A program made the translations under genes and the position numbers. Positions 1 to 44,072 of a DNA stretch of 44,072 bases are shown in pieces. Source of the stretch: Deltaproteobacteria bacterium (GTDB lineage Bacteria; Myxococcota_A; Polyangia; JAAYKL01); the NCBI GenBank assembly GCA_016935665.1, contig JAFGQN010000194.1, forward strand, positions 1-44,072, read 5' to 3'. Each line of letters opens with the position of its first letter. Position 1 is the first letter of the stretch. The notes under the pieces were generated by a model that did no database searches, was not told where the DNA came from, and saw only the letters and a list, made by a program, of their open reading frames with translations.

Positions 1-57
1 ACAGTAATACGGGGCGACAAGAATTGATAAACATGCGGAATTATTACGGAAAACAAG

Positions 58-406
58 TGGAGGCGGGGGGAATCGAACCCCCGTCCGAGTATACTCCCCT
101 TATGCGTCTACAGTCATAGTTTGTCTTTTAATTTAACCTTCAGAAACTCCGGCAAACAGGATGTTCAGAAGGCTGGCTCACATCAATTTAACGACGGCGC
201 AGCGAGCACGCGCAATCGCGGTCCTGTAAAAATGATGCTCTATTCGACTGCACAGGCACTCGCCGGTAGAACACTGGCTAATTAAGCTGCCAGAGCGTAA
301 TTGCTATTTTCGGCAATTGTTTTTTTCAAGCCTTTTTAACGCGGGGACCTGGACCCGCAGACTGCAACATAAGCTTTGTGATACCCGTCGAAACCATGTC
401 GCCCCC
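58..406 (-). ncRNA. ssrA: tmRNA (transfer-messenger RNA, ssrA)
   Basis: This RNA rescues ribosomes stalled on mRNAs without a stop codon and tags the nascent peptide for proteolysis. On the minus strand the 5' end at 406 reads GGGGGCG and is followed by the tmRNA hallmark GGTTTCGACGGG. The 3' end holds a T-arm GGGGGTTCGATTCCCCC and then CGCCTCC, which pairs with the 5' GGGGGCG over 7 bp (one G-U). The discriminator is A58, and the next bases read CTT, so the terminal CCA is not encoded and must be added by the nucleotidyltransferase. A tag reading frame lies in the middle at 282-314. The length of about 349 nt is normal for the one-piece form. Confidence 0.95.
282..314 (-). other. tmRNA proteolysis-tag reading frame
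   Basis: Reading from 314 downward gives AENSNYALAA followed by TAA. The YALAA end is the standard C-terminal degron recognised by ClpXP/SspB-type machinery. The resume codon is inferred as GCC at 314-312 because most tags start with Ala. The codons just upstream (ACA ATT) are open, so the exact first residue is not certain. Confidence 0.85.
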
Positions 407-607
407 GATTTTCAAAGAACAGATGTTCCAGCGCAATGAAGTAAGGATTTTGACAGAAAAAAGCAAGGAGAGAGCGTTTTTTTTGTTGGGTGATTTGTAG
501 AACGCTTCTTTTGATGGGGGCAAAATCGTGGATTCAATTGATTGTTTGCCGGCACGACTTTTGTTAAAACAGGGCTACTTTACAATTGGTTGATACTGGA
601 AGGAGCG

Positions 608-1168
608 ATGATGTCGAAGATAAAAATTGAGTCGGGGGCGTATTCGTTATTGAACCCGGGGTGTGTGGTGCTGATCAGCGCGGGCGATGGCGGGGGCGAA
701 GGGGTGTTTGCGGTGACGTGGAATATGCCGATTCGAAAGGACCCGGCAATGGTGGCCATTGAGTGTGGGCAAAATCATTACACGTACCAGTTTATTCGTA
801 AGACCGGGGAGTTTGGGGTGAATATTCCTGATGCCAAAATGGTGAATCAGGTGCTGGGGTGTGGCACGGTTTCGGGGAAGACGGGGGTGGATAAGTTTGA
901 GCGGTTTGGGTTGACGCGGCAGACAGCGGAGAAAATCAAAGCGCCACTTTTGGCGCAGGCATTTGCGAATTTGGAGTGCCGGGTGACTCAGGTGGTGGAT
1001 ATGGGAGCGTCGGCGCTGTTGTTGGCGCAGGTGGTGAGCGCGCAGGTGGACGACCGGCATTTTGTGGATGGGCAGCTGGTGTTTGATAACGGGTTGCAGT
1101 TGCTGCATCATCTGGGCGGCAGACGGTTTTGCGTGAGTGACAGGGTGTTGATGGGGGAAATGGGTTAG
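608..1168 (+). CDS. Flavin reductase-like domain protein (flavoredoxin family)
   Basis: A 186-residue protein of the FMN-binding split-barrel family (flavin reductase / flavoredoxin, DIM6/NTAB). Members bind FMN and reduce it or use it for electron transfer. The N-terminal half holds the typical pattern: a strand near residue 20 (VVLISAGDG), then TWNMPIRKDP and Y-x-x-I-R-x-T-G-E-F-G-V-N-I-P at about 60-75, the usual flavin-phosphate and isoalloxazine region. The start at 608 is chosen because AGGAG lies 2-6 nt upstream of paired ATG codons (608, 611); the frame is open further upstream to 542 without support. The gene converges on the serine hydrolase gene and their stop codons overlap by 4 bases (1165-1168). 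The physiological partner is not visible. Confidence 0.8.
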   Translation: MMSKIKIESGAYSLLNPGCVVLISAGDGGGEGVFAVTWNMPIRKDPAMVAIECGQNHYTYQFIRKTGEFGVNIPDAKMVNQVLGCGTVSGKTGVDKFERFGLTRQTAEKIKAPLLAQAFANLECRVTQVVDMGASALLLAQVVSAQVDDRHFVDGQLVFDNGLQLLHHLGGRRFCVSDRVLMGEMG

Positions 1169-2991
1169 TTGCGCTTATATTTGAGGATGTACCCCTGGAA
1201 GCGGAGCTGGACGCCGTGGTGGCCGTCGCGTTCAATCGTCAGCATGTCGCCGCGGTACCTGCCGATGCCCATGACCTGCGCCTGACTGTAGCTGACGGGT
1301 TTGAGCAACAGGTGCAGGGTCATTTGTTTACCGTCTTTGCAGCCGATGTCCACGTGGGCGGTGAGGAAGGGGGTTTGATGCTCAATACGGATATTCTGAA
1401 TGTAGGCGAAGTCATTGTGGCGCTCTGATACGGACCATGTGCCGGTGCGCTTTATCCAGATGCCTGGAATGGGCACGGGCGCGACGCGGTGGCCAAAGGG
1501 AATGCGCACGTCGCCGTCCATGGTGGCCAGCACCATCTGATCGCCCACGGGGATGAACTGAAAATAAACGCCGTCCAGCTCGGGGCTTTTCCAGAACGCC
1601 ACGGAATTGATTTTGCGTTTCATTTCGTACAGTCCGTTGCCAATGGGGGACAGCACCACCGGATGACCGTTGCGCATGCCTTCGAGGTAGTCACCGCGAT
1701 TGATCAGGGTAAACAGGCCGCTGGCGGTGTCGTAGTTTCCGGCGAGGTCTTCGAGGGAGGGGGGCGAGAACGATGGGGTGTCTTGTATTACCGATGGCTG
1801 CACGGTGTACATGCTTCGCTGTACTCCGGCTTTTTGCCAAAGCAGGTACTGGATGGCCTTTTGAGCAATGGTGCGCACCGCTTTTTTGCCGCTGTCGGAA
1901 TTTGTGGCCACGATGACGCCGAGTTTGTGTTCGGGCAAAAGCAGCATGTAACTGGCGAAATGCCATAGCCAGCCGTCGTGCCAGGCGTTGAGTCCGGCGT
2001 TTTCGTCGTGACTGAGTTGGGGGGTGAGCTGCCAGCCCAGTCCCATGGAGATGTCGAGATCCAGCGGGCAGTCTTCGTTTTGTCTGGCCAGCATTTGCGA
2101 TTGGGTGTGGGCTTGAAGCAGAGGCGCACCCCCCAAAAAGACGCTGTGGATAAACTGCGCGATGTCGGCGGTGCTGGCATACAGGGCGCCGGCGGAGACT
2201 TCGCGCATGGGGTAGGGAGTGCCGGGGTTGCCGTTCATGTAACCGGTGGCCAGTTGGTGAATCATGTCACTGTCGGGATGAAAACCGGACTGGTGCATGG
2301 CAAGGGGCTTAAGGACGTAACGCCGCATGTAGGATTCGTAGGACTGGCCGGACACTACTTCCACCAGCCGTCCCAGGACAGCGTATCCCAGGTTGGAGTA
2401 CAAAAAAACGTTGCCCGGCTCAAAGGCGGTGTATTCGTCTTTGAGTCGGTCTATCAAATCGCCGAGTCCTTCGGGGTGCAGGGTGTCGGCGCCTTTCATG
2501 AGGTCGGTGGGCATTCCGGAGTGGTGTGTGAGCAATTGACGAATGGTGATGGGCGGTGTCAAAGGGGTGCGGGATTTCAATTCGAACTCGGGCAGATATC
2601 GGGTGACAGCGGCGGCCAAATCGATTTTGCCCGCTTCCACCAGCTGCATGATGGCCACGGCCGTGAAGATTTTGGAGATGGAGCCCATGCGGTACACGGT
2701 TTGGGCGGTGGCGGGAATGCGGGATTCCCGGTCCTGGTACCCAAAGCCGCGGCTGAAGACAGTTTTCTGGTCGTCCACCAGTGTGATGCTGAGTCCAACG
2801 ACGCCATGTCGCTGCATCTGGGTTTCGATAAATCGCGTCAGCTTGTGCTGCAGCTGCGCCTGGACCTGGTTGGGTTGGGGGGGTATGCCGGCAGAGACAC
2901 CGCGCGAGTGAAGGGCGATGACGCATAGAATGAGAACCGTTATGCTTTGGTAAGGTCCCCCTTGATACCGTTGCTTTTCTGCGGGGAACAT
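1165..2991 (-). CDS. Secreted beta-lactamase-family serine hydrolase
   Basis: A protein of about 608 aa of the class C beta-lactamase / DD-peptidase / esterase fold. A hydrophobic signal segment (ITVLILCVIALHS) lies near residues 17-29. Numbered from the GTG at 3000, the nucleophile motif SISK is at 107-110, the Y-S-N motif at 201-203, and HDG at 341-343 sits where this family has KTG or HxG. From about residue 400 to the end there is a second, beta-rich domain of the kind often attached to these hydrolases. Substrate is unknown; peptide, ester or cell-wall substrates are all possible. A GTG at 3000 is also possible, but GGAG is then only 2 nt away, whereas the ATG at 2991 has AGAGG 8 nt upstream. 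The closest functional classes are esterase EstB, DD-carboxypeptidase and PBP4*. Confidence 0.85.
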   Translation of the reverse strand: MFPAEKQRYQGGPYQSITVLILCVIALHSRGVSAGIPPQPNQVQAQLQHKLTRFIETQMQRHGVVGLSITLVDDQKTVFSRGFGYQDRESRIPATAQTVYRMGSISKIFTAVAIMQLVEAGKIDLAAAVTRYLPEFELKSRTPLTPPITIRQLLTHHSGMPTDLMKGADTLHPEGLGDLIDRLKDEYTAFEPGNVFLYSNLGYAVLGRLVEVVSGQSYESYMRRYVLKPLAMHQSGFHPDSDMIHQLATGYMNGNPGTPYPMREVSAGALYASTADIAQFIHSVFLGGAPLLQAHTQSQMLARQNEDCPLDLDISMGLGWQLTPQLSHDENAGLNAWHDGWLWHFASYMLLLPEHKLGVIVATNSDSGKKAVRTIAQKAIQYLLWQKAGVQRSMYTVQPSVIQDTPSFSPPSLEDLAGNYDTASGLFTLINRGDYLEGMRNGHPVVLSPIGNGLYEMKRKINSVAFWKSPELDGVYFQFIPVGDQMVLATMDGDVRIPFGHRVAPVPIPGIWIKRTGTWSVSERHNDFAYIQNIRIEHQTPFLTAHVDIGCKDGKQMTLHLLLKPVSYSQAQVMGIGRYRGDMLTIERDGHHGVQLRFQGYILKYKRN

Positions 2992-3000
2992 GAACTGCAC

Positions 3001-3415
3001 CTCTCCTTGTTGAATACTCCTCGGATGTGCGATGTGCTCATCAATACACCGACAGTGAAGTTAACGGCCGGGTTCCCACTTTTTTTTAGCATTTGTTATT
3101 TTACAACCAGTGGTGGATGCCATGGCGCCGATATTTCAACGGCATCCTCGCCGCAATGTGTGGGGCGACGCCGCGCCGGCGTTTTTGTTCAAACCTGAAA
3201 TGGCGATTGCAGTTATGAAAAGTCCCGGATTTCCAGCGTATCCTGCAACGTGCTTAAATGATGTGAAAAAAAAAGATGTTACCCATTGTGACAATTGCGA
3301 AACGTTTTTGTAGGGCCAGGCATGGAGTTTGCTTTTATTTTCTATTTTGGACACTGGTTCCAAATATACCCACCGGGGGTGGTAACAGAAATCAATGACT
3401 GGAGAGAAAGAAAAA
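3001..3415. other. Intergenic region between divergent genes
   Basis: This gap separates the minus-strand hydrolase from the plus-strand EAL gene and must contain both promoters. I see A/T-rich tracts near 3085-3110 and 3265-3300 but no convincing -35/-10 pair, no hairpin with a T-run and no credible small gene. Confidence 0.5.
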
Positions 3416-4666
3416 ATGCATTCGCTGGCCGTTGCAAAGGACCCACATACGCTGTCCATGAAGCAGCTCATTCGAATGCTGCATGCCCGAGCAGTTCGCA
3501 GTTACAAGCAACCCATCATCAATATCAGAGAGCAGCGTACCATTGGTTACGAGGGACTGTCTCGCGGCATTCACCCCGATACGGGCGAGATAGTAGTGCC
3601 GGATGTGCTGTTTCACTCGGCCAAAGCAAATGGCCTGACGCCGGAAATTGACCGGATGTGCAGTGATATGGCCATTGCGGCCTTTGCCAAATATGCGCGC
3701 AAAGGAGAATTACTCTTTGTTAATTTTGATGCATCATCTTTGGAAGAGGTGAACGCCGGTATCAGCTGGATATTGAACAAAACCATTGCCCTGGGGCTTC
3801 GGCCAGAATCCATAGCCATTGAAATCGTTGAATCCAGGGTGACCAACGATGCATCGTTGATGCGGTTTGTGGAGTGGCACCGGGAGTTTGGGTTTAAAAT
3901 AGTGCTCGATGATTTTGGCGCCCAGCATTCCAATCTGGACCGGCTGCACATGCTGAAGCCGGATATTGTGAAAATAGATCAGAATCTGGTGCACGGGATG
4001 GCCACTGATCACTACAAGCGCGCCATTGTGGAGTCCATTGTTATTCTTTCGGAAAAAGTGGGGGCGCTCAGTCTGGTGGAAGGAGCCGAATCCATTGAAG
4101 ATATTCTGGAGTGTGTTGCCATGGGCGTCAATCTGCTGCAGGGGTTCTATTTTTCCGAGCCCATCCGGGCGGAGGCGGTCATTGGCGCGCAGCTGGACGC
4201 GCGAATTGCCCATGTGTTCAATGCCGCCGTTGAGCAATTGCAGCAGAAGTGGCGGGACAAACAGGAGGAAGCCCGCCACTACGAGGAGATTGTGGCCTAC
4301 TTTGCGAGGCTGTTGGGCGCGGGGAATGTGCGAAGTCTGGATGAGGCGCTGGAGCGAATTGTCATGGATGCGGTGGGGGTTGAATGTGCTTATGTGGTGA
4401 ACAGCGACGGTATTCAGGTGACGCATACACATTTTCAATCGGAGGAGCAGGCGCAGCAGATGGCGGGCATTCGCGGCGCCACACCAAAGGGGAGCAATCA
4501 TTTTTTGAAACACTACTTTTTGAAAATGAAAAATAGTAACAAACAGCGTGCCATGACGCGTCCCTATGTGTCGCTGGCCACCGGCAATGTATGTCGCACC
4601 ATGGGGCAGGTGCTGCAGGGGCATGACGGACAAGTGTACTATCTGTTTGTTGACTTTGTTCTCTGA
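3416..4666 (+). CDS. EAL-domain protein with C-terminal YkuI_C/PAS-like domain
   Basis: Predicted cyclic-di-GMP phosphodiesterase or c-di-GMP sensor, cytoplasmic, 416 aa. The EAL domain spans about 25-255. Its signature reads EGL (Glu46) instead of EAL. The metal and substrate residues look intact: Asn103 (FVNFD), Glu136 (AIEIVES), Asp165-Asp166 (LDDFG), Lys186 (IVKID), Glu222 (VEGAES), and QGFYFSEP near 242-249. The C-terminal part, about 280-416, resembles the PAS-like YkuI_C domain of Bacillus YkuI, a likely ligand-sensing module. No membrane segment is seen. GGAGAG lies 9-11 nt before the ATG at 3416; an in-frame ATG at 3395 lacks a ribosome site. Hydrolytic activity is likely from conserved residues but not proven. 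Confidence 0.88.
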   Translation: MHSLAVAKDPHTLSMKQLIRMLHARAVRSYKQPIINIREQRTIGYEGLSRGIHPDTGEIVVPDVLFHSAKANGLTPEIDRMCSDMAIAAFAKYARKGELLFVNFDASSLEEVNAGISWILNKTIALGLRPESIAIEIVESRVTNDASLMRFVEWHREFGFKIVLDDFGAQHSNLDRLHMLKPDIVKIDQNLVHGMATDHYKRAIVESIVILSEKVGALSLVEGAESIEDILECVAMGVNLLQGFYFSEPIRAEAVIGAQLDARIAHVFNAAVEQLQQKWRDKQEEARHYEEIVAYFARLLGAGNVRSLDEALERIVMDAVGVECAYVVNSDGIQVTHTHFQSEEQAQQMAGIRGATPKGSNHFLKHYFLKMKNSNKQRAMTRPYVSLATGNVCRTMGQVLQGHDGQVYYLFVDFVL

Positions 4667-4710
4667 GCTTCATTCGGTACCATGGCAATCGAGTTCTCGA
4701 AATGTTGGGT

Positions 4711-4748
4711 CCGGGCTTTATGCCCGGCCGCTGCCAGGGCGAGGCGGC
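4711..4748. terminator. Tandem hairpins between convergent genes
   Basis: CCGGGC at 4711-4716 pairs with GCCCGG at 4722-4727 (5-nt loop). Immediately after it, GCCGC pairs with GCGGC (to 4748). The position between the EAL gene and the convergent Fe-ADH gene suits a shared terminator, but neither side has a clear T-run, so this is weak. Confidence 0.35.
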
Positions 4749-4805
4749 AGATAAACTACCGCGTTGTTTTCTTTCCTTTGCTGGAACCCGATAGCCCTGT
4801 ATTCC

Positions 4806-5969
4806 TTACATTGCCTGTTCGAGAATAGTTTTAAGAACGTCATCCGGCAAACTCACCGGATTGCCTTTCATGCTGCTGGCGCGCTGGGCCGCGGTGACGA
4901 TGGCATCGAAATCCCCAGACTGGACGCCGAAGTGGGCCAGCCCCTCCACCTTAAGATGCGCGCACAAGTCGTCCAGCCACCGGATGCCGTCGCACACAGT
5001 GCTTTTGGGATTGCCGGTGAGACATCGGGAGACGTGGCTGAATTTCTCCTGCAAATGGGGGATATTCGCCACCGCATGCGCATTGGCCCGGAAAACGAAC
5101 GGGAGCAGACGGCCGCAGACCACTCCGTGGGGAATGGGGAACATGCCGCCCATGGGACCGGCGAATCCGTGCACCGCACCCAGTCCCGCATTGGCCAACG
5201 CCAGACCACCAAACAGGCTGCCGATGGCCATGTCTTCCCGCGCGTCCAGATCGGCGCCGTTGTCGAAGCTGCGTTTGAGGCTGCGGGCGATGCGGGTCAT
5301 GCCGGCTTCGCAGATGGCGTCCGTCAGAGGATTGGCTTTGCGGGAGACAAACGGTTCGATGACCTGCGTCAGTGCGTCCAGTCCGGTGGCGGCAGTGATA
5401 TCGGCCGGCACACTCAAGGTGAGCTCTGGATCGACAATGGCCACGTCGGGCAGCATCATCTCGCTGCGCATGCTAACCTTGACCCGGTGCGTCGGCGAAA
5501 AAAGAACCGCATTGCGCGTGACTTCCGCACCGGTACCGGCGGTGGTGGCCACTGCGATGAATGGCGCGGGAGTCGCAACGAGTGGTTTGCCTTCGCCAAT
5601 CACTTCGAGATACGTCATTACATTTTCGCGATTGGTGATGAGTGCGCTGATGGCTTTGCCAGCGTCGATGACGCTGCCGCCACCCAGCGCAATGACCACG
5701 TCGCACCCTTTCGCCACTGCGAAGGTTGCACCCTTTGCGACGCGATTCACATCGGGCTCGCCGATGATACTGAACTTTTCGAACGGAATGGGCAACTGCG
5801 CAAACAGGGATTCCAGTCGCTCCGGCGTTTTGCCCGTGACCAGCAGTGCTCGGGTGCCCAGTCGATTGGCTTCCTTTGGCAGTTTGTCAATGGCCCCTCT
5901 ACCGGCATGGATTCGCGTGGCGGTGGCAAACGAGAATGTGCCCGCTGATGGACTCATTTGCTGTCCCAT
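4806..5969 (-). CDS. Iron-containing alcohol dehydrogenase
   Basis: A 387-aa member of the group III metal-dependent alcohol dehydrogenases, which oxidise alcohols or reduce aldehydes with NAD(P). GGGS at 96-99 is the dinucleotide-binding turn, and TTAGTGAE at about 142-149 is the conserved second loop. Metal ligands are visible at Asp198, His267 and His281. The usual second ligand (His in DALTHAIE) is Gln202 here ([10 protein letters not shown]), as in one subgroup of this family. The start overlaps the ABM gene by 16 nt, so the two are one transcription unit and probably act on the same compound. The exact substrate cannot be read from sequence. Confidence 0.9.
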
Positions 5970-6268
5970 CCGCTGTCATCCGGAATGATGTTGCTGAATT
6001 TGCGAGCGCTCCTTAGGGAATTCATCATGGGGGCCACTGTGTCCCGCCAGGTTTTGTAATGCTCGGTTTCTTTGTGCTTCGCCGGATCCGCGTCGGTTCG
6101 GTACACTTCCACCAGAACGAACTGAGTGGGGTCTGCCATGTCCTGCACCACATCAAAGCGGGCAATGCCAGGTTCGTTGATACTGGCGTTGGCGTTGGCG
6201 ATGGACGCTGCCTTGAATGCGTCAACGGATTCGGGTTTTACATCTACAAAAACATGCACAATAAACAT
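5954..6268 (-). CDS. Antibiotic biosynthesis monooxygenase (ABM) domain protein
   Basis: A 104-aa single-domain dimeric alpha/beta-barrel protein of the ABM/LsrG-like family. The family signature is clear: an N-terminal strand ([13 protein letters not shown]), an NE/EPG-x-x-RFDV turn at about 32-41, then [23 protein letters not shown], with the His and Glu that typically line the active site. Some members oxidise quinols or degrade haem; others are isomerases. GAGGAGA lies about 8 nt before the ATG at 6268. It is first in a two-gene unit with the Fe-ADH (16-nt overlap), which suggests a small-molecule carbonyl/quinol conversion. Confidence 0.85.
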
Positions 6269-6426
6269 ATCTTTTCTCCTCGTTGGATCCTTCGCCTCAA
6301 TGGATTTCCTTACTGATTACCACATAATCCAAACGTATGAAATCCGTTATCTGTGAGATTTCCTGTCAATGGAATTTGCGATACAATCGAGGCCGTAAAA
6401 AAAAACGAACTATTGTAAAAGAAAGA

Positions 6427-6454
6427 TTGCGTATTCCTTTTGCGCAGATATAAT
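6427..6454 (+). promoter_or_regulatory. Sigma70-type promoter of the response regulator gene
   Basis: TTGCGT at 6427-6432 and a perfect TATAAT at 6449-6454 are separated by 16 nt. They lie about 40 nt before the ATG at 6494. The -35 matches the consensus at only three positions, the -10 at all six. Confidence 0.6.
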
Positions 6455-6493
6455 TCTGGAAATTCAAGATTATGTAATTCGGGGGAAACATCG

Positions 6494-6886
6494 ATGAAAA
6501 TCAAGCAGGATGCATCGACGGTGAAAATATTACTCGTCGACGACGAGGCGATCGTTCGTAAAACGTGTCAACGGATTTTATCCAGAATTGGATTCGAAGT
6601 AATTGGCGCCAACAGCGGCCAGGAGGCGGTGGCATTGTATCGCAAACACTGGAAATCCATTTCGGTGGTGCTTTTGGATATGATCATGCCAGAAATGAAT
6701 GGAAGCGCCACACTGGCCCAGTTGCGCGAAGTGAATCCGTCGGCTCGGGTGATTCTGTCCTCGGGATATCCCCGCGATGATGTCATTGAATCGCTGACTC
6801 AGGATCATTTTACAGAGTTTATGCGGAAACCCTACCAGATTCAGGAATTGGTCGATACGGTGCACCGGGTATCGATTCAGGCCTGA
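6494..6886 (+). CDS. Stand-alone CheY-like response regulator receiver
   Basis: A 130-aa receiver domain with no output domain. It has the acidic pocket (LLVDDEA near residue 13), the phosphoacceptor Asp in LLDMIMPEMNG, the conserved Ser of ILSSG, and Lys in MRKPY near the end. The sequence resembles the receivers fused to PAS/PAC hybrid histidine kinases, so a phosphorelay role is likely. The start at 6494 follows GGGGGA by 7 nt; the frame is open upstream but lacks a ribosome site. No kinase gene is adjacent, so the partner is encoded elsewhere. Confidence 0.93.
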   Translation: MKIKQDASTVKILLVDDEAIVRKTCQRILSRIGFEVIGANSGQEAVALYRKHWKSISVVLLDMIMPEMNGSATLAQLREVNPSARVILSSGYPRDDVIESLTQDHFTEFMRKPYQIQELVDTVHRVSIQA

Positions 6887-6956
6887 TTCATTTTTTTCTT
6901 TTTCATTCCGATGTTGCCGCTTAAACTATCGCCATGACAGTGAGGCAACCTCATTC

Positions 6957-8135
6957 ATGCCTGTGACTCCCCCTGCCCAATGGCAACGCATTGTAATTCA
7001 TGCGGATATGGATGCTTTTTTTGCAGCAGTGGAGCAGTTGGATACCCCGGCATATCGCGGCAAGCCACTGCTGATAGGCAGTCGAAGCCCAAGGAGTGTG
7101 GTGTCCACCGCCAGTTATGAGGCCAGACAGTTTGGCGCCAAAAGCGCCATGCCCATGGTGCAGGCGTTGCAGTTGTGTCCTCATGCCATTGTGACACCGC
7201 CGCGCATGGATCGGTATCGGGAAGTATCACATATCATCATGCGTGTGTTTGAATCGTTTTCACCTATGGTGGCGCCCATCAGTGTGGATGAAGCGTTTTT
7301 GGAAATGACCGGCGCGGAGCAGATTTTTGGGACGCCTGAACAGATGGGCAAGCAAATCAAGCGCAGCGTGTACGAGGCCACCCTGGGATTGACCATATCT
7401 GTGGGCGTTGCCGGTACAATGTTCATGGCCAAGGTGGCCAGCGATTTGAACAAGCCGGACGGTTTAACTGTGATTGAACCTGGAACGGAGCTGGAGACGC
7501 TCTGGCCCATGGATGTGGCCCGCATCTGGGGCGTGGGCCCGAAAACCAGGGAAAAACTGGTGGCATTGGGACTTTGCACCATTGGCGATGTGGCCCGGTG
7601 CTGCGAGCCGTATTTGGAAAATCAGCTGGGTAAACTGGGAAGTCATATCTGGCGATTGTCGCACAATCTGGATGACCGTCTCGTGATCCCCAGGGAAGAG
7701 GCCAGGAGTATCGGTAAAGAATACACTCTCGACAGTGACGTGTTGGGCGCCGAAGCCATTTGGCCCCATTTGCGCAGATGTGCGAATCGCATTGCCCGCT
7801 CATTGCGCAGTGAAAATCTGCTGGCCAAAGGGGTGCGCGTAAAACTGAAAACATCGGATTTTAAACTGCTGACGCGTCAGGGACCCGTGGAAATTCCCAC
7901 CAACAATGCCAAAGAGCTGTTGGCGGCCGCCGCGTTACTTTTGGAAAAGTTTGATTTAAACCGCTCGTACCGACTCATTGGCATGGCTGCGTTTCAATTG
8001 ATGGAAGGAACCTGCCAGCAGGAATTGTTTGTTCCGGAAAAATTGCACAGGCAGCGCAGGCTGGATTCGGTGATGGATGCGGTACACAAAAAGTTTGGCG
8101 ATACAGCGTTGAGTCACGGGGAGGATTTGGAATAG
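6957..8135 (+). CDS. dinB: DNA polymerase IV (Y-family)
   Basis: A 392-aa error-prone translesion polymerase. The palm carries HADMDAFFAAVE with Asp17, and SVDEAFLE with Asp111-Glu112, the three metal-binding carboxylates. Helix-hairpin-helix residues (IWGVGPKTREKL, near 190) and the little-finger domain follow. Near the C-terminus QQELF (354-358) fits a beta-clamp binding peptide (QxxLF), expected for Pol IV. It is followed by a short RLDSVMDAVHKKFG segment typical of the family. I see no LexA box close to the start. GAGG lies 11 nt before the ATG. Length is slightly longer than E. coli DinB. Confidence 0.96.
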   Translation: MPVTPPAQWQRIVIHADMDAFFAAVEQLDTPAYRGKPLLIGSRSPRSVVSTASYEARQFGAKSAMPMVQALQLCPHAIVTPPRMDRYREVSHIIMRVFESFSPMVAPISVDEAFLEMTGAEQIFGTPEQMGKQIKRSVYEATLGLTISVGVAGTMFMAKVASDLNKPDGLTVIEPGTELETLWPMDVARIWGVGPKTREKLVALGLCTIGDVARCCEPYLENQLGKLGSHIWRLSHNLDDRLVIPREEARSIGKEYTLDSDVLGAEAIWPHLRRCANRIARSLRSENLLAKGVRVKLKTSDFKLLTRQGPVEIPTNNAKELLAAAALLLEKFDLNRSYRLIGMAAFQLMEGTCQQELFVPEKLHRQRRLDSVMDAVHKKFGDTALSHGEDLE

Positions 8136-8168
8136 CCCGGGATTGCGGGGTGCGCCGTTTTGGGGAGG

Positions 8169-9443
8169 TTATTTCATCGCGGCCAGATGGGAATCTCTTT
8201 TCTGTATGCATTCTTTGGATGCATATGGGATGTCACCAATGGCGGATAAAACGGTTTCGATGCCTTCCCGGTCGCCGCTGTCTTTCATGAAATCAATTTT
8301 GTAGAGCAGTTCCTCACAGAGTTTGTCAGCGGCTTCGGACGCCAGCACTTTGTTGAAGTAGCTGCTTTTTTCGTGCACTTTGGAAAGTTCACTCACCGCC
8401 AGTGTCCAGTCTTCCTCGGCCATGGCTTCCTTTGCGGCTTCGAGAGATGTCTTGGCTTCCAGCTCCAACATGGCCTTTTGTTTCAATTCTCTGGCCTTTA
8501 AGGTGCCAAATCCCATGCCCTGCGCTTTGGCAAACAGCTTGGCCGCCTGCTCCCAATGTTGGGCTTTAAGCTCGGATTCGCCATCGGCCAGAACCTGGTT
8601 GTATTCGTTGAGGCGCACCATGACTTCGGCATCGTCGGGGTTGAGGTCCCGAAAGTATTTGAGTCCCACCAGGGTCACACCCATCAGCAGCAGAATGGCG
8701 ATGATGCCAACGGCCCAGATGGTTCGGCTTTTCGAAGCGTTTTCCGCCTGCCATTCTTCGAGATTGGAAGATTCCACATCGAACGGCTCTCCCGGAGCCA
8801 CATAGCGAAAATGGGTATTGCCAAATTCCACCACATCACCGGAGCGGAGCAGGTAATCATCTCTTTTGTTCCCGTTGACATACAAACCGTTGCTGCTGTC
8901 CAGATCGGATACCACCCAGTTATCGCCCGAGCCTTCAAGTCTGGCGTGCGCTCTGGAAATGGACGGGTCCTGGAGGAACATGTTGGCTCTGTCGCCCCGT
9001 CCGATAATATAGAGTTGATCCGTCAGGGCCAGCTCCATGCCCACATCCTCGCCTTCGACCATGACCAGGCGCGCGTAGGGCGTCACTTTTCCAACGCCGG
9101 TATCCACTTTGGGATCCACCTGTTTGCCAAATGGAACGGCGGAGTAGTCTTTTTCGCTGATGGAAATGCGATAATCGCCAATCTGGATGCGATCTTCGGG
9201 AATGACTTCCTTTTGCGCGCCCTGCGGCATGATATTGGCGCCGATTTTAATGCCATTGCGGCTGCCCACATCCTGAATGTAAAAGCTGCCGTGTTCCTTT
9301 GACAAAATGGCATGCTGGCGGGACACATTCCGGTCGGTGAGTCGGATCACATTTCCATCCTGTCGACCAATGGAAAATTGATCCCGAATAAAGGGAATAA
9401 TGGTGGTTTTTCCATCGTCGTCGCAAATGACGATTTTATACAT
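8169..9443 (-). CDS. Double FHA-domain membrane protein with TPR-like C-terminus
   Basis: A 424-aa protein with two phosphothreonine-binding FHA domains. FHA1 covers about 1-100 with GR at 26-27, SRQH at 41-44 and GSRNG at 60-64. FHA2 covers about 122-215 with IGRGD at 147-151, SRAHARL at 163-169 and SSNG at 183-186. One membrane helix is seen at 241-263. The remaining 160 residues are Ala/Glu/Lys-rich helices that look like TPR-type repeats and would lie on the other side of the membrane. Such proteins commonly read Ser/Thr kinase signals or recruit partners to type III/VI-like complexes. No kinase gene is adjacent. It converges on dinB with a 33-nt gap. Confidence 0.88.
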   Translation of the reverse strand: MYKIVICDDDGKTTIIPFIRDQFSIGRQDGNVIRLTDRNVSRQHAILSKEHGSFYIQDVGSRNGIKIGANIMPQGAQKEVIPEDRIQIGDYRISISEKDYSAVPFGKQVDPKVDTGVGKVTPYARLVMVEGEDVGMELALTDQLYIIGRGDRANMFLQDPSISRAHARLEGSGDNWVVSDLDSSNGLYVNGNKRDDYLLRSGDVVEFGNTHFRYVAPGEPFDVESSNLEEWQAENASKSRTIWAVGIIAILLLMGVTLVGLKYFRDLNPDDAEVMVRLNEYNQVLADGESELKAQHWEQAAKLFAKAQGMGFGTLKARELKQKAMLELEAKTSLEAAKEAMAEEDWTLAVSELSKVHEKSSYFNKVLASEAADKLCEELLYKIDFMKDSGDREGIETVLSAIGDIPYASKECIQKRDSHLAAMK

Positions 9444-9706
9444 AGGGCAAACTCTTTAATTCAGTTGGTGCATGACGCCACGTCATCTGCGTTAGATTAC
9501 AGTTCCATACCGCCTCGTGTCAATGATGGGTTGCCATTACGATGGTGATTTCATCAGCAAATCGCTGATTTTCGAAGCATCTATGCCGATAGGTCGACGT
9601 ATTTTTTTAAAGGTGTGCCCGATTCGATTGGTGAAATCGGCCACCTGGACTATTGAAAAACTCAAAAATATTGACCCGGCAATCCCTCTCGCGCAAAATT
9701 ATTCAA

Positions 9707-10705
9707 ATGTTGAAAAATAAAAAAATACTGATCACTGGCGGCGCTGGTTTTATTGGCACCAGAATTGTTGAACAGCTTATTGATGACAACCGGATTACCG
9801 TGCTCGATATTCTGCACCGGGATGCGCTGACGCATACACCCTTGATGCGGCATCCCAATCTGACCTTTGTCAAAGGGGACATTCGGGATGCGGCGCTTGT
9901 AAGGGAAGTGGCGCAGGATAAAACCCACATTATCCACCTGGCTTCCATTGCCGGGGTGGATACGGTCATGAACAATCCCGTTTTAACGATGGAAGTGACC
10001 ATCAAGGGGACGTTCAATATCCTGGAGGCGGCGTTGCAGGTGAAAGGGCTGGAGCGGTTTGTAGATATATCTACTTCAGAAGTGTTTGGCAGTTACGCGT
10101 TTCGGGTCAATGAGCAGGATGTAACCTCCCTTGGCGCAGTGGGGCAGGCGCGCTGGACGTATGCGGTGTCCAAGCTGGCGACGGAACATCTCGCGCATGT
10201 GATGTATCAGAAGCGTGATATACCTGCTGTGACGGTGCGTCCGTTTAATGTGTTTGGCCCCGGACAGGTGGGCGAGGGGGCCATCCATCATTTTGTGGTG
10301 CGTGCGCTTTCGAACGCACCCATTTCGGTGCACAACGACGGCGATCAGATTCGCGCGTGGTGTTACATCGATGATTTCATTGATGGATTGCTGCGAACAC
10401 TGGTCCTTCCGGCTGCGGTGGGGCGGGCGTTTAATATTGGAAATCCCAGAACGGCGCTGACGGTGCACAATCTGGCCGTGCTGGTTGTAAGACTGGCGGA
10501 TTCCAAGTCGGAAATTCAGCATATCGACTGGCCCTACACTGATGTGGAGCTTCGGGTGCCCGATATCAGTGCGGCCAAATCTGTTCTCGATTACCATCCT
10601 CGGTTTGATTTGGAGCGAGGTCTTCTGGAAACCATCGATTGGTATCGACACCGTGCCGTCACTCTGGCGCCTGGGGCTGGCGTCCGGACGGATGCCCCTC
10701 TGTAA
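9707..10705 (+). CDS. NAD-dependent epimerase/dehydratase (extended SDR)
   Basis: A 332-aa extended short-chain dehydrogenase acting on nucleotide sugars. Near the N-terminus GGAGFIG forms the NAD-binding glycine motif. Later come a conserved DIST-SEVFGSY active-site strand, the catalytic YAVSK pair (Tyr/Lys), RPFNVFGPGQ and R-A-W-C-Y-I-D-D-F, all typical for UDP-glucose epimerase / dTDP-glucose or GDP-mannose dehydratase relatives. The precise sugar is not determined. The ATG at 9707 is chosen because the protein then begins directly before the Rossmann strand; an upstream TTG at 9653 in frame is possible. Neither start has a good ribosome site. It lies 29 nt before the TPR gene, and the two may be co-transcribed. 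Confidence 0.88.
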   Translation: MLKNKKILITGGAGFIGTRIVEQLIDDNRITVLDILHRDALTHTPLMRHPNLTFVKGDIRDAALVREVAQDKTHIIHLASIAGVDTVMNNPVLTMEVTIKGTFNILEAALQVKGLERFVDISTSEVFGSYAFRVNEQDVTSLGAVGQARWTYAVSKLATEHLAHVMYQKRDIPAVTVRPFNVFGPGQVGEGAIHHFVVRALSNAPISVHNDGDQIRAWCYIDDFIDGLLRTLVLPAAVGRAFNIGNPRTALTVHNLAVLVVRLADSKSEIQHIDWPYTDVELRVPDISAAKSVLDYHPRFDLERGLLETIDWYRHRAVTLAPGAGVRTDAPL

Positions 10706-10734
10706 TATGTACGGGAGCCTGGAAGGAGCAAGCG

Positions 10735-12015
10735 ATTTCGGACGAGACTGACAAACTGCTGGTGGATTTGGTGGATGACCTCCAATCGGACGACGATGCG
10801 AGGCAGTTGCGTGCGGTCGAGGCTCTTGGCCAAATGCCTCCAAAGACCGTGGGGGAAGCGCTGATAACGTTGATGCAGCAGGACATTTCAATGAATACAT
10901 CCAACCGATGTATGGCCCTGTTGGAAAAGCTGGGGATTTGCGTTTCGTTGACCACGCTGCGCCAGGATCACTGGTTTGAACAGTTGCAGCAGAGCGGAGA
11001 TGCCACCAACATGGCGCTGGTGACCCGTATCGTGGGGAAACGCTATTTGGCGTATTCCATTTTGCTGGGAATTCAGATTGAGCAATTGCACATCAACGAG
11101 CGCAATCCGGACCTGACAATGGTAAACTTCACCACGGATACCGAGATGGTTCAAAAGCTGCCGTTGAGTCAGTTTTGCATGCAGGTGACCAGTGTGTTGC
11201 TGAGCATCGGAATTCACAGTGAGCACAAAGCGGTGAATCCCATGACGGAGGCGCAGGCGTTGGCTATTTGTGGGGAGATGCCGCTGCTGGTGGCGCCCCT
11301 GTTCGATATTTTTCCAACCCATGTGAGTGCCATCCAATTGGATGATCGATTTTTGGGGATGGTGTGCCTTGATACTCCCAAAGGTCATGCGTATCTGAAA
11401 ATAGACGAGTTTCACAAGCTGGTTCTGCAACTGCTGCAGCTGGACATGTATCGGTTTGGCGGTGAAAATCTGTTTGAGGACCTGGATACCCGGGCCGCAG
11501 CGAAAGCGTATCGCAAGCGGAATTTCGAAGAGGTTGCGACATTGCTCGAAACCTGGCCGGCAGTGCTTTCCACCATGTTAAAATCACCGGCCCAGAAAAA
11601 TCTGACTGCTGAACAGCTGGAAAAAATTGCCGAAGGCTGTCAGCTGCTCTCGGGCGCATATTTGCATACGGGGCAAACTGCGTGGGCGGAGGAGGTGATT
11701 CGGCTGGGTATTCGATACGTCAGCGATACCCCCCATGCCTGGTCCCTGTATCTGGAAATGGGGCTGTTGCTGAATGTGGAAAGGCGATATGGGGAGGCCA
11801 TTGGCTTTTTACGTCGTGCCACCGTGTTGTCACCGGAATCCGCGGAAGCCTGGGCCGCCCTTGGAAAGGCGCTTCGGCAGCGCCGCAGGTTGATTGCCGC
11901 ATGGTTTGTTTTGAAGGAAGCACAGCGATTGAAGGCGCCTGGAAAAAAAATCAGGTCAGACCTGCGTTATGTAAAAGAGGCGTTTAAAAAAGCAAAAATC
12001 TCCTGGCCCGGGTGA
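10735..12015 (+). CDS. Unrecognised protein with C-terminal TPR repeats; apparent AUU start
   Basis: A protein of about 426 aa with no enzyme signature I recognise. The N-terminal 60 residues (DLVDDLQSDDDARQLRAVEALGQMPP) look HEAT-like, and the centre (about 100-270) is an unidentified alpha/beta region. The C-terminal third, from about 310, contains TPR-type helices (AWSLYLEMGLLLNVERRYGEAIGFLRRATVLSPESAEAWAALGKALR). No signal peptide or membrane segment is seen. The only strong ribosome site, AAGGAG at 10723-10728, sits 6 nt before an in-frame ATT at 10735. The first in-frame ATG is at 10639, inside the epimerase gene, and has no ribosome site. Next in-frame GTG is at 10762, also unsupported. 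Confidence 0.7.
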   Translation: MSDETDKLLVDLVDDLQSDDDARQLRAVEALGQMPPKTVGEALITLMQQDISMNTSNRCMALLEKLGICVSLTTLRQDHWFEQLQQSGDATNMALVTRIVGKRYLAYSILLGIQIEQLHINERNPDLTMVNFTTDTEMVQKLPLSQFCMQVTSVLLSIGIHSEHKAVNPMTEAQALAICGEMPLLVAPLFDIFPTHVSAIQLDDRFLGMVCLDTPKGHAYLKIDEFHKLVLQLLQLDMYRFGGENLFEDLDTRAAAKAYRKRNFEEVATLLETWPAVLSTMLKSPAQKNLTAEQLEKIAEGCQLLSGAYLHTGQTAWAEEVIRLGIRYVSDTPHAWSLYLEMGLLLNVERRYGEAIGFLRRATVLSPESAEAWAALGKALRQRRRLIAAWFVLKEAQRLKAPGKKIRSDLRYVKEAFKKAKISWPG

Positions 12016-12174
12016 GGGACTGCTTTGGACTGGGAGACGACCTGCGTTAAAATGGCGCAATTGCCTCGAAGCCTCTGTGTGGGCTGGTGATTTTTTTAAT
12101 TCAGTCCTATACTTGAATGATAAGTTGTCGATACGACACAACCCCGTCTGCAACGCCGGGTGGAAAGGGAAATT

Positions 12175-13503
12175 ATGAAAAAAAACTTTGTCCTCGATAC
12201 CAATATCCTGCTGAACGACCCTAATTCGATTTTTGCATTTGAGGAGAATAACGTCATCATTCCCATTTTTGTTCTCGAGGAGGTGGATACGTTCAAAAAG
12301 GACATGTCCGAGCTGGGCAAAAACGCGCGCACCATTTCCCGCGTACTGGATAATCTGCGGGCGCAGGGACGACTGGTGGATGGCGTGCCCATCAATGAGG
12401 GGGAGGGAACGCTGCGGGTGGCCTTTGCCATTAGGGAGCTTTCCGAACAGTTTGCGCTGCTGGGAAATACGGCCGATAGTCGAATTCTGGCGGTGGCCAG
12501 TGAGGTGCAGCGGGAACACCCGGATATGCCGTGTATTTTTGTTACCAAGGATATTAACCTGAGGGTGCGCGGCGCGGCGCTGGGACTGCAGGTGATGGAT
12601 TACATGGCCGACAAGGTTCATGTGGATGAACTCTATAGCGGTCGCTTTGAGCGCACAGTGGCGGACGATCTGTTGCAGCAGCTGTTTTCCCACGGCGAAG
12701 CGGAGAATCCCGCCGGAACCGAAGACGAAGAGAAAATGCCCCCCAACGCCTTTGGTGTGTTGCACGGCGCCTCCGGCAGCGGATCGGCCATCGTTCGGGT
12801 GCAGCCGGATGGAAAAACGCTTAGGACGCTCAAGGGCAGCGGTCCGTCCGTCTGGGGAATTCGCCCGCGCAACAAGGAACAGCATTTCGCCTTTGAGTTG
12901 CTGCTCGACGACAATGTGCGGCTGGTGACTCTGGTGGGCCAGGCCGGTACAGGGAAGACACTGCTGGCGTTGGCGGCAGGGCTGCAGAAGGCGGCGGAAG
13001 AGCAGACGTATCAGAGACTGCTGGTGTCGCGTCCTGTTTTCCCCCTGGGCAAGGATATTGGCTTTTTGCCCGGTGATGTGAACGAAAAGCTGCGGCCCTG
13101 GATGCAGCCGGTTCACGACAATCTGGAATTGCTGCTGGGCATTTCCGGTCGCGAAAAGCGAACCGGGCGCTCCAGTGACGAGCTGTTTGACATGGATATG
13201 GTACACATTGAGCCGCTGACGTATATCCGCGGCCGTTCCATTCCCAGCCAGTTCATTCTGGTGGATGAAGCGCAGAATCTCACCCCCCATGAGGTGAAAA
13301 CCATCATTACGCGGTGTGGCGATGATACCAAGATTGTGCTGACGGGGGACCCCTACCAGATTGACAACCCTTACGTGGACGCCACCAATAACGGTCTGGT
13401 CCATGTGGTGAAGCGCTTTAAGGGGGAAGCCATTGCCGGCCACATCACTCTCTCCAAAGGCGAGCGTTCCGAACTGGCCGAAAGGGCTGCCGAACTGCTG
13501 TAA
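12175..13503 (+). CDS. PIN domain-PhoH family ATPase
   Basis: A 442-aa fusion of an N-terminal PIN-type RNase domain (about 1-140; VLDTNILL and later acidic residues) and a C-terminal PhoH ATPase/helicase domain. Walker A GQAGTGKT is at 255-262 and Walker B VDEAQN at 363-368. The TGDPYQID sensor region follows. This is the PhoH2/YlaK architecture, proposed to be an RNA helicase coupled to an RNase. AAGGGA lies 5 nt before the ATG at 12175; an in-frame GTG at 12160 is possible. The last codon is directly followed by the next gene's GTG, so the extensin-like gene may be co-transcribed. Confidence 0.92.
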   Translation: MKKNFVLDTNILLNDPNSIFAFEENNVIIPIFVLEEVDTFKKDMSELGKNARTISRVLDNLRAQGRLVDGVPINEGEGTLRVAFAIRELSEQFALLGNTADSRILAVASEVQREHPDMPCIFVTKDINLRVRGAALGLQVMDYMADKVHVDELYSGRFERTVADDLLQQLFSHGEAENPAGTEDEEKMPPNAFGVLHGASGSGSAIVRVQPDGKTLRTLKGSGPSVWGIRPRNKEQHFAFELLLDDNVRLVTLVGQAGTGKTLLALAAGLQKAAEEQTYQRLLVSRPVFPLGKDIGFLPGDVNEKLRPWMQPVHDNLELLLGISGREKRTGRSSDELFDMDMVHIEPLTYIRGRSIPSQFILVDEAQNLTPHEVKTIITRCGDDTKIVLTGDPYQIDNPYVDATNNGLVHVVKRFKGEAIAGHITLSKGERSELAERAAELL

Positions 13504-14553
13504 GTGACGCGTATCTGCATGAAATTCTTTCCCCCGACGTTGGTGTTGCTCCTGCTGTTTGGCTGTGCGGTGGGTTATGGTGGCGAATCTCCACGGTTAG
13601 AGTCTCCTCGTTCATCAGCCAGGGGCGAGACGACCGTGTCGATTGACAGCGAGCAATCCCATGTGCTGGAGGATGCCCTCTCCGACAACCCCGTACCCGA
13701 CGATGGAGATGACGGGGATGTTAAGGAAACGGCATCGGCGCTACAGGTCGATGAGATTCGGCCGGACGCCAACGGATTGCAGGATTTGATTCGTAGTCTG
13801 CAGCACCCGATGTCTAAAGGGGAGACAGCGGAAACAGCGACCCCCACTTTTGAGGAAGCGCCTTTTTCAACGAGAATATCCACATCGTTTTCAGATGTAA
13901 CAGTGCCGTCGGCCAATAAAATCTGGCAAATGAGTGACCCTCAGTGCATGCGTGTATTAAAGGACGCCGGCATTCGCACCCATACGCCGTCATTTCCCAC
14001 GCCGTTTGTGCGAACGCCGCTGCTGCTGGATAGTCCGGTGGAGGGCGTGGTAATTGATTCCAAATGGCCTCAAAAAAGCAAGCGTCGCGTTATGGATTGC
14101 CGACTCATAGTGTCGCTGATTCAGCTGGCCCGGCGGGCCAGGGCGGAAGGGGTGGTGAAAATCGAGTACTATTCCACCTGGCGTCCCATTACCACGGCGG
14201 ACAACTGCAAAAAAGGTCGCAAGGGAAGCAATTGCCGCAAGGTATTTGAACAAGCGAAAAAGGGGCAGTTGCCCAGTCAGCATTCCAGGGCCACGGCCAT
14301 TGATATTCGCTGGTTTACATTTGAGAGCGGTGCGGTGGTGGATGTCCTCGAACACTACGAAAAGCATTTTCATGCCCCCCCGTGTGATGACCGGCCCGAT
14401 ACGTGGGAAGGCCGGTTTTTACAGCACCTGGCCTGTGCGCTGCATCGGGATCGAGTATTCAATGTCATGTTGACGCCCAATGCCGACAGGGATCACGTGA
14501 ATCATTTTCATTTTGATATTACACCCAACGTGAAATGGTACATCATCAGGTAA
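13504..14553 (+). CDS. Extensin-like (LAS-type peptidase fold) lipoprotein
   Basis: A 349-aa protein with a lipoprotein signal (LLLLFGC, Cys21), a disordered acidic linker (about 30-130), and a C-terminal extensin-family domain. It has the D-Ala-D-Ala peptidase-like zinc pattern: SQHSRATAIDI (His260, Asp267) and DHVNHFHFDI (His334, His336). Bacterial extensin-like proteins are thought to act on peptidoglycan peptides, though activity is mostly unproven. Cys198, Cys234 and Cys243 may form disulfides in the periplasm. The GTG at 13504 follows the PhoH stop directly; an ATG at 13519 is equally possible, and neither has a clear ribosome site. Confidence 0.82.
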   Translation: MTRICMKFFPPTLVLLLLFGCAVGYGGESPRLESPRSSARGETTVSIDSEQSHVLEDALSDNPVPDDGDDGDVKETASALQVDEIRPDANGLQDLIRSLQHPMSKGETAETATPTFEEAPFSTRISTSFSDVTVPSANKIWQMSDPQCMRVLKDAGIRTHTPSFPTPFVRTPLLLDSPVEGVVIDSKWPQKSKRRVMDCRLIVSLIQLARRARAEGVVKIEYYSTWRPITTADNCKKGRKGSNCRKVFEQAKKGQLPSQHSRATAIDIRWFTFESGAVVDVLEHYEKHFHAPPCDDRPDTWEGRFLQHLACALHRDRVFNVMLTPNADRDHVNHFHFDITPNVKWYIIR

Positions 14554-14567
14554 ACGCGGCGTGCTTC

Positions 14568-15122
14568 CTATGGCAACGATGTGAAGGAGGCATTGCGCTC
14601 GTGGTTGAGCAACCATTTTTTCATGCCCCTGGGGCCGGACCAGCCGCCGAGGGCGCCGCTTTTAGGCAATACGCGATGGCAGGGAATGATAATGGGGATT
14701 TGATTTTTCGCCATCCAGCTGCCAATGGCGCGGGCCGAATTGGGACGGGCCAGCTGAAAAGCCAATTCTCCGTATGTGACAGTGTGTCCACTGGGAACCA
14801 TCATCAGTTGCTGGTACACCTGATTGCCAAACGGGGTGCACCACGCCATGTCGATGGGGGGCAACAGGGGCAGTGGCTGTCCCGATAAATAGGCAGTGAG
14901 CCATTGCCGGGTCATATGGAGCCATTTTTCCTGTTGGTGCGGGTGCGGGTCGTGATGCTGGCGAGGAAGAATGGTCTCTGCCTCAATAACGTGATGCGCT
15001 TCGGCCTGCTCCGGAAAGCGAAGGGACCGAAGCCCCAGCGGCGTCGCTGAGATATGGAACGCGCCCAGGACGGAGTGAACACTGCATTCAATAGTGTTTT
15101 GATTTTGTGTGTGACGTTTCAT
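14568..15122 (-). CDS. ogt: Methylated-DNA--protein-cysteine methyltransferase
   Basis: A 184-aa suicidal DNA repair protein that removes alkyl groups from O6-alkylguanine. The acceptor motif IPCHRV places the nucleophile at Cys148. The helix-turn-helix part (TVTYGELAFQLARPNSARAIGSWMAKN, with the Arg finger in ARAIG) precedes it, and GGWSGPRGMKKWLL follows it, as in Ogt/AdaB. The N-terminal RNase-H-like part is short and divergent. It lies 48 nt downstream of the LysR gene on the same strand, so the two may share a transcript. A regulatory link to alkylation stress is not evident. Confidence 0.93.
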   Translation of the reverse strand: MKRHTQNQNTIECSVHSVLGAFHISATPLGLRSLRFPEQAEAHHVIEAETILPRQHHDPHPHQQEKWLHMTRQWLTAYLSGQPLPLLPPIDMAWCTPFGNQVYQQLMMVPSGHTVTYGELAFQLARPNSARAIGSWMAKNQIPIIIPCHRVLPKSGALGGWSGPRGMKKWLLNHERNASFTSLP

Positions 15123-15170
15123 GGCGCATCCAACACGGAGAATATGGTGCCGGTGGCAGATGCTGTCATC

Positions 15171-16034
15171 CTATTTAATGTATTTAATGAGCTTTGCAAA
15201 ATAGGGCGGCATTTCGTGCCGGGGGTACCAGGCCAGAGCGAACTCCAGTTCCAGCTGGTTTCCTTCCATCAGGTCGATGACCTGTTTGGCGCGAAACAGC
15301 GGTTCGGCGAATTTGCGCGTGAGCACGGAATACCCCAGTCCTTTAGCAATGAGCGATGCCAGGGCGTCAATATTATTCGCCAAATGACGTTCCCTGATGC
15401 ATTTTTCGAAGAGACCGAATTTTTTAAGAAACTTAAACGTGGCTTTATCACTGGCGTTAAAGTCGACAATGCGCTCTGTGGACACAATGTCTTCGATGTC
15501 GCGTTCGTGCCAGCTGGCGGGGCCCACCAGAATATATGACGATGGCGCCAGCAGTTTGGAATCCAGCTCATTGACCACCTCACTGCGGCTGAGAACCGCC
15601 AACTGCGCCTCGCCGGATTTAAGTTGTTTGAGTGAGGATTCATCGTCGTTCAGGTTAAATGTAAACGTGACATTGGGGTGCGCAGAAATGATTCTGACGG
15701 CGCCCGGTATAATCCGTGAGCGCATAATGCTCGATGGTCCGCAGATATTTATCCGGACCGTTGCCTCATCGGATTTGTTGTGAAGGAAAGAAAGGAGTTG
15801 GCCTTCCAGGTCCCTGGCGCTCTGGCAGTAGCGATGCAGCGCCTCGCCTTCGGGTGTGGGATGCATCCCTTTACGGGACCTCGTAAACAGGGTGGTTCCC
15901 AACTGCCGTTCCAACGCCCGAATGCGTTGCGTGACTCCCGTCTGAGTCAGTCCGATTTCCCGTGCGGCTCCATGTACAGTGGAATGCCGAATCACGGCCA
16001 TAAATGCTTCAAGTCCAGGATGAAGTAAACTCAT
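15171..16034 (-). CDS. LysR-family transcriptional regulator (ArgP-like)
   Basis: A 287-aa LTTR. The winged helix-turn-helix is at about 5-65 (GAAREIGLTQTGVTQRIRALERQLGTTLFTR). The substrate-binding domain runs from about 90 to the end. VTQRIRALE is closer to the ArgP/IciA branch than to the usual VS-x-x-I-x-x-LE. It is divergent from carA, 255 nt away. On its own strand TTGATA and TATATT, about 15 nt apart, lie close upstream of the ATG and overlap the palindrome-like ATAGATTTACTAT, which could serve autoregulation. A role in carAB control is possible from position alone. Confidence 0.9.
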   Translation of the reverse strand: MSLLHPGLEAFMAVIRHSTVHGAAREIGLTQTGVTQRIRALERQLGTTLFTRSRKGMHPTPEGEALHRYCQSARDLEGQLLSFLHNKSDEATVRINICGPSSIMRSRIIPGAVRIISAHPNVTFTFNLNDDESSLKQLKSGEAQLAVLSRSEVVNELDSKLLAPSSYILVGPASWHERDIEDIVSTERIVDFNASDKATFKFLKKFGLFEKCIRERHLANNIDALASLIAKGLGYSVLTRKFAEPLFRAKQVIDLMEGNQLELEFALAWYPRHEMPPYFAKLIKYIK

Positions 16035-16289
16035 AGTTGCTCATCAATATAGTAAATCTATGAATTTATCAATCTCCGTGTTTTGCGGGTACTGATGGTG
16101 AGGTTGGAAACGGTATTCGAACGCCTGATAACACAAATAATCCACTTTTTACCGTATACATATGAGTGGAGCGTTGCTATACAGTTTCCTGATTTTCGCC
16201 GCTTCCCGCCTGAAAATGGGAGTGAAACAAATCACATAATAATGTAACAGTTTGGAATTAATGGCGTTTCAAGCGAGGTAAATCACACA

Positions 16290-17417
16290 ATGACGTTAAG
16301 GAAGATAAAGTTAGTACTTGAAGATGGTACCACGTTCCAGGGAACGAGCTTTGGTGCCGTGTCCAGTATTGCAGGCGAAGTTGTTTTCAACACCGGCATG
16401 ATGGGATATCCGGAAACCCTCACCGATCCCTCTTACACAGGACAGATTCTCACGATGACATTTCCTTTGATAGGAAATTACGGCGTGCCCGAGTTTAAGC
16501 TTGATGAAAGCGGATTGCCCGTGGGATTCGAATCAGACGGTATCAAAATTGCCGGTCTGGTGGTGAGCGAATATTCACCCAATCACAGTCATTATCTGGC
16601 CGTTCAGTCCCTTGGCGAGTGGATGGAAAAAGCGGGCGTTCCTGGGATTGCGGGAATCGATACGCGCGCACTGACAGTGATGTTGCGGGAAAAGGGCAGC
16701 ATGCTGGGTAAAATTATTGTGGACGATGAAGATATTCCGTTCTTCGATCCGATGGCCACGGATTTGGTGGCGTCGGTATCTCCCAATGAAGTTTGCAATG
16801 TGGGCACACACAAAGATGGCCAGCCCACGGTTGTCCTTGTCGATTGCGGTTGCAAGACCAGCATCACCCGGTCTCTGGTAAAACGCGGCTTAAATGTGGT
16901 GCAGGTGCCGCACGACGAGTATTTTTTTAATTCCGATTTTGATGGCATTTTCATCTCCAATGGTCCCGGCGATCCACAGATGTGTAAAAAAACGGTGACG
17001 CACATTGAAAACGCCCTGGCGCTGGGGAAACCCATATTGGGCATTTGCCTGGGCAATCAGATTCTCTCCATGGCCGCCGGCGCCGATACCTACAAACTCA
17101 AATTTGGACATCGTGGTCAGAATCAGCCCTGTATTGAGATGGCGCTCAACGACGAGGGCGAGACCGTCCAGACCAAACGCTGCGTGATCACTTCTCAAAA
17201 CCACGGGTACGCCGTGAAGGCGGAACACCTTTCGGGAGATTGGCATGTGTGGTTCACCAATGCCAATGACGGCACCGTGGAAGGTATTAAACATAAATCC
17301 AAACCATTCTGGGGTGTGCAGTTCCATCCCGAAGCCAACCCTGGCCCCACGGATACAGCCTGGATATTCGACCTGTTTGCCGATGCTGTGAAAGAATCGA
17401 AAGGAGGCGCCAAATGA
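16290..17417 (+). CDS. carA: Carbamoyl-phosphate synthase small subunit
   Basis: A 375-aa glutamine amidotransferase subunit that supplies ammonia to CarB for carbamoyl phosphate, the precursor of pyrimidines and arginine. The N-terminal CarA domain (LEDGTTFQG, GEVVFNTGMMGYPETLTDPSY) is intact. In the class I GATase domain the nucleophile is Cys253 (LGICLGNQ), with the His and Glu of GVQFHPEANPGP near the C-terminus. GAGG lies about 11 nt before the ATG. The last four bases overlap the carB start (ATGA), so translation is coupled. Confidence 0.98.
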   Translation: MTLRKIKLVLEDGTTFQGTSFGAVSSIAGEVVFNTGMMGYPETLTDPSYTGQILTMTFPLIGNYGVPEFKLDESGLPVGFESDGIKIAGLVVSEYSPNHSHYLAVQSLGEWMEKAGVPGIAGIDTRALTVMLREKGSMLGKIIVDDEDIPFFDPMATDLVASVSPNEVCNVGTHKDGQPTVVLVDCGCKTSITRSLVKRGLNVVQVPHDEYFFNSDFDGIFISNGPGDPQMCKKTVTHIENALALGKPILGICLGNQILSMAAGADTYKLKFGHRGQNQPCIEMALNDEGETVQTKRCVITSQNHGYAVKAEHLSGDWHVWFTNANDGTVEGIKHKSKPFWGVQFHPEANPGPTDTAWIFDLFADAVKESKGGAK

Positions 17418-20400
17418 CAACAGTGAAGAATGTAATTGTACTTGGCAGTGGCGCACTGAAAATTGGCGAAGCGGGTGAATTCGATTACTCCGGCAGTCAG
17501 GCCATTAAAGCATTAAAGGAAGAGGGAATTCGTACCGTACTGGTCAATCCCAATATCGCTACAATTCAAACATCCGAAGAGTTGCCCGACGAAGTGTACT
17601 TCGTTCCGGTGCGACCGGCGTTTGTGGAACAGGTGATTGAACGGGAAAAACCCGACGGCATTCTTCTTGGATTTGGTGGCCAGACAGCGCTCAACTGCGG
17701 TGTGGAGCTGTACAAGTCCGGTGTGCTGCAAAAGTATGGCGTGGAAGTGCTTGGGACATCGGTGCAAACCATTATCAACACCGAAGACCGCGAAGTCTTT
17801 GTGGCTAAGTTGAACGAAATAGACGTGGATTCTCCGCGCAGCATTCCCACCGCGAATATTCCGGAGGCCCTGGATGCTGCGGATAAAATCGGATATCCGG
17901 TGATGGGTCGCGTGGCGTTTGCGCTGGGCGGACTCGGTTCCGGCGTTTGCCACAACCGCGCGGAACTCGAAGATTTGGCCGCCAAGGCGTTTGCGCATAC
18001 AGAGCAGCTCCTGATTGAAGAATATCTGGAAGGCTGGAAAGAAATCGAATACGAAATCGTTCGCGACGCCTACGACAACTGCATTACCGTATGTAACATG
18101 GAAAATCTCAATCCCATGGGCGTACATACGGGTGAGAGTATTGTGGTGGCGCCCAGTCAGACGCTGACCAACGATGAATATCACTACCTGCGGGAAGTGG
18201 CATTGAAAACAGTGCGTCACATGGGTGTGGTGGGGGAATGCAATATTCAGTATGCACTCGACCCCCACAGTCGCGAGTACCGAGTCATCGAAATCAATGC
18301 GCGTTTGTCCCGTTCATCTGCACTGGCCTCCAAAGCCACCGGATATCCGCTGGCTTTTGTGGCGGCCAAACTGGTGATTGGCAAGTCGTTGATTGAAGTG
18401 CAGAACTCCGTCACCCGGGCGACCTGTGCCTGTTTTGAGCCTGCACTTGACTATGTAGTGGTGAAAGTGCCGCGTTGGGACTTAAAAAAATTCCAGGGCG
18501 TTTCGCAGCGCATCGGTTCGGCTATGAAATCCGTGGGCGAGGTGATGAGCATTGGGCGCAAATTCGAAGAAGCGTTGCAAAAGGCGCTGCGCATGCTTGA
18601 AGTTGGGGCCAAAGGTGCTGTGGGTGCCGATATGGAAATTGAGAATCTCGACGAGGAACTCAAACATCCATCCGATAAACACATCTGGGGGTTGGTGGAA
18701 GCGCTTGAAAAAGGGATGTCCGTCGATGAAATTCACGATATCACCAAAGTGGATCGCTGGTTCCTCGATAAATTGAAGATTATCGTCGATATTAATAAAA
18801 CGCTTGAGGCGTCCGGCGCCAAAGCCCTTGAAGACGCTGACCTGATGCAGGAAGCCAAAGCCCATGGCTTTAGTGATATTCAGATTGCCATTGCAACAAA
18901 GAAGACTGCTGAAGACGTTTACGAAGCCCGGCAGAAACTGGATATTCATCCCTGGGTGAAACAGATTGATACACTGGCCGCCGAATATCCGGCCGCCACA
19001 AATTATCTGTATCTCACGTACAATGGTTCTTACCACGATTTGGCACTGGATTCCGGTGGCGTGGCGATTCTTGGTCCAGGCGCGTATCGTATCGGCAGTT
19101 CGGTGGAATTTGACTGGTGTTGTGTCAACACGGTGAAAACCCTGCGCAAGTACGGGTACAAAACCATCATGATTAATCACAACCCCGAAACCGTCAGCAC
19201 CGACTACGACGAATGCGACCGGTTGTATTTCGAAGAACTGTCATTTGAAACAATTCGGGAGATTTATTCATTCGAGCGACCGTTGGGTCTGATTTTGTCC
19301 ATGGGTGGGCAGATTCCCAACAATTTGGCCATGCCATGCCATAAGGCAGGAATGCGCGTTCTGGGCACCTCTCCGGTGAACGTGGATCGCGCGGAAAATC
19401 GCAATACATTCTCCAGCATGCTCGAACGTCTGGACGTGCATCAGCCGGACTGGATGGAACTCAGCGCATTGGATGAAGTGTACGATTTCGCGAATCGCGT
19501 GGGCTATCCGGTATTAATTCGACCATCCTACGTGCTCTCCGGTGCAGCCATGGCAGTGGCTGTTGACAAAAGTCAGCTGGAGGCATTTCTGGGTGAGGCA
19601 GTCGATGTATCCCCCGAGCATCCGGTGGTTGTGTCCAAGTTCATTGAAGGCGCCAAGGAAATCGATGTGGACGCCGTAGCGTCTAACGGCGAGCTGGTCT
19701 GCTGGGCGGTCTCGGAGCATGTGGAAAACGGTGGTGTGCACTCCGGTGATGCCACGCTGGTTCTGCCACCTCAGCGAACTTACCTTGAGACCATGCGTCG
19801 CATTCGGAAAATTTCGGAGCGGGTGGCCAAAGAACTCGAAATTAATGGTCCGTTCAACATTCAGTTTTTGGCCAGACACAACGACGTGATGGTTATCGAA
19901 GTGAATTTGCGTGCTTCGCGCAGCTTCCCGTTTGTATCGAAGGTGCTGAAGCGAAACTTCATCGAAGCGGCCACACGCGTCATCATGGGGCGACCTGTGG
20001 AACGTCAGTCCACGTTCTCTCTCGATTTGGACTATGTGGCTGTAAAGGCGCCGCAATTTTCCTTCACACGTCTTAAGGGAGCCGATCCCACGCTGGGTGT
20101 GGAGATGGCATCCACCGGTGAAGTGGCCTGCCTGGGGTGGGACTTTGACGAAGCGTTCCTCAAGGCGCTCATTTGCGTCGGGTTTAATTTTCCGGTGAAA
20201 AGCGTTTTGCTCTCCACGGGTCCGCTCAAATCAAAAGCGGCATTTCTGGAAGGCGCCAAACTGCTGCAGAACATGGGAATTTCTTTTTATGCCACAGGTG
20301 GAACACACGATTTTCTCAAAGGAAATGGCATCGAATCCGAGCGTCTCACCTGGCCGTTGGATGAAAAGCCACACAGTGCCATTGATGTGATTAAAAATCG

Positions 20401-20605
20401 GAAAGTGGATTTGGTAATTAATATTCCCAAAACGTATCAGAAGGAAGAACTGACAAACGACTATCTGATTCGTCGCGCCGCCGTTGATTTCGGTGTGCCG
20501 CTGATTACCAACATGCAGCTGGCGCAGCGACTCGCAGAAGCACTTCACAATGTCCCGGTCCAAAAATTAAAAGTTCGACGCTGGTCGGACTACCGTGTCA
20601 GGTAG
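17414..20605 (+). CDS. carB: Carbamoyl-phosphate synthase large subunit
   Basis: A 1063-aa synthase with two homologous ATP-grasp halves, close to the usual ~1070 aa. The first half carries GSGALKIGEAGEFDYSG and GFGGQTALNCG. The second half carries GPGAYRIGSSVEFDWC and MGGQIPNNLA. These are the standard carboxyphosphate and carbamate sites. The C-terminal methylglyoxal-synthase-like allosteric domain (about 930-1063) contains FYATGGTHDFL and VDLVINIPK. In the first half ALKIGEAGEFD replaces the frequent PIVIGQACEFD wording, as in some deltaproteobacterial and archaeal CarB. The ATGA overlap with carA shows one operon. No gene follows on the same strand for over 3 kb. Confidence 0.98.
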   Translation: MTTVKNVIVLGSGALKIGEAGEFDYSGSQAIKALKEEGIRTVLVNPNIATIQTSEELPDEVYFVPVRPAFVEQVIEREKPDGILLGFGGQTALNCGVELYKSGVLQKYGVEVLGTSVQTIINTEDREVFVAKLNEIDVDSPRSIPTANIPEALDAADKIGYPVMGRVAFALGGLGSGVCHNRAELEDLAAKAFAHTEQLLIEEYLEGWKEIEYEIVRDAYDNCITVCNMENLNPMGVHTGESIVVAPSQTLTNDEYHYLREVALKTVRHMGVVGECNIQYALDPHSREYRVIEINARLSRSSALASKATGYPLAFVAAKLVIGKSLIEVQNSVTRATCACFEPALDYVVVKVPRWDLKKFQGVSQRIGSAMKSVGEVMSIGRKFEEALQKALRMLEVGAKGAVGADMEIENLDEELKHPSDKHIWGLVEALEKGMSVDEIHDITKVDRWFLDKLKIIVDINKTLEASGAKALEDADLMQEAKAHGFSDIQIAIATKKTAEDVYEARQKLDIHPWVKQIDTLAAEYPAATNYLYLTYNGSYHDLALDSGGVAILGPGAYRIGSSVEFDWCCVNTVKTLRKYGYKTIMINHNPETVSTDYDECDRLYFEELSFETIREIYSFERPLGLILSMGGQIPNNLAMPCHKAGMRVLGTSPVNVDRAENRNTFSSMLERLDVHQPDWMELSALDEVYDFANRVGYPVLIRPSYVLSGAAMAVAVDKSQLEAFLGEAVDVSPEHPVVVSKFIEGAKEIDVDAVASNGELVCWAVSEHVENGGVHSGDATLVLPPQRTYLETMRRIRKISERVAKELEINGPFNIQFLARHNDVMVIEVNLRASRSFPFVSKVLKRNFIEAATRVIMGRPVERQSTFSLDLDYVAVKAPQFSFTRLKGADPTLGVEMASTGEVACLGWDFDEAFLKALICVGFNFPVKSVLLSTGPLKSKAAFLEGAKLLQNMGISFYATGGTHDFLKGNGIESERLTWPLDEKPHSAIDVIKNRKVDLVINIPKTYQKEELTNDYLIRRAAVDFGVPLITNMQLAQRLAEALHNVPVQKLKVRRWSDYRVR

Positions 20606-20880
20606 ACTGAAACGATGTTCAGTTGATGGAATCAAAGAGCCCTGCAATCCCCAACTTTCGGTAGGACGTTTAGTACTGATTCGATCACCGGAAGTACGTT
20701 AAGGTTTCTATATTTTTTCAATTCCAGTTTTAGCTTTGTCGCAGCCCTTTTTGGGCGTGCCCGTGGGCAATCCGGTCTACATCAGCTCGTCGTTGTTTCA
20801 AAAGAGCCTTACCCAATTCAATTTGTGAACGTTTTTTATTTGCGACTTTTGTGATGGTGTTGTAGAAAGTTAAGGAACTT
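20606..20880. other. Gene-free stretch downstream of carB
   Basis: This is the carB 3' flank. I find no open frame with a ribosome site. Small inverted repeats are present (GCCC-TTTTT-GGGC near 20747; AAAGTT-AAGG-AACTTT near 20867) but no hairpin followed by a T-run on the plus strand, so the carB terminator is not identified. Confidence 0.45.
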
Positions 20881-21072
20881 TAAAAAGAAAAAAACCCAGC
20901 CAGTGTTTTAGGGCATACACTGCTGGGTTTTCAGGACCACAAAGTCTACCTGGCGGTCAATCGGGTCAAATTGACTTTCCAGGACCTCCTTTAAACAGTG
21001 AGGCCAGACTCCTCACTGTCTATAGTCCTTTTACATCAGAGATGTATCTGATGCGCTCCTCTGAAAATACTA
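20881..21072 (-). ncRNA. Candidate structured small RNA with intrinsic terminator
   Basis: Read on the minus strand, four stems follow one another. They are CATCAGA/TCTGATG (21034-21053), ACAGTGAGG/CCTCACTGT (20995-21019, 9 bp perfect), a longer interrupted stem CCTGG..GTCAAT / ATTGAC..CCAGG (20949-20983), and a terminator hairpin (20892-20930) followed by a T-rich tail. Four (A/G)AGGA motifs lie before stem 1, between stems 1 and 2, at the loop edge of stem 2, and between stems 2 and 3. This layout resembles Csr/Rsm small RNAs that titrate CsrA. The 5' end and promoter are not certain, and the RNA could also be the 3' part of the upstream FHA transcript. No known family was recognised. Confidence 0.6.
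20892..20930 (-). terminator. Rho-independent terminator (minus strand)
   Basis: AAACCCAGC (20892-20900) pairs with GCTGGGTTT (20922-20930). The stem is extended by AGTGT/ACACT with one bulged base. On the minus strand the stem is followed by a T-run interrupted by one C (TTTTCTTTTT at 20891-20882). It ends the candidate RNA and possibly the FHA/zinc-ribbon transcript. Confidence 0.85.
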
Positions 21073-21225
21073 GTGCTTTACCAAAAAAAAAGGGGGGGAA
21101 TAAACCATCACTATTAATTCAGATGATTACAAAAAAATGAGAATTGCATGATGTGAAAAGAAGAAGGATGGTTGACGAAGTAAAAGGGGCGTGACGTATC
21201 TTCGTTGCGTGCCGAACGACGCCTG

Positions 21226-22116
21226 TTAATTGCAGAGGCTGACCAGACCTTCAATGCGTCTGAAAATGAATTTCTCTCCTGGAGAGAATCGGCTGGAAAT
21301 TTCAGACAGGCAGGAGATATATTGGTGCAAATCTGAAGAAGTGCGATATCCGATGCTTTTAGCAACAGCATATAATTGGTCCACCGCCTTCCTCGGCAAA
21401 AGACGTTTAAGCTGGCTAAACAGGGCAAACAATTCCGTGATTAATTCCGGGCGTGTGGACTGTACAGCCAGGTCAATAAGCAGTTGTGCAACAATTTCAA
21501 GCTCTGAATCCGACGGTTCTCGATTCAGTTCATTGGGCCTGGCGATACTTTCGATGAGCTTCTGGGTAAGGATAGTCGCTTCCTCGACTTTATTTCTGCC
21601 CAGCGCCTTCTGGGCCAGTCCCGCCAGCAGGTCTCCCGAATTCAGCGTGGTGTCATCCGTTGATATGGCTGGCTCCGTTACTGAATGTGACTGAGGCGGT
21701 TCTTTTGTTGGCGTGTGGCTTTTTGACGTGGATTGACCACATTGACCGCAGAATTCATCTCCCAGCGCCGCCCATGCACCACAATTGGCGCAAACCATCA
21801 GCCCCATGGTATTCGATGAAACGCGATCGTTTTTTTGTGCTGCGCTGATTGTTACCTGCTGATGTCCAATACCAATAACATCGCCGTCTTTTAGAGGGAT
21901 CATGCCCGATACCTGTTTGCCGTTCAACGTACATCCATTGCGGCTTCCGCGATCCTCCAGCAAAAGCTGGTCTTTTTTTCGAATAATGGTGGCGTGGACG
22001 CGTGATACGCTGGGATCGTCCAGCACAAGGTTACAGTCCAGGCTTCTCCCAATGTCGAATCGTCCTTCGGGGGCCTCTATATTGGATTGCTGATATATTA
22101 TGCGATATCGGATCAT
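21226..22116 (-). CDS. FHA domain-zinc ribbon protein
   Basis: A 296-aa cytoplasmic protein. The N-terminal FHA domain (about 1-95) has IGRS at 22-25, SVSRVHA at 36-42 and GSRNG at 57-61, so phosphothreonine binding is likely. A zinc ribbon follows: Cys109-x2-Cys112 and Cys123-x2-Cys126 (CANCG / CGQCG). After a Ser/Thr/Pro-rich linker (130-160), the last 135 residues are helical with no recognised domain. This FHA-plus-zinc-ribbon form is common in Myxococcota signalling proteins. Its partner kinase is not encoded here. The weak ribosome site does not decide the start, but the FHA begins right after the ATG. Confidence 0.85.
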   Translation of the reverse strand: MIRYRIIYQQSNIEAPEGRFDIGRSLDCNLVLDDPSVSRVHATIIRKKDQLLLEDRGSRNGCTLNGKQVSGMIPLKDGDVIGIGHQQVTISAAQKNDRVSSNTMGLMVCANCGAWAALGDEFCGQCGQSTSKSHTPTKEPPQSHSVTEPAISTDDTTLNSGDLLAGLAQKALGRNKVEEATILTQKLIESIARPNELNREPSDSELEIVAQLLIDLAVQSTRPELITELFALFSQLKRLLPRKAVDQLYAVAKSIGYRTSSDLHQYISCLSEISSRFSPGEKFIFRRIEGLVSLCN

Positions 22117-22359
22117 AGTCGTTCAGTATTGTCCTGGACCTGAAGCTGATGTTGCAAAATCTTGAGAATACATGTTGTATTTTTGTACTATGAATTTGGC
22201 CCCTTGTCATATTTTTCCTTCTTTCCGTTCTTTTACTATGCTTTTTTTAGGAGTGCGTGGAATGCGGATATGGTTTCCAACGACAGATAATGAATGTGAA
22301 ATTGCCTGAAATCAGGAGGCAGTGACCTGGAATGCTTCGATGGCTTTGGCGCTGGTGGC

Positions 22360-23505
22360 CTAGAACAGATCGTCCATATCGCTACTGCTGGGAGGCGGTG
22401 CGCTTTCCTTCTTCTGAGGTTGCGAGTTGGATTTTGATGATGTGTTTCCAGTAATAGTGGGATCATTGCTCAATCCCTCGGAGTGGGATTTGCCGGTGTA
22501 GCCGTCGATAACCGATTCCGCATTGTCGTCGTAGTCAACGCTGTTAACGGCTTTGTCGATGGTGGAAGATATGGACGCATCAACCGAGCCGGTTGATTTA
22601 CCCTTGTTGGTGCGTAATTTACTTAGATGGGTTTCGGTGACTGCCGATGAAAGGCGCAATCCGTAAACACCAAAAAATTTTGAACCATCGAGTACCGCAA
22701 CAAAAGTATTGTCGTCGCGCCAGGCTATTTTGAGCAGATTACCGTCGTCGTCCATGATTTCGGCGCCCTTGCAGCCCAGCACCTGCTCCATGCTGCCAGT
22801 GAAGTCGGACAGAGTGATGCCACCCAGTTTATCGATGCGGAAAAGGCGTACGCGTTTCCAGAATCGGTTATTAATAAAGAACAGGTACTCCACGTATTTA
22901 CCGGCGTCCCATACCATCATAGATTCGTCGTTGTTGTGTGTGAACTCCACATCCACCATATGGGATTCATAACCTGTGGTTTGTCCGTTGAACGCCACAT
23001 AGCTGTTTTTTACTTCGTTCAATTCTTTATACATCTGGGCGCGAATTCTGTCCTCTTTGAGAAGGTCGCCCTGAACAGCACGCATTTCTTCATCATATTT
23101 TTCTCTGATTTTACTTTCAAATATGGAGAACACTTTTTTTACTGTCATTCCCCACTGAAGTCCCTCCATCAATCCTTCAACACCGTCTGTTTTAGGCCAA
23201 TACCCTGGATCTTTAAGAGATTCTTCCGCTTTCGCTTTTTTTCCTTTTCCTTTGCCCTTTTTCTTGAATCCTGGCGCGCCACCCAGATTGGAGCCGGGGA
23301 CGATAATTTGATTGTCTTCCGCAGTCAGCTGAACATCCTGATATCCTTCGATTCCCGTTGATTCCTCCATGTCCGGCTCGACGAATTCCGCGCTTGCGGA
23401 GTTGGGCGATGTCGGCTCTTTCACCTTTCCGGCACAGCCGACTAGAAAGAGCAAAAGAAATAGGAGCATGACCCCTGGAACGGTGCGTAATATTTTCTGA
23501 TTCAT
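22360..23505 (-). CDS. Unrecognised lipoprotein
   Basis: A 381-aa lipoprotein. The signal peptide ends in FLVGC (Cys24). Then comes a basic Gly/Lys-rich patch (KKKGKGKGKKAK) near residue 80 and a conserved-looking globular region about 95-300 (WGMTVKKVFSIFESKIREKYDEEM, VDVEFTHNNDESMMVWDAGKYVEYLFFINNRFWKRVRLF, MEQVLGCKGAEIMDDDGNLLKIAWRDD). A Ser/Gly/Pro-rich disordered tail ends in DMDDLF. The middle has the feel of a repeated WGM/LG-type fold of small periplasmic proteins, but I cannot name it. GAGGAGG lies 6 nt before the ATG at 23505, which is also directly upstream of the signal peptide. It is divergent from dacB. Confidence 0.75.
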   Translation of the reverse strand: MNQKILRTVPGVMLLFLLLFLVGCAGKVKEPTSPNSASAEFVEPDMEESTGIEGYQDVQLTAEDNQIIVPGSNLGGAPGFKKKGKGKGKKAKAEESLKDPGYWPKTDGVEGLMEGLQWGMTVKKVFSIFESKIREKYDEEMRAVQGDLLKEDRIRAQMYKELNEVKNSYVAFNGQTTGYESHMVDVEFTHNNDESMMVWDAGKYVEYLFFINNRFWKRVRLFRIDKLGGITLSDFTGSMEQVLGCKGAEIMDDDGNLLKIAWRDDNTFVAVLDGSKFFGVYGLRLSSAVTETHLSKLRTNKGKSTGSVDASISSTIDKAVNSVDYDDNAESVIDGYTGKSHSEGLSNDPTITGNTSSKSNSQPQKKESAPPPSSSDMDDLF

Positions 23506-23702
23506 ATATTCCTCCTCAAAAAAGGTGAGCAAACTGTTGTCGAATGGCAGTTCAATTTTGCACCGCATCTTATCACGTCGCCCTGTGCAGCCAAGTGACT
23601 TTTTCCCGATTACTATTTTTTATGTCGTGTCAGCTTGTGTGCTCAAAAAAATACATAAATACTCAAATTCACAACCGTTTTGTCCTCCAATGGTATACCC
23701 TT

Positions 23703-23731
23703 TTGAAAAAAAAGCAGTTTTGGGATATAGG
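23703..23731 (+). promoter_or_regulatory. Candidate promoter of dacB
   Basis: TTGAAA (23703-23708) and TATAGG (23726-23731) are separated by 17 nt, about 50 nt before the dacB start. Confidence 0.5.
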
Positions 23732-23781
23732 CATTTGGGAAATGGAGTGGCGAGTACTGTGTTTACTCCGGAAAGGCGCAG

Positions 23782-25242
23782 ATGAGACGTATTAAGTTGA
23801 AACATCCGTTGTGGTTCTTCTCGTTGATGCTATGCAGCATAGTGGGCCTCTTGTCTTCCAGACTTGAGGCGCAGCAGCGCGATTTCACTTCTTTAAAAAA
23901 CACGCTGTCGGTGATTGCAGGCAAAAAACCGGGAAATACGGTGGCGGGTGTTTCTGTTATGGATGTAAATTCGGGCGAGATTATATACGCCCTCAAAGGC
24001 GATGAGCCGTTAAATCCCGCTTCAAATGCCAAAATTGTCACAGCCGCCGCCGCGTTGAAACTACTCGGACCTGAATTCAAATTTCAGACGGAACTGTACG
24101 GTAAAGTGAACATGCGCAACGTTCAGGGCCCGTTGTATATCAAGGGCTACGCCGATCCGTCTCTCATGACCCAAGATTTGTGGGCGCTCGCCAAAGAATT
24201 GAAAGCAGACGGCGTGCGGCGTATTGGGGGCGGCATCATTGTGGATGACAGTTATTTTGACGATATCAACTGGCCGTTCGCCTACGATGAACAACCCAAC
24301 GAAGACAATAAATTTCGTACGCCGGTTGGGGCGGTATCGGTAAATCACAACGCACTTGGAATCCAGATACGCCCCGGGGCCACCGCCATGGCCAAAGCCT
24401 TCGTGGATATGGATCCGCCGGAATACGCCATGGTAGTAAATGATACGTTAACATCTGCGACAGGGGCATATACCCCTCGTATTTCGGCAACCACCTACGA
24501 AGATCGCACGCGGGTTCGCGTTTGGGGTCAGATTCCCCTGGGATCGAAGCCCACCTGGTTTTATCGGCGTATTGACAATCCATCCCTGTTTACCGGATAT
24601 GCGTTGAAGGGCGTTTTAAAGGAACTGGGCATTTCCGTGGGGGGAGATGTGCGAACGGGCGGAATTCCATCGGGAACGCCTTTGATTGCGCGGCATTCTT
24701 CGGAACCGCTGTCCTCTGTTTTGTGGGAAACGGGGAAAATGTCCAATAATTTTGTAACGGAAATGGTATTGAAGACAATTGGCGCCGAAGTGGGAAAAGC
24801 GCCAGGTAACTGGGACGTCGCCACGTCCGCTGTAGCGGAATTGCTGGAAAAATGGGGTGTAAAGAAAGGAACCTACACCTATCGCAACGGTTCGGGGCTG
24901 TTCTCAGCCAATAAAATTGCTCCTGAGCAGTTTTGTCAGGTGTTGCGACACGCGTATCTCGATGCCACCATTCGGCCGGAATTTTTAAGTCAGTTGGCCA
25001 CCGGGGGCGCAGATGGAACGATTCAATCTCGGTATCGACACCCGGCGGCTGAACGGCATGTTCGGGCCAAAACCGGTACTTTGGACAGTGTTTCCGCGTT
25101 ATCCGGATATATTTTTGACAAAAAAGGGCAGCGCCCCATTGCCTTTTCAATCCTTGTAAACAACGCATCTGGTTATGTGGCCGCAGCCCGGAACTGGCAG
25201 GAAGATATTGCCACAGCCATTGCAAAATTTCTTAATCCGTAG
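23782..25242 (+). CDS. dacB: D-alanyl-D-alanine carboxypeptidase/endopeptidase (PBP4 type)
   Basis: A 486-aa periplasmic class C penicillin-binding protein that trims and splits peptidoglycan peptides. It has a signal peptide (FFSLMLCSIVGLLSS, likely cleaved after LEA, about residue 30). The three serine-peptidase motifs are SNAK at 81-84, SNN at 321-323 and KTG at 430-432. The ~230-residue insertion between motifs 1 and 2 is the mark of the PBP4/DacB (peptidase S13) family. GGAAAGG lies about 5 nt before the ATG. The gene stands alone and is divergent from the lipoprotein gene. Confidence 0.95.
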   Translation: MRRIKLKHPLWFFSLMLCSIVGLLSSRLEAQQRDFTSLKNTLSVIAGKKPGNTVAGVSVMDVNSGEIIYALKGDEPLNPASNAKIVTAAAALKLLGPEFKFQTELYGKVNMRNVQGPLYIKGYADPSLMTQDLWALAKELKADGVRRIGGGIIVDDSYFDDINWPFAYDEQPNEDNKFRTPVGAVSVNHNALGIQIRPGATAMAKAFVDMDPPEYAMVVNDTLTSATGAYTPRISATTYEDRTRVRVWGQIPLGSKPTWFYRRIDNPSLFTGYALKGVLKELGISVGGDVRTGGIPSGTPLIARHSSEPLSSVLWETGKMSNNFVTEMVLKTIGAEVGKAPGNWDVATSAVAELLEKWGVKKGTYTYRNGSGLFSANKIAPEQFCQVLRHAYLDATIRPEFLSQLATGGADGTIQSRYRHPAAERHVRAKTGTLDSVSALSGYIFDKKGQRPIAFSILVNNASGYVAAARNWQEDIATAIAKFLNP

Positions 25243-25273
25243 CGTGGATGGGCGCTTTTTTCTTCGGAGTGCT

Positions 25274-25304
25274 GCCTTTTTTATCAAGGCGTTCGTTTTT
25301 TTTT
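25274..25304 (+). terminator. Weak intrinsic terminator after dacB
   Basis: GCCTT (25274-25278) pairs with AAGGC (25286-25290), and a run of nine T follows after five bases. The stem is short, so this is tentative. Confidence 0.4.
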
Positions 25305-25413
25305 GGTTAGCAAAATGATTTCCTTCATCTCAAATTAGTGAGTTATGATGGCAAGGTCTATCGATTAGATGCCTTTGTGAAGAGGCAGTACTTTATGTGT
25401 TGAGAGGATTAAC

Positions 25414-26523
25414 ATGAGTCGTTATTTTCAGCTCTACTTGCAGATGTTCCTGATGTGCCTGGCATTGGCAGTGGTGTTTGGGTGTTCAGAAGTGGACCCA
25501 GGGGAAGGAAAACAGTCCAGTGATGGGGATTCTGATGGGGATTCCGATGGGGATTCCGATGGGGATTCCGACGGGGATTCCGATGGGGATTCCGACGGGG
25601 ATTCCGACGGGGACGGGGACGGAGATTCTGATGGGGACGGAGATGCGGACACCGAAGCCGCAGGAGACGGGGATTCAGATGGGGATTCCGATGGGGATTC
25701 CGACGGCGATACCGATGGGGACAGTGACGGGGATTCCGACGGGGATTCCGAGACACACCAGGGAAACACGATTGATACCGAGGCGTGTGACAGTTTACTG
25801 GAAATAACCGTTCGTGATTTTGACGAGAGTCACCCCGATATGGAGATGGACCATGATGGATGGGGGCCGGTGGGCGGTGTTTTGGATGTTGAACTTGGGC
25901 TGGACCAGAAACCTGTGTTTTCCAATCCCATGGGAACACACACCTGGAAATCTGATCCTGTTGATGGGATACTTGAAAAAAACTGCTGGGTAACCGAAGA
26001 CGGTGAGGAATGTTACATGGGGGATTATCCCATGTTTGATGGTGAAGAAAGCTTCTTTGACTGGTACCACGACACATCTTTCAATCAGCGTTTCGAAAAA
26101 CAGATACAGATGGACGAATCCCCCGATGACCCCGACGTGTACATCTATGACACAAAAGAATTTTTCCCCCTGTCCGAAGATGAAGGATTTGGTATTACAC
26201 CGGAGGATGCGCAGCCACAGCGGAATTTTTTATTTACCACCGAAATTCACCTCAAATTCACTTATGAGGAAGGCCAGCGGTTCACTTTTAGAGGGGATGA
26301 TGATTTGTGGATTTTTGTGAACAACAAACTGGCTCTGGATTTGGGGGGACTCCACCTGCCCGCCCTCGGAACCATTGATTTCGACATGCAGGCCGAGGAT
26401 TTGGGCATTCGTCCCGGTGGCCAGTACAATATGGACATTTTTCACGCGGAACGTCATACCGCGCAATCCAATTTCCGCATTGAAACCAATATCAGCTGCT
26501 TCATTCCGGTTATTCTCGAGTAA
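25414..26523 (+). CDS. Fibro-slime domain lipoprotein with Asp-Gly-Ser repeat spacer
   Basis: A 369-aa surface lipoprotein. The signal ends in VVFGC (Cys24). A spacer of about 75 residues (37-112) is made of G-D-S-D units. The C-terminal domain (about 125-369) is of the fibro-slime type known from Fibrobacter and Myxococcota: LLEITVRDFDESHPD at its start, FTFRGDDDLWIFVNNKLALDLGGLH near 290-311, and YNMDIFHAERH near 343. It is a PA14-like beta-sandwich in Ca-dependent carbohydrate adhesins. The acidic spacer may bind calcium or simply lift the domain from the membrane. GAGAGG lies 6 nt before the ATG. Confidence 0.9.
   Translation: MSRYFQLYLQMFLMCLALAVVFGCSEVDPGEGKQSSDGDSDGDSDGDSDGDSDGDSDGDSDGDSDGDGDGDSDGDGDADTEAAGDGDSDGDSDGDSDGDTDGDSDGDSDGDSETHQGNTIDTEACDSLLEITVRDFDESHPDMEMDHDGWGPVGGVLDVELGLDQKPVFSNPMGTHTWKSDPVDGILEKNCWVTEDGEECYMGDYPMFDGEESFFDWYHDTSFNQRFEKQIQMDESPDDPDVYIYDTKEFFPLSEDEGFGITPEDAQPQRNFLFTTEIHLKFTYEEGQRFTFRGDDDLWIFVNNKLALDLGGLHLPALGTIDFDMQAEDLGIRPGGQYNMDIFHAERHTAQSNFRIETNISCFIPVILE
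25522..25749 (+). repeat. 12-bp tandem repeat coding for (G-D-S-D)n
   Basis: Nineteen 12-bp periods built on GATGGGGATTCC with few substitutions, mostly T/C at the third position of the first Asp codon. Two short imperfect stretches (about 25610-25665 and 25707-25725) interrupt it. Length variation by slippage is expected. Confidence 0.9.
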
Positions 26524-26639
26524 CCGCTCCCCAACTGACTTTTCATTTTCCGCAGACGTCGGGCCAATGTGATGCCGGAAAATAAAAGATACTTAATCTT
26601 TTTGTTTGGCGCCCGTTTTTTTGTGCGGGAGAATTGCCT

Positions 26640-27176
26640 ATGGGAACATCCAAAAATGAGCCCCAATCCACGCCATCATCCTGGTTTCCCGACGATGCGC
26701 TGGAAGCGGAGCTGGAAAGAATTCCAATTCATGTGCTGGTGGCAGAAGATGACACCGCGACACGGAATATTCTGATAAAAACACTGGAAAAGTTCGGCTA
26801 CCGCGTCAGTGCTGCGAAGGATGGGGACGAAGCGATGCAAATGCTTAATGACGAACTGGACCCTCCAGAGCTGGCTGTGCTGGATTGGATGATGCCGGGG
26901 ATTGACGGCCTCGAAATCTGTCGACGGCTGAGATTGCGCAAGAGACCCTTCGTTTTTGTAATTTTGCTGACGGCGCGATGCAGTGACGAGGACGTCATTC
27001 AGGGACTGGAAGCAGGCGCCCATGAATTTTTAACCAAACCGTTCAATATTCATGTGCTGGCGGCACGCGTGGCTGCAGGGGCGCGGATTGTTCGTCTCGA
27101 AAAGCGGTTGCTCATTAAAAGTGAAATCTTAAAAGAATATCTTCAGCGTATCGAGGAAAAATCAGAAGTGATTTAA
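26640..27176 (+). CDS. Response regulator receiver protein with helical tail
   Basis: A 178-aa protein with a receiver domain at about 30-150: the VAEDD acidic pair, the phosphoacceptor in VLDWMMPGIDG, the Thr of ILLTA and Lys in TKPF. The last 30 residues (RIVRLEKRLLIKSEILKEYLQRIEEKSEVI) form a probable coiled coil instead of a DNA-binding domain. It resembles the receivers found before GGDEF or HD-GYP modules, but none follows. GGAG lies 8 nt before the ATG at 26640. It follows the fibro-slime gene on the same strand, 116 nt away. Confidence 0.92.
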   Translation: MGTSKNEPQSTPSSWFPDDALEAELERIPIHVLVAEDDTATRNILIKTLEKFGYRVSAAKDGDEAMQMLNDELDPPELAVLDWMMPGIDGLEICRRLRLRKRPFVFVILLTARCSDEDVIQGLEAGAHEFLTKPFNIHVLAARVAAGARIVRLEKRLLIKSEILKEYLQRIEEKSEVI

Positions 27177-27456
27177 ATTGGCAACACGAATGTTTCGCAG
27201 CTGCTTCAATGTGGAAATATCCGCCGTCAATTCTGTCTCTAAGCCAGAATGCATTTGCGGACAAGTCTCTGTATCCATGGAAATTTGCGAGCAGAGAGCG
27301 CTGCTGGAGATAACGGGATAACCTCCTTGCGGCATGTCTTGCCCTTTAGGCAAAAAAGGGAATTATCTTGCTCAACGGTCTTATGTCCTATATATGTCTT
27401 TGATAAATTTTATCAGGGCAGTATGGTTACGCCTGATTATCTTTATGGAGGATATT

Positions 27457-27711
27457 TTGAACGAATTGGCGCAATACCTTATTGAGAATATAATTCTGGA
27501 TTTTGAGGGCGATGTCACTACCGACACCGTTCGCGCTTTTCTCAGGAAAGACGACAGCCCTCAGGCCCGGGCGCTGTTGCAGCGTATCATCGAAGAACAG
27601 GGTATCGACGAATTGCTTCTGGCATTGGCTGATTGTCTCACGGCTGAGTTGGCCCAAAAATTAACTCCTTCTGACGTGACCGAACACCTCATCAGCTACT
27701 CTGAGGCGTAG
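27457..27711 (+). CDS. Small protein of unknown function
   Basis: An 84-aa acidic, helical protein (LNELAQYLIENIILDFEGDVTTDTVRAFLRKDD...). I do not recognise the family. The TTG start at 27457 is chosen because GGAGG lies 5 nt upstream; an ATG at 27445 in frame has no ribosome site. The 280 nt before it hold a short hairpin TTGCC-CTTTA-GGCAA near 27338 but no further gene. It ends 14 nt before the haem lipoprotein gene, so they are likely co-transcribed. Confidence 0.55.
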   Translation: MNELAQYLIENIILDFEGDVTTDTVRAFLRKDDSPQARALLQRIIEEQGIDELLLALADCLTAELAQKLTPSDVTEHLISYSEA

Positions 27712-27725
27712 TCGCCTTTCTGGTA

Positions 27726-28529
27726 ATGCGACCGATTTATCTCGCATTTGGTTGTTTTTTCCTTTTATGGGGCAGTATTTCCTGCGAATCCTATTTTGAA
27801 CCCGAAGAACGGGAGCAGACGTCGCTTGAGGTGGTTTCGGTTTATCCGCCCATGAACGCAAGGAATATTCCTTTGGATGCGGCCATTCGCATCAAATTGA
27901 ACAAGCATCTGGATCGCAATGCGTTCTCAACCAGTTCGCTGGATTTGAGGAGCGGCGATTCCGGCAAGTGGAAAATGGCGTACTACAATCCCCTTGATAT
28001 GGAACTGGTGGTGTGGGCGAGTCGGCCTCTTTTGCCGAATACCGTATGGAATATCTATTTTGTAAATGAAGTGCAGGCCCTGGATGGCAGCCATATGGCC
28101 ACACGGTTGGTGACGCGATTTCAGACTGGCGACGAAGAACTGAAAACACCGGTATTTGAAAACAGAGAGTACTTTTCCGATGTAAAGCCAATTTTAGATT
28201 CCAGATGTGCCCATTGTCATGGCCAGCGGAATTTTGCGGGACTGGATTTACAGGGCGAAACGGGCATTTGTCGGACAGCTGTTCACGTGCCCTCCACCGG
28301 GTGGCCCGGTATGGACCGTATTTCGCTGGACAGGCCCGGGGCCAGTTATCTGGTTTATAAATTGCTGGACAATGGCAATGTGGCAGGTGAGGTAATGCCG
28401 CGACGAATGAGCGGTATTAAAGTTGTTGCGCCGCTGACGAACAGTGAGAAACGAATAATAGTGGATTGGATTTCAAGTGGCGCCATCTTTGGAGAAGATG
28501 TCGAGAATGAAAGTGAAGTGAACAAGTGA
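27726..28529 (+). CDS. Lipoprotein with Ig-like domain and c-type haem motif
   Basis: A 267-aa lipoprotein (lipobox SISC, Cys20). Residues about 33-140 form a bacterial Ig-like domain of the SbsA type (VVSVYPPMNARNIPLDAAIRIKLNKHLD). Then comes a cytochrome-like part with a single haem-binding motif CAHCH (near 161-165) and a downstream VMPRRMSG that can give the axial Met, as in planctomycete-type cytochrome c modules. Its stop overlaps the start of the DsbA-like gene by 4 nt (GTGA), so the two are translated together. A role in periplasmic electron transfer or surface haem binding is inference. Confidence 0.82.
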   Translation: MRPIYLAFGCFFLLWGSISCESYFEPEEREQTSLEVVSVYPPMNARNIPLDAAIRIKLNKHLDRNAFSTSSLDLRSGDSGKWKMAYYNPLDMELVVWASRPLLPNTVWNIYFVNEVQALDGSHMATRLVTRFQTGDEELKTPVFENREYFSDVKPILDSRCAHCHGQRNFAGLDLQGETGICRTAVHVPSTGWPGMDRISLDRPGASYLVYKLLDNGNVAGEVMPRRMSGIKVVAPLTNSEKRIIVDWISSGAIFGEDVENESEVNK

Positions 28530-29425
28530 AAAAGTTTTCAGGTTATGCAATTCCATTCTTTGGGGTGGTACTGATTGGTGCGAGTGCGTTCGTGTATCTC
28601 AATTGTGCCACCACCCCAAATCCAAATTATATTTCCGCACAGGATTTGGGTAAAATCGGTCAGGTGGATGTGACCGAATTGACACCAACTGAGTTAAAAC
28701 GGTTTGACGAAGTGATAAATCGCGAGGTGTCTCCCTGTGGCAACGAATACAGTCTGGCGCAAACGATCTTAAATCAGAAGTTGTGCCCGCTAACGCCCCA
28801 CGCCACCAGCTACGTGCTCTCCCTGATTGTGGAAGATTACAACCTTGATGAGATTTCTGAAAAATACGTGCAGCGATATGCGTCGGTAAAAGGACAGGAC
28901 ATTGAAATTGGCACATCTCCTGTTAAAGGCGCTGAAAATGCCGAAGTGACGGTGGTGGTTTTCACTGATTTTCAGTGTCCGTTTTGCGCCAAAGCGGCCA
29001 GAAAGATAGAGCGCATTACCGCAGTATATCCGAAATATGTGAAACTGGTATTTAAAAACTTTCCGCTGGAATCCATTCATCCCGATGCCATACTGGGCGC
29101 CCGTGCCGGTTTTGCAGCACAGCAGCAGGGAAAATTCTGGGATATGCATGATACGCTTTTTTCCAGAGGGCCCGCTGGATATGACCCCAACAAAATCATG
29201 GTCATGGCAAAGGGGCTGGGACTCGATACGGAAAAATTTGAGGAAGATCTCGTTTCTGAGGCCGCCAAAGCCGCAATCGAGGCGGATGTGGCGCTGGGAG
29301 AAAAGCTGGGTGTGAATGGTACCCCCAGGTTGTTCGTGAACGGTAGGGTTCTCGAAGCGGGGGTGGACGCGCTGGATGAGCGTATCAAAGAAGAATTTCT
29401 GCGAAAAAAATTCCTGAAAAAGTAA
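28526..29425 (+). CDS. DsbA-family thiol oxidoreductase, membrane anchored
   Basis: A 299-aa extracytoplasmic protein. The N-terminal hydrophobic segment (IPFFGVVLIGASAFVYLNC) ends in a possible lipobox Cys. About residues 35-125 are a helical region of unknown use. The C-terminal thioredoxin-fold DsbA/DsbG-like domain (about 127-295) has the active-site CPFC (TDFQCPFCAKAARKIE) and the cis-Pro in GVNGTPRLFVNGR. It may oxidise or isomerise disulfides, or reduce thiols for haem attachment. The GTG start overlaps the haem lipoprotein stop by 4 nt, which supports a shared task with that CxxCH protein. Confidence 0.9.
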   Translation: MKKFSGYAIPFFGVVLIGASAFVYLNCATTPNPNYISAQDLGKIGQVDVTELTPTELKRFDEVINREVSPCGNEYSLAQTILNQKLCPLTPHATSYVLSLIVEDYNLDEISEKYVQRYASVKGQDIEIGTSPVKGAENAEVTVVVFTDFQCPFCAKAARKIERITAVYPKYVKLVFKNFPLESIHPDAILGARAGFAAQQQGKFWDMHDTLFSRGPAGYDPNKIMVMAKGLGLDTEKFEEDLVSEAAKAAIEADVALGEKLGVNGTPRLFVNGRVLEAGVDALDERIKEEFLRKKFLKK

Positions 29426-29469
29426 TTTTTTTTCCCCACCTAACTATTTGATATCAAAGAGATTTGTTT

Positions 29470-29484
29470 TGGCGCTGACAGTGC
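29470..29484 (+). promoter_or_regulatory. Sigma54-like promoter upstream of the GT2 gene
   Basis: TGG at 29470-29472 and GC at 29483-29484 give the GG-N10-GC spacing of a -24/-12 element (TGGCGCTGACAGTGC), about 120 nt before the GT2 start. The -12 part is not perfect. A 12-bp palindrome TTTGATATCAAA (29447-29458) lies just before it. Confidence 0.3.
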
Positions 29485-29607
29485 GTGGACGTCTGTGACA
29501 TTTCAATGACATTTTTGATAATTACTTGCGCTATTTGGCAAGGCAGAACGGTTAAACCGATTTGTTATGGTCTTCTCAAATTTGATTTTGAGGATATGGA
29601 GGAACGA

Positions 29608-31065
29608 ATGTTGGAAAATGTACTGATTGGATTGTATCTGGGAATTCTTGGCCTACTGGCCTTTTACGGATTCCATCGAACACTCCTTACATTTATTTTT
29701 TTTAAAACAAAGCAGAACGTGCCAAAGCCCGCGAGAAAATTTGAGGAAAATGAACTCCCGGTGATTCTGGTGCAGCTGCCGCTTTTCAACGAAAGGTATG
29801 TGTGTGAGCGGTTAATCGATGCCGTCACCCGCTTCAATTATCCCAAGGATAAAATGAAAATTCAGGTGTTGGATGACTCCACAGACGATACCACTGAGAT
29901 TGCGCAGAACAAAGTGGCGCAAGTGGCCGAAGAGGGATTTCAGATTTCTCTTATTCACCGCGAGGATCGCACGGGGTATAAAGCCGGCGCTCTCGAAAAT
30001 GGACTGGCAATGACCGAGGCGGATCTGGTGGCTGTGTTTGATGCCGATTTCATCCCGCCCGTCAATATTCTGCGCGACACCGTAGACTTTTTCTCCGAGG
30101 AGAATGTGGGAATGGTTCAGGCGCGCTGGGGGCACATCAACCGCGGCTACTCGCTGTTGACAAGTATTCAGTCGCTAATGTTGGACGGTCATTTTGTTAT
30201 CGAGCATGGCGCCCGTCATCGCTCAGGTCGGTTCTTTAATTTCAACGGCACAGCGGGCATCTGGCGCGTTTGCACCATTCACGATGCAGGCGGCTGGCAG
30301 CACGATACCCTTACCGAGGATATGGACCTTTCTTACAGAGCGCAGCTGCGCGGCTGGAAGTTTCTTTATGTTGACGATATCATTGCCCCGGCAGAGATTC
30401 CAGTGGAGATGGCCAGCTTCAAGTCTCAGCAGCATCGCTGGGCCAAAGGCAGCATTCAGGTATGCAAAAAAATGTTGCCCACCATTCTGCGCGCCAATGT
30501 GCCCTTCAAGGTTAAGATGGAAGCGTTCTTTCACCTGACCAACAACTTTGCCTACGTCCTCATGATTTTCCTCGCTTTGCTGTTGCTGCCCAATCTGATG
30601 GTGCGCACCGAGCACGGCTGGCGCGAAGTGATTCTGATTGACTTGCCGTTGTTTTTTGGGACCACCGGCTCCATCGGCATGTTTTATATCACCGCACACA
30701 AAGAACTGTATGGGCGTCCCTGGCGCGCACTGGCCAAGGTACCGCTGTTGATGTCACTGGGGATTGGATTGTCCATCAATAACGCCAAAGCGGTTTTGGA
30801 AGGTGTTTTTGGACACGAGACACCGTTCGTTCGAACTGCCAAACACGGCGTCAGCGAAGACAAAAAAGACAACAACTGGAGAAAGAAAACGTATCGCGCT
30901 CGCAAAGGCCTGGTACCTGCCATTGAATTGCTGTTCGCGGCCTATTTCGTCGTAACGATTATTGTGGCATTCCAGGGCGGTCACTTTATTTCCATTCCGT
31001 TCCTGCTGTTGTTCCTTATCGGCTATCTGTACGTAGGCGTTTTCTCCATTTATCAGCGTCGATAA
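29608..31065 (+). CDS. Processive GT2 glycosyltransferase (cellulose-synthase-like)
   Basis: A 485-aa integral membrane protein that polymerises a beta-linked glycan from a nucleotide sugar. An N-terminal membrane helix (5-30) is followed by the GT-A domain with DDS at 89-91, DAD at 145-147, TED at 236-238 and QQHRW at 274-278. These are the four motifs of processive cellulose/mannan synthases. Three to five membrane helices follow (about 315-335, 350-370, 385-405 and two near the end). There is no PilZ domain, so it is closer to CslA-type enzymes than BcsA. GGAGG lies 5 nt before the ATG at 29608; in-frame starts further upstream are unsupported. The product (glucan or mannan) is undetermined. 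Confidence 0.93.
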   Translation: MLENVLIGLYLGILGLLAFYGFHRTLLTFIFFKTKQNVPKPARKFEENELPVILVQLPLFNERYVCERLIDAVTRFNYPKDKMKIQVLDDSTDDTTEIAQNKVAQVAEEGFQISLIHREDRTGYKAGALENGLAMTEADLVAVFDADFIPPVNILRDTVDFFSEENVGMVQARWGHINRGYSLLTSIQSLMLDGHFVIEHGARHRSGRFFNFNGTAGIWRVCTIHDAGGWQHDTLTEDMDLSYRAQLRGWKFLYVDDIIAPAEIPVEMASFKSQQHRWAKGSIQVCKKMLPTILRANVPFKVKMEAFFHLTNNFAYVLMIFLALLLLPNLMVRTEHGWREVILIDLPLFFGTTGSIGMFYITAHKELYGRPWRALAKVPLLMSLGIGLSINNAKAVLEGVFGHETPFVRTAKHGVSEDKKDNNWRKKTYRARKGLVPAIELLFAAYFVVTIIVAFQGGHFISIPFLLLFLIGYLYVGVFSIYQRR

Positions 31066-31207
31066 TTCAGATTCTCCGCATTTGTTGCCAATCCTGGCTC
31101 ACTAACGCCAAACTTTGTAAACTTTAAGGGAAATCTCGTCCCTCACGGCTTTACTTTTGCTGGACCATCCGCAAAAATAATGAATATTTTTCTGAAATGG
31201 TGATTTT

Positions 31208-32485
31208 ATGAAGAAAGTCGTAATGCTCTTTAGTTCAGCGGTGTCGTTGATAGTGCTCGTTGCACTGGCATTCCAGGGGTGTTCAAAAAACAGAGGCGCA
31301 AGCCTTCCACCACCGCCAGTGCCGATGGATTTACCCGGCGGACTCTGTCCTGCGCCGGTTCCGTCTGTCAATACGCAAGTATCCCAAACGTCTGGAGATG
31401 CCAACAACCCGGTGGTCATTTCAAAGGGGAGGGGATTCTTTGTGGCGTGGCAGGATTGGTTTGGCCGATATCCCACCATCAGTGGTGTTGAGGTGGACGA
31501 TGGGGGATTGCCACAAACGGAAGTGACCTATTTCCCTGGCGAAAAAAAATGCAGTGATGCATCTGTGTCTGCCGATGGGGATAGTGTGTATCTCTCGTGG
31601 ATTGATGGCAGCACTGCCAGACTCGCCCGAGTGGGACTAAAAGACGCGGCCATCGGGTCGTTTGGCAAAACGGTGAAGAATGTGGTTGCCGGCGCCTATG
31701 GTGCACTGCTTTGGGAGGAGAGGGGAACACTGAATTTCAGAGGGGATGGTCGGCTGGGGTTCCCGGATGACGACGGCGCCGTGCCGGAACCCATGCCCAC
31801 CGTGGTGGCGGAAGGCGGCATCGAATCACCGGACATCGCCTGGACGGGCGAGTTTTATGCAGTGGTGTGGAGTGCATCCATCTCGGGCGGTCGCGATATT
31901 ATGTTGCAGCGGGTCACCAATGACGGAAGCCGCCTGGGACCGGCAGTGAAGGTGTCTGGTGTGAGCGGCCACAATAATCGACCAAAAATCGTTTGGACTG
32001 GGACCGATTTTGCCGTCGCGTGGACCAACGCTGCACCCACCGAAGACAATCCAAATGGTAATTATCGGATTTTTCTGTCTGTCATCCCTGAAAAAGGCGT
32101 CCGTCCGGTCATGACGCGTCAGCTTGAATTCAACGGGTCGGCGGATGTGGTATCATTGGCAACCACCGGTACGGAACTGGCGCTGGCCTGGGTGGGAACC
32201 AAAGCGCCGGCCGGGTCCGCAGTGTATTTCAGGCGACTGGATATGAAGGGCAATCTGGTGGGGGATCAGATTCGCGTTTCGGATGATCAGCCTATAGCGG
32301 TGGGGCGTCCGGATATTGCATTTGGCAAAGGGGGATACGCCATCGTCTGGCACGATTCCAGAGATTTCGAGGGCGCTGAGATTTTCTTTTCCTTCCTGGC
32401 CTGTTCAGCCTCCGAAGCGCCGGCGGTGGATACGGACGCTGTCGAAGCGGATTCACAACCTTCCGAACTGAAAGACGTATTTTAA
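31208..32485 (+). CDS. Lipoprotein with seven predicted beta-propeller blades
   Basis: A 425-aa lipoprotein (lipobox AFQGC, Cys25) followed by a Pro-rich linker. Conserved blade-ending tryptophans are seen at 81, 131, 169, 221, 272, 328 and 381, each in a pattern like P-x-I-A-W-T-G-x-x-F/Y-x-V-x-W-x-D. The spacing of 38-56 residues fits seven blades. No catalytic residues of sialidases or galactose oxidases are recognised, so a binding role is more likely. The C-terminal 30 residues are acidic and disordered. It lies between the GT2 and GH6 genes on the same strand. Confidence 0.78.
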   Translation: MKKVVMLFSSAVSLIVLVALAFQGCSKNRGASLPPPPVPMDLPGGLCPAPVPSVNTQVSQTSGDANNPVVISKGRGFFVAWQDWFGRYPTISGVEVDDGGLPQTEVTYFPGEKKCSDASVSADGDSVYLSWIDGSTARLARVGLKDAAIGSFGKTVKNVVAGAYGALLWEERGTLNFRGDGRLGFPDDDGAVPEPMPTVVAEGGIESPDIAWTGEFYAVVWSASISGGRDIMLQRVTNDGSRLGPAVKVSGVSGHNNRPKIVWTGTDFAVAWTNAAPTEDNPNGNYRIFLSVIPEKGVRPVMTRQLEFNGSADVVSLATTGTELALAWVGTKAPAGSAVYFRRLDMKGNLVGDQIRVSDDQPIAVGRPDIAFGKGGYAIVWHDSRDFEGAEIFFSFLACSASEAPAVDTDAVEADSQPSELKDVF

Positions 32486-32714
32486 CCGTTCAACGCAGCC
32501 ACTTCCTCGCTCCTGCGACACATAAAGGGGAACCGGAAAACTTTTTTGGACTGTATTGGGGGCTTGCACCGACTTAATCAGTAAAGGCAGGATTAGCGCT
32601 GGTTGTTTCCTTTGAATTGTCGAGCTGGATTACATCTTTTTTGTTTTGTAAAATAATCGTCATACGAGATTAGATGATGCATCTCGCCTGATTGACGGGA
32701 TGCCGTGCAAACCC

Positions 32715-32738
32715 CTGACAGTGATTTCTCACTGTCAG
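32715..32738 (+). promoter_or_regulatory. Perfect hairpin in the GH6 leader
   Basis: CTGACAGTGA (32715-32724) pairs with TCACTGTCAG (32729-32738) over 10 bp around a TTTC loop. The ribosome site AAGGAG (32741-32746) begins only 2 nt after it. It may stabilise the mRNA or modulate ribosome access. No T-run follows, so it is not a terminator. Confidence 0.65.
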
Positions 32739-32752
32739 AAAAGGAGACGTGT

Positions 32753-34030
32753 ATGCAATTGAAGAGAGTGAAACGAATCGTTCCTTTGGCTGCTGTGGCA
32801 GCGATTGTGCTGATGAGCACTCAAGTGGAGGCGCTGGAATTAACGGACCGCACGCGGTTTTATGTGCCTCCCGCCAATGATGGTGCAGTAAATCAGGTTT
32901 GGAATCTCATGTTGTCGGGCCAGCACCAGGATGCATTGAAACTGGGAGAAATGATTACGACTCCCCAGGCGATCTGGATAGAACAGGGCACTCCCAAAGG
33001 CGCAGCCAAACAGACACGCGAAGTGATGCGACGCGCCGCCGCTCATCGAACCGTTCCCATCATTGTGCTGTACAATATTCCCTTCCGCGATTGCGCCCAG
33101 TATTCTGCGGGTGGGGCCACCAGTGTGGCGGAATACATCGCGTGGGTGAAAGGTGTGGCCAAAGGGATTGGCCGTCGCGACGCGGTTGTCATTCTGGAAC
33201 CGGACGGACTTGGTATCATTCCATACTACCAGCCCCTTTACGGCGATATGGACTGGTGCCAGCCGGCTGAGGCAAATTCGGAAACAGCCGCCGCCGACAG
33301 GTTTTACATGATGAATACCGCAGTTCAGATTTTAAAAGCACTGCCCAACACTAAAGTGTATCTGGACGGGACTCACAGCGCCTGGCTGGGAGTGGGCGAA
33401 GCGGCCGATCGTCTGGCAAAAGCAGGGGTTTGGGATGCGGATGGCTTTTTTTTGAACGCATCGAACTATCAGACGCAGTCCAATTTGGAAACCTTTGGCA
33501 GTTGGGTCTCCGCGTGTCTGACGGCATGTGACGTACCGGAACACTGGCACTATGGCCATTTTGACTGGTGCGCAGGCCAGTATGTGGACGGTCAGGCCGA
33601 TTACAGTGAGGCCAATGTGGCAGCCGTTAATGCCACCTACGCCGAATTGCTGGCGGATGTGGGGGAGGAAGCCGTTGCCCGCTTCGTGATTGATACCAGT
33701 CGCAACGGAGTTGGCCCATGGGTGCCCGAACTTCCTGACGGGGTGGAAGGAGACCCTCAGGATTGGTGCAATCCCCCTGATCGCGGCATCGGTTTGCGTC
33801 CAACCACACGCACGTCAAATGAACTGATTGACGCCTATCTCTGGATAAAAATTCCCGGGGAGTCGGATGGCGAATGCAATCGTTGGGCCCTTCCAGGAGA
33901 AGCCGATCCGGTGCGTGAAATGAACGACCCCCCCGCCGGAGTCTGGTTTCCGGAGATGGCGCTGGAACTGGTGACCAACGCCAATCCCGATGTCAATTTG
34001 TTCCCCTTTGGATGGGGACATCGTCATTGA
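32753..34030 (+). CDS. Secreted glycoside hydrolase family 6 (endoglucanase/cellobiohydrolase)
   Basis: A 425-aa exported cellulase that hydrolyses beta-1,4-glucan with inversion. The signal peptide (VPLAAVAAIVLMSTQ) is cleaved probably after VEA (27). GH6 motifs are clear: PIIVLYNIPFRDC with Asp113 and ILEPDGLG with Asp151, the residues matching the two central aspartates of Cel6A (175 and 221). Later come HFDWC, FVIDTSRNGVGPW and WIKIPGESDGECNR (Asp372). There is no carbohydrate-binding module, so the enzyme is a bare catalytic domain. Paired cysteines suggest disulfides, fitting a periplasmic or extracellular place. AAGGAG lies 6 nt before the ATG at 32753; the frame is open upstream to 32705. 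Confidence 0.95.
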   Translation: MQLKRVKRIVPLAAVAAIVLMSTQVEALELTDRTRFYVPPANDGAVNQVWNLMLSGQHQDALKLGEMITTPQAIWIEQGTPKGAAKQTREVMRRAAAHRTVPIIVLYNIPFRDCAQYSAGGATSVAEYIAWVKGVAKGIGRRDAVVILEPDGLGIIPYYQPLYGDMDWCQPAEANSETAAADRFYMMNTAVQILKALPNTKVYLDGTHSAWLGVGEAADRLAKAGVWDADGFFLNASNYQTQSNLETFGSWVSACLTACDVPEHWHYGHFDWCAGQYVDGQADYSEANVAAVNATYAELLADVGEEAVARFVIDTSRNGVGPWVPELPDGVEGDPQDWCNPPDRGIGLRPTTRTSNELIDAYLWIKIPGESDGECNRWALPGEADPVREMNDPPAGVWFPEMALELVTNANPDVNLFPFGWGHRH

Positions 34031-34424
34031 TTTCACGCCTTTAGAATTTAGTCACATCCCGGAATTGTATGGTTGCGATTAGCCATCATTCGTTAACGGC
34101 AAGCGCGTAAAAAGTCGAATCTGTGATTTTTTTGTTCCATTTTAATGAAGATTGATCGCCTGCTTATCATGAATGCCTCATTTTGCAATGGATGCTAAAG
34201 AGGCAAATTGTGAAAAGACAGATTGAAAAACGTGTTAATCCGGATATATGGCGTCTGGTTGGGACAAAAATTGGCTTTTTTTTAATCAAAAAATCAGGGG
34301 CGGACAGGCTGCGAACACCATGTTTATGGTGAACCTCGCAAGCGCCAATAAACGCATCGCATCATTTGAGCGCGATGCGCTGAAAATAGTTTTCTTTTCA
34401 CCCTTTTTAAAAATGGAGTTTGGA
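34031..34424 (+). other. Intergenic region with candidate promoter
   Basis: No gene is seen in this stretch. TTGAAA (34223-34228) and TATATG (34245-34250), 16 nt apart, are a plausible promoter for the lectin-like lipoprotein gene, with a leader of about 170 nt. The leader is A/T-rich and I see no strong hairpin. Confidence 0.45.
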
Positions 34425-35651
34425 ATGCAAAAACGTGTATTGGGGTTGATAATCCTTATTATGTGCCTTTCGACAGCGGCAATAGTGGCCTGTTCGGGCG
34501 GTGATTCTTCTGGCGATGGCGACGACACGTTGAGTGATTTCAGCGTAGACGGCGATGCAGATGGTGATTCTGATGTGGGTTCCGATGGGGACTCGGATAC
34601 AGATGGAGATTCGGACACGGATAGCGATGCCGATTCAGATACGGATGGCGACAGCGATACGGATGGGGATGCCGATGGAGATGGTGATACCGATAGCGAT
34701 GGCAACGGCACATGTGCATTCGAATGCCTGGCCCATTGTCGTTCCTGGAATGGCACTCAAATGGAAGGCGCCTGCGAGGACGGTTTGCGCTGCTGTGAGG
34801 GCGCGGATATTCCCGATACGTCATCCGATGCCGATGCCGATGCCGATGCCGATACGGATACGGATACGGATACGGATGGGGATACAGACTCGGATGGGGA
34901 TACGGATTCGGATTCGGATTGGGATACAGAGGTGAATGGAGATTGCACCGAGATGGGGGCAGACGACAAGTTCAGCTTCTTTTCCACCAGTTATTATCAT
35001 TTAATGTTGCTGGCAGAGGAAGACGGCCGGGGCGACCAGGGATTTGGTGGTGACTTGCGGTACAAAGGCGCATCGACCGGCCTTGAAGGCGCAGACGCCA
35101 TTTGTCAGGAAATTGCGCGTCGCGTGTGCTTTGGACATAAAACCTGGCATGCTTTTTTGAGTGCATCTACCGTGGACGCAGTGGATCGTATTGGCGACGG
35201 ACCATGGTATGATTTTGACGGAAAGCTTGCGGCTGATTCTCCGTCGGATATTATAAACAATTCCGCAGATCGTTTGCCCGGCGGTTGTTGCGATGACGGT
35301 ACATATGATGAAATGGGTTTGTACCATAATCATAAGGTGGACGTGAATGGTGATGGAGTGGGGGACGATGATGATCACGACACATTAACCGGATCCACCC
35401 CTCAGGGGCGACTGGATACCAGTGCGAGTACCTGTGATGACTGGACAAGTACAACCGCAAGTGGCCAACCTCGGATTGGTCACATGTGGCCCCGAATGGG
35501 ACTTACTGGATTCGGCGCCAACTGGGCCTCCGATCATACTGCGGGCGGATGCGCTGCCGGTATTACGCTGACGAACAGTGGTGGCGCTGGTGGCAGCAAC
35601 ACGGTTGGCAGTGCTGGCGGTTACGGGGCGATTTACTGTTTTGCTGAATAA
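34425..35651 (+). CDS. Asp-rich lipoprotein with lectin-like C-terminal domain
   Basis: A 408-aa surface lipoprotein (signal ending IVAC, Cys23). Two Asp-rich spacers (about 42-93 and 135-168) flank a small Cys cluster (CAFECLAHC...CEDGLRCCEG, six to seven Cys within 35 residues). The C-terminal domain (about 180-408) begins SFFSTSYYHLMLLAEEDGRG and contains GLEGADAICQE, KTWHAFLSAS, DRIGDGPWYDFDGKLAA and a Gly/Ser-rich end with paired cysteines. This is the DUF1554/C-type-lectin-like fold found in Leptospira and Myxococcota surface proteins. Ligand is unknown. GGAG lies 6 nt before the ATG at 34425. Confidence 0.8.
   Translation: MQKRVLGLIILIMCLSTAAIVACSGGDSSGDGDDTLSDFSVDGDADGDSDVGSDGDSDTDGDSDTDSDADSDTDGDSDTDGDADGDGDTDSDGNGTCAFECLAHCRSWNGTQMEGACEDGLRCCEGADIPDTSSDADADADADTDTDTDTDGDTDSDGDTDSDSDWDTEVNGDCTEMGADDKFSFFSTSYYHLMLLAEEDGRGDQGFGGDLRYKGASTGLEGADAICQEIARRVCFGHKTWHAFLSASTVDAVDRIGDGPWYDFDGKLAADSPSDIINNSADRLPGGCCDDGTYDEMGLYHNHKVDVNGDGVGDDDDHDTLTGSTPQGRLDTSASTCDDWTSTTASGQPRIGHMWPRMGLTGFGANWASDHTAGGCAAGITLTNSGGAGGSNTVGSAGGYGAIYCFAE
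34549..34930 (+). repeat. Degenerate Asp-rich coding repeats (two blocks)
   Basis: Blocks at about 34549-34704 and 34827-34930 encode D-G-D-S-D-T-D type units. The DNA is more varied than in the fibro-slime gene, except for short GATACG and GATGCC runs at 34827-34875. Confidence 0.75.
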
Positions 35652-35711
35652 CGTGTTTGCAATAAAAAATAATTGCGAATCTTAAACGACTGAGGAATGG
35701 AACTCGGACCT

Positions 35712-37826
35712 ATGCAAAGAAAAAATCGAAAGCGAAAATTAGCAATGAACAGCCCGTACTGGATGGGATGCTGGATGCTGTGCCTCCATTTGGCCGCGTG
35801 CAGTTCGGGTGGGAATAATTCAACAGAAACGACTGACGATGGAACAGATTCTGATTCAAATTCAGAAAACGGCACCGACAGTCAGAGCGGTGTGGCGTGG
35901 GAATGTCAGGTAACCGATGGCAGTTCTCCGGAATTTCTTCCGCTGATTGGCTGTTATGATGATTTTACTGCCATATCATCCATGCCAATGGATTCCAGTT
36001 TGCCAGGGGCATTGTCTGTTAAAACAGTGATAGATCGCGTGGATGAGAATGCCTTGTATTTTCAAAACAGCGAGATGTATCAGATTCACTTCGACTTTGC
36101 ATCTACCCATCTTTCGGGCACGGATGGCCTTCCGGTGATTACTGACGCGTCGTCGTTCGAAGACAACTACTACACCGTGCAGCGCCGCTTTTTTCTCGGC
36201 GCAGTGACCTATTACGAGGGACCGGAGAAATGGGTGTATGAAATCTCCCCGTACGATAATGCGGACGCCGCCATGATTGAAGAGGCTTTTAATACCATTA
36301 AAACCAAAGCGTTTTTTGGTGACCAGCTGGCATTTCATCCCACCGGACAGGCCGTAGAGCAAGTCGCAAAAAAACTGCCCGCATCTGTACCGGTGGTAAC
36401 AACACAGGAGCTGTATGAAGGCACTGATTATCAGGCGTTGAATGTCGCCAAATCATGTGGCCGATTGATTTTCGTAACAGCCAGTGATTTGGAAAACGGC
36501 ATCTATGTTGGATTTCAGGATATTGTGGTGATGGACTCGGCTCCCAATGATATTTCTGTGGTTCAGGGCATTATTACCGAAGAGTTCCAGACACCGCTGT
36601 CTCATGTAAACGTGTTGTCCCAGAATCGTGGCACACCGAACATGGGACTGCACGGGGCGTACGCGAATGAGGATTTGCGCGCGCTTGAAAATAAGTGGGT
36701 GTCACTCGATGTGGGGCCTTTCGACTATGTGGTCGAAGAGATAACCGCTGAAGAGGCACTGGAATGTGCAGTGACACCAGTGCCCATTGACATCACAATG
36801 ATGGATTTGACGGTAACCGACCTCGCCAATGTCCAGGATATAGTAAATCCCGATTCTGATACGCCACTGGTGGATCAAATCAGCGCTGCCATTCCGGCAT
36901 TCGGTGGTAAAGGTAGCCACTACGCTGCCCTTTCGTACGTGGAAGAAGCCAACGTTCCCAAGGCGTTTGTGATTCCTGTATATTACTACAACCAGTTCAT
37001 GGAAGAGAACGGGTTCAACGCACGTGTGGACGAATTCCTGGTGGATGACGACTTTATTGCCGAACCGGCTATTCGCGACGCGAAATTGACGCAGTTGCGG
37101 GACGATATGATGGCCGCACCCATCAATGAGGATTTTCTCACCGCGCTGAAAGACAAACTAAACACGGAATTCCCAGCCACGCGAATGCGCTTCCGCTCCA
37201 GCACCAATGCCGAAGATCTGGGCGATTTCACAGGCGCCGGGCTGTATACGTCCAAAACCGGCGATCCCAATGATTCCAAGCGACCTGTGGAAGACGCGTT
37301 GCGCGAGGTCTGGAGCAGTATCTGGTACTTCCGAGCCTTTGAAGAGCGAACCTACCGGGGCATCGATCACAAAAAAATCGGGATGGCTCTGCTGGTACAC
37401 CACTCGTTCCCGGACGAAGAAGCCAACGGTGTCGCGGTAACTTCAAACCCGTTTGACCTGTCGGGAATGGAGCCTGGTTTCTACATCAATGTGCAGGAAG
37501 GTGAGGAATCTGTAGTGGAACCGGAAGGTGGCGCCACCACCGATCAGTTCATTTACTATTTTGACATGCCGGGACAACCCATGGAGTTCATCGAACACTC
37601 AAGCCTTGTGCCCGATGGTGAAACGGTGCTTACCGCAGAGGAAACGTTTGCCCTCGGCAGAGCACTCAAGGCGATTCACCAGTTTTTCTATGCCTCGTAT
37701 GGCCCCCAGGCAACGGGTAAGGACTGGTACGCCATGGATGTGGAATTCAAGTTCGATCAGGAGGAAGGCAGCGGCGATACGCCCGTACTTCAGATTAAAC
37801 AGGCAAGACCCTATCCTGGAAGATAG
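35712..37826 (+). CDS. Lipoprotein with phospho-histidine and PEP/pyruvate-dikinase ATP-grasp domains
   Basis: A 704-aa protein with an apparent lipoprotein signal (LHLAAC, Cys30) and an Asp/Ser/Thr spacer to about 60. Residues about 60-255 are unrecognised. Then comes a swivelling PEP-utiliser domain (about 260-350) with the phospho-histidine motif TPLSHVNVLSQNRGTPNM (His298). The PPDK_N ATP-grasp domain runs from about 395 to the end: GGKG at 398-401, RSS at 495-497 (TNAEDLGDFTGAGLY), Glu678 and QARP at 697-700. The His-domain-before-ATP-domain order is that of plant glucan water dikinase, not of PEP synthase. All key residues appear present, so catalysis is possible, yet the signal directs it out of the ATP-rich cytoplasm. 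Start is uncertain between 35697 and 35712. Confidence 0.82.
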   Translation: MQRKNRKRKLAMNSPYWMGCWMLCLHLAACSSGGNNSTETTDDGTDSDSNSENGTDSQSGVAWECQVTDGSSPEFLPLIGCYDDFTAISSMPMDSSLPGALSVKTVIDRVDENALYFQNSEMYQIHFDFASTHLSGTDGLPVITDASSFEDNYYTVQRRFFLGAVTYYEGPEKWVYEISPYDNADAAMIEEAFNTIKTKAFFGDQLAFHPTGQAVEQVAKKLPASVPVVTTQELYEGTDYQALNVAKSCGRLIFVTASDLENGIYVGFQDIVVMDSAPNDISVVQGIITEEFQTPLSHVNVLSQNRGTPNMGLHGAYANEDLRALENKWVSLDVGPFDYVVEEITAEEALECAVTPVPIDITMMDLTVTDLANVQDIVNPDSDTPLVDQISAAIPAFGGKGSHYAALSYVEEANVPKAFVIPVYYYNQFMEENGFNARVDEFLVDDDFIAEPAIRDAKLTQLRDDMMAAPINEDFLTALKDKLNTEFPATRMRFRSSTNAEDLGDFTGAGLYTSKTGDPNDSKRPVEDALREVWSSIWYFRAFEERTYRGIDHKKIGMALLVHHSFPDEEANGVAVTSNPFDLSGMEPGFYINVQEGEESVVEPEGGATTDQFIYYFDMPGQPMEFIEHSSLVPDGETVLTAEETFALGRALKAIHQFFYASYGPQATGKDWYAMDVEFKFDQEEGSGDTPVLQIKQARPYPGR

Positions 37827-37877
37827 TGCGCGGCGCTATCCTGCCTTTTCTCTTGCCGGTTTGTTTTCTCATCCCTT

Positions 37878-39152
37878 TTAAGCCAAATCCGAATAAATCA
37901 CATTGCCGGCCACAATGGTCATAACGGCCTTGCCAGGCGCCTCGAATCCGGCAAACGGGGTGTTGATGCCTTTGGATTTAAACGTGCGCGGATCTATCAC
38001 GTGGGGGCGCTGAGGATTGATAACCGTTACATCCGCAACACTCCCGGGCGCAAGTGTTCCGCCCACAAGGTCAAACAGTTTTGCGGGGCGCCAACTCATG
38101 GCATCAATCATTCGCATGGGTGAAATAACCTTCTGGCGCACCAAATCCAGAATAATCGGCACCGCAATTTCCAACCCCACCATGCCAAACGCGGCTTTGT
38201 CGATAGTGCCCGCCTTGTCGGTCATGGTATGGGGAGCATGATCTGTGGCGATAATGTCTATTGTGCCATCGGCCAACGCGTGTCTGCATGCGTCCATATG
38301 CCGGCCAGGGCGCAGCGGTGGCGCCACTTTGGCAATGGTGCCCGCCTCGAGCACTGCCTCATCTGTCAGCTGCAAATGATGGGGAGTCACTTCAGCAGTG
38401 ACCGACAGACCTTTTGCTTTGGCATCTCGAACGGCATCAATGGCCGTGGCGCTGGAGATGTGGCTGACGTGAATTCTGGCTCCGTATTTTTCTGCCAGCG
38501 CAATATCCCGTCGTACCATCGCATCCTCAGAGTCAATGGGCTGTCCGACTACCTTTATGGATTCAGAGACGTCCCCCTGATGAATGGCCGCTTTTTTTGA
38601 GATGGTTGCGTATTCGGAATGCTGGCTGATAACGGCATTGAGGGGCGCCAACTCCTGAACGGCTTTTTCCATCAGTGCATCGTCCTCAACGCCATCTCCG
38701 TCGTCGGTGAAGATGGAAACGCCTGTCTGTTTAATGATTTCAGCGTAATCCAGTGTGGAAATGCCTTTCCTGTCCTTTGTAATGGCGCAGGATTGAATCA
38801 CGCGCGTGCCTTTGAGGCGGCGGGCTTTTTCCATCACCATGGCAATAACCCTGGCATTGTCTGCTGTGGGGTTTGTATTGGGCATGGCCACCACCTGGGT
38901 AAAGCCCCCTGCTGCTGCTGCCGCAGTGCCGGATTCGATGGTTTCCTTGTGTTCAAATCCAGGCTCCCGCAGATGAACGTGGGCATCAATCAGCCCAGGA
39001 ACAACCCATAATCCAGTGGCATCCACCACCGTTTCGGCCTCTGTTGGCAGAGTGGCAACAATTTTCCCATCTTCGATAAAAAGGTCCGCAGTCTCATCGC
39101 GACCTGTGGCCGGATCGATGATTCGTCCGTTTTTTATGTGTAATGTTGTCAT
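37878..39152 (-). CDS. pyrC: Dihydroorotase
   Basis: A 424-aa zinc amidohydrolase that closes carbamoyl aspartate to dihydroorotate in pyrimidine synthesis. It carries DAHVHLREPG with metal ligands His58 and His60, MPNTNPTADN, the flexible FTDDGDGV strand (Asp ligand), HVSHISS and TDHAPHT with the catalytic Asp. Length and motifs match the class I (PyrC/PyrX long) type. In the usual HCED position it reads SQHSEY. It lies 30 nt downstream of rpe on the same strand. Together with carAB it gives two pyrimidine loci in this window. Confidence 0.96.
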   Translation of the reverse strand: MTTLHIKNGRIIDPATGRDETADLFIEDGKIVATLPTEAETVVDATGLWVVPGLIDAHVHLREPGFEHKETIESGTAAAAAGGFTQVVAMPNTNPTADNARVIAMVMEKARRLKGTRVIQSCAITKDRKGISTLDYAEIIKQTGVSIFTDDGDGVEDDALMEKAVQELAPLNAVISQHSEYATISKKAAIHQGDVSESIKVVGQPIDSEDAMVRRDIALAEKYGARIHVSHISSATAIDAVRDAKAKGLSVTAEVTPHHLQLTDEAVLEAGTIAKVAPPLRPGRHMDACRHALADGTIDIIATDHAPHTMTDKAGTIDKAAFGMVGLEIAVPIILDLVRQKVISPMRMIDAMSWRPAKLFDLVGGTLAPGSVADVTVINPQRPHVIDPRTFKSKGINTPFAGFEAPGKAVMTIVAGNVIYSDLA

Positions 39153-39182
39153 TGACTGTCTTTCTTAAACGGGGCCACTGAA

Positions 39183-39833
39183 TCAGGCGGTTCGCAGGGC
39201 GGTTATCGCAGTGGCGTAGTCCGGGGCGCCATAAACAGCACTTCCTGCCACGAGCGTATTGGCTCCGGCGGCTTTTACGAGTGGCGCCGTTTCGGGCGTA
39301 ATGCCGCCATCCACTTCCAGCCGTATGTCGCGGCCCGATTGCGCCACGATGTCGCTGGCGTGGTGTATTTTGGGCAGTGTGGCATTAATAAATGTCTGGC
39401 CGCCAAATCCGGGATTCACGGTCATAATCAAAATCAGGTCCACCAAATCGATGACGTGAGGCAGAGCGTCGATAGGGGTGGCCGGGTTAAATGTGACACC
39501 CGCCTTGAGTCCCAGTCCGCGGATGCTTTCAAGTGTTCGGTGCAAATGGCTGGTGGCTTCTGCGTGGACAGTCAGAATATCGGCCCCAGCGTCGGCGAAA
39601 GCCTTTACGTGACGCTCCGGTTCCAGAATCATAAGATGTACATCCAGCGTCAATTTTGTTGCGCGGCGAACGGCAGATATCACCGCCGGTCCTATGGTGA
39701 TGTTGGGCACAAAACGCCCGTCCATTACATCGATGTGAATCCAGTCTGCACCGGCTTTATCAACAGCTTGAATCTGTTCGTGGAGTCTGCCAAAATCGGC
39801 GGCCAAAATAGAAGGAGCAATTAACGTTTTCAT
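39183..39833 (-). CDS. rpe: Ribulose-phosphate 3-epimerase
   Basis: A 216-aa TIM-barrel enzyme interconverting ribulose-5-phosphate and xylulose-5-phosphate in the pentose phosphate pathway. It has APSILAADF at the start, HIDVMDGRFVPN with the metal-binding His/Asp, LDVHLMI, MTVNPGFGGQ and EVDGGI near the end. The catalytic aspartates and metal histidines are in place. It lies between the ribbon-helix-helix gene (50 nt upstream) and pyrC (30 nt downstream), suggesting one transcription unit feeding ribose phosphate and pyrimidine synthesis. Confidence 0.97.
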   Translation of the reverse strand: MKTLIAPSILAADFGRLHEQIQAVDKAGADWIHIDVMDGRFVPNITIGPAVISAVRRATKLTLDVHLMILEPERHVKAFADAGADILTVHAEATSHLHRTLESIRGLGLKAGVTFNPATPIDALPHVIDLVDLILIMTVNPGFGGQTFINATLPKIHHASDIVAQSGRDIRLEVDGGITPETAPLVKAAGANTLVAGSAVYGAPDYATAITALRTA

Positions 39834-39883
39834 GTTTTCTACAATAATGTCTGGTGTGGTATTTCGCTACGAAGATACGGATT

Positions 39884-40066
39884 TTATTTTTTTGGGATTA
39901 GTGGCAATTGGCCAGGCAAAACATCTTTGTATTGATTTAACACCGCATCGATTCCCTCTCTGATGTATACCGAGACGGGGACCTTGGTGCGTTTACTCAA
40001 TTCTTTCAGCCCTTCATCCTGTTCTTCTGTGATGTAAATTGTTGTAGATATCTTTTTTCTGGTCAT
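39884..40066 (-). CDS. Ribbon-helix-helix (CopG/Arc-type) regulator
   Basis: A 60-aa protein with the RHH fold: a basic beta-strand (KISTTIYITEEQ), helix 1 (DEGLKELSKRTK), the turn VPVSVYIREGI, and a second helix. Dimers of this kind bind tandem or palindromic operators through the strand. AAGGA lies about 8 nt before the ATG. There is no toxin gene next to it, so it is more likely a stand-alone repressor or the leader of the rpe-pyrC unit than an antitoxin. A perfect tandem repeat lies 24 nt upstream of its start. Confidence 0.8.
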   Translation of the reverse strand: MTRKKISTTIYITEEQDEGLKELSKRTKVPVSVYIREGIDAVLNQYKDVLPGQLPLIPKK

Positions 40067-40090
40067 GGCACGAATCCTTCATCGAAACTA

Positions 40091-40110
40091 TGCCATATGT
40101 TGCCATATGT
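40091..40110 (-). promoter_or_regulatory. Candidate RHH operator: perfect 10-bp tandem repeat
   Basis: TGCCATATGT occurs twice head to tail at 40091-40100 and 40101-40110. Each copy holds the palindrome CATATG, and the 10-bp phasing puts both on one DNA face. It sits 24 nt before the RHH start, where autorepression would act. Confidence 0.55.
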
Positions 40111-40296
40111 GACAATGGGTGCATTGATTTTTTTTTAACTATTTTCCTATAAATAGAGCATTTCAATTTGCGTGCGCAATGATCTGAATGTAGTTATTTA
40201 ATCATCTTGATGTTTTATATTGCTGTAAACGAATGTTAGTGCTGTATTTGGGGGATACAATCACTCACGCTGACTCTCTTACACAGGAGCGCTGCC

Positions 40297-40842
40297 ATGA
40301 AAGCTGAATCGAATTCGATGCGTGCTCAGGAATCGCGAGCTGTATCTGTCCGAATTCTCGATGGAAATCTGAGTGAAATCAAGAATCAGGTGACCAGTCT
40401 TGGCAAGGTGTTGCAAAAAATTGTGAATGAAATCGAACATGTTCCGGACGCCAGAGCGGTGGATGCCTTTAAGCAGCAGGTGCTGCAAAAACAGATGGTT
40501 CTGGAAACGCTGGTAGAGGAAAACACCAGTGAGTTGGAGATTTTGAAGCATGACGTGGTTGCGTTGTCATCGGATCTGCGAGAAATTAAAACCGTTCTGA
40601 TGAATTTGCAGGATGTCCATTGCAACAGTTCGATACCTTCCGCCCTTTCCACGATAACGTCCCCAAACTTTGAAGATATGGAGATGGGAGCTGTGGATGC
40701 TCTGCGAAACCATCCATTGTCGTCTATTCCCCCAAAACAGTTGTCAGAGAGTGAAGCGATTAATTTTTTAAAAGCCATTGATGAAATTGTTGCTCATTTC
40801 AAAACATGCGACTGTTCCGAGTCGTCCGCATCCGGAGAATAA
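40297..40842 (+). CDS. Unrecognised coiled-coil protein
   Basis: A 181-aa cytoplasmic protein. Residues about 15-105 have a heptad-like pattern (LSEIKNQVTSLGKVLQKIVNEIEHV ... LVEENTSELEILKHDVVALSSDLREIKTVLMNLQ) that indicates a long coiled coil. Then a Ser/Pro-rich linker and a short helix (SESEAINFLKAIDEIVAHFK) follow, ending in CDCSESSASGE. No family is recognised. GGAG lies 8 nt before the ATG. It is a single gene upstream of the small basic protein gene. Confidence 0.75.
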   Translation: MKAESNSMRAQESRAVSVRILDGNLSEIKNQVTSLGKVLQKIVNEIEHVPDARAVDAFKQQVLQKQMVLETLVEENTSELEILKHDVVALSSDLREIKTVLMNLQDVHCNSSIPSALSTITSPNFEDMEMGAVDALRNHPLSSIPPKQLSESEAINFLKAIDEIVAHFKTCDCSESSASGE

Positions 40843-40890
40843 AAGCCCTTTGGGTGTTACCGGGCCCAGAATAAAACATTGTTTCATATA

Positions 40891-40919
40891 TTGACAACAA
40901 ATTACAGCAGGTGTAGCGT
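40891..40919 (+). promoter_or_regulatory. Promoter of the small basic protein gene
   Basis: A perfect TTGACA (40891-40896) is followed after 17 nt by TAGCGT (40914-40919). The spacing is ideal but the -10 is weak. It lies about 55 nt before the ATG at 40973. Confidence 0.5.
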
Positions 40920-40972
40920 CCATTTCCCGTTTCGGGATAAATTGATTTACACCATATCCACGGAGATGAATT

Positions 40973-41083
40973 ATGTATATCTATAAAAAAAGACACAAAA
41001 AAACCCGTCGTGATCGCTGTGTGCGCAAAAATGCCAAAATGAAGGCAAGATTGCGCGCGAGAAGAGCCCGCGCCAATAAATAA
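40973..41083 (+). CDS. Very basic 36-residue protein
   Basis: A 36-aa protein beginning MYIYKKRHKKTRR and ending RARRARANK. Half of the residues (18) are Lys or Arg, with one Cys and no acidic residues apart from one Asp. GGAG lies 7 nt before the ATG, and a consensus -35 promoter precedes it. The composition is like small ribosomal or ribosome-associated proteins (bL34, AURKAIP1-type), but I do not recognise the family. It is too short for most gene finders. Confidence 0.6.
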   Translation: MYIYKKRHKKTRRDRCVRKNAKMKARLRARRARANK

Positions 41084-41141
41084 CGACGTCCCTCTTATTT
41101 TACCGTTTTATGTCTTCGCCGGCTTTCGCAAGCCAGATGTG

Positions 41142-42806
41142 TCATGGTATATCGGTCGTAGTTAAGTCGGGACTTATTTCGACCACAAAAACAGGGTCTC
41201 GCCGGGATTCTTTGCGAATGATTCTGCGGGTAGCAATTTTAACGAGTCGTTTAATATCGGGGTGAGTGATGCGGAATTCGGCAACTGTATCACGAATTTT
41301 TCGTTCCACCAAAGGCGCGATTCGATTGAATTCGGTTTCTTCCATGACGCCAGCGCTTTTTTGCGCGATTTGAATTTCGGATTTGAATTTTCCGTTTCCA
41401 CCAGACTGTATCCAAACAATATAAATGCCTTTGTTGCCTAACTTCCGGCGTTCTTTAAGTACGGTATCCGAAACCGGCCGAACATTGTCAATATAGACTC
41501 TTCCCGATTCGATACGCTCATGAATGGCCAGCTGGCCTTTGAAAAACGTCACCACATCGCCATTGGTGGCGACCAGCGTATGGGGGATACCGGTTTGTCG
41601 CGCGATTTCGGCAACCTTCTGCAGATGTTCATACGTGCCATGGGCCGGCAACAGGGCCCTCGGGGCAACGGTCTCGATGGCGGTTTTTATTTCGTTTTGC
41701 GAGCCATGGCCGGAGACGTGAATATCACTGCAGTTGTTGGCGTGAAAAACAACCACCTTTTGTGCCATCAGCCGACTGATGGTTTGTGAAATCTGCAATT
41801 CGTTTCCAGGAATGAATCGACTGGACAGGATGACAGTATCGGTGTCTTCGGCCGTAAACTGACTGTGACGATTAGCTGCGAAACGACCGAGAGCAGATCG
41901 GCTTTCACCTTGCGTCCCGGACATGATGATCAGCAATTGATTGTTGCAGAAATGGTGCATTTTTTCTACTGGCACTACCACGTCAACGGCATCGGGCATG
42001 CGTCCGGTTTCTCTGGCAACCGCATAGTGATTCAGGACGCTGCGACCGTTTAAAATGAGTTTTCGGTTTGTTTGTCTGGCCACCTTTACCAATGTCGAAA
42101 TTCGCTGAACGTTGGAGGAAAAAAGGGCGACGAAAACGCGCCCTGTGGCATTGCTCACCAATGCGCCAATGTTTTCGAGCAGCGAGTCTTCATCTCCGGC
42201 ATCCTTTTTTTCGAGCGCACCGGTGGAATCTGTGATCATGAGGTCAATGGGCTTGATGCGTTGAAGCTGCCGAATCAGTGTGTCGTGTTCATCAGGCTGC
42301 GTCACACTGAGTTTAAAATCACTGGTGTGAAACAGTCTTTGCCCCGCGCACTCTATCACCAGCGCAAGATTGTCGATTGTGGAATGGGGCATTTGTATTG
42401 GTGTGATGGTAAATCCTCCACGCTTGAATGGGATTTCTGGTGATATTTGCGACAATTGCGAATGGGAAATATTGTCGAATTCGGCGAGTCGACTCGAAAG
42501 TAAGCCAATTGTGTATTTGCCTGCAAAGACGGGAATATTCAAATCGCGCAGCAGGTAGGGAATCGCCGCAATGTGGTCCTCATGCCCATGGGTGACGACA
42601 AGTCCAACGATTTTTTTTTGTCCTTTCAAAAGAAAAGTGAAATCCGGATGAATCGTGTCGATTCCCATGCGAGGCTCTGCAGGGAAAAGGACGCCACAAT
42701 CGACGATAAGTGTTTCGTCACAGGCGTTAATGGCGAGGCAATTCATTCCAATTTCCCCAAAACCCCCAAGTGGAATTATTTGAACTTTTTCCTCACGATG
42801 TGTCAT
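41142..42806 (-). CDS. rnj: Ribonuclease J
   Basis: A metallo-beta-lactamase fold 5'-exo/endoribonuclease of about 554 aa in mRNA decay and rRNA maturation. The start of the fold is IIPLGGFGEIGMNC, followed by VVTHGHEDHIAAIPY with the zinc ligands, HTSDFK, the beta-CASP motifs SGTQGE and HVSGHGSQ, then PAHGTYEHL. The C-terminal domain (from about 450) is complete. The frame is open to 42920, but the fold begins right after the ATG at 42806, so I take this start; no start has a clear ribosome site. It is divergent from the YkgJ-type gene. Confidence 0.93.
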   Translation of the reverse strand: MTHREEKVQIIPLGGFGEIGMNCLAINACDETLIVDCGVLFPAEPRMGIDTIHPDFTFLLKGQKKIVGLVVTHGHEDHIAAIPYLLRDLNIPVFAGKYTIGLLSSRLAEFDNISHSQLSQISPEIPFKRGGFTITPIQMPHSTIDNLALVIECAGQRLFHTSDFKLSVTQPDEHDTLIRQLQRIKPIDLMITDSTGALEKKDAGDEDSLLENIGALVSNATGRVFVALFSSNVQRISTLVKVARQTNRKLILNGRSVLNHYAVARETGRMPDAVDVVVPVEKMHHFCNNQLLIIMSGTQGESRSALGRFAANRHSQFTAEDTDTVILSSRFIPGNELQISQTISRLMAQKVVVFHANNCSDIHVSGHGSQNEIKTAIETVAPRALLPAHGTYEHLQKVAEIARQTGIPHTLVATNGDVVTFFKGQLAIHERIESGRVYIDNVRPVSDTVLKERRKLGNKGIYIVWIQSGGNGKFKSEIQIAQKSAGVMEETEFNRIAPLVERKIRDTVAEFRITHPDIKRLVKIATRRIIRKESRRDPVFVVEISPDLTTTDIP

Positions 42807-42918
42807 GTGGATACAGTATCGAAAACCGCAGGAGTTGAACATAGCTTTTATCACATATTGAAGCAGGAGATATTTGATGCTAAGTTGAGTTTCGGGGGGC
42901 AATGAATTGAGGAATGAC

Positions 42919-43437
42919 ATGCTTCAGTCGTACTTGCAGTTGCGCGATCGAACCGATCGCTTTTTCGAATCCGTGGCATCCAGATACAGTGATCAGATTG
43001 TTTGCAAACCCGGTTGCAGCAAATGCTGTATGGGTGGGTTGACCGTTGTTATTGTGGAGGCAGTGGCTTTGGGAACAGGCCTTGGCCTTTCAAGGGATCA
43101 TGTGCATATACAGGCAGGACAGGAGCCGCTTCGCAACTATGGTCCCTGTGCCTTTCTGGACGAGCGCGGACATTGTCTTGCATATGCCCACCGCCCCCTG
43201 GTGTGTCGCACACATGGGATGCCTTTGCTCCATCCCGAGCAGCAGGAAATATCTATTTGTGATTTGAATTTTGGGGGGATAGCGCCCCACAGTTCGGCTG
43301 TTCTCAATACGGAAAATCTGAATGCAGCGCTTTTTGCCGCCAATATCGTGTATTGCCAGACGGAAGGGTTGGACTCCAGATCGAGAATCGCCCTTGATCG
43401 CCTTGCAGAGTTGGCAGGGATATCCGTCCGGAAATGA
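42919..43437 (+). CDS. YkgJ-type cysteine-cluster protein
   Basis: A 172-aa protein of the YkgJ family (CxxCxxxCC-like), predicted to bind zinc or an Fe-S cluster. The cluster motif CKPGCSKCC lies near residue 29. A second group follows: GPCAFLDERGHCLAYAHRPLVCRTHG with three Cys in family spacing, and a Cys in SICDLNF. Function of the family is largely unknown. GAGG lies 6 nt before the ATG at 42919; a TTG at 42907 in frame is less likely. No partner is visible. Confidence 0.85.
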   Translation: MLQSYLQLRDRTDRFFESVASRYSDQIVCKPGCSKCCMGGLTVVIVEAVALGTGLGLSRDHVHIQAGQEPLRNYGPCAFLDERGHCLAYAHRPLVCRTHGMPLLHPEQQEISICDLNFGGIAPHSSAVLNTENLNAALFAANIVYCQTEGLDSRSRIALDRLAELAGISVRK

Positions 43438-43519
43438 AAAGTACATCTTTTGGAATTGGTTGGTATGTTTCTAATTTGAATTAACATTGATTTTTGACGT
43501 TAATACCTCTAGAAATGAG

Positions 43520-43525
43520 TATAAT
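43520..43525 (+). promoter_or_regulatory. -10 element before the mini-cytochrome gene
   Basis: A perfect TATAAT lies 80 nt before the ATG. TTGACG at 43494-43499 is the only -35 candidate, but its 20-nt spacing is too wide. Confidence 0.45.
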
Positions 43526-43605
43526 CATACCTGTATTCGCTGGATTATTCAGGTACTGAGACTGAAATTAGAGAATTGGGCCGCCGATGCCCAAAGGAGT
43601 TGAAC

Positions 43606-43827
43606 ATGAAGCATTTGCTGTTTGTAGTTGTTATTGCAACAATGTTTGTTAGTGCTCTCGCAATGGGCAACAAAAATATTAATAAAATTCATAAGGGCAT
43701 GGTTCAGAATGGGAAAAAGGTCAATTGTGTTTTCTGTCATAAAGATACAGCTATTCCCAGAGAAAAGGGCGCAGATTACAAAAAGTTGTTAAAGACACCC
43801 AGTTGTGCCGGAGAAAAATGTCACTGA
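43606..43827 (+). CDS. Small periplasmic c-type cytochrome (two haem sites)
   Basis: A 73-aa exported protein. The signal peptide (LLFVVVIATMFVSALA) is cleaved near residue 19-20. The mature part has CVFCH at 41-45 and a second site C67-x4-C72-H73 (CAGEKCH), the wider spacing known from cytochrome c3-type proteins. His29 may be a distal ligand. It looks like a shortened class III/c7 cytochrome with the second haem motif at the very C-terminus. AAGGAG lies 6 nt before the ATG. It would carry electrons in the periplasm; the partners are not in the window. Confidence 0.85.
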   Translation: MKHLLFVVVIATMFVSALAMGNKNINKIHKGMVQNGKKVNCVFCHKDTAIPREKGADYKKLLKTPSCAGEKCH

Positions 43828-43950
43828 AAATTGCTCACCTTCATGCCTGAATAATGGGATGAAGCATGAATGTAGAAGTTGCTAATATGTTATTTTTAAA
43901 GGCTTTTGTTTTCGTGCGAAGTTTTTTTTTAAAAATAGTGCAATAAAAGG

Positions 43951-43979
43951 TTGACCAATTTTTACTCCTGATGTAATTC
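43951..43979 (+). promoter_or_regulatory. Candidate promoter of the tRNA-Pro gene
   Basis: TTGACC (43951-43956) and TAATTC (43974-43979) are 17 nt apart, ending 22 nt before the tRNA. The -35 is good; the -10 is weak. Confidence 0.45.
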
Positions 43980-44001
43980 CACTGATACAAGATTTTTTTA
44001 T

Positions 44002-44072
44002 CGGGGCGTAGCGCAGCCTGGTAGCGCGCTTCGTTCGGGACGAAGAAGTCGGAGGTTCAAATCCTCTCGCCC
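44002..44072 (+). tRNA. tRNA-Pro(CGG), 3' end cut by the window
   Basis: The cloverleaf is readable: acceptor CGGGGCG, D-arm GCGC..GCGC, anticodon stem CTTCG/CGAAG with loop TTCGGGA (anticodon CGG), T-arm GGAGG-TTCAAAT-CCTCT, and 3' acceptor CGCCC. The last two acceptor bases and any CCA lie outside the window. Confidence 0.95.

Follow-up and report, generated by a model that had tools for sequence, protein, structure and literature searches.

A predicted lipoprotein with a catalytic half resembling that of glucan, water dikinase, from an apparently phylum-wide family

The analyzed stretch of DNA (the window, 44,072 nucleotides of contig JAFGQN010000194.1 from a Deltaproteobacteria bacterium) contains a gene predicted to encode a lipid-anchored protein of the dikinase superfamily (Table 1). 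Its frame is open on the forward strand from an ATG at 35697 to 37826 and corresponds to 709 aa; Met6, at 35712, is the more plausible start, since the n-region MQRKNRKRK comes after Met6 and is followed by a hydrophobic stretch ending in LAAC35. Residue numbers refer to the 709-aa frame, in which Cys35 and His303 are Cys30 and His298 counted from 35712. The preliminary description of this DNA, which listed a lipobox cysteine and the phospho-histidine motif LSHVNVLS followed by a PPDK_N ATP-grasp domain, had read these residues correctly, and the ORF was confirmed. His303 lies within PLSHVNVLSQNRGTPN, in the motif PLSHVNVLS. The frame of the DUF1554-like gene is open from 34248, and its product contains long aspartate/serine repeats and a DUF1554-like C-terminal domain. 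A 425-aa protein with no match in Pfam is also encoded upstream of the GH6 gene.

Table 1. Features of the locus; positions are those of the window.
Feature	Position	Strand	Remarks
GT2 synthase gene, related to cellulose/PNAG synthases	29485-31065		upstream of the GH6 gene
GH6 family glycoside hydrolase gene	32705-34030		with signal peptide; upstream of the dikinase gene
DUF1554-like lipoprotein gene	34425..35651	+	directly upstream; start ATG 34425 by lipobox IVAC
Lipoprotein dikinase gene (predicted)	35712..37826	+	704 aa from Met6
Signal peptide with lipobox LAAC	35712..35801	+	sequence; lipobox kept across the family
Cys35, predicted lipidated residue	35799-35801 (codon)	+	sequence
Low-complexity S/T/D/N linker past the lipobox, residues 36-64	35802..35888	+	sequence
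N-domain, residues 66-235	35892..36401	+	no Pfam match; common to cytosolic Streptomyces homologues
GWD-type phosphohistidine (swivel) domain, residues 236-362	36402..36782	+	profile comparison; weak Foldseek support for the fold
His303	36603-36605 (codon)	+	in the phosphohistidine domain
PPDK_N ATP-grasp domain, residues 399-709	36891..37823	+	Lys405, Arg500, Glu683, Gln702, Arg704

A profile of the family identified members in 74 of 189 genomes sampled across the phylum (E<=1e-10), and relatives were found in 54 of 96 nearby genomes when matches to the ATP-grasp domain only were included (E<=0.001). The named records among these relatives are uncultured MAGs labeled "Deltaproteobacteria" or "Proteobacteria". 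The gene thus apparently belongs to a phylum-wide, uncharacterized family of lipid-anchored dikinase-like proteins, as judged from the sequences. The source genome harbors three further lipoprotein paralogues with the same domain order (C205, C44 and C169), one of them fused to lamin-tail domains; the paralogue loci are L055:7121-10252, L054:7745-10174 and L056:5596-8361. Viral contigs yielded no relatives, the phage matches spanning the ATP-grasp part alone. Outside the phylum, homologues were found on linear plasmids of Streptomyces (L057:4929-6941 and L058:4932-6938), where a cytosolic member shares a gene set, possibly a biosynthetic cluster, with an MFS transporter and an ATP-grasp protein.

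The ATP-grasp domain was matched by the Pfam PPDK_N family over residues 401-620 (74.6 bits, E 1.1e-20, cut-off 27). It features the motifs GGKG (Lys405), RSSTNAED (Arg500-Asp507), a late glutamate (Glu683) and QARP (Gln702 and Arg704), which the preliminary description had pointed out and which could each be aligned with known sites: Lys405, Arg500, Glu683, Gln702 and Arg704 match one to one K27, R127, E320, Q334 and R336 of Escherichia coli PpsA and K23, R117, E297, Q309 and R311 of Streptomyces Rph, and the catalytic residues of a bacterial GWD (glucan, water dikinase) align with them as well. Lys22 and Arg117 of Rph are required for rifampin resistance (PMC4844700). Among 64 aligned relatives, His303, Lys405 and Arg500 are each conserved in 63, and Gln702 and Arg704 are kept in all 60 sequences that have letters at those positions. 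By this alignment, the protein carries the full catalytic residue set of a dikinase ATP-grasp domain. At the residue level, both a PPDK_N domain with its Lys/Arg/Glu/Gln set and a phosphohistidine, the marks of the dikinase superfamily, are present.

The protein has its two catalytic domains in the order of GWD. His303 precedes Lys405, as do the equivalent residues in two bacterial GWDs, while the order is reversed in the PEPS and PPDK proteins; among the proteins compared, the phosphohistidine domain comes before the ATP-grasp domain only in this family, in the Streptomyces homologues and in bacterial GWDs. In profile comparisons by hhalign, the His domain matched that of GWD (E about 1e-6) and had no match to the PEPS, PPDK and Rph profiles. 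The profile-profile score was 44.7, whereas 100 column shuffles reached 19.6 at most. Against whole sequences, the His-domain profile matched one GWD at 7e-6 and the other faintly at 0.05, and a PPDK faintly at 0.006 over 65 columns. In the reciprocal direction, the GWD1_pHisD profile gave six matches in 284 genomes at E<=0.001, every one of which belongs to this family; the 14 control genomes gave no match. These comparisons support homology of the His domain to that of GWD. The tree of proteins with this domain order, proposed in the preliminary description, points the same way: when built from the ATP-grasp domain without the His domain, it separates the family, the Streptomyces homologues and GWD from all enzymes with a C-terminal His domain, albeit on a weakly supported branch (79/83). 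Foldseek aligned the His region weakly with MccF and AF_0055 (best E about 1e-3), which is consistent with a swivel-type fold but no more.

The preliminary description had likened the protein to the catalytic half of a GWD. This holds for the domain order and the His domain but does not extend to the protein being a GWD, because it stays below the curated cut-off of GWD1_pHisD (PF22973, 27 bits; 14 bits for the window protein and 26 bits for the best family member), because the N-terminal carbohydrate-binding and Ig-like domains of GWDs (CBM45-like, PF23166) have no Pfam match in it or in the A1 family members, and because it has a compact N-domain of its own. On this sequence evidence, it is GWD-like in its catalytic half and not a GWD. 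Elsewhere in the class, a genome has two adjacent genes (L089:5050-13244), next to a glycosyltransferase gene, for genuine GWD homologues of 1299 and 1177 aa that look cytosolic; one of the two contains PF23166, and both look unlike the members of this family. A literature search retrieved no paper on lipoprotein dikinases or on a bacterial GWD of this kind.

A strict lipobox scan was passed by 42 of 54 full-length relatives from the phylum, as compared to 45 of 574 control ORFs, and in the remaining 12 the lipobox was read by eye; counted together with Streptomyces, 42 of 56 full-length proteins passed, the 14 failures being two cytosolic Streptomyces proteins and these 12. A conserved lipobox cysteine after a signal segment, which characterizes bacterial lipoproteins, is therefore found in all 54 (12 by eye), although their N-termini are otherwise divergent and contain low-complexity linkers. 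Cys70 and Cys86, which may form a disulfide, occur together in 49 of 64 rows of the alignment and are absent from the cytosolic Streptomyces homologues. Hence, the protein is apparently exported as a lipoprotein and anchored by predicted lipidation at Cys35, in line with the earlier proposal of an exported enzyme. The conservation of the catalytic residues over 64 relatives and of the lipobox in 54 full-length ones argues against a dikinase lipoprotein that arose by chance. As far as the sequence tells, neither a cytoplasmic location, nor a start downstream of the signal segment, nor nearest relatives with a proven PEP or rifampin activity, any of which would have spoken against the preliminary description, came to light.

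A cytoplasmic role, with the signal segment unused, would match the location of ATP but appears very improbable: the Streptomyces homologues lack a signal peptide and show that this type of enzyme can do without export, but the lipobox recurs in all full-length phylum members read and in the three paralogues of the source genome, and the conserved cysteine pair is confined to lipobox-bearing proteins. ATP outside the cytoplasm is unusual. Two studies report released ATP and vesicle ATP for some bacteria (PMC7982384, PMC6335424).

Near-invariant residues of the N-domain in the alignment of relatives are Asp113, His131, Arg163-Arg164, Glu182 and Asp187, which are present in the cytosolic Streptomyces homologues, too. 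This domain is a candidate for binding the acceptor. AlphaFold2 models built on nine homologues were poor, with a mean pLDDT of 51.5 for the whole protein and 64.1 for the N and His region, and yielded no fold for this domain.

The nature of the acceptor was considered in the light of the gene neighborhoods. In the source genome, the GT2 and GH6 (cellulase-type) genes just upstream, along with the GWD-type His domain and domain order, could suggest that the protein is a genuine GWD that is exported and phosphorylates a polysaccharide on the surface or outside the cell, e.g. cellulose or another glucan. Neither GH6 nor GT2 genes were found in any of the neighborhoods of 20 relatives searched; the polysaccharide context, on which the preliminary description had relied, was therefore dropped as evidence. 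Given also the lack of a starch- or glucan-binding domain, the sub-threshold PF22973 score and the separate, different-looking genuine GWDs of the class, we consider such an enzyme quite unlikely.

The genes that do recur in 26 neighborhoods encode lipoproteins, mostly on the same strand: by clustering, Ig-like ones at 14 loci, DUF1554-like ones at 11, propeller proteins at five and lamin-tail proteins at three, where "Ig-like" is a reading of the sequence, Pfam having no match for this type. By TBLASTN, which also counts partial and unclustered copies, DUF1554-like neighbors were found at 14 of 21. The 8.16 Mb source genome has only two DUF1554-like copies, and one of them directly precedes the dikinase gene. 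Together with the paralogue fused to lamin-tail domains, this might indicate an extracytoplasmic kinase or modifier of the adjoining DUF1554-like, Ig-like and lamin-tail lipoproteins, in a role comparable to that of secreted CotH-type kinases. Co-localization is, however, no proof of a substrate, and we know of no dikinase-superfamily enzyme that uses a protein acceptor in such a way outside the cell, making this role unlikely, if less so than that of an exported GWD. About equally doubtful is an Rph- or PigC-like action on small molecules in the periplasm, e.g. antibiotic phosphorylation or metabolite ligation. In its favor, the ATP-grasp domain comes close to the profiles of PEPS and Rph, and the Streptomyces homologues adjoin genes for an ATP-grasp ligase-like protein and an MFS transporter. 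Against it, the family extends across the phylum, a single genome often contains several paralogues, the recurrent neighbors are lipoprotein genes rather than resistance or biosynthesis genes, and the His domain is not Rph-like.

Taken together, we favor, with a probability of about 0.62, a phosphotransferase of the dikinase superfamily that is exported, anchored in a membrane and active on an extracytoplasmic acceptor. In the scheme that we infer for its chemistry, acceptor site and location, ATP would be bound in the ATP-grasp domain and its beta-phosphate transferred to His303, yielding AMP and Pi as Rph, PEP synthase and GWD do; the phospho-His domain would then swing to the N-domain, where Asp113, His131, Arg163-Arg164 and Glu182 are candidate active-site residues, and hand the phosphate to the acceptor. 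Cys35 would hold the protein in a membrane facing the periplasm or the outside, so the acceptor is probably extracytoplasmic, whether a glycan of the surface, a small molecule or a lipoprotein partner, for instance the DUF1554-like one encoded alongside. A supply of ATP outside the cytoplasm would be needed, speculatively from lysed neighbors or vesicles.

To our knowledge, dikinases of this superfamily are cytoplasmic or plastid enzymes. With all catalytic residues kept and a lipobox in each of the 54 full-length phylum members read, the family would extend phosphorylation by way of a phosphohistidine to the surface of bacterial cells. It is conceivable, at somewhat less than even odds, that GWD-related, ATP-using extracytoplasmic dikinases occur phylum-wide on the cell envelope and phosphorylate surface glycans or partner lipoproteins; if so, a usable pool of ATP or of another phosphoryl donor outside the cytoplasm is implied. 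The family thereby raises a testable question of ATP outside the cell. For GWD and PWD, which lack a high-resolution structure (PMC12892837), the compact His domains of this bacterial family, as relatives of that of GWD, may also serve as structural proxies.

Several known enzymes resemble the window protein in part. PEP synthase and PPDK share the PPDK_N ATP-grasp domain and the mobile phosphohistidine mechanism, but they start with the ATP-grasp domain and end in a C-terminal PEP/pyruvate-binding domain; the reversed order and the absence of that domain rule out this identity. Rph likewise has the ATP-grasp domain and likely converts ATP to AMP and Pi via a phosphohistidine (PMC4844700), but its His domain is C-terminal and it has a large rifampin-binding domain, whereas in the window protein the His domain precedes the ATP-grasp domain; with 50 bits against the NCBIfam NF041857 cut-off of 999, the protein is not an Rph. 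Nor is it a CotH-type secreted kinase, as Pfam gives no CotH match. GWD and PWD are closer, sharing the order of the His and PPDK_N domains, a homologous His domain with an LSHV-type motif and the ATP-grasp catalytic residues, and differ in that the window protein is a predicted exported lipoprotein with its own N-domain and nothing that points to a glucan substrate. The Streptomyces proteins annotated as "PEP/pyruvate-binding domain-containing protein" (WP_331760287.1 and WP_142270066.1) differ in their missing signal peptide and their adjoining ATP-grasp and MFS genes, and share the whole architecture, the N-domain included.
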